Of a stretch of DNA of 30,797 bases, positions 1-30,797 are shown one piece after another; within the stretch, counting starts at the first letter, position 1; each line of letters opens with the position of its first letter. A program made the translations under genes and the position numbers. Source of the DNA: a virus; IMG/VR virus record IMGVR_UViG_3300044645_001103, positions 1-30,797 of that record, one strand, 5' to 3'. The notes beneath the pieces are model-generated. The model saw only the letters and a list, made by a program, of their open reading frames with translations, ran no database searches and was not told where the DNA came from.

Positions 1-123
1 CATTCAGAGCAGCTTGATCGCATGGTTAATGGCCTAATACCTTCTAAAAATGACCTAGGTGCTTGGAAAGCTGCAAAGGACACACTTAATACACATGGAA
101 GAGAAGCGTACGAAAATGGATAA
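1..123 (+). CDS. 3' end of an unidentified upstream phage gene (partial)
   Basis: Frame 1 is open from the first base to a TAA at 121-123 and gives about 40 residues that look like real protein (rich in Lys, Asp, Ala, Leu, ending in a polar REAYENG tail). It ends inside the first codons of the portal gene, overlapping ATG 116 by 8 bases, as is usual for tightly packed phage genes. Position directly before a portal gene suggests the large terminase subunit, whose gene normally sits there, but the visible part has no motif that proves it. The start lies outside the window. Confidence 0.6.
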   Translation, partial: HSEQLDRMVNGLIPSKNDLGAWKAAKDTLNTHGREAYENG

Positions 124-1720
124 TGAACAGTATCAGTATATCTCTGCAAGTTTAAACACGCAAGATGAAAAAGAAAATCCTTTTAGAGATCAAGACCCAT
201 TCAATAAGTCATGGGAGATGCTTAAAGATTTTTCTGGACTAGAACAAAACTTTCGCCGTAGAACAGCAAGAAACCTTAATAAGTTTGCAGATGTAAATAA
301 TGCAGGATATCTAGATTCTGCAAATGTTACACCATCAGGTGTAGATGCTTCATCAAAGCAGATTAATCCTGGAACGGTATACAGAAATGGTTACGGACTA
401 TTTGACGTAATTACTCCTCCATATAATCTATATGAACTTGCAAATTTTTATGATACATCTTTTGCTAACCACGCTGCTATTGATGCAAAGGTTGCAAACA
501 TTGTTGGACTTGGATATTCATTTGAACCAACAGATCGTACTATGCTTTCTTTTGAGGGTAAAGAACAAAGCGCTACAGATAAAGCACGTAAGCGTATGGA
601 AAGAATGAAGCTTGAGATGCGTGACTGGCTAGAAAACCTTAATGATGATGATTCATTTACCAAGACAATGGAAAAGGTTTACACAGATGTTGAGTCCACT
701 GGAAACGGATACCTTGAAATAGGTCGTACAGTAAATGGAGACATTGGCTATGTTGGTCATATACCATCAACAACAATTCGTGTACGTCGTTTGCGTGATG
801 GATACATGCAGATAATTGCACAAAAGATTGTCTACTTTAGAAACTTTGGTGCAACCAATCCTAATCCAGTAACAGAAGACCCACGACCAAATGAGATTAT
901 TCATATTAAGGAGTATTCTCCACTAAACACTTTCTATGGAATTCCTGATATTATTGCAGCACTTCCTTCCCTTATTGGTGATCAGCTTGCATCACAATAT
1001 AATATTGACTACTTTGAGAACAAGGCTGTTCCAAGATATGTAGTAACCTTAAAGGGTGCAAAGCTTTCTGGAGAGGCAGAGGACAAGATGTTCCGCTTCT
1101 TGCAGACAGGCCTCAAGGCACAGTCTCACAGAACTCTTTACATCCCACTTCCTGGAGATACTGACCAAAATAAGGTTGAGTTTAAGATGGAGCCAATTGA
1201 GAATGGTATTCAAGATGGTTCATTTAAGGAGTACCGCAAGCAAAATCGTGACGATATTCTTGTTGCTCATCAGGTGCCAATTTCAAAACTTGGCGGTACT
1301 GACTCAGCAGCAATCGCAGCATCAATTGCACAAGATAGAACATTTAAAGAGCAAGTTTCACGTCCTGCTCAAGGGCACCTTAATAAGGTGATAAACAAGA
1401 TCATTAAAGAAAAGACAGATGTTCTTGAGTTAAAGTTTAACGAACTTACACTTACAGATGAAATCACTCAGTCACAGATTCTGGAAAGATATGTCAAGAC
1501 TCAGGTCATGATGCCAAATGAAGCTCGTGAAGCAATTGGTCTTCCGCAGCATCCAGACGGAGATACTCCATTTGAAATGTCTCCAAGACAAGCAACAGAT
1601 GCTAGAGCAAATGCATCTGGTAACAGAGCAAGAGATACCGAACGAAACAATAGTCAATCTGATGGACCTGCAACCACAACTGGACGCAATCCACAGGGTG
1701 AAGGCAGAGCGTCTCAATAG
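116..1720 (+). CDS. Portal protein (PBSX/HK97-like family)
   Basis: Forms the dodecameric ring at the unique capsid vertex through which DNA is packaged and to which the neck attaches. The 534-aa product has the usual portal length and the typical central pattern: PNEIIHIKEYSPLNTFYGIP (about residues 275-295), then a helix with SQYNIDYFENKAVPRYVV, and later a QVPISKLGGTDSAAIAASIA stretch, as in PBSX-type portals. The C-terminal 50 residues are polar, rich in Arg, Asn and Gly and probably disordered. I chose ATG 116 because the upstream frame stays open to 123 and a GGAAGAGAAG purine run precedes it. ATG 95 and GTG 59 are possible longer starts but have no ribosome site and overlap more. The protease gene with its own promoter follows. 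Confidence 0.9.
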   Translation: MDNEQYQYISASLNTQDEKENPFRDQDPFNKSWEMLKDFSGLEQNFRRRTARNLNKFADVNNAGYLDSANVTPSGVDASSKQINPGTVYRNGYGLFDVITPPYNLYELANFYDTSFANHAAIDAKVANIVGLGYSFEPTDRTMLSFEGKEQSATDKARKRMERMKLEMRDWLENLNDDDSFTKTMEKVYTDVESTGNGYLEIGRTVNGDIGYVGHIPSTTIRVRRLRDGYMQIIAQKIVYFRNFGATNPNPVTEDPRPNEIIHIKEYSPLNTFYGIPDIIAALPSLIGDQLASQYNIDYFENKAVPRYVVTLKGAKLSGEAEDKMFRFLQTGLKAQSHRTLYIPLPGDTDQNKVEFKMEPIENGIQDGSFKEYRKQNRDDILVAHQVPISKLGGTDSAAIAASIAQDRTFKEQVSRPAQGHLNKVINKIIKEKTDVLELKFNELTLTDEITQSQILERYVKTQVMMPNEAREAIGLPQHPDGDTPFEMSPRQATDARANASGNRARDTERNNSQSDGPATTTGRNPQGEGRASQ

Positions 1721-1760
1721 TTGAGAAAACTTTTAAAAGGTTTGGTATAATAGAATCGTC
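1721..1760 (+). promoter_or_regulatory. Extended -10 promoter for the protease/scaffold gene
   Basis: TGG then TATAAT at 1743-1751, an exact TGnTATAAT element. A TTGAGA at 1721-1726 is a possible -35, but the 19-base spacer is long. The -10 box ends only 9 bases before ATG 1761, and no Shine-Dalgarno sequence lies between, so the predicted transcript would be leaderless or have a 2-3 base leader. The same element recurs at six other gene gaps in this window. Confidence 0.7.
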
Positions 1761-3068
1761 ATGAATATAAATAAAGCACATTGGTCAACAGACGGCAATA
1801 ATGTACGTCTGTCAATGCCTCTTACAAAAGTAGACAAAGAGAAGCGCATCGTTTCTGGATTTGCATCTTTGGACAACCTTGATAAGCAAGATGATATTGT
1901 TACAACAGAAGCATCAATGGAAGCATTTGCAAAGTTCCGTGGCAACATTAGAGAAATGCATCAGCCATCAGCAGTAGGCAAGATGGTTTCATTTAAAGAA
2001 GAAAAGTATTTTGATACAGAGTCAAAGAAGTTCTACAAGGGTGTTTTTGTTTCAGCCTATATTTCAAAAGGCGCACAGGATGCCTGGGAAAAGGTTCTTG
2101 ATGGTACGTACACTGGTTTTTCTATTGGGGGACGAATGAACAAGTGGGACGATGCATATGATGAAAAAGCAGATAAGACAATTAGAGTTATTAAGGAATA
2201 CGATTTGATTGAGTTGAGTCTTGTAGATTCCCCAGCAAATCAGTTTGCAAATATTGTATCCGTTGAAAAGGTTGACGGAGTAGACACACTAACAGGATCA
2301 TCAGTTAATGTAGTTGTTGAAAATGTATTTTACGATTCAGAATCTGGCCTAGTAACTTTGTCAGCAAATGAATCAGAGGTAAGTCCAGTCACTGGCGAAG
2401 AAATGAAAAACATTGGTTTTGTTGAAAAAAATGATTCAGAAAAAACAGAAATGATAAAGTTCTTAGTTGATAGTGCAAAAGGCATTAGAACAATTAAGAT
2501 AGCAAAGGAGGATAATCCTATGACAGAAGAAACAACAGCAGTTGTTGATGCTCCAGAAGCACCAGCAGCAGAGGTAGTTAATGAAGTTGAGGTTGCTCCA
2601 GAGGCTCCTGCAGAGGCAGTTGCAAAGTCACTAGAAGTTACAGAAGAAGTTGTAGCAGAAAAGTCAGATGCAGTTGTTGAAGAGGTTAGTGCTCCTTCTA
2701 TTGAAGAAGTAACAGAGAAGGCTGACGAAGCAATCGTTGAGGTTGCAACAGCAACAGCAGAAGTTGCCAAAGCAGTTTCTGAAATTCAGAACTCTGTAAC
2801 TAATGCCTTGAGCGATCTTGCAGCAACAGTAAAGGCTATGCAAGCCAACGTTGATGCAATTACAAAGTCTCTTGAATCCGTAACAGAGGAAGTTAAGGAA
2901 GTTAAGGGAAGCTTTAATGAGTTTGGAAAGACCGTAGATGCCGTAGTTGCAGATACCGCTTTCCGCAAGTCTGGCGATCTCGGCGAGATTGTACAGGAAT
3001 CACCTAAAGTGATTCAGAAATCCCTATGGGGCGGACGTTTCCTCACAAATTCCGACCTATTTAACTAA
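1761..3068 (+). CDS. Capsid maturation protease (XkdF-like) fused to scaffold domain
   Basis: The 435-aa product joins a protease to a scaffold. Residues 1-165 resemble the XkdF/prohead serine protease group: an early FASLDNLDKQDDIV motif, MHQP with His67, GTYTGFSIGG with Ser121 as likely nucleophile, and IELSLVDSPAN around 150-160. The assignment of the catalytic pair is by pattern only. From about residue 254 the protein is strikingly rich in Glu, Ala and Val, with long helical and coiled-coil-prone stretches, as expected for a scaffold that guides capsid assembly and is then cut up. The C-terminus (KSLWGGRFLTNSDLF) is more ordered and could contact the capsid protein. It starts from ATG 1761 directly behind a TGnTATAAT box with no ribosome site. 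An internal start at 2520 would make scaffold alone. Confidence 0.85.
   Translation: MNINKAHWSTDGNNVRLSMPLTKVDKEKRIVSGFASLDNLDKQDDIVTTEASMEAFAKFRGNIREMHQPSAVGKMVSFKEEKYFDTESKKFYKGVFVSAYISKGAQDAWEKVLDGTYTGFSIGGRMNKWDDAYDEKADKTIRVIKEYDLIELSLVDSPANQFANIVSVEKVDGVDTLTGSSVNVVVENVFYDSESGLVTLSANESEVSPVTGEEMKNIGFVEKNDSEKTEMIKFLVDSAKGIRTIKIAKEDNPMTEETTAVVDAPEAPAAEVVNEVEVAPEAPAEAVAKSLEVTEEVVAEKSDAVVEEVSAPSIEEVTEKADEAIVEVATATAEVAKAVSEIQNSVTNALSDLAATVKAMQANVDAITKSLESVTEEVKEVKGSFNEFGKTVDAVVADTAFRKSGDLGEIVQESPKVIQKSLWGGRFLTNSDLFN
2504..2511 (+). promoter_or_regulatory. Internal ribosome binding site for separate scaffold
   Basis: AAAGGAGG lies inside the protease/scaffold gene, 8 bases before an in-frame ATG at 2520. 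It is one of the best Shine-Dalgarno matches in the window, and it falls at the junction between the protease and the low-complexity scaffold part. Confidence 0.7.
2520..3068 (+). CDS. Nested scaffold protein from internal start
   Basis: An in-frame ATG (codon 254 of the protease gene) follows a near-perfect ribosome site and would give a 182-aa scaffold lacking the protease domain. The product begins MTEETTAVV, is rich in Glu, Ala and Val, and is predicted from composition to be mostly helical with coiled-coil segments at about residues 70-150. This is the arrangement known from phage lambda, where the C/Nu3 pair share one frame and the shorter scaffold is made in excess. Separate synthesis here is inferred from the site and domain boundary. 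Confidence 0.65.
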   Translation: MTEETTAVVDAPEAPAAEVVNEVEVAPEAPAEAVAKSLEVTEEVVAEKSDAVVEEVSAPSIEEVTEKADEAIVEVATATAEVAKAVSEIQNSVTNALSDLAATVKAMQANVDAITKSLESVTEEVKEVKGSFNEFGKTVDAVVADTAFRKSGDLGEIVQESPKVIQKSLWGGRFLTNSDLFN

Positions 3069-3080
3069 AACAAAATCACT

Positions 3081-3089
3081 AGGAGGTGA
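3081..3089 (+). promoter_or_regulatory. Strong ribosome binding site of the major capsid gene
   Basis: AGGAGGTGA is a full anti-16S match, 5 bases before ATG 3095. It decides the start: the GTG at 3086 lies within the ribosome site itself and so is unlikely to be used. Confidence 0.85.
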
Positions 3090-3094
3090 ACAAT

Positions 3095-4222
3095 ATGTCA
3101 GAAACAACAAACACAGATCTTCAAAAGTCTTTTAATCATCCCACAGGTGATGGCGTTGCCGTATCAGGTGGAATTGGTGGTGCAGTAGCACAAGGACCTG
3201 ACGGAAATCTAAGTCCAGCAGCTTCGCTTGGTAATATTGCTACAGCAAACTACGGACTAACAACAGGCGCAAACGCAGTAAACCCAACTGGTACACCAGG
3301 TGGTATCCTTGCACCAGAGCAGGCTCGTCGCTTCATTGATTATGTATGGGATGCAACTGTACTAGCCAAGGATGGTCGTAGAGTTACAATGCGTGCTAAC
3401 ACAATGGAACTTGAGAAGGTCAACGTTGGAGAGCGTGTCATTCGTGCAGCAGCACAGGCACAGCCTACATTTACAAATGCAGGTGCAACATTCTCTAAGG
3501 TAGAACTTACAACCAAGAAGATTCGTCTTGACTGGGAAGTTTCAACAGAAGCACTAGAAGACAATATTGAAGGCGCAGCACTTGAGGATCATCTAGTTCG
3601 CTTGATGACCAATGCATTCGCAAACGATATTGAAGACCTTGCCATTAATGGTGATGGTTCAACAGGTGACTTCCTTTCAATCATGGAAGGTTTCGTAAAC
3701 CGTGTTAAGACAGATGGTGGAGCACATGAGTCAATCGTTACTGTAACAGATAACGCATGGACACCAGAAGTTATGCAGGATATCATCCTAGCAATGCCAC
3801 GCAAGTACCGTGCTATCAAGAACAATCTAAAGTTCTACGCAGGTACAGATGCATTCCAGGGAATCGTTAAGAATAACGGTACACTTGCTGATGCAGTTGC
3901 AGAAGCATTTGCAGGACAGATCGCAGGATCAACACAGGCTAATCGTCAGGCTTACCTAGATGGTGGAGCACAGACATTTGGTGGAGCACGTACAACACGT
4001 GTTCTTGGTGTTGACGTTCAGGAAGTTCCATACTACCCAGCAGGCTATGTAGATCTTACATTCCCTTCAAACCGTGTATGGGGATTCCAGCGAGATATCA
4101 CTGTAAACCGCACATACCAGCCAAAGAAGGACACAATTGAGTACACAGTATTCGTCCGCTTTGGTCTACAATGGGAAGAGCTTGATGCAGTTGCTTACGC
4201 AGATGCTGCAGTAGAGTCATAA
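3095..4222 (+). CDS. Major capsid protein (HK97 fold)
   Basis: Main shell protein. The 375-aa product has the usual size, and its layout fits HK97-fold capsid proteins: a flexible Gly/Ala/Asn-rich N-terminus (about 1-65), the segment GGILAPEQARRFIDYVWDAT, then KVELTTKKIRLDWEVSTEAL followed by ANDIEDLAINGDGST, a common pattern before the spine helix, and a C-terminal VNRTYQPKKDTIEYTVFVRF strand region. It follows the protease/scaffold by 26 bases, as normal. Codon use differs from most of the window: of 19 arginine codons I count 17 CGT or CGC, one AGA and one CGA, fitting strong expression. A hairpin follows the stop. No cleavage site can be fixed by eye. Confidence 0.9.
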   Translation: MSETTNTDLQKSFNHPTGDGVAVSGGIGGAVAQGPDGNLSPAASLGNIATANYGLTTGANAVNPTGTPGGILAPEQARRFIDYVWDATVLAKDGRRVTMRANTMELEKVNVGERVIRAAAQAQPTFTNAGATFSKVELTTKKIRLDWEVSTEALEDNIEGAALEDHLVRLMTNAFANDIEDLAINGDGSTGDFLSIMEGFVNRVKTDGGAHESIVTVTDNAWTPEVMQDIILAMPRKYRAIKNNLKFYAGTDAFQGIVKNNGTLADAVAEAFAGQIAGSTQANRQAYLDGGAQTFGGARTTRVLGVDVQEVPYYPAGYVDLTFPSNRVWGFQRDITVNRTYQPKKDTIEYTVFVRFGLQWEELDAVAYADAAVES

Positions 4223-4240
4223 TCTCAAATTAACTTGACG

Positions 4241-4268
4241 AGGGAGACAGCGTAAAAACTGTCTCCCT
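4241..4268 (+). terminator. Hairpin after the major capsid gene
   Basis: AGGGAGACAG (4241-4250) pairs perfectly with CTGTCTCCCT (4259-4268) around an 8-base loop. No strong T run follows (TAGTCATATT), so it is probably a partial terminator or a 3' mRNA stabiliser. It would lower read-through from the abundant capsid message into the connector genes. Confidence 0.65.
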
Positions 4269-4279
4269 TAGTCATATTC

Positions 4280-4300
4280 TGATATAATAGCAGTGGAGGA
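4280..4300 (+). promoter_or_regulatory. Extended -10 promoter and ribosome site before connector genes
   Basis: TGATATAAT at 4280-4288 matches TGnTATAAT. There is no -35 at the expected spacing; the TTGACG at 4235 is 42 bases upstream, across the hairpin. GGAGGA (4295-4300) precedes ATG 4305. The predicted RNA start falls almost on the ribosome site, so the leader would be only about 10 bases. Confidence 0.7.
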
Positions 4301-4304
4301 TACA

Positions 4305-4643
4305 ATGTCATTAATAGATGAATTAAAAAGCAAGACTGTCTTTGAACTAAAGTCATACGCAAAGAAAAATAACATTGACCTATTTGGGGTAAGTACAAAA
4401 AATGATATTTTAGAGGTAATTTTTAGCTTTGTGCCTAAAGAGTCATCAGAGCTAGTGGTTAAAAAGCAAGAGCCAAAAGAAAAGGTAGCAGTTTATTCAG
4501 TTCGCAATCTTCACTGGAATGGCGTTGGTGAGTTAACCAAGGGGTATAACATAGTCACTAAGGAGGATGCTGATAAATGGATAACAAACAAGTCTGTACG
4601 CACAGCTTCTCCAGAAGAAGTGAAGAGAGCATACGGTAAGTAA
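4305..4643 (+). CDS. Small head-tail connector-region protein with SAP/HeH-like N-terminus
   Basis: 112 aa. Residues 1-45 (LIDELKSKTVFELKSYAKKN then a Lys-Asp-Ile-Leu helix) resemble the SAP/HeH/Rho-N helix-extended-helix folds often found in small proteins encoded next to phage capsid genes. Residues 60-112 form a second small domain (YSVRNLHWNGVGELTKGYNI) with a likely beta fold, joined by a Lys/Glu-rich linker. Exact function is not known to me; position between major capsid and connector genes suggests a capsid-associated or neck role. ATG 4305 is preferred over GTG 4293 because GGAGGA lies between them. Confidence 0.7.
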   Translation: MSLIDELKSKTVFELKSYAKKNNIDLFGVSTKNDILEVIFSFVPKESSELVVKKQEPKEKVAVYSVRNLHWNGVGELTKGYNIVTKEDADKWITNKSVRTASPEEVKRAYGK

Positions 4644-4646
4644 CCC

Positions 4647-5609
4647 ATGGAAGCTTTAAGATTACCACCATATCCTATTCTTGTTACGTATACGGTTGCA
4701 GAGCCAGAGACGGATCATATAGTTCATATCAAGGACAAAGATAGAAACGACATACTTGCAGAGTATGAAGTAGAGTCTTCTGCAGACGCAAAGATTGCTA
4801 TAGAAGTTTCTGGGGATTTTACTAAGTATGACGATAGCTACTATCTGGTTGTTTACCAGGAATCTGTAGATCAAGATTTAATTGTTGTTGAAGATAACCT
4901 AGAAATAAAAAGACCATATGTAAACCCTGCCAGACTAGCAACAACAGCATCTGAGATTGCAGAGTATGCACAGTATGAAAGAATTGCAAGAGCCATAATT
5001 GACTCAATTACTGGTGGATTCTACTACAAGATTGAGTGGCTTGATAAGACTGGACAAGCAACGGATTATCTTCCTATTTGGGACAGAACTTACAAGATCT
5101 TAAAGGCATATGAAAACTCATTACTAGTTTATGATGCAAGTTTAGAATCTCCTGTTCTTGGTGAATGGGTATACGAATTAACAAAAGATAAAACTGCCAT
5201 AATAAAAAACACAGAAGAAGTAGGAATGATTGGCAATAGATCTGAGCAAAAGAGCTCAACTATTAGTACTGCTTCATCAGATTCATTTAATGTTTATGAT
5301 ACAGATTACAGTGAAAACGCATATACATTCTCAACTGGATCACATTTCCCAGAAGGATGGGATTACCTGTTCTTACTTGAAACGGGATACAAGGTTGTTC
5401 CCCATGACATATATGAAGCAGCATCAATGCTTATTGAAGACATCAAGTGTGGAAAAATAGACTATTACAAGAGATATGTGACATCATACAATACAGAGCA
5501 GTTTAGAGTTCAGTTTGACAAAACAGTTCTTGACGGTACTGGAAATATGCTTGTTGATAAGATCCTTGATAAGTATAAGAAGAGTATAACAAGAATAGGT
5601 ATTCTTTAA
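4647..5609 (+). CDS. Head-tail connector (adaptor-like) protein
   Basis: 320 aa. The N-terminal 90 residues look like a beta sandwich (alternating Val/Ile and charged residues). The middle, VNPARLATTASEIAEYAQYE followed by an ARAIIDSITGGFYY helix, resembles head-to-tail adaptor proteins of siphoviruses, where a helical bundle docks under the portal. It starts 3 bases after the previous stop with no clear ribosome site, so translation is probably coupled. Its place as the first large gene after the capsid module supports an adaptor role. Identification is by position and partial pattern, not a decisive motif. Confidence 0.65.
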   Translation: MEALRLPPYPILVTYTVAEPETDHIVHIKDKDRNDILAEYEVESSADAKIAIEVSGDFTKYDDSYYLVVYQESVDQDLIVVEDNLEIKRPYVNPARLATTASEIAEYAQYERIARAIIDSITGGFYYKIEWLDKTGQATDYLPIWDRTYKILKAYENSLLVYDASLESPVLGEWVYELTKDKTAIIKNTEEVGMIGNRSEQKSSTISTASSDSFNVYDTDYSENAYTFSTGSHFPEGWDYLFLLETGYKVVPHDIYEAASMLIEDIKCGKIDYYKRYVTSYNTEQFRVQFDKTVLDGTGNMLVDKILDKYKKSITRIGIL

Positions 5610-6055
5610 TGCAATGCGAGCCAACAGACTTTATATACCCAATGATTGCAGATGTCTATTATCCAATAGTAGATCAGGGAGCATACGGTAACGTAAAGAA
5701 GCAGTGGATTCTTGACAGATCAATTGCCTGCAACTTTGCACCTACTGGCCAGTCAGCAACAGAAGATGTTAAGCCAAATGTTAACATAACTAAAGAAAAT
5801 ATATTATTAGGAAGAACCAAGACAGACCTTAGAGTATCCTCATCAAACAACAGAAACTCAGTAACTAACGTAGTCGTAACAAATATAAGAACACCACAGC
5901 AAGAAGACGTATACCTAGAAACCTCTGGTCCAAGAAACGGACGCTCAACTATATATGAAATAGCATCAACTGAAGCTATAGTTGGTCCGTTTGGCAGTGT
6001 AGAGTACTACAAGGTAGTCTTAAGAAGATCAGAGAATCAGGCAAGTGACCTATAA
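5609..6055 (+). CDS. Head closure/stopper-like neck protein
   Basis: 148 aa, mostly beta strands by composition: DFIYPMIADVYYPIVDQGAY, then a WILDRSIACNFAPTGQ segment and a C-terminal YEIASTEAIVGPFGSVEYYK with a strand-rich ending. Size and position (second after the adaptor) match head-closure proteins that plug the portal channel after packaging. It begins on a TAATG overlap with the previous stop, so translation is likely coupled. No family motif is certain. Confidence 0.55.
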   Translation: MQCEPTDFIYPMIADVYYPIVDQGAYGNVKKQWILDRSIACNFAPTGQSATEDVKPNVNITKENILLGRTKTDLRVSSSNNRNSVTNVVVTNIRTPQQEDVYLETSGPRNGRSTIYEIASTEAIVGPFGSVEYYKVVLRRSENQASDL

Positions 6056-6726
6056 TGAAAGTTATAATGAATGACCTTGCTTTTAAAAAAGACATGAAGA
6101 ATATCATGAACTACTCAATTGGATTCTTAGAAGGCGTACAAGCAGGAAAAATAAAGTTTTTAAATAATGTTGGAGTAATGACAAAGGAACTATTGGAACA
6201 ATATATAGACTCAAATGCCAGGGTAAATCCAGAAGCACTACACCATATATATGAATGGTCTAAAGTGGGAAGTCCTGATGCACGTCTATACGATATAAAC
6301 TATACAATAAGCAACCTTGGCCTTTCGTTTGTGTCAACATTTAAGCAATCAACATCAATTAAGGATGGCTCATCAGTACCTTTTTATAACAAGGCAAAAA
6401 TAATGGAAGAAGGCACTCCAGTAACCATAAGACCAAAAAGATCAGACGTTTTGGTTTTTGAAGATGGTGGAGAAACAGTCTTTACTAAAGGCGAGGTTGT
6501 AGTACAGTCACCTGGAGGAAGAGCAACAACTGGCTCTTTTCAAAAAGTAGTAGATACATTTTTTACTAGATATTTTACTCAGGCATTCCTAAAGTCAAGC
6601 GGTATTTACCAATACTTTAATAATGCAGATGTATACAGAAAGAATCTATCAGCAGGCAAATCCTCTGGCAAGATCAAGGGATACCAAGTAGGCTATAGAT
6701 GGATAGCGAATGCGGGGATTAAATAA
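6055..6726 (+). CDS. Tail completion/neck protein (HK97 gp10-like position)
   Basis: 223 aa. The N-terminal part is helical (FLEGVQAGKIKFLNNVGVMT then a long Glu/Leu helix). The middle has HIYEWSKVGSPDARLYDINY, and the C-terminal half is Lys/Gly-rich. The mix of an N-terminal helix with a following beta region in this slot fits HK97 gp10-type neck proteins that join head and tail. TAATG overlap with both neighbours indicates coupled translation. Assignment rests mainly on gene order. Confidence 0.5.
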   Translation: MKVIMNDLAFKKDMKNIMNYSIGFLEGVQAGKIKFLNNVGVMTKELLEQYIDSNARVNPEALHHIYEWSKVGSPDARLYDINYTISNLGLSFVSTFKQSTSIKDGSSVPFYNKAKIMEEGTPVTIRPKRSDVLVFEDGGETVFTKGEVVVQSPGGRATTGSFQKVVDTFFTRYFTQAFLKSSGIYQYFNNADVYRKNLSAGKSSGKIKGYQVGYRWIANAGIK

Positions 6727-7334
6727 TGGCAAATGGCGATGTTTTAAATACACCAGTTTTGTGGATAAATAAATATCTTCAAGAAAAAATAGAGGAGCTT
6801 GCTGGATTTAGTCGTTTACCTTTTTTCCCATCTACCCCTACAGCTCTTGACGATCTTACAGAAATGTTTCCAGAAGGTGAGGTCATGGCGGTATACGATA
6901 GACTTATAAAGATGAACCGTAAGGGTTTTCCACATATAAAATGTGAGCAAATACTGTATTATTTTTATGCAACATCATTTAATAGTCCTACAAACATGGT
7001 TAAGATTCAAGAGGCAGTTCTTAGACTTATGGATCGTTTTGATGAAACGGCAGAAGAGATAAACAACTGGTGCTCTAATAGACAGATAAATCTAGGTACA
7101 GAGCAGAATCCAGACCTAGTAGACAACATCTTTTACTTCCACAATTTTAAGATTTATCAGCTTGAGGAGACCAGGGATATTATTGACTTTGGCACAGCCC
7201 GTACCTATGGTGGTAATAAGATAATCATTGATTTTGACTATCATCAAAAGCCAGTTCTAAATGCAGATGGCAAGGATTCAGTCATGTACACAGACTGGAA
7301 GCCTGAGAAACTAGCCACAAAAATAGTCCTATAA
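6726..7334 (+). CDS. Tail terminator-like protein
   Basis: 202 aa. Last gene before the major tail protein, the normal slot for the tail terminator, which caps the tail tube and sets the head-joining interface. It contains an alpha/beta N-terminal domain (INKYLQEKIEELAGFSRLPF, EQILYYFYATSFNSPTNMVK) and a C-terminal strand pair (TYGGNKIIIDFDYHQK), compatible with the small terminator fold but larger than the minimal family. It starts on a TAATG overlap. The gene ends 76 bases before the major tail gene, leaving room for a promoter. Confidence 0.55.
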   Translation: MANGDVLNTPVLWINKYLQEKIEELAGFSRLPFFPSTPTALDDLTEMFPEGEVMAVYDRLIKMNRKGFPHIKCEQILYYFYATSFNSPTNMVKIQEAVLRLMDRFDETAEEINNWCSNRQINLGTEQNPDLVDNIFYFHNFKIYQLEETRDIIDFGTARTYGGNKIIIDFDYHQKPVLNADGKDSVMYTDWKPEKLATKIVL

Positions 7335-7339
7335 AACAC

Positions 7340-7410
7340 TGTTATAATTGAGTTGAGGAAACACAACGCCGTACAACTAAATATCTATTTTTACAGAAAG
7401 AGGTGAATAA
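7340..7410 (+). promoter_or_regulatory. Promoter and leader of the major tail gene
   Basis: TGTTATAAT at 7340-7348 matches TGnTATAAT; no clear -35. The predicted RNA start near 7355 leaves a leader of about 56 bases, the longest among the promoter-linked genes here. AGAAAGAGGTG (about 7396-7405) is a strong ribosome site before ATG 7411. A short GTTG/CAAC inverted repeat lies in the leader but is too weak to call a riboswitch. Confidence 0.65.
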
Positions 7411-8046
7411 ATGGCATATAGTCGTGGAACGTCTACCAACATTATCGTTGGTGCAGCAGCATTATTTATTGCAGACACTACATTGGCACCTACAGGAGCT
7501 AACGCTCTTCCAGCATTTGCTAACGCTGAATCATACAGAGAGACTCTGCAAGCTGATTCAGACTTTACAAACGTAGGTTACACTATGAACGGTCTTGAAT
7601 TGCAGTTCCAACCTGACTTCGGTGAAGTACAGGTTGACCAAATTCTTGACGTTGCTAAGCTTTACAAGCAAGGAATGCAAGTTAATCTTGCAACAGCTTT
7701 TGCTGAGGCTACACTAGAGAACCTTCTATTGGCTCTAGCATATGGTGATTCAAAGCTTACCACAGCACTTAATGGAGACAAGACATTAGATTTGTCAGCA
7801 GGAGATATCGGTGAATGCCCAGTTGAGCGAGGAATCGTTGCAGTTGGTCCAGGAACTGGTGACTGCGTAGACTCTGCATATGTAGAGCGTGTTTATGCAG
7901 CATACCGTGCACTTTCAATTGAGAACGTAACAGTATCTGCTAAGCGTGACGAAGCTTCAATGTTTGAGGTTTCATTCCGTCTTCTTCCAGAAGATGGTGG
8001 ATCATACGGTAAGATCGTAGATCGCACATGGGGCGACGCTTCATAA
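7411..8046 (+). CDS. Major tail (tube) protein
   Basis: 211 aa. Builds the tail tube by stacked rings. Evidence: position after the neck genes and directly before tail chaperones and the tape measure, the usual tube-protein length, and a strand-rich sequence with FTNVGYTMNGLELQFQPDFG and the helix VDQILDVAKLYKQGMQVNL, which fit tube-protein folds. The C-terminus has an ENVTVSAKRDEASMFEVSFR strand pair. It has its own promoter, a strong ribosome site and a strong terminator after it. Arginine codons are mainly CGT/CGC (six of eight), matching the capsid gene and unlike the fibre genes, which suggests high expression. Confidence 0.85.
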   Translation: MAYSRGTSTNIIVGAAALFIADTTLAPTGANALPAFANAESYRETLQADSDFTNVGYTMNGLELQFQPDFGEVQVDQILDVAKLYKQGMQVNLATAFAEATLENLLLALAYGDSKLTTALNGDKTLDLSAGDIGECPVERGIVAVGPGTGDCVDSAYVERVYAAYRALSIENVTVSAKRDEASMFEVSFRLLPEDGGSYGKIVDRTWGDAS

Positions 8047-8068
8047 TAACAACTTAATAATACGACTT

Positions 8069-8104
8069 AGCCCATCTCATAACGAGGTGGGCTTTGTTGT
8101 TTTT
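8069..8104 (+). terminator. Strong intrinsic terminator after the major tail gene
   Basis: AGCCCATCTC (8069-8078) pairs with GAGGTGGGCT (8084-8093), ten pairs with one G-T wobble and a 5-base loop, followed by TTGTTGTTTTT. This is the best Rho-independent terminator seen in the window. Confidence 0.85.
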
Positions 8105-8105
8105 G

Positions 8106-8123
8106 TGGTAAACTTAATAGACT
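8106..8123 (+). promoter_or_regulatory. Weak extended -10 promoter before the long chaperone gene
   Basis: TGG then TAAACT at 8106-8114, a weaker form of the TGnTATAAT element, right after the terminator. The box ends 9 bases before ATG 8124, the same distance as at the protease gene, and there is no Shine-Dalgarno site, so a leaderless or nearly leaderless transcript is predicted. Confidence 0.5.
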
Positions 8124-8822
8124 ATGGCTACATCAATATATAAGACTAAAAACATTTATTTATTTGACGGAACAGAAATAGAGATAATGCCTCTTAAGAT
8201 TAAGTATCTTAGAGAGTTTATGGATGCTTTTAATAATATTAAATATACAAAAGATGATGATGAAGCTATGATGGTATTGCTTGAATGCACAAGGATTGCT
8301 ATGAAGCAATACTATCCACCAGTATCTAAAAGCATAGAAGAGTTAGAAGACAACATTGATTTGCCAACGGTACATGAAATATTAGATATAGCTGGCAATA
8401 TTAAGATTGGCGAAAGCCAAGAAGAAGATGTAAAGACACAAGCACAAAAGGGAGATCCAGGACCATCCTGGGAAGACTTTGATCTAGCTAAGTTAGAGTC
8501 AGAAGTATTCTTGCTGGGTATATGGAAGGACTATTCTGAACTAGAAGAGTCGTTATCTTTATCAGAAATTATAGCAATTATATCTAGCAAAAGAGATTTA
8601 GATTATCAAGAAAAGAAATTCTTTGCAGCAATACAGGGTGTTGACTTAGAGGATAGTTCTGACTCAGACCGTGGCCAAAAAGAATGGGAAAATATGAAAG
8701 CTAGAGTCTTTAGTCGTGGTGCAACAAATGATAGTAGTGACGTTTTATCACTACAAGGACAAAATGCTAAGAAGGCAGGGTTTGGTATTGGTATGGGTCT
8801 TGACTACGAAGATCTTAGATAA
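8124..8822 (+). CDS. Tail assembly chaperone, fused long form (GT-like)
   Basis: 232 aa. Residues 1-100 (LFDGTEIEIMPLKIKYLREF, LPTVHEILDIAG) are clearly related to the whole of the next gene, while residues 111-232 form an extra acidic helical domain (LESEVFLLGIWKDYSELEES, DLDYQEKKFFAAIQGVDL) like the T part of siphovirus chaperones. These proteins coat the tape measure during tail assembly and are not in the virion. Usually the long form is made by frameshifting; here it is encoded in one open frame. A slippery heptamer lies exactly at the G/T junction (codons 109-110), and a -1 shift there would end after 119 aa. No ribosome site precedes ATG 8124. Confidence 0.75.
   Translation: MATSIYKTKNIYLFDGTEIEIMPLKIKYLREFMDAFNNIKYTKDDDEAMMVLLECTRIAMKQYYPPVSKSIEELEDNIDLPTVHEILDIAGNIKIGESQEEDVKTQAQKGDPGPSWEDFDLAKLESEVFLLGIWKDYSELEESLSLSEIIAIISSKRDLDYQEKKFFAAIQGVDLEDSSDSDRGQKEWENMKARVFSRGATNDSSDVLSLQGQNAKKAGFGIGMGLDYEDLR
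8447..8472 (+). other. Candidate -1 frameshift site at the G/T junction
   Basis: In the reading frame of the long chaperone, A AAG GGA (8447-8453) has the X XXY YYZ form of -1 slippery sites. Two bases later TCCAGGA (8456-8462) can pair with TCCTGGG (8466-8472) in a 7-pair stem with a 3-base loop, GC-rich for this genome. A -1 shift leads to TGA at 8480-8482 and a 119-aa short product. The short spacer to the stem is a weakness; usual spacers are about 5-9 bases. Confidence 0.45.
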
Positions 8823-8836
8823 AATAAGCGTTATTA

Positions 8837-8865
8837 TGCTATAATTGATACAAACCTAGGGAGGG
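8837..8865 (+). promoter_or_regulatory. Extended -10 promoter and strong ribosome site before the short chaperone
   Basis: TGCTATAAT at 8837-8845 is an exact TGnTATAAT; AGGGAGGG at 8858-8865 is a strong ribosome site 6 bases before ATG 8872. The predicted leader is about 20 bases. Both elements look much stronger than those of the long chaperone gene just upstream. Confidence 0.75.
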
Positions 8866-8871
8866 ATCAAC

Positions 8872-9201
8872 ATGGCAACAACTGTTTATGAATCACAACA
8901 GATTAAGCTAATTGATGGTACAGAAATTACTCTAAGACCGCTTAAGATTTCACTTTTACGAAAGTTTATGAAAAAGTTTGAGGGTATTGCAGAGGTAGTA
9001 GATGATAATGAGAAGTCAATTAATCTACTAATGGAATGTGTACTAATCGCAATGGAGCAATACAAGCCAGAACTAGCATCAGATATTGCTGCTCTGGAAG
9101 AAAATATTGATTTGCCTACTGTGTATAAGATTGTTGAAGTAGCATCAGGAGTTCCAATTTCTGAAGCAGCAACACTCTTTGCCAGCAATGCAGATGAGTA
9201 A
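8872..9201 (+). CDS. Tail assembly chaperone, short form (G-like)
   Basis: 109 aa, aligned along its length with the first 95-100 residues of the upstream chaperone: both begin MAT, share (L/I)DGTEI and PLKI, an LL(M)EC..IAM.QY segment, and E(D/E)NIDLPTV. It lacks the T extension and has no slippery site near its end, so it appears to make only the short G-like protein, expected in excess over the long form. It lies 25 bases before the tape measure gene, the fixed position for chaperones. The pair is best explained by gene duplication. Confidence 0.75.
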   Translation: MATTVYESQQIKLIDGTEITLRPLKISLLRKFMKKFEGIAEVVDDNEKSINLLMECVLIAMEQYKPELASDIAALEENIDLPTVYKIVEVASGVPISEAATLFASNADE

Positions 9202-9225
9202 TAATTAAATAAAGAGGTGTAATGA

Positions 9226-12200
9226 ATGGCTGATGCTCAGTCCAATATTAAGGTAAGTATTGATACTGCTGAAGCACTGGCGAATATCAAAAACTTACAG
9301 AGACAGATATCAGCCTTTCATACATCAATGGCAAAGGGCGGTGCTGCAGCTAATGCAGTTACTGCTCAAATGCAGCAAGGCTTAATTAACTCAATTAATG
9401 CTACGGGCAAGTTCTCTGCCCAGATGAAAACAATCAGAACAACCACTGAGTCGTTCACAAATTCTTTAGAGAAGAATAAGTTCTCACTTGGAGAATACTT
9501 TAGATATGCTGGTGGAGCATCAAAAACTTTTGGTAGATTGTTTAAGTCTGAATTTGAGACAATAAACAAGGTTGCTAGAGAAAACGTAAAAGACCTTCAG
9601 ACACAATACATTAAGATGGGCCGTGATGCAAACGGTGCTATGAAGGCAATTGCTGTAAGACCTCTGTCTCTTGACATGAATGATCTTGCAACAAAGACAA
9701 TGATTGCTTCTGAAAAGCAAGCATTACTTAATCAGCTTTTAAAGCAAGGCTCTACAAACCTACTTAACTTTGGTAAGAATACACAGTGGGCTGGTCGTCA
9801 GCTTATGGTTGGTTTTACACTTCCATTAATAAGTGTTGGTGCAGCAGCATCAAAAACATTTATGGATATGGAAACTCAGGCTATTCGTTTTAAGAAGGTA
9901 TACGGAGATTTATTTACACCAGCATCAGAAACCCAAGCAGCACTAGAAGGAATAACAGAACTTGGAAAGCAGTTTACTAAGTATGGTGTTGCTGTTTCTC
10001 AAACAGTTGGACTTGCAGCAGAAGCTGCAGCAGCAGGTTTTCAAGGACTAGATCTTCAAAGACAGACAACTGCAGCAACCAAACTTTCTATTCTGGGACA
10101 AGTAGATAGCCAGAAAGCACTTGAAACAACAATTTCTTTACAAAATGCTTTCTCAATGTCTTCTGAAAAACTTGCAGAATCAATTGACTTTCTTAACGCA
10201 GTAGAAAACCAGACCGTATTATCTCTTGATGATATGTCAACTGCAATTCCAAAAGCAGCCCCAGTTGTACAACAGCTTGGTGGAGATCTTAAAGATTTAG
10301 CATTCCTTATGACTGCAATGAAAGAGGGTGGAATCAATGCATCAGAAGGAGCTAATGCACTAAAGTCTGGTCTTGGATCTTTAATTAATCCAACTGGAAA
10401 AGCAAACGATATGCTTTTAAGTTTTGGTATCAATGCAAAAAAGATTGTAGAAGATAATAGAGGAAACCTTAAGGCAACTGTTGTTGAGTTTGCTACAGCT
10501 TTAAATCAACTTGACCCACTAAATAGAGCTCAGGTTATTGAGCAAATGTTTGGTAAGTTCCAGTTTGCTCGTTTATCTACACTTTTTGCAAACGTTACTA
10601 AAGATGGTACACAGGCAGCACGTGTGCTTGATCTAGCAGGTGCATCTGTTCAAGAACTAGCAGCTTTGTCTGAAAAAGAATTAGGCATGACTTCAGAGTC
10701 TGCTATGAACAAGTTTAAGGGTGCTGTTGAAAATTTAAAACTTTCATTAGTTCCAGTAGGAGAAGAATTTTTGAAGGCAGTAACACCAATTGCTGAATTT
10801 GTTTCAAGTATACTAGATAGATTCAATAATCTTGGAGATGGAACAAAGAGAGCAATAGTTATTGCAACAACAGCTGTTGCTGGCCTGGGCCCAATTTTAT
10901 TGATGACGTTTGGTTTGTTGGCTAATGGTGTTGCTAATATAATTAAGGGCTTTACAGCAATGAAGACCCTATTTAATAAAACTGGTCAATCATCTGCAAC
11001 CCTTGGAACTGAAGTTAAGTATATGACACTTGAGCAAAGAAATGCAGCAGCTGTGGCAGCATCGCTTGATCAGGTTCATAGAAACCTTGCACAAACATTT
11101 ACTGCAGAAGCAGCATCCGTAGATAAATTAACTGGTGCATACACTAGATCTATTGCAGCACAAAGAAACTTTATGCCAACAGCTATGCCAATAGGCCGTG
11201 GTCCAATTAAAAAGAGAGCAGATGGAAAGCCAGCAGTAGTTGGCGGTACAGGAAATCAAGACTCAGAACTAGCATTACTAATGCCAGGAGAAACAGTAAT
11301 TCCAACCAAGATGAGCAAGAAGTACGCTGGTCTTATTAATGGAATGATTGCTGACAATATACCTGGATATGCAGAAGGTTTGGGATCTAGGTTTGTTACA
11401 AATACCTCTACATCTGCAGTAGCATCTCACTTTGATGTTACAGCACCAAGCGAACTTGCAAGAACAATTAGATTAGTTGGAGATGAACTAAAGGGATTTT
11501 CAACAACAGTGCTTAAGCTTACAGACAAAGTAGATGGCGAAGGATATGATTTAGTAAAGAGTCAAGAAGAGTTGGTTGGCTCAGTTAAGGATGACAATGC
11601 TGTCCTAGCTGGTGGAAGATCTTTCGGTGGTACAACAACTCTTGGCACAGGTTCAAGAAATACAATGTTTAATGCAATTGGTGTTAAGGGAGAGCCTTTT
11701 ACATTGGATGCTTTGGCTGAAGCAGGAGATCAAGCAGCAGTAGCTTTAAGAGAAAATAAGGCTTCAACACAAAAGCACACAGTAGAGCTGGAGCAGCTAT
11801 CTAAAGAAGGTGCAACTGCAAGAGCCTTATTACAAGACTCAAACAATGCAACTAAATCAAGAATTGACTATATGAGAGCAAACGCTAAACAAGCAATTAC
11901 TGAAGGCTTGTTAGCAGATGCCAGAATTAAAATTGATGGCAAGAGAATTACTGTAGAGCAAGCAGGCATAATTGCTGATCAAAGAATTGCAAAGGTAGAC
12001 GCTGAATTAGAAACTCTTAAGAAATCTGGAGTAACAACAGAAAAGCAAATCTTAGAAGCAAAGCGCAAATATTTAGCAGCTATGATAAAGTCAGGAACTG
12101 GTGAGTTTGTTGTTGCACCTTCAGGAACTGGCGGAGGAGTTGCTAGAGATACTGCTACTGGAAGACCAAGAAGCTCAAACAGAGTTAGCTTCTTAAATCA

Positions 12201-14607
12201 AAAAGCAGGAGAAAGACAAGCAGCTTACGGTGGACGTGGTGCTGTTCAGATATCAGCTTTGGTAGCAAAAGACTTTGCACTTAAGGGAAAAAGTTTAGTT
12301 GAATCAGCTACATCTGCACTTATTAGTGGTGCAAGATCAGCTCTTCGTATTTCGTCTCCATCTAAAGAGATGAGCGATGCAGGAGCAAATGCAGGAAAAA
12401 GTTTAGCAGATGGTGTAAAGTCTAAAAAGAAAGATGCTAACAAAGCAGGACAAGACCTTGGAAATGCTGTTGTTTCTGGAACAAAGTCTGGAAAAGCATC
12501 AAGAAAACAAGGACCTGCTGGAATTGGTCCAAATGCACCAGATGGAACAGTATTCCTTCCAATGACAACTCCTGAAAAACAATCTAGAATGTCAAAGGCT
12601 AAGGGTGCAGCAGGAAAGGTTGGATCTAAGTTTGCAGGACGTGGAGCAGCAGTTGGTATGGCAGGAAACTCTGCATTGATAGCAGCAGCATTTTTGCCTG
12701 GCAAAATGGGAGAGCTTGCACAAAAGATTATGCCAGCGGTTTTTGGATTCCAAGCACTTAAAATGGTATTGGGTTTACTACCAGGACCACTTAAACTAGT
12801 AGCTTTAGGATTGGGAGCAACAGTTGGTATAGTTAAGCTTCTTAATGCAGCAAAAGAGCGTGAGCGTGTAGCTGTTGAAGGTCTTGGAGATGCAGCACTA
12901 GTATCTGAAAAGAAGTTAAAAACTCTTGGAGATTTCTTTGGTATAGTTCCTAAAAAACTTGACTTCTTGTCTAGAGATAATGCTGTAGCTACAACTGGAG
13001 CAAACGCACAAGAGCAGGATCAGATTGATACATTACAAAAAGATAAGAATTTTCAAAAAGACTTTAAAAATGATATTGCTTCTTTAAAGAAGGGAACAGA
13101 TGCTCAAGCCAAGCTCGTATTTGATTCTATTGCTATTCAATTGCGTGGATCAGGTTTTGCCAAAGAGCAAATAGATTTAATTATTAAAGCGTTACAGGAA
13201 GAGTCTGGAAAGACTGACTTTAAGTTTAACTTTGCTAATGTTGACCTTTCAACAGACGAAGGAATATTAAATTTTGATAAGAACTTTGGAGTTATTCTAA
13301 AAGAGCTAGATGCTGGAATTACTCAAGTATATGACAGCATGATGTATCGTGATAACAAGCTAAATAAATGGGTTGGTGGTGTAGTAACTAAGACATCTGA
13401 AGAGGCAAAGGTTAATCTTAAGTTAGCTACCGATGCTGCCACTGGTTTTATAAATGGTTTAAGAGGACAGCTAGAAGCTGGAGTTATATCTGCAGATCAG
13501 TTTGCTCAAGGTTTTGCAAGACTAAATTCATCAATTGCAACAATGCCAAAGCCAGAGCAGGTTATTTTGTTAAATGAAATATTTAAAACTTTACCAGAAA
13601 ACTTACAAAAAGCAACTTCTGGCATGACTGATACTGGACAAAGAATGAATATTCTTAAAGCACAAACATTAGGTTTAGCAGGGGCTGCCTTAGTGTTAGC
13701 AGATTCATATAAAATTCTTAACTCTGCTATTGTTTTTGGTCCAGAAGATGCTATGAGAAGGAATGCTGCACAACTTAATGTAAATGCAGCTTTAGCTAAA
13801 ATTAATGCAGCAGCAAAAAAGTTTGAAGATGATATCAGGAAAAGTTCAGGCGGAGGAACAACTACGAATCCGTTTAAGAGTCCAGGCGATGGAACCTCTG
13901 GTGGAAAGAAACTTACAGATGAAGAAAGATATCTTAAGATACTAGATAAGCAAATTGATGCTTTGAGGGCAAAGCAAGAAGCTCAGAAAAAAGCTAACGA
14001 TGAAATTCAAAGAGAGCTAGATTTAATTAACAAGCTAGAAGACCTTGCTTCCCAAGCAACAACTGCAAAGCTGACTGGTAACTTTATTCAAGCAGCAATG
14101 CTTCAAAGACAATCTGTTCAGGCTCAACAAGAGTTTGATAGACAAACTCAGCTAAATCTTATGGAAGAGCCAATTGATAAGTTGATGGCACGCAAGAAAG
14201 CAATTCAGGATGGTGCTAAGCTAACTAAGTCAGAGAAGGCACAACTTCCAAAGACACCAGCAAAGGTTGTTAAAAAGGCCAATGGAGGTCTTATAAAGGG
14301 TCCTGGCACAGGACGCTCCGACTCAATTAGAGCAACTCTTGGATATGCAGGTGGAGGATCAATCCGTGTATCAAATGGAGAGTTTGTTGTAAAGGCTTCA
14401 TCTGTTAAAGATTATGGAGTTGCTGCAATGAATGCAGTTAACAATGGAACTGCAGATATCAGAACAAATTCTGGCGGTACCGTGTATAATATAAATATGC
14501 CTATAACAAGTAACGCTGCAAGTCCAGAAGGAGTTGCAAACGAAGTTATGCGTAGACTTAAGGTTGAGCTTAATAAAAATAATAAGAGTAATAGGGTTAA
14601 TATATAA
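9226..14607 (+). CDS. Tape measure protein (TP901-type core)
   Basis: 1,793 aa. Sets tail length and is ejected ahead of the DNA. At about 1.5 angstrom per residue it predicts a tail near 270 nm. The first 600 residues match the TP901-like core (MTAMKEGGINASEGANALKS, then an AQVIEQMFGKFQFARLSTLF block near 440). Hydrophobic, possibly membrane-spanning segments lie at about 541-575 and 1164-1210. A RISSPSKEMSDAGANAGKSL motif near 1040 and a KGPGTGRSDSIRATLGYAGG motif near 1691 are common tape-measure elements; a relative of the latter occurs near 677-720. A charged coiled-coil region spans about 1565-1660. ATG 9226 follows AGAGGTG; ATG 9222 leads to an immediate stop. Confidence 0.92.
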   Translation: MADAQSNIKVSIDTAEALANIKNLQRQISAFHTSMAKGGAAANAVTAQMQQGLINSINATGKFSAQMKTIRTTTESFTNSLEKNKFSLGEYFRYAGGASKTFGRLFKSEFETINKVARENVKDLQTQYIKMGRDANGAMKAIAVRPLSLDMNDLATKTMIASEKQALLNQLLKQGSTNLLNFGKNTQWAGRQLMVGFTLPLISVGAAASKTFMDMETQAIRFKKVYGDLFTPASETQAALEGITELGKQFTKYGVAVSQTVGLAAEAAAAGFQGLDLQRQTTAATKLSILGQVDSQKALETTISLQNAFSMSSEKLAESIDFLNAVENQTVLSLDDMSTAIPKAAPVVQQLGGDLKDLAFLMTAMKEGGINASEGANALKSGLGSLINPTGKANDMLLSFGINAKKIVEDNRGNLKATVVEFATALNQLDPLNRAQVIEQMFGKFQFARLSTLFANVTKDGTQAARVLDLAGASVQELAALSEKELGMTSESAMNKFKGAVENLKLSLVPVGEEFLKAVTPIAEFVSSILDRFNNLGDGTKRAIVIATTAVAGLGPILLMTFGLLANGVANIIKGFTAMKTLFNKTGQSSATLGTEVKYMTLEQRNAAAVAASLDQVHRNLAQTFTAEAASVDKLTGAYTRSIAAQRNFMPTAMPIGRGPIKKRADGKPAVVGGTGNQDSELALLMPGETVIPTKMSKKYAGLINGMIADNIPGYAEGLGSRFVTNTSTSAVASHFDVTAPSELARTIRLVGDELKGFSTTVLKLTDKVDGEGYDLVKSQEELVGSVKDDNAVLAGGRSFGGTTTLGTGSRNTMFNAIGVKGEPFTLDALAEAGDQAAVALRENKASTQKHTVELEQLSKEGATARALLQDSNNATKSRIDYMRANAKQAITEGLLADARIKIDGKRITVEQAGIIADQRIAKVDAELETLKKSGVTTEKQILEAKRKYLAAMIKSGTGEFVVAPSGTGGGVARDTATGRPRSSNRVSFLNQKAGERQAAYGGRGAVQISALVAKDFALKGKSLVESATSALISGARSALRISSPSKEMSDAGANAGKSLADGVKSKKKDANKAGQDLGNAVVSGTKSGKASRKQGPAGIGPNAPDGTVFLPMTTPEKQSRMSKAKGAAGKVGSKFAGRGAAVGMAGNSALIAAAFLPGKMGELAQKIMPAVFGFQALKMVLGLLPGPLKLVALGLGATVGIVKLLNAAKERERVAVEGLGDAALVSEKKLKTLGDFFGIVPKKLDFLSRDNAVATTGANAQEQDQIDTLQKDKNFQKDFKNDIASLKKGTDAQAKLVFDSIAIQLRGSGFAKEQIDLIIKALQEESGKTDFKFNFANVDLSTDEGILNFDKNFGVILKELDAGITQVYDSMMYRDNKLNKWVGGVVTKTSEEAKVNLKLATDAATGFINGLRGQLEAGVISADQFAQGFARLNSSIATMPKPEQVILLNEIFKTLPENLQKATSGMTDTGQRMNILKAQTLGLAGAALVLADSYKILNSAIVFGPEDAMRRNAAQLNVNAALAKINAAAKKFEDDIRKSSGGGTTTNPFKSPGDGTSGGKKLTDEERYLKILDKQIDALRAKQEAQKKANDEIQRELDLINKLEDLASQATTAKLTGNFIQAAMLQRQSVQAQQEFDRQTQLNLMEEPIDKLMARKKAIQDGAKLTKSEKAQLPKTPAKVVKKANGGLIKGPGTGRSDSIRATLGYAGGGSIRVSNGEFVVKASSVKDYGVAAMNAVNNGTADIRTNSGGTVYNINMPITSNAASPEGVANEVMRRLKVELNKNNKSNRVNI

Positions 14608-15110
14608 TGGCATATTTATTAGATGCAGGGGTGCAGGTATCTTTGACAGGTGCTAATGGCTCATGGCAAAAATTAACAGATCACAATAGAGAGCCAATTC
14701 AAATGTCAGTTGAGCTTATTGAGTCACAGTCAAGAATGGCTAATGGCAAAATGAGAAAATATGTTATTGCTAAAAAAGATAGAATATCAGTATCTTGGAA
14801 GTATGTTCCATCAAAACAATCAGAGTCAGCTGACGGATTTTTTGCTGCTGCATGGCTTGAGTCATTTTATCATTCTAATTCAGATATTCCAATTCATCTA
14901 AAGATAGTCAGCTCAGAGCTTGCTCCAGATCCTGCTATAGGAGTTTTACCAGCTGGTACATTTTATACAGCTCAAACTTCAGCAAATGCAACATCTGCAA
15001 ATGGAGCAAAGACATATGTTGTATACATGACAGACTTTTCTAAAACCATTATTAATAGAACACAGATATCAGACTATGTTGATATGAGTATTGAGTTTAC
15101 GGAGATATAA
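14607..15110 (+). CDS. Distal tail-region minor tail protein
   Basis: 167 aa, starting on a TAATG overlap with the tape measure stop. Strand-rich sequence (YLLDAGVQVSLTGANGSWQK near the start, YVVYMTDFSKTIINRTQISD near the end) and position directly after the tape measure suit a distal tail protein that begins tail-tip assembly. The central part has a YVIAKKDRISVSWKYVPSK strand pair. No decisive family motif; it could also be a tube-like adaptor. Confidence 0.55.
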   Translation: MAYLLDAGVQVSLTGANGSWQKLTDHNREPIQMSVELIESQSRMANGKMRKYVIAKKDRISVSWKYVPSKQSESADGFFAAAWLESFYHSNSDIPIHLKIVSSELAPDPAIGVLPAGTFYTAQTSANATSANGAKTYVVYMTDFSKTIINRTQISDYVDMSIEFTEI

Positions 15111-18100
15111 TGCTCAGTAACGTAAGCTCATCTATATTTGAAAACTCAGACTCAATAGCATTATTGCCAGTAGTATCTGCTGAGTGGAATCATAACTTGT
15201 TTAATCAGCCATACATCACAACTGCAGGAACAGGCTCAAAGATATCTGGAACCCTTACATCTGGTACTGTTTCTGATGCAACAACTGCTGAAGCAAAAGA
15301 AAACTTTACAACAAAAAAGTTTACAATGTCAAGCGGTACTGGATCTGTATCCTACACAGTATCTGGATTATCTGGATCAGCATACAAGATAATTACCTAT
15401 GTAAAAACAAATAGCTCAATGCCAGTTATGCTTAATGCATATGCAAAAGGTTCAGACTCCCAATTTGGTTCTGAGCAAGTAGAGGCAAGCTCTTTAGGAT
15501 GGACAAAGGTTATAACATATATTGGTGGATCAAAAACATCAGGTGCATTTTCTTCTTTTGTATACACTATTAATGCAAATAGATTTGCTGAAGAAACAGA
15601 AAATCCTACAGTGTTTTTTACTTTACCTGAGATATACGAAACAACATTTTTTGATTATCAAAATGGATCACTATTTTCAACAGATAGCGTGTTTACATAC
15701 TTCCGTCCAGGAGAATCTTACGTCTCATCTGGAGATGTAAAGTGTGAATTTCAACCTAGATACAGAAGAATTGCTTCTAAGGTGCTCAACTCAGAAACAC
15801 TTAGCGATGGATTTTTTGGAAACAAGTATATGCCAGTTACTCCAATTATTCAAAACCCTTCATTCTTTCTTTCGTCACCACCAGTCGCAGTTCTTAAGAA
15901 TGCACTTCCTACAGATATAAATCCATATAAGTACTTTGTTTCTGATTCTTCATCAAAGAGTATTTCTGCAATGTATGAAAAGCCATTGACAACTAATAAA
16001 ATTGTTATAAAAGTTAATACACTAATGACTGTCCCAACATTGAATCTGTATATTAATGATTCTTTAATTACTATTGAAGCTGGTACAGCCAATGCAACAA
16101 CATCAATAACGCCAATCGCAAATGATGATGGCTACAATACTGGTGTTATAGTTCTATACTGGACTGGAAGCATTTGGTCAAGAACACCTTGGACAGATAT
16201 GCCACAGTTTGATGTCAATGGATTAATGACTAAAACAACATCAGTAAGTAAGATTAGACTAACTCAAATATCTAGGTCTATTAATTCTGAGTTTACGTCT
16301 TACTCAGGAGATTCTGTTACAAATGATTTAAACAGAATGCAAGTCATAGAAATATCCCCAAGACTAGAACTAAGCTTGTCAGATTTTGTACAAGATATTA
16401 GTATTACAAAATCATTAGATGCAGACAATACAGCTTTGCCAATATCTTCAATTAATTCAAATGATGCAAAGATAACACTTTCAGGTATACCAGTTGTAAA
16501 AAGTGATGGATCTAAGGTTACAATATTTTCAAGTCAAAGTGGTAATGCACTATCTAGTATGCTAAGAAAAAATGTTAAATTATACATTAATTTTTATTTG
16601 ACAACGCATGCCACAGCTGGAACTGTTCCTCCATTAAATGCAAACAAGTATATTCCAGGCGGTGTATTTTATTCAGACTCATGGGAAGAAAATGACATTG
16701 AAACTGTTTCTGTTCAAGCCTACGACATATCTAGATACCTTCAGTCTTTGCCAGTTCCAGACTACGTTGCAAACTTAAAAACGGTATTTGAAGTTATAAC
16801 AAACATATTAGACCTTGCTGGATTTACAGACTATGACTACGACTCACTACATAAGATCTGTAACAACAAAGCACAACCTCTTGACATAGCCTACTACTAC
16901 TGTAATTCAAAAGACACTACCCTTGTTGACGCTTTAAACCAAATGTTCGTAGCTTATCAAATAGGAGCATATATTGATGAGTATGGAATTATGAAGTTTA
17001 TTAGTCTGTATGACATTTTAACTAGTACTGCTGAAGGTTTGGTCATTTCCCAAGAAGACATAGCACAAGGTGGTCTTTCAGTATCAAATAAAGAAAAGCC
17101 AGGAAAGATATCTTTAAGATATCAAACACCAAAGGTAAAACAATCTCCTGCTTTGCAAAATGTAACAGATGTTGATATTAAAAACTCTCCTGCATTTATT
17201 TATACCACATCCAACGATGTTGTTTGGCAGCAACAAACAGTTGACTCTGTTGGCTTTAACTATATAGATGACAATATGACTCAAAATTCTAATACTCTTA
17301 GTATTAATACCAATGACCTGCTTGATATATTCCATACATTCAATATGGACACTAATGGGTATGTTGCAGTAGAAAAAGAAATTATGTCGTTTGAGTATAA
17401 ACAATATACTATTTCAAATACTAGTGGCACAAAATCTACAACTGTGTCCATAAAGAATAGTCTTGAACTAGCTTCACAAATAAACAACTTTATTAAACAA
17501 AATACAATAGGTCTTAGAACAAGTGACGGTAGTGCTGGGCAAAACTATGACTATGATGTAGTGGTAGAGCCAACAGGAAAAATAACTAATGTTCAGCGTG
17601 GAATGTTTGGAACTGTTCCTGCAGACCATAGTAGAGTAACATCTTTATCAAGCAAGGGGTTATTGGAGAAAAGCATCAATGGTTCTTTTGTATTTTCTTC
17701 TAGCACTGGAAAAACATTAATTACTAATAACTCCGATAATAGCACCGTACTTCCAGATGTTGCTAAGATTGGTTTTCGCCCTGAAGGATCTAATAAGATA
17801 GCCGTTTGTCCATCATCTGAAACAAATAATCAGTACAAAACATATTCGGCTAAGTTTGATATACCAGATCAGTATGTCGCAGCAGCTGGACTTTATATTA
17901 ATCAAAGCAGTGTAGGATCCTCTGACCCACTGTTCATAGAATTAATTAAATTTAGCAAGACAAATCCTCAAGGGTTTTTCTTTGATCCACCAGTATACAA
18001 CTACATGATGGCAATATATGATTCATCTCAGCTTTATGCGTATACAGATGTTACTGGAGAGTGCAATAATATTTTAAAAACATTGCCAAGAGTCTTAAAG

Positions 18101-19237
18101 TTTAATCCAGATGCAGATGAAGGAAAACCAAGATATAGCTATGAAACTGACAATGTATTTAACTTAAGGGTTGTTTTAAATACAACTGATGGATCAGATG
18201 GTGAAAATGGATCAGTTAATAATGAAAATACAGCACTTTATGTTTATTTAAATAATAAAGAAATATCTGGATGGCAAGTACCTGATACATCAACTAGTGT
18301 TGCTGATTGGACCGCTCCAAACATTAATACAACAACAGGTATAAGACAAAAGCCAACTGTTCCAGCAACATACTCAGAATCAAAAAGTTTTGGTTTTTAT
18401 GCCTCAGTTGCTCCAAGGGCACTGCCAGGAATATCTTATGAAACTCCTGTTTTTGCTTATTCAGTTGCAAATCTTAGAGAGCTACACGCCACAGAAAAAG
18501 CATTATTTGAAAGAAGTACTTCATACTTTTATCAAGACAGAGAGTTTTTAAATGGTCTTGTTCAAAAGCAACCTCTTTACTCTAACTATCAAACATACCT
18601 GATGCAGACAACTCCAGAGATATCTGGTATTAATTATTATGATGTTCAGTATACAACTCCTGCAGCAGTATCTGTTAATGTTTGGCCTGTTGAGTATATG
18701 CTTTCATATTTTCCAGGTAGCACAAAAGAGCAACAGCAATATAAGCAAAAAAAACTAGTAACCGAAGACTCTTTGTCATATTCAACACCACTGAATACAG
18801 GATTTAGAGCAAGAATGGCCATAGCCAATAATTCACCACATATGGTTATACTAACAAAAGAGTCAGACGAAGTTCAAAGAGTTACTGTAAATCTAAATCT
18901 ATATACTCATGAGATTGTGGCACCATCAGACCCTGAAATTTTAGAGGTAGTAATTGACCCATCTAACATGAGCGAGGTAATACAGCTTGATTCAGAATGG
19001 ATACAGTCAAAGTCTGCTGCCAACAAGATGCTCAAAATAGTTGAAATGGGCATTGATGGCTTTTCTACAACTACAACCTTAAGCATTTTTGGTAATCCAT
19101 TAATACAGGTAGGAGATTTTGTTACTTTGTCTTATGATTTAAATGGTACCAACAACAAAAGAAACATAGTTACATCAGTATCACACAGCTTTAACAATGG
19201 ACTAAACACAACATTGACACTAAAAAGGCTTAGCTAA
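15110..19237 (+). CDS. Large tail hub / minor tail protein with inserted carbohydrate-binding-like domains
   Basis: 1,375 aa. Starts on a TAATG overlap. The region near 550-700 (YVANLKTVFEVITNILDLAG, DALNQMFVAYQIGAYIDEYG, then ISLRYQTPKVK) and the C-terminus (NPLIQVGDFVTLSYDL followed by a VTSVSHSF strand pair) resemble the gp27/Tal-like hub proteins that form the tail tip. Into this frame two strand-rich blocks seem inserted: residues about 50-170 (Ser/Thr-rich, binding-module-like) and about 857-1090 (jelly-roll/lectin-like by pattern, with ETDNVFNLRVVLNTTDGSDG). These could bind cell-surface glycans. Domain limits are estimates. It is followed by a new promoter, so it likely ends the tape-measure operon. 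Confidence 0.65.
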   Translation: MLSNVSSSIFENSDSIALLPVVSAEWNHNLFNQPYITTAGTGSKISGTLTSGTVSDATTAEAKENFTTKKFTMSSGTGSVSYTVSGLSGSAYKIITYVKTNSSMPVMLNAYAKGSDSQFGSEQVEASSLGWTKVITYIGGSKTSGAFSSFVYTINANRFAEETENPTVFFTLPEIYETTFFDYQNGSLFSTDSVFTYFRPGESYVSSGDVKCEFQPRYRRIASKVLNSETLSDGFFGNKYMPVTPIIQNPSFFLSSPPVAVLKNALPTDINPYKYFVSDSSSKSISAMYEKPLTTNKIVIKVNTLMTVPTLNLYINDSLITIEAGTANATTSITPIANDDGYNTGVIVLYWTGSIWSRTPWTDMPQFDVNGLMTKTTSVSKIRLTQISRSINSEFTSYSGDSVTNDLNRMQVIEISPRLELSLSDFVQDISITKSLDADNTALPISSINSNDAKITLSGIPVVKSDGSKVTIFSSQSGNALSSMLRKNVKLYINFYLTTHATAGTVPPLNANKYIPGGVFYSDSWEENDIETVSVQAYDISRYLQSLPVPDYVANLKTVFEVITNILDLAGFTDYDYDSLHKICNNKAQPLDIAYYYCNSKDTTLVDALNQMFVAYQIGAYIDEYGIMKFISLYDILTSTAEGLVISQEDIAQGGLSVSNKEKPGKISLRYQTPKVKQSPALQNVTDVDIKNSPAFIYTTSNDVVWQQQTVDSVGFNYIDDNMTQNSNTLSINTNDLLDIFHTFNMDTNGYVAVEKEIMSFEYKQYTISNTSGTKSTTVSIKNSLELASQINNFIKQNTIGLRTSDGSAGQNYDYDVVVEPTGKITNVQRGMFGTVPADHSRVTSLSSKGLLEKSINGSFVFSSSTGKTLITNNSDNSTVLPDVAKIGFRPEGSNKIAVCPSSETNNQYKTYSAKFDIPDQYVAAAGLYINQSSVGSSDPLFIELIKFSKTNPQGFFFDPPVYNYMMAIYDSSQLYAYTDVTGECNNILKTLPRVLKFNPDADEGKPRYSYETDNVFNLRVVLNTTDGSDGENGSVNNENTALYVYLNNKEISGWQVPDTSTSVADWTAPNINTTTGIRQKPTVPATYSESKSFGFYASVAPRALPGISYETPVFAYSVANLRELHATEKALFERSTSYFYQDREFLNGLVQKQPLYSNYQTYLMQTTPEISGINYYDVQYTTPAAVSVNVWPVEYMLSYFPGSTKEQQQYKQKKLVTEDSLSYSTPLNTGFRARMAIANNSPHMVILTKESDEVQRVTVNLNLYTHEIVAPSDPEILEVVIDPSNMSEVIQLDSEWIQSKSAANKMLKIVEMGIDGFSTTTTLSIFGNPLIQVGDFVTLSYDLNGTNNKRNIVTSVSHSFNNGLNTTLTLKRLS

Positions 19238-19253
19238 TACTGCTAGCCTGCTG

Positions 19254-19276
19254 TGGTATAATTAATAGAATAGGAG
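19254..19276 (+). promoter_or_regulatory. Extended -10 promoter before the fibre genes
   Basis: TGGTATAAT at 19254-19262 is an exact TGnTATAAT, with no -35 at standard spacing (a TTGACA at 19214 is 37 bases upstream). AGGAG at 19272-19276 precedes ATG 19283. The predicted leader is about 14 bases. Confidence 0.7.
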
Positions 19277-19282
19277 ACAATA

Positions 19283-19825
19283 ATGCCATATGTAAAAATA
19301 TCAGACCCACAAGTAATTGACCTTGCTGCATGGCACCAGGTTATTAATGTGGTTAATCAGCATAGCGATAGTATTAGCTCAATAACCAATAACATGGGTG
19401 GAACCTCACCAGAGCTTATTGACTTTAATGGTGAAAATAACTTTGTTAATGTCTTTGATCCAGGAGCACAAAAAATGTTATACGGAAGAACAAAACTTAA
19501 CACTAGTGACATGTCACCAGTAGCTGATACATATGAGCAAATTTATTATGGAACTATTGATTTTGCAGAAAATGGACAAACAGTTTTTGGAGCAAGACCA
19601 ATAGTGACAGCAACCATACAGTTTGGTCATGCAAGCATAGCAGCACTTGCTGAAAAAAATTATGATTTAATTTTTAACATATTTGCTGTTACGCCTGAGC
19701 GTTTTAGTTATAGAATTAATAGAGCCATCGCTGAGCCAGACGAAGCAAATGAAGACAAAAGAACACCAAAGATTCCAGCAAACAATACATTCTATCTTAA
19801 TTGGTCAGCTACAGGTCCAAAATAA
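19283..19825 (+). CDS. Small tail-tip protein of unknown function
   Basis: 180 aa. First gene of the fibre operon, with its own promoter and ribosome site. An N-terminal helix (LAAWHQVINVVNQHSDSISS) is followed by a beta-rich domain with PIVTATIQFGHASIAALAEK and a FNIFAVTPERFSYRINRAI segment. The N-terminal helix could trimerise or dock on the hub. The domain after it looks compact rather than fibrous. I do not recognise the family; position between hub and fibres suggests a tail-tip attachment or adaptor protein. Confidence 0.6.
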   Translation: MPYVKISDPQVIDLAAWHQVINVVNQHSDSISSITNNMGGTSPELIDFNGENNFVNVFDPGAQKMLYGRTKLNTSDMSPVADTYEQIYYGTIDFAENGQTVFGARPIVTATIQFGHASIAALAEKNYDLIFNIFAVTPERFSYRINRAIAEPDEANEDKRTPKIPANNTFYLNWSATGPK

Positions 19826-19837
19826 TTTGGCGATAAA

Positions 19838-22800
19838 ATGACATCAAAATATAGAAGCAATAAGTCTGTTGCAAAAAACCCAACTATATCAATTGATGTT
19901 GATGACCCAAGACTCGCATGGGATAAGATAAAACAAACTCTCTCTCGCCAAGGATCAGAAATTGACATCGTTGGTCTTGATGGAAAGCAATTAATTCTTG
20001 GTGGATCAAACTTTAACTCTGGACCAATTAAGTCAGATCCAAATCCAGTAATACCTAAAGTTCCAAAAGTTCCAGGAGTTCCAGTGCCAGGAACACCACC
20101 GCTACCAGTAGAAAATTTAGTTGGTGAATGGGGAGAGTTAGACAGTATTGCATTAACATTTGATTTTGATACAGACAATGATTTGAATTTCTACATACAT
20201 AGATTTTTAGTAAAAGTATATGACGGATCAAGAGATAAATGGTATGAGTTAAGGTCTGGATCTGGATATCTAGCAGCTTTATTTTTAGATACTACAAGTG
20301 TTGAACAAGAATTAACAATAACATCCAATGAACTTCTACAAGCTCTTGGTACTGAGTCTATTATTTCTAACATTACCAAAGTTGCAGTAGCAACAGCAGA
20401 TATATTAAATGTTGGTGAGTATGTTGAAGCAGACATGCCTGAGTATGTATCTCCTCTGCCACAGCCAGTCTTTACATTATCAAAAGGTGTTGATTACTAT
20501 GTTGTGACGCTAGACCCTGAAAATATTGCTTTAGCATTAACCAAAGGATTTTTTGGTGTAATAGTTGAAGAAAACATAACCACAGAGTTAGTAAAAGCAA
20601 ACGTAAGCCTAACTTCTGGATGGAAACAGGCAACTGGTATTACATCTAATAGCACTATAGTTGTTTATGCACCAGACGGACTGCATCGTTGGGTAAGATT
20701 AAGGTATGTAAATTCTAATGGAAGTGATTCTGTATATTCAGACATACTTGACATTACTCCAGATCCATTTCAACCTGGAAATACTGATCCTCCAACACAG
20801 TTTACATCTGCTAGCATTGCTTGGTCAGGAAATGATATACTTGTTTCATTTACTCAGCCAGCAACAAACGCTGGCAATACAGTAAAAGTTAAACTTGTTC
20901 CTTACGTTAATGGTGTAGAAAGCACATCGTTATACGCACACTTTTATCATGTTATTGTTCCGCCAGAAACCTCATTTAAAATTTTATCACTAGATATGTT
21001 TGGACAGTTCAGTGCTTACTATTCAAAATTTAAAGCATATATAACATCGGTTTCAGCTCAAGGAATTCAGACAACTGGATCAGTTATTTCAGCGGGACCA
21101 ATAGAAAGATCTAATCCATTAGCAGCTATATACCCAACCCTTGGAACACCAAATGTAAATACACCTACAGGAGTGTTTAGAGTAACTCCATCTGTTAGCG
21201 GATACATAGTTGATTTTGATTTACCAGCAGGGGCTACTAGGTTAGAGGTTTATGAAAAATCTACCCCATGGACGACCATACCTACAAATGACAATCTTGT
21301 TGTTTATTCAGGATTAAGTCCCGCCAGCATACCGTCAGAAGATAGCAGCGCAAGGTATGTTATAGTTCGCTATTATGACCAGTATGATAATTATTCTTTT
21401 TACAGCATGCAAAAGTCTGGACAAACGGCTGGTGTAGAAGTTATACCAATTGATGTTGGTATGGACTCTTTAATAGAGTTTCCAGTTAAGATATCTACAA
21501 ATGGCTCAATCTTTGCTGGCGCTGGAGACCACACTGTTAATCCTAAAGTGTTTTTTAATAGCTCTGGACTGTTTGCATATGATGCAGGTGGAGTTGCTAC
21601 AACACAGATTATAAATGATGCACTTGCCAACACACCAACTTTCATTACACAAAATGCAAGAATTGCTCAGTGGTCAATAGATAAACAACTTGTTGGAACA
21701 GCTCCAAACCAAACAACAGTAAACTACATACAAAATAATCTTTATGCTACAACTTTAAATAAAAACTATACTGGTATTTCTTCTAATGGAACATATTCTT
21801 TTTGGGCTGGCGCAACTTCATCATTAAATACAGATGGTTTAGCAGAATTTTCGGTAAAGCCAAATGGAGAAGTAGTAGCAAGCAAGATAACTATTAATGG
21901 TAATGGAACAGAAGGTGCAGATTTAATTCGTGCTGGTGGATCAAAGTTTATAGTAACTCAGGATGGAGATATAACTGCAACCTCTGCTACTTTAAGTGGT
22001 AAGCTAACAGTTACACAGCAATCTTATTTTGATTCAAACGTAAATGTTAGAAATGGCTTTATTATTGCTGGTTCAAACGGTCCAAACGTAGGTCCAAATG
22101 TACAGATAGATTCAACAGGCTTAAGTGCACGTGGCTCAGGTTCAATTGGTGTAACAACTAAGATATATGGATCAGCCACAGACCCAATCAATGTAAAAAA
22201 TGCACTTACTGGAGAAACAGATCCTATATCTGGAATTACTTTTTGGACTAAAAAAGCATTGTTTGGATCAACAGAGGGATCTGGATTTATTATCAGTGAT
22301 GGAAAAATACAATCAAATCAAATAATTATTGATTCTGCTCAAGAAAAAATTGCTATAAGGTCTACCAGTAGTAACTCATCTGCAGGAATATTGCTACAAG
22401 CTTCATCAGATACTGGAATAGCAATTGCTGTTGGAAACATAAATACACCATCCAGCGCATCATTTAGGGTAGATTCAACTGGAAAAGTTTTTGCAAGTGA
22501 TGTAGAAGTTAGTGGTGCTTTTACTGTAACTGGAGGTCAACTTGCAACTGATTTAACAGATATTAATAATGATATAGCTACAACTAATACTAATTTAACT
22601 ACAACAAATACTAATGTGACAAATGCCACGAACATAGCAAATTCAAAAGTTAAGACTTACTATGATTCAACCCAACCAACAACTGGTTTATCAGTAGGAG
22701 ATATTTGGTATCACATAGGTAACGGCAACGTTCTAATGAAAAGATGGACTGGATCTCAATGGGTTCTAGCTTCTGACTTTGTATCTGGTAATGGTATTAC

Positions 22801-23392
22801 AGTAGATGAAACAACAAGAGTGGTTACACAGATACAAGCATCTGCAAACCTAGTATTAAAGTCTGGTGGAAGCATTCCAGTTACATTAAATAATCTTGGT
22901 TTACGCATGAACAATGGTGTAAGAGACACTTTATTTTTAGATGCCAGCAATGGAAACGCTACATTTTCTGGAAGTATTCTTGCTTCTACTATAACTGGAG
23001 GAACTGTCCAAACTGGAGATAGTGCTGCAACTAGAAGAATTGTTATGGGGGACTCACAGCCAGACAGAATTGATTTTTATCCAAAAACTGGAGATCAAGC
23101 AAACCTTCCTGGATATCTTTGGGTATCAGATGATAGTGGAAGCCTTACATTGCCAGGCATTGTGTTAACACCACCAACAAATTCTGGATGGACAGGAGGT
23201 CGTGCAAGACTTGCAATGACTCAAACATCTGGTGGTGGAACCATGGACTTAAGAGCTACCATAATTAGGACTTATGGTTGGATGAGTGGACAAAGCGGAT
23301 TCCAAGCAACAAGCCCAGCTTATAGAAATATTTACTCTGGTTCAGATGCTCCGTCGGGTGGGTTAGAGGGCGATGTATACATACAGGTTTAA
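19838..23392 (+). CDS. Tail tip central fibre / receptor-binding protein
   Basis: 1,184 aa. Residues 68-92 form a Pro/Val-rich linker (KVPKVPGVPVPGTPPLP). About 100-300 is strand-rich; 310-415 looks like a fibronectin-III-type domain (DPPTQFTSASIAWSGNDIL). The part near 680-890 has repeated short beta patterns such as DGDITATSATLSGKLTV, common in central tail fibres of lambda J type. A Thr/Asn-rich coiled coil (about 901-937) leads to a compact module with SVGDIWYHIGNGNVLMKRW and a C-terminal Gly/Ser-rich tip (about 1075-1184) that may contact the receptor. It starts 12 bases after the previous stop with a poor ribosome site. Role is inferred from domain style and order. Confidence 0.65.
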   Translation: MTSKYRSNKSVAKNPTISIDVDDPRLAWDKIKQTLSRQGSEIDIVGLDGKQLILGGSNFNSGPIKSDPNPVIPKVPKVPGVPVPGTPPLPVENLVGEWGELDSIALTFDFDTDNDLNFYIHRFLVKVYDGSRDKWYELRSGSGYLAALFLDTTSVEQELTITSNELLQALGTESIISNITKVAVATADILNVGEYVEADMPEYVSPLPQPVFTLSKGVDYYVVTLDPENIALALTKGFFGVIVEENITTELVKANVSLTSGWKQATGITSNSTIVVYAPDGLHRWVRLRYVNSNGSDSVYSDILDITPDPFQPGNTDPPTQFTSASIAWSGNDILVSFTQPATNAGNTVKVKLVPYVNGVESTSLYAHFYHVIVPPETSFKILSLDMFGQFSAYYSKFKAYITSVSAQGIQTTGSVISAGPIERSNPLAAIYPTLGTPNVNTPTGVFRVTPSVSGYIVDFDLPAGATRLEVYEKSTPWTTIPTNDNLVVYSGLSPASIPSEDSSARYVIVRYYDQYDNYSFYSMQKSGQTAGVEVIPIDVGMDSLIEFPVKISTNGSIFAGAGDHTVNPKVFFNSSGLFAYDAGGVATTQIINDALANTPTFITQNARIAQWSIDKQLVGTAPNQTTVNYIQNNLYATTLNKNYTGISSNGTYSFWAGATSSLNTDGLAEFSVKPNGEVVASKITINGNGTEGADLIRAGGSKFIVTQDGDITATSATLSGKLTVTQQSYFDSNVNVRNGFIIAGSNGPNVGPNVQIDSTGLSARGSGSIGVTTKIYGSATDPINVKNALTGETDPISGITFWTKKALFGSTEGSGFIISDGKIQSNQIIIDSAQEKIAIRSTSSNSSAGILLQASSDTGIAIAVGNINTPSSASFRVDSTGKVFASDVEVSGAFTVTGGQLATDLTDINNDIATTNTNLTTTNTNVTNATNIANSKVKTYYDSTQPTTGLSVGDIWYHIGNGNVLMKRWTGSQWVLASDFVSGNGITVDETTRVVTQIQASANLVLKSGGSIPVTLNNLGLRMNNGVRDTLFLDASNGNATFSGSILASTITGGTVQTGDSAATRRIVMGDSQPDRIDFYPKTGDQANLPGYLWVSDDSGSLTLPGIVLTPPTNSGWTGGRARLAMTQTSGGGTMDLRATIIRTYGWMSGQSGFQATSPAYRNIYSGSDAPSGGLEGDVYIQV

Positions 23393-23412
23393 AGATTTTA
23401 TGGTGATCTAGA

Positions 23413-26400
23413 ATGCCTTCAGAAATTTTTATTAAAACAGGCTCTAGTTGGGTAGCTGGAAAAGCTAAAAATATTTATATTAAAACAGGCTCTAGTTGGG
23501 CAGCAGGAAAAGCTAAACATGTATGGCTTTACCTTAATGCAGGTTGGACAAGAGTATGGCCCCTATCTGGAATATATGCTACAAGAAATCCATTTATATC
23601 TACAACATCTTCATCAACAGAACTAGCAGATACAACAGTTTTAAGAGTTGGAACAACATATCGTGGTAATAGAGGAACATGGAATCCAAATGGATACACG
23701 ATATCATCTTATCAATATAAGTGGGCAGGGTATTCAGCAGCAAACGATCAAAATCCAATATATGATCCAGCAATGACAACATTTTCTACAACTACAACTG
23801 ATCTTTTAATAAGCGGAACCAACTATGATAAACGATGGATATCTTTTTTTGTAACTGCAAAAGCATCTGGAGGAACAGCATATGATGGATCAGCAGAATC
23901 ATTTAGATATTATGTTGTTAGACAAAAACCACGTATATCTGTAGATCCATCTTTAAATAATCTAGATCCAAAAGTTAACGACGTAATAACTTACTCTTCT
24001 TCATGGGATACATCTGATGCATATAGACCAGAAGCAGCAAGAACATTGATTGTTTGGTATAGAAATACTACTGCCTCTTTAACAGGGGCAACAATAGTTA
24101 AGTCAAACTTAGGAACAGCATCTGGAGCCTATAGCTATACTGTAGCTTCTGCAGATGCAAATAACTATATAATTGCACAAGAAACAACTTTTAATTCTGG
24201 ATCTGATTATGAACTAGGAAGCTCAGTAGGAGTTTCTGCAAGTGTAGCAACAAATAGTACTGTGGCTGTAAAGCCTGCTGCTCCAACATCATTAACAGCA
24301 ACATCAAATAGAACTGATGGAGTTCAACTAACTTGGAGCGCAGTATCTGGAGCAAATTATTATGAAGTTTATTACCAAAGCTCACAGGGAACTGGACCAG
24401 CTAATCAATCATCATTTGCAGACTTTGGACAGGATAACTCAATAACAACAAATTCTTTTTTAGATACAACAATTACAGAAGGATCTACAAGGTTCTATCG
24501 TGTTCGTGCTAGAATATCAGCAACTGCAACTGCAACAAATAACTCAGACTGGTTTCCAGCACCAGCATCAAATGCTATATCTGGAACAAGGTTAGCTATT
24601 ATCCCAGCAACACCAACCAACTTAACTGGATCAGCAAACGGTTTTGGAGACTCTCAAAGCATTTCTTTATCTTGGGACGCTGCAACTAATGCTGAAACAT
24701 ATGAGCTATACTATAATGGAACTGGAACAGCACCATCTGCGAACACAGTGCCAGATTATGGTGTATTTCCTTTAATAACTACCAACTCTTTTACAACACC
24801 AATTGTTTTTAGTAAAGGTACAACATATTATTGGTGGGTTAGGTCATCAAGGTACTCAGGATCAAAAAGTGATTGGAGCCTAGTAAAGGCAATAACAACA
24901 AACGCAGTGACAATTAGTGGTATATCTATTTCAAATACAACAACTGCACCTGGCTCTGCAACAAACATATCAGTCTCTAATACAGCACCATCTAACACTG
25001 GATCTGTTTCGTGGACAAACGGATCTAACACATCTGCTGCAGGCTTATTCACTGTATCTGGTTCTGGATCTGGAGGATCGTCACCGACAAACCCATCATC
25101 AGTATCAACTACTGGAAGCTTTACTGTTATATCAACAGGAACAGCAAACATAAGTATTAGAGCTATTAATACCAATAAAACAGTTGCAGTTTCATGGTCA
25201 CAAGCAAACGCAAAAAGTTACAGAATACTTTATACTATATCTGGTGTTCCAGGCACACAAACAGCAAATGGAAATTCTTCAGATGCTAATCCTTCTGTAG
25301 TAATTGGAACATCTGCAAATACCTTTACAATTACCAATATCACTGTCTATTCTGAATTAAATCAGACTGGTAGTTCAACAACTCTATCAGCACCAGCTGG
25401 AACATCAGCTACAGGAGCAGACCGAATAACAGACACAACATCTTCGGGATCTGTTACATATACAGCACCAGTAGTTGCTCCATCTGGAGGTACAGCATCA
25501 GTTGATCCTACAACTGGAACTGCTGGTACTACACAATTTACAGCATCAACATCTGGTTGGAGTGGTACTGCTCCAATAACATATACATATTCTTGGCAAT
25601 GGCAGAATACTAGTGGTAACTGGAATCCTGTTGCAACTGGAACAACATTTACTCCAACGGTAGCACAAAATGCTTCAGCAATTGCATGGAGAGTTGTAGT
25701 TACAGCAACAAACTCTGCAGGAAGCAACACAGCATCTGCAACCTTTACAGTTAATAACCCACAAATTACATATACTTTTTCTTTGGGTAATAGAATAAGC
25801 GTATCTACTAATGGCTATATAAGCTTAGGAACCTCCAGTGCAGTAACTGCTAATACGGCAGATGCAGTAACTAGTACGACTGGACTAGTATTTGCTGTAA
25901 TGCCAAGAGATATGCAACAAACTTCTTTACACTATTTTGGAGATTCAGCCTCATATGTTGTAAGGTGGAAAGGTCATCAATATAACGTTCCTGCAAATAT
26001 AATGGAATATGAAGCAAAGTTTTATCCAGGACAGCAGTATGCTGATATGTTTGTTATAACTAGATTTGTGGTTCAAGATAATGCTTTTGCATTTGTAAAT
26101 GATGGATCTGCTATAACTAGTTATCCAGTTACTCCAACTCAAAGCAGTAGATACCGTGTTAATTTTAATTCATCTGCCCCAACAAGCCTTCCTGGAGGAT
26201 ATTCACCAAGAGCTACTTCAAACATGCTTCTTGCCACACAACCAGCAAATACTGATATTGGAGAAACAACACTTATTACTGCAGTAACTGCTGCAACTCC
26301 ATTCTTCCCGCCATTTTTCCCTCCATTCTTCCCGCCATTCTTCCCTCCATTCTTTGGTGCAAGTCCGTTCTTCCCTCCTTTCTTCCCTCCTTTCTTCCCT

Positions 26401-26769
26401 CCATTCTTCCCACCATTCTTCCCATTCTTCCCTCCATTCTTCCCTCCATTCTTCCCTCCATTCTTCCCACCGTTCTTCCCTCCATTCTTTGCTGTTGCAG
26501 GACCAACAATTTCTAGTGTTACAGCTAGTAACATAATTAGGACTGGAGCAGTTATAACCTGGACTTCTACTGGTCAGGCTTCATACTTAATTACAGTTTC
26601 TCCTTTCGCAAGTCCAAGCGGAGCCACTGGTGGTTCCACCGTTAGAAGTAGACAAGTTACTGGAGCAACCCGTTCAACACAATATACTGTTACTATAACT
26701 GTTTACTCAGGTTCAAATCAGACTGGAACCTCAGCATCAAACTCAGTAACCTTTACAACATCTGCTTAA
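23413..26769 (+). CDS. Giant tail adhesin with FN3/Ig-like domains and a pure Pro-Phe repeat tract
   Basis: 1,118 aa. Residues 5-36 are two 16-aa repeats (IKTGSSW), a theme seen at the start of tail fibre proteins, with a third degenerate copy. Then strand-rich domains (56-285), two fibronectin-III-like domains (about 288-395 and 395-495), another FN3-like unit (about 586-665), an Ig-like domain (687-780), and a domain with ISVSTNGYISLG (about 786-950) resembling nidogen-type domains. Residues 963-1026 contain only Pro and Phe apart from one GAS, in FFPP repeats. The last 90 residues form an FN3-like domain related to the 586-665 unit. It probably sits at the tail tip and binds the host surface. 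GGTG at 23402-23405 is a weak ribosome site. What the repeat does is unknown. Confidence 0.75.
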   Translation: MPSEIFIKTGSSWVAGKAKNIYIKTGSSWAAGKAKHVWLYLNAGWTRVWPLSGIYATRNPFISTTSSSTELADTTVLRVGTTYRGNRGTWNPNGYTISSYQYKWAGYSAANDQNPIYDPAMTTFSTTTTDLLISGTNYDKRWISFFVTAKASGGTAYDGSAESFRYYVVRQKPRISVDPSLNNLDPKVNDVITYSSSWDTSDAYRPEAARTLIVWYRNTTASLTGATIVKSNLGTASGAYSYTVASADANNYIIAQETTFNSGSDYELGSSVGVSASVATNSTVAVKPAAPTSLTATSNRTDGVQLTWSAVSGANYYEVYYQSSQGTGPANQSSFADFGQDNSITTNSFLDTTITEGSTRFYRVRARISATATATNNSDWFPAPASNAISGTRLAIIPATPTNLTGSANGFGDSQSISLSWDAATNAETYELYYNGTGTAPSANTVPDYGVFPLITTNSFTTPIVFSKGTTYYWWVRSSRYSGSKSDWSLVKAITTNAVTISGISISNTTTAPGSATNISVSNTAPSNTGSVSWTNGSNTSAAGLFTVSGSGSGGSSPTNPSSVSTTGSFTVISTGTANISIRAINTNKTVAVSWSQANAKSYRILYTISGVPGTQTANGNSSDANPSVVIGTSANTFTITNITVYSELNQTGSSTTLSAPAGTSATGADRITDTTSSGSVTYTAPVVAPSGGTASVDPTTGTAGTTQFTASTSGWSGTAPITYTYSWQWQNTSGNWNPVATGTTFTPTVAQNASAIAWRVVVTATNSAGSNTASATFTVNNPQITYTFSLGNRISVSTNGYISLGTSSAVTANTADAVTSTTGLVFAVMPRDMQQTSLHYFGDSASYVVRWKGHQYNVPANIMEYEAKFYPGQQYADMFVITRFVVQDNAFAFVNDGSAITSYPVTPTQSSRYRVNFNSSAPTSLPGGYSPRATSNMLLATQPANTDIGETTLITAVTAATPFFPPFFPPFFPPFFPPFFGASPFFPPFFPPFFPPFFPPFFPFFPPFFPPFFPPFFPPFFPPFFAVAGPTISSVTASNIIRTGAVITWTSTGQASYLITVSPFASPSGATGGSTVRSRQVTGATRSTQYTVTITVYSGSNQTGTSASNSVTFTTSA
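23425..23520 (+). repeat. Two 48-bp tandem repeats (16 aa each) at the start of the adhesin gene
   Basis: Units 23425-23472 and 23473-23520 encode residues 5-20 and 21-36; the proteins differ at three positions and the DNA shares a long identical stretch centred on ACAGGCTCTAGTTGGG. A degenerate third unit (VWLYLNAGWTRV) follows. The near identity suggests recent duplication. Confidence 0.85.
26299..26490 (+). repeat. 12-bp coding repeat giving a (PFFP)n tract
   Basis: Sixty-four codons with unit CCN TTC TTC CCN. Translation: five PFF units joined by double Pro, then GAS, five more, then one dropped Pro codon, then six more: 16 Phe pairs in all. No charged or polar residue except the Ser of GAS. 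Pro codons vary (CCA, CCT, CCG), while Phe is TTC in 29 of 32 cases. The coding strand is nearly all pyrimidine. A 12-base unit lets slippage change length without breaking the frame. Confidence 0.95.
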
Positions 26770-26773
26770 TGAC

Positions 26774-26834
26774 AATATACAAGGGTATATGGTGAATCAA
26801 TATGATATACTTAATAGGTACTATAAATAAGGAG
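26774..26834 (+). promoter_or_regulatory. Promoter with ATATAC dyads before the small-gene cluster
   Basis: TGATATACT at 26803-26811 is a near match to TGnTATAAT; AAGGAG at 26829-26834 serves ATG 26840; predicted leader about 22 bases. Upstream, ATATAC (26775-26780) and GTATAT (26785-26790) form an inverted repeat with a 4-base loop, and ATATAC recurs inside the -10 box. This could be an operator, but it is short and AT-rich. Confidence 0.5.
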
Positions 26835-26839
26835 CAACA

Positions 26840-27055
26840 ATGGTATACACATTGACAAATCAGGAAAAAGCTGACATAATACATCAACGATTAAAAAACT
26901 TAGAGCAGTCTAAGTTTCATTTTGAGATTAGCCTTATTGAGGAATCAGCAGTTCCAGAACCAAAATCAACAACTATTGATGATCTTCAGTTGCAACTAGA
27001 TCAAAACAATATGAAGATTGATGCTCTTTTAGCAGAATTAGCAAAGGTAGAGTAG
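26840..27055 (+). CDS. Small helical protein, paralogue A
   Basis: 71 aa, first gene after the adhesin, with its own promoter and ribosome site. It begins with LTNQEKADIIHQRLKNLEQS, a probable helix, and ends with a heptad-like helix (LQLQLDQNNMKIDALLAELA), so two helices around a Pro-containing turn near residue 39-41. It has no recognised domain. It aligns without gaps along its full length with the next gene, 20 of 71 positions identical by my count, so the two are duplicates. It could be a small structural chaperone or an early host-interaction protein; the sequence does not decide. Confidence 0.7.
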   Translation: MVYTLTNQEKADIIHQRLKNLEQSKFHFEISLIEESAVPEPKSTTIDDLQLQLDQNNMKIDALLAELAKVE

Positions 27056-27059
27056 TATT

Positions 27060-27275
27060 ATGACCATAGAATTAACAGCAGAAGAAAAAACTATTATTAT
27101 AGAACAGCACATGAAGGCTATTGCTTATGCAGAATATAATGCAATCTTAAGCTTAGCACAAGAAAATGCTTTATCTAATCCAAATGCAGAAACAATTTTA
27201 TCTTTAAACACAAAAATTCAAGATAGCATTTCACAAAAACAAATATTACAGGATGAGCTAGATTCTTTACAATAA
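27060..27275 (+). CDS. Small helical protein, paralogue B
   Basis: 71 aa, four bases after paralogue A and the same length. It shares LT..EK, II.Q..K, SL..E.A, P...TI..L and a final EL with A. Predicted as two helices around a turn near residue 40 (SNPNAETI), the second a coiled-coil candidate ending QDELDSLQ. The ATG overlaps no clear ribosome site (GTAGAGTAG is nearest), so it may depend on coupling to A. Function not recognised. Confidence 0.65.
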   Translation: MTIELTAEEKTIIIEQHMKAIAYAEYNAILSLAQENALSNPNAETILSLNTKIQDSISQKQILQDELDSLQ

Positions 27276-27290
27276 AAAGGGGTGCGTTAT

Positions 27291-27476
27291 ATGGACAAAA
27301 GAGCTGAGTTAGTAATTATGGCATTACAACAACGTATTGGAGAACTTGTTTCTAACTATGAAACACAGATTGCAATATTAAGAGCTGAAATTACTCAGGC
27401 TGTACAAGAAAAAGAAGACAAAGAAAAGGCAGAAGAAGAATACTCTAAAAGCCTCAAAGAAAAAGTTTCTAAGTAA
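27291..27476 (+). CDS. Small charged coiled-coil protein
   Basis: 61 aa, from ATG 27291 after AAAAAGGGG. GTG 27282 lies within the ribosome site and is unlikely. The whole product looks like one long helix: a hydrophobic heptad first half (AELVIMALQQRIGELVSNYE) followed by a Glu/Lys-rich second half (KEDKEKAEEEYSKSLKEKV). It resembles small phage coiled-coil proteins that bind other proteins, but no family can be named. It sits in the same operon as the two paralogues above. Confidence 0.65.
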   Translation: MDKRAELVIMALQQRIGELVSNYETQIAILRAEITQAVQEKEDKEKAEEEYSKSLKEKVSK

Positions 27477-27484
27477 GGTAGCTA

Positions 27485-27676
27485 ATGCTAAAATGTAATA
27501 GATGCGAAGGTCGTGTCTTTGTAGATAGACAGTACACAACTTCTGAACATATAGAAACAGCCTGCATAACATGTGGAAATAGAAAATTCTATCATCCACC
27601 TTCTGCAACAAAAGAGGGACAATGGATACTTCAAAAGGAAAAATCCAGAGCCAAGCATACAATAACGAACCTGTAA
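27485..27676 (+). CDS. Zinc-ribbon protein
   Basis: 63 aa with Cys4, Cys7, Cys27 and Cys30 (CNRC...CITC), two CxxC knuckles 19 residues apart, which is the signature of a small zinc ribbon. Such proteins bind nucleic acid or RNA polymerase in many phages, but the target here is unknown. The basic C-terminus (KEKSRAKHTITN) supports nucleic-acid contact. AAGGTAG lies just upstream of ATG 27485. The last 55 bases overlap the next gene in another frame. Confidence 0.7.
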   Translation: MLKCNRCEGRVFVDRQYTTSEHIETACITCGNRKFYHPPSATKEGQWILQKEKSRAKHTITNL

Positions 27677-28164
27677 TAAAAGGCAAAGTTAAAGTATGGT
27701 TTATTAATGGTGATCTTGTAAAGGTTTATCATAGCTCTCGTTCTACTGGAATGGTTACGTTTTATAATATAACTAAAGATCGTTTAGAGACATGCTTGCT
27801 TGCTGACTTTAAAAAAAGTCGTGAACGTGCATATAGTGTAGCAGAAACTGCTCAACTTGTCAATAGACATAGAAAATATATTCCAAGTTTAATTAAACGA
27901 GGAGTCATTCCTCCTCCAATAGGTGCATCACTTAATGGTGAAAGATCTTTTAAGGTTAGAGCTTATTATTCAGAATCACATGTAAGAGAGATACGTGCTA
28001 TACTTGCAAGTATACATATTGGACAACCAAGAAAAGACAAATTAATAACAAACAACATGACTCCTACAAGCCAAGAGTTGACACGGCGAATGGGAGACGG
28101 TATACTTACATATACGAGAACAGAAGATGGACGATTCATTCCAGTGTGGAATGAGTCTATTTAA
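27622..28164 (+). CDS. DNA-binding protein with MerR/excisionase-like helix-turn-helix
   Basis: 180 aa. Residues 20-60 form a small beta domain (KGKVKVWFINGDLVKVYH). Residues 71-97 (YSVAETAQLVNRHRKYIPSL then IKRGVIPPP) read as the winged helix of MerR/excisionase proteins, with the SVAETA... first helix and the KRGVIPPP turn into the wing; 105-125 add a wing and helix (HVREIRAI). ATG 27622 follows AGAGGG, so the 55-base overlap with the zinc-ribbon gene appears real. It is likely a phage transcription regulator at the entry to the replication genes; its targets cannot be read from this window. An excisionase role is less likely, since no integrase is seen. Confidence 0.65.
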   Translation: MDTSKGKIQSQAYNNEPVIKGKVKVWFINGDLVKVYHSSRSTGMVTFYNITKDRLETCLLADFKKSRERAYSVAETAQLVNRHRKYIPSLIKRGVIPPPIGASLNGERSFKVRAYYSESHVREIRAILASIHIGQPRKDKLITNNMTPTSQELTRRMGDGILTYTRTEDGRFIPVWNESI

Positions 28165-28183
28165 TTTAGAAATGGGTGGGGTA

Positions 28184-28411
28184 ATGGAAAATAGCAATTA
28201 CGTAGTAACAAATGAACCAACAAAGGTAAATGTAACATTAGGGTATACGCTTAATCTTGGTAACTTTCAGTCACTAAGACTTGATCTAGGAGTTGTAGAT
28301 AGCAAGCGTGATGGAGAAACTACAAACGAAGCTTTTGAGCGTGTGTACAAGTTTGTAGAAGACAAGCTAACTGAAAAGATTAACGAAGCAAAGTCTGAAA
28401 TCAACGAGTAA
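28184..28411 (+). CDS. Small conserved-looking protein of unknown function
   Basis: 75 aa from ATG 28184, preceded by GGGTGGGG. Longer starts exist (28127, 28151, 28172), but those at 28127-28151 would overlap the HTH gene and lack a better ribosome site. A beta-rich first half (TKVNVTLGYTLNLGNFQSLR) runs into a helix with NEAFERVYKFVEDKLTEK. The pattern looks like a compact ferredoxin-like or OB-like protein, but I cannot name the family. The gene ends in TAATG with the next one and sits just before the helicase genes, suggesting a replication-linked job. Confidence 0.65.
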   Translation: MENSNYVVTNEPTKVNVTLGYTLNLGNFQSLRLDLGVVDSKRDGETTNEAFERVYKFVEDKLTEKINEAKSEINE

Positions 28412-28719
28412 TGGCTGAACGCAAAGACCGTATGGCTTTGCTTAGTAGATACTCAAAATTGCATACAGCAAAGTACGAGCAAAAGCCATCTTTAAATTTA
28501 AATGTTGAGCAGTGGGCAGCAGACGGACTCATTGAGTCATATGGAATGTCACAATGCTATGACTTATTAGACTATTACTTTTCTGTTGCACAGGAAGCAA
28601 GCTGGAACTATTTTGCATATAACGCAGAAAAGATTCTTAATGGTAAACTAGATGTAGAGCAAGATCTAAAAGAAAGACAAGAGCGCAGGGCTAAAGCAAA
28701 GGAGTGGCTAAGTGAATAA
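28411..28719 (+). CDS. Small helical protein before the helicase, possible replication accessory
   Basis: 102 aa. Entirely helical by pattern: GLIESYGMSQCYDLLDYYFS and then EASWNYFAYNAEKILNGKLD, followed by a Lys/Arg/Glu-rich tail. Aromatic-rich helices with this shape occur in small replisome partners, for example DnaD-like and loader proteins, but this match is weak. It starts on a TAATG overlap and ends inside the start of the helicase gene (8-base overlap), so the three proteins are probably made together. A helicase-loader role is only a guess from position. Confidence 0.6.
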   Translation: MAERKDRMALLSRYSKLHTAKYEQKPSLNLNVEQWAADGLIESYGMSQCYDLLDYYFSVAQEASWNYFAYNAEKILNGKLDVEQDLKERQERRAKAKEWLSE

Positions 28720-29935
28720 TACGGAAGCTAAAGTAATTTCAGCGGTATTACAAGATAAACAACTTCATGTACTGCTGCAAGCTAACGTAGAGACATTACT
28801 TAGAACACATAACGATGTATGGAACTTTATTCGCCTATATGCTGAAAACAATGGAACAGTTCCACCATCATCCTTAGTTGTAGAAAAGTTTAGAGATTTT
28901 GAGATTCTTAAAGATGTTGGTGCAACAAAGCATCATCTAGAAGAGTTACAGTCTGAGTACTTAAATGATAGCCTAAAAGATATTTTACGATCTGCTGCAA
29001 CAGAAGTCCAAGGTGGACAAGGTGTACAAGCACTTGAAGATCTAATTACTAAGACATCAACACTAAAGAAAAACACATCTTCTATTCGTGACATTGATGC
29101 AACAGATATTGATTCTGCTATTGCATATTTTGAAAATGTTAAAGAGCAGCAAGCACTTGGAGTTCGTGGTATTAAGACTGGGCTTCCAGGATTTGATAAC
29201 TATCTACCTTCTGGAATTATGCCTGGACAGCTAGGAGTCTTTTTAGCTTACCCTGGTATAGGAAAGTCATGGATGGCTCTGTACTTCGCTGTACAGGCCT
29301 GGAAACAGGGTAAGACACCACTTATTATCTCCCTTGAGATGAGTGAAACAGAAGTTCGTAATCGTGTATTTACAATTATGGGTGAAGGACTTTGGTCTCA
29401 CCGTAAGATGTCCAATGGTGAAATAGAGATTGACATGCTAAAGAAATGGCATACAGACAAGATTGATGGTCGCCCACCTTTCCATATTATTTCTAACGAC
29501 TCTGGCGGAGAAGTAACTCCATCTGTTATTCGTGGAAAGCTAGATCAGTATAAGCCAGACTTTGTTGTAGTTGATTATCTTCAGTTGATGAGTCCAAACC
29601 AAAAAGCTGATAACGAAACGGTAAAGATGAAGAATCTATCTCGTGAATTAAAGCTTATGGCTATCAGTGAAGAAGTTCCTATCATCGCTATCTCATCTGC
29701 TACACCTGATGATGTAAAGGACATGTCTACTGTTCCTACTCTTGCACAGACAGCTTGGTCAAGACAGATTGCTTATGATGCTGACTGGGTTATGGCTCTA
29801 GGTCGTGCTAGCAATAGCGATATTATTGAGTGTGCCTTTAGAAAGAACCGTAATGGTTTTATGGGAGACTTCCTAGTACAGTGTGACTTTGATAAGGGCT
29901 ACTATCGTTACAAGGACTTTGAAGATGGTAAGTAA
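28712..29935 (+). CDS. Replicative DNA helicase (DnaB-like)
   Basis: 407 aa, somewhat short for DnaB. Unwinds DNA at the fork as a hexamer. The RecA-like core shows Walker A AYPGIGKS (179-186), DnaB-type GIKTGLPGFDNYLPSG just before it, SLEMSETEV after it, and Walker B DFVVVDYLQLM (283-293). Then SRELKLMA and IAISSATPDDV follow, and near the C-terminus DADWVMALGR with CAFRKNRNG, typical of this family. The N-terminal 120 residues are a helical, poorly conserved domain. GTG 28712 follows AAAGGAG with a 7-base gap. The primase begins before this gene ends (11-base overlap). Confidence 0.9.
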   Translation: MNNTEAKVISAVLQDKQLHVLLQANVETLLRTHNDVWNFIRLYAENNGTVPPSSLVVEKFRDFEILKDVGATKHHLEELQSEYLNDSLKDILRSAATEVQGGQGVQALEDLITKTSTLKKNTSSIRDIDATDIDSAIAYFENVKEQQALGVRGIKTGLPGFDNYLPSGIMPGQLGVFLAYPGIGKSWMALYFAVQAWKQGKTPLIISLEMSETEVRNRVFTIMGEGLWSHRKMSNGEIEIDMLKKWHTDKIDGRPPFHIISNDSGGEVTPSVIRGKLDQYKPDFVVVDYLQLMSPNQKADNETVKMKNLSRELKLMAISEEVPIIAISSATPDDVKDMSTVPTLAQTAWSRQIAYDADWVMALGRASNSDIIECAFRKNRNGFMGDFLVQCDFDKGYYRYKDFEDGK

Positions 29936-30797
29936 AGAGATTTATACAGAAGAACAGATTCGTCGTGTTCTAAATGGTGCAGGCCTAGATATTGAAGCTG
30001 AGTTTGGTAATGACTTTATTATTTATTGCCCATACCACAACAACACTAGAACACCTGCTGGAGAAGTAGCAAAAGACAGTGGGCTATTCTTTTGTTTTGG
30101 ATGTCAGGTAACAAAGAATCTTGTTGAGCTGATTATGTTTACTTCTAACAGATCGTATTTTGAAACGGTAAGGTATATTAAAGGCAAAGAGCAGCAGTCT
30201 GATATACAAACCATAGTAGATAAAGCACTATATGCCCCACCTGATTTTGTACAGTATGATGAACTACTCATAAAGAGATTAAACAAACAAGCACTTGATG
30301 CACCAAGAGCAATGAACTATTTTAATAGTCGCAGAGTAACTAAAGATTCTGTCATTAAGTTTGACTTAGGGTATTCAGAAAAGCAAGGATCTGTAACAAT
30401 TCCAATTCACTCACCTGATGGTATGTGCCTTGGTTTTGTTGCTAGAACTATTGAAGGTAAAGAGTTTAAAAATACTCCAGGGCTTCCAAAAAGTAAAGTA
30501 ATGTTTAATTTGCATAGAGTTAAAAGCTCTAGTATAGTTTATGTGGTGGAATCATCATTTGATGCTATCCGCTTAGACCAAGTAGGTTTTCCAGCAGTTG
30601 CAACGCTGGGTGCTAATGTGTCTGTATCTCAAATCAGACTATTAGAGAAGTACTTCAATAATGTTGTGCTTATTGCAGACAACGACGAGGCTGGTAGCAT
30701 TATGAAAGATAAGTTAGTTGAAAAACTAGGTCGTCTTGTAACTGTTATTAACCTAGACAAAAAATATAAAGACATAGGAGACATGGATGATGATGAG
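29925..30797 (+). CDS. DNA primase (DnaG-like), 5' part; runs past the window edge
   Basis: 291 residues are visible with no stop. ATG 29925 overlaps the helicase end by 11 bases and is preceded by AAGGAC. A CHC2-type zinc finger is seen at Cys35, His38, Cys57, Cys60 (YCPYH...FCFGC). A Toprim domain follows: VVESSFDAIR with Glu209, and IADNDEAG with Asp252 and Asp254, which hold the metal ions for RNA primer synthesis. Between them lies the FNSRRVTKDSVIKFDLGYSE segment that precedes Toprim in phage primases. With the DnaB-like helicase it forms the priming and unwinding core of the phage replisome. The C-terminus lies outside the window. Confidence 0.9.
   Translation, partial: MVSKEIYTEEQIRRVLNGAGLDIEAEFGNDFIIYCPYHNNTRTPAGEVAKDSGLFFCFGCQVTKNLVELIMFTSNRSYFETVRYIKGKEQQSDIQTIVDKALYAPPDFVQYDELLIKRLNKQALDAPRAMNYFNSRRVTKDSVIKFDLGYSEKQGSVTIPIHSPDGMCLGFVARTIEGKEFKNTPGLPKSKVMFNLHRVKSSSIVYVVESSFDAIRLDQVGFPAVATLGANVSVSQIRLLEKYFNNVVLIADNDEAGSIMKDKLVEKLGRLVTVINLDKKYKDIGDMDDDE

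Follow-up and report, generated by a model that had tools for sequence, protein, structure and literature searches.

What is a ribbon made almost wholly of phenylalanine and proline doing in what is probably a phage tail adhesin? The question is raised by a viral record of 30,797 nucleotides, IMGVR_UViG_3300044645_001103 of IMG/VR, whose whole 30.8-kb stretch is referred to here as the window.

A patterned Phe-Pro tract in a probable tail adhesin

The tract lies at 26299..26490 on the plus strand and corresponds to residues 963-1026 of a 1118-aa protein (23413..26769, plus strand). Translation and a codon count confirm the original prediction of 64 Pro/Phe codons interrupted by a single GAS, with 32 Phe, 29 Pro and one Gly-Ala-Ser. 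The 16 predicted Phe pairs are present and fall into three blocks (5, 5 and 6), but the claim that Pro pairs separate them holds only in part: the GAS marks the break between blocks 1 and 2, and at the junction of blocks 2 and 3 a single Pro takes the place of two. Tandem Repeats Finder describes the DNA as 15.8 copies of a 12-bp period with 81% matches, and the same grammar is found in relatives. Given the composition of the adhesin itself, the chance expectation of FFPPFFPPFF is about 4e-12 per protein. The tract is uncharged throughout and aromatic, and it had no match among PDB sequences. Its Phe codons are TTC in 29 of 32 cases, whereas the phage background favours TTT (195 TTT vs 46 TTC in seven other genes), a bias with p=2e-16 against a background that includes the rest of the ORF; TTC also prevails across all tracts collected (2926 TTC vs 480 TTT). 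This preference may reflect avoidance of slippage on T homopolymers.

The tract-bearing protein is probably a tail adhesin, as had been proposed, because its gene follows those of the tape measure and minor tail proteins and because it contains weak FN3-like modules. It is encoded two genes past the minor tail protein that marks the family (phrog_10359; 15110..19237, plus strand) and downstream of a 1184-aa protein that synteny identifies as a probable tail fibre protein (19838..23392, plus strand), and its position is syntenic in relatives. In some relatives elsewhere, the tract protein comes after Mtd_N proteins. The N-terminus of the adhesin contains a 48-bp near-perfect tandem duplication (23425-23517) that encodes IYIKTGSSW-AGKAK.

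The domain before the tract (25750..26298, plus strand) is 75-76% conserved in the nearest relatives and matches no family. It had been described as nidogen-like, a reading left without support by a Pfam scan of residues 710-962, which gave no NIDO/nidogen match; the AlphaFold2 model of this region is of low confidence. The C-terminal domain (26491..26766, plus strand) had been called FN3-like, and here the two lines of evidence diverge: Pfam fn3 scores 14.7 bits, below the 25-bit cut-off, whereas AlphaFold2 models strands at model residues 253-336, mostly with pLDDT 70-88, and this predicted beta sandwich is compatible with a fibronectin type III fold. Within the tract, structure prediction was uninformative: the model had no secondary structure there (pLDDT 44-61), and the alignment was shallow (8 sequences). 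No Pfam match to the intramolecular chaperone Peptidase_S74 was found in the window adhesin; in one relative (L051), this domain scores above the cut-off downstream of the tract.

The window phage family and its probable hosts

With the minor tail protein as query, 78 related loci were gathered. FFPP is present in about 12 of about 40 syntenic adhesins of this family, so the finding that would have counted against the observation, related adhesins without any such region, applies to some and not to others: the remainder have another proline repeat or, in many cases, no repeat. Several adhesins (L225, L164, L167, L193, L171 and L226) hold (PPVYYA)n, (VTPPYF)n, (TPPV)n, (PTPTPV)n or TFVIPP in the same slot. 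Where FFPP is present, the number of blocks varies among relatives that are 75-76% identical nearby.

The hosts of the window family are probably actinobacteria, since WhiB, an actinophage marker (PMC10202952), is encoded in the large relatives (7 of the 7 family records of at least 76 kb that were scanned for it, the window not being among them), and since the lineage markers of the window are nearest to Streptomyces phages. These are the portal protein (59..1720, plus strand), 45-47% identical to that of large Streptomyces phages, and the DnaB-like helicase (28712..29935, plus strand), 38% identical. Across the wider set, WhiB was detected in just 18 of 40 records tested, and the tract is therefore probably not bound to a single envelope type.

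Occurrence, grammar and selection of FFPP tracts

The tract type recurs well beyond the window, as the search that had been recommended for it shows: an exact scan of IMG/VR for FFPPFFPPFF returned at least 119 loci, with the longest tracts among the loci listed reaching 142 residues. Many uncultured lake viruses of bacteria carry adhesin-like proteins with a strictly patterned Phe-Pro tract. Because differently coded copies occur in well over 100 separate viral contigs, as well as in closely related versions of this gene, the tract is real and not an artefact of assembly. We found no phage paper with the FFPP motif in the open-access literature (PMC).

Among 84,980 bacterial and archaeal genomes (257 Gb), there were 28 matches, and only four of these loci are phage-like (L134, L140, L149 and L151). 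A bacterial origin of the tract was considered and rejected, the other cellular matches being mostly short chance or antisense reads. One cellular protein of 108 aa, from Marinithermofilum abyssi (L147), has the C-terminus FFPPFFPPFFPIFPFFGPPFFGPFWW, a possible independent aromatic-proline tail.

Outside the window family, the commonest tract protein has about 300 aa and consists of a basic N-terminus, two FN3-like modules, the tract and a short, sometimes Cys-rich, C-terminal end; other tract proteins terminate in PPxFK. In four loci (L015, L063, L038 and L048), the tract protein continues into a Hint-like sequence (C..EDTLI), which in L048 matches Pfam Hint_2 weakly (18.4 vs 28.4 bits).

In 140 ORFs, F precedes every one of the 1818 proline runs within the tracts, and one position earlier stands F, Y, H or W, giving FF, YF, HF or WF; the proline runs have a length of 1 or 2, and 11 of the 1818 are longer. 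Between neighbouring units, 1383 codon changes are synonymous vs 225 nonsynonymous, the latter all at the first position, the only one free to vary when a unit is defined as xFPP. The protein sequence of the tract is kept while its DNA drifts, and selection is thus at the protein level. As a protein element under selection in phage tail adhesins, the tract follows the grammar [F/Y/H/W]-F-P or [F/Y/H/W]-F-P-P, repeated. It differs from collagen, which requires Gly at every third residue (one Gly in 64 residues here), and from plant extensins and hydroxyproline-rich glycoproteins with their Ser-Pro(3-5) glycomodules, the proline runs here being of 1-2 residues and always after F.

The tract gene heads an oxygenase cassette

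The FFPP gene heads a conserved cassette of 6-10 2OG-Fe(II) oxygenase genes (PF13640) and a DUF6065 gene; in Pfam searches, most members of the array were 2OG-Fe(II) oxygenases, together with one DUF6065 and one SDR. In large relatives from the window family, a second FFPP protein stands at the head of the array. The gene order tract-A-D-A-B-C-F-G-J-H-K-L recurs across divergent phages, and a second cassette lineage has the order tract, C, C, A, B, followed by several E-class genes. The array genes belong to the 2OG-Fe(II) oxygenase superfamily, with PF13640 over the cut-off and the iron ligands HxD...H (HxD and a distal His), which are kept in classes A, C, E, F, G, H, J and L.

Five array enzymes were searched against the PDB, of which four gave matches and one none. 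The best relative of three of the four is the prolyl-4-hydroxylase of B. anthracis, and for the fourth a PKHD-type hydroxylase ranks first; prolyl-3-hydroxylase, LH3 and PKHD hydroxylases appear behind or beside prolyl-4-hydroxylase (P4H). These matches cover short stretches, with E-values from 3e-6 to 6e-3. The tested enzymes are thus P4H-like by sequence, mostly nearest to bacterial prolyl-4-hydroxylase, and their activity is a prediction. The array oxygenases are only 22-38% identical to cyanophage oxygenases, and the isolated phages of INPHARED gave no match to a 341-aa FFPP protein or to DUF6065.

DUF6065 (for example, L041:5843-6541) has at least 570 viral relatives in IMG/VR, and no paper on it was found in the open-access literature (PMC). 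Its model (pLDDT 82) shows a beta fold like that of dUTPases, with E 3e-5 in Foldseek, and with Z about 9 and rmsd about 3 at 10-13% identity. A function derived from this predicted fold was set aside, the likeness being one of fold only.

Association of tract and array

PF13640 was detected in 48 of 50 FFPP viral records vs 4 of 50 records with Thr-Pro (TP)n tracts (Fisher p=6e-21, contigs being non-independent samples, and the control being matched by tract type and not by habitat). At least six PF13640 copies were present in 37 of the 50 FFPP records, and DUF6065 exceeded its cut-off in 42 of 50 vs none of the 50 controls. A further control with a random 16-mer comprised 10 contigs only and was left out of the family counts.

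The association also holds in the reverse direction. Starting from the first oxygenase, with the tract not used in the search, we found a same-strand tract gene upstream in all 44 testable loci among those listed, which form one clade; the corresponding search with DUF6065, in a broader set, gave 45 of 48. The DUF6065 proteins of the cassette have identities down to 24% and fall into 7 clusters at 50%, and this divergence indicates that the association is old and not the product of a single recent clone.

Within the window family, among the records of at least 76 kb, the tract is present in 4 of 4 with the array (G027, G029, G032 and G039, with seven or more oxygenases) vs 0 of 5 without it (G017, G023, G033, G038 and G041, with 0-2 oxygenases; p=0.008). 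One of the former, the near-complete G027, has the array and the cassette tract, but its syntenic adhesin lacks FFPP. Having a proline repeat is not enough for the array to be present, since G038 encodes (PPVYYA)n without any oxygenase. PF13640 was not found in the 30.8-kb window record, and among the incomplete relatives several encode an FFPP adhesin alongside no oxygenase or just one.

Other partners of the cassette were considered. In a few cassettes (for example, L234:18004-18720 and L034:5885-6520), the FFPP gene has a collagen-repeat protein beside it, but such a neighbour was rejected as the true substrate because it occurs in few loci, with collagen-like neighbours in 6 of 71 loci vs 6 of 84 in the control. 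A transferase of PF11397, to which the Skp1 hydroxyproline GlcNAc-transferase of Dictyostelium belongs, adjoins one cassette (L237); hydroxyproline-GlcNAc glycosylation was discarded as a general step, with PF11397 in 4 of 50 FFPP records vs 8 of 50 controls. Strong PF11397 GlcNAc-transferases (E 1e-55 to 1e-65) are encoded by several large (TP)n phages, G097, G104, G113, G124, G126, G127 and G138.

Proposed function of the tract and alternative explanations

Because the tract is inherited together with a row of 6-10 genes for oxygenases akin to prolyl hydroxylases, it probably belongs to the virus surface in a chemically modified form. We regard it as reasonably probable that the tract, the most likely substrate of the phage 2OG-Fe(II) oxygenases, forms a hydroxylated, extended, host-contacting stretch of a tail protein, with substrate, chemistry and role all deduced from sequence and gene content. 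Phage-encoded oxygenases of the prolyl-hydroxylase type would hydroxylate the tract prolines before virion assembly, perhaps position by position along the F-P tract, and the array might also hydroxylate its phenylalanines. Hydroxylation would turn a very hydrophobic stretch polar and extended on the tail, where the modified tract would be an unfolded, multivalent part of the host-contacting protein; we infer its exposure on the virion, the identity of the modified residues and the role in host contact. For the window phage, the adhesin would be the substrate, and the enzymes would be encoded beyond the 30.8-kb fragment, because near-complete relatives carry the array beside a second FFPP protein. 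If this is true, phages that are apparently common in lakes would have a surface chemistry of a new kind.

A bolder form of this proposal, tentative and in our view somewhat doubtful, is that the FFPP core is densely modified at different Pro and Phe atoms by the 6-10 non-redundant oxygenases together with the SDR and DUF6065, as a counterpart of multi-enzyme peptide tailoring. Through dense modification, a tract that would otherwise be insoluble would acquire a polar chemistry facing the host, of a sort so far not known from any virus.

The array may instead act elsewhere, on the host surface, a nucleotide, a lipid or another virion protein, with its link to FFPP being that of a shared host-interaction module. 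Besides proline, 2OG oxygenases modify further residues as well as small molecules and nucleic acids, and a gene neighbourhood names no substrate. Structural genes, namely those of Mtd_N proteins, are also close to the array; cyanophage S-H9-1 has 2OG oxygenases near its tail fibres and no such tract in the stretch checked; and lineages such as L074 have other genes between the tract and the first oxygenase. We nevertheless consider another target unlikely, given that the tract gene keeps its position at the array head while the remaining neighbours vary, that the association is reciprocal (44/44 and 45/48), that tract presence tracks array presence within the window family and that the tested enzymes are P4H-like.

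It is less probable still that slippage produced the tract as a fast-growing proline spacer with a passive role, interchangeable with several other low-complexity repeats. Such a spacer would fit the variation among syntenic adhesins, in which the FFPP position holds (PPVYYA)n, (VTPPYF)n, (TPPV)n, (PTPTPV)n or no repeat, and likewise the differing block numbers between close relatives and the lack of secondary structure in the AlphaFold2 tract model; the exact grammar with mostly synonymous changes, the TTC codons in a TTT-rich background and the tight link to the oxygenase array all speak against it. An unmodified aromatic-proline ribbon inserting into a host lipid or mycolate layer, for which the probable actinobacterial hosts and the wholly uncharged, aromatic tract could be cited, is very improbable, as His and Tyr substitute for Phe, WhiB in only 18 of 40 records points to more than one envelope type, and the near-perfect link to a prolyl-hydroxylase-like array implies a more polar tract and favours a modified one over a bare Phe/Pro ribbon.

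Comparison with known systems

In Chlorella virus PBCV-1, proline repeats are collagen-like or of other kinds. This virus has a prolyl-4-hydroxylase and viral proteins with hydroxyproline, according to Eriksson et al. 1999 as cited in PMC9301287. The likeness we propose is that of a virus encoding both a P4H-fold enzyme and its own repetitive proline substrate. The FFPP phages differ in that they infect bacteria, carry 6-10 oxygenase genes of several classes and predicted activity in a fixed array, and would present a substrate with an FF-PP grammar instead of collagen-like or other proline repeats.

The pairing of collagen with P4H, P3H1 and LH3 is similar in that a repetitive, proline-rich fibre protein is matched with several 2OG oxygenases of related fold, but the FFPP tract has no Gly at every third residue and is composed solely of Phe/Tyr/His/Trp and Pro. 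Proline repeats such as (PTPTPV)n and (TPPV)n in adhesin stalks share with FFPP the slot in the syntenic adhesin, whereas viral records bearing (TP)n rarely encode oxygenases (4/50) and never DUF6065 over the cut-off (0/50).

P4HA is among the most abundant auxiliary metabolic genes of phages in Baltic pelagic viruses, where its viral use 'remains cryptic' (PMC9301287). The enzymes of the FFPP arrays are probably of the same kind, and here they are physically linked to a candidate substrate. The FFPP tract is thus a candidate answer to the question of which substrate phage-encoded prolyl hydroxylases act on, and a linked, strictly patterned candidate of this kind makes the cryptic use of P4H-like genes in aquatic phages directly testable.
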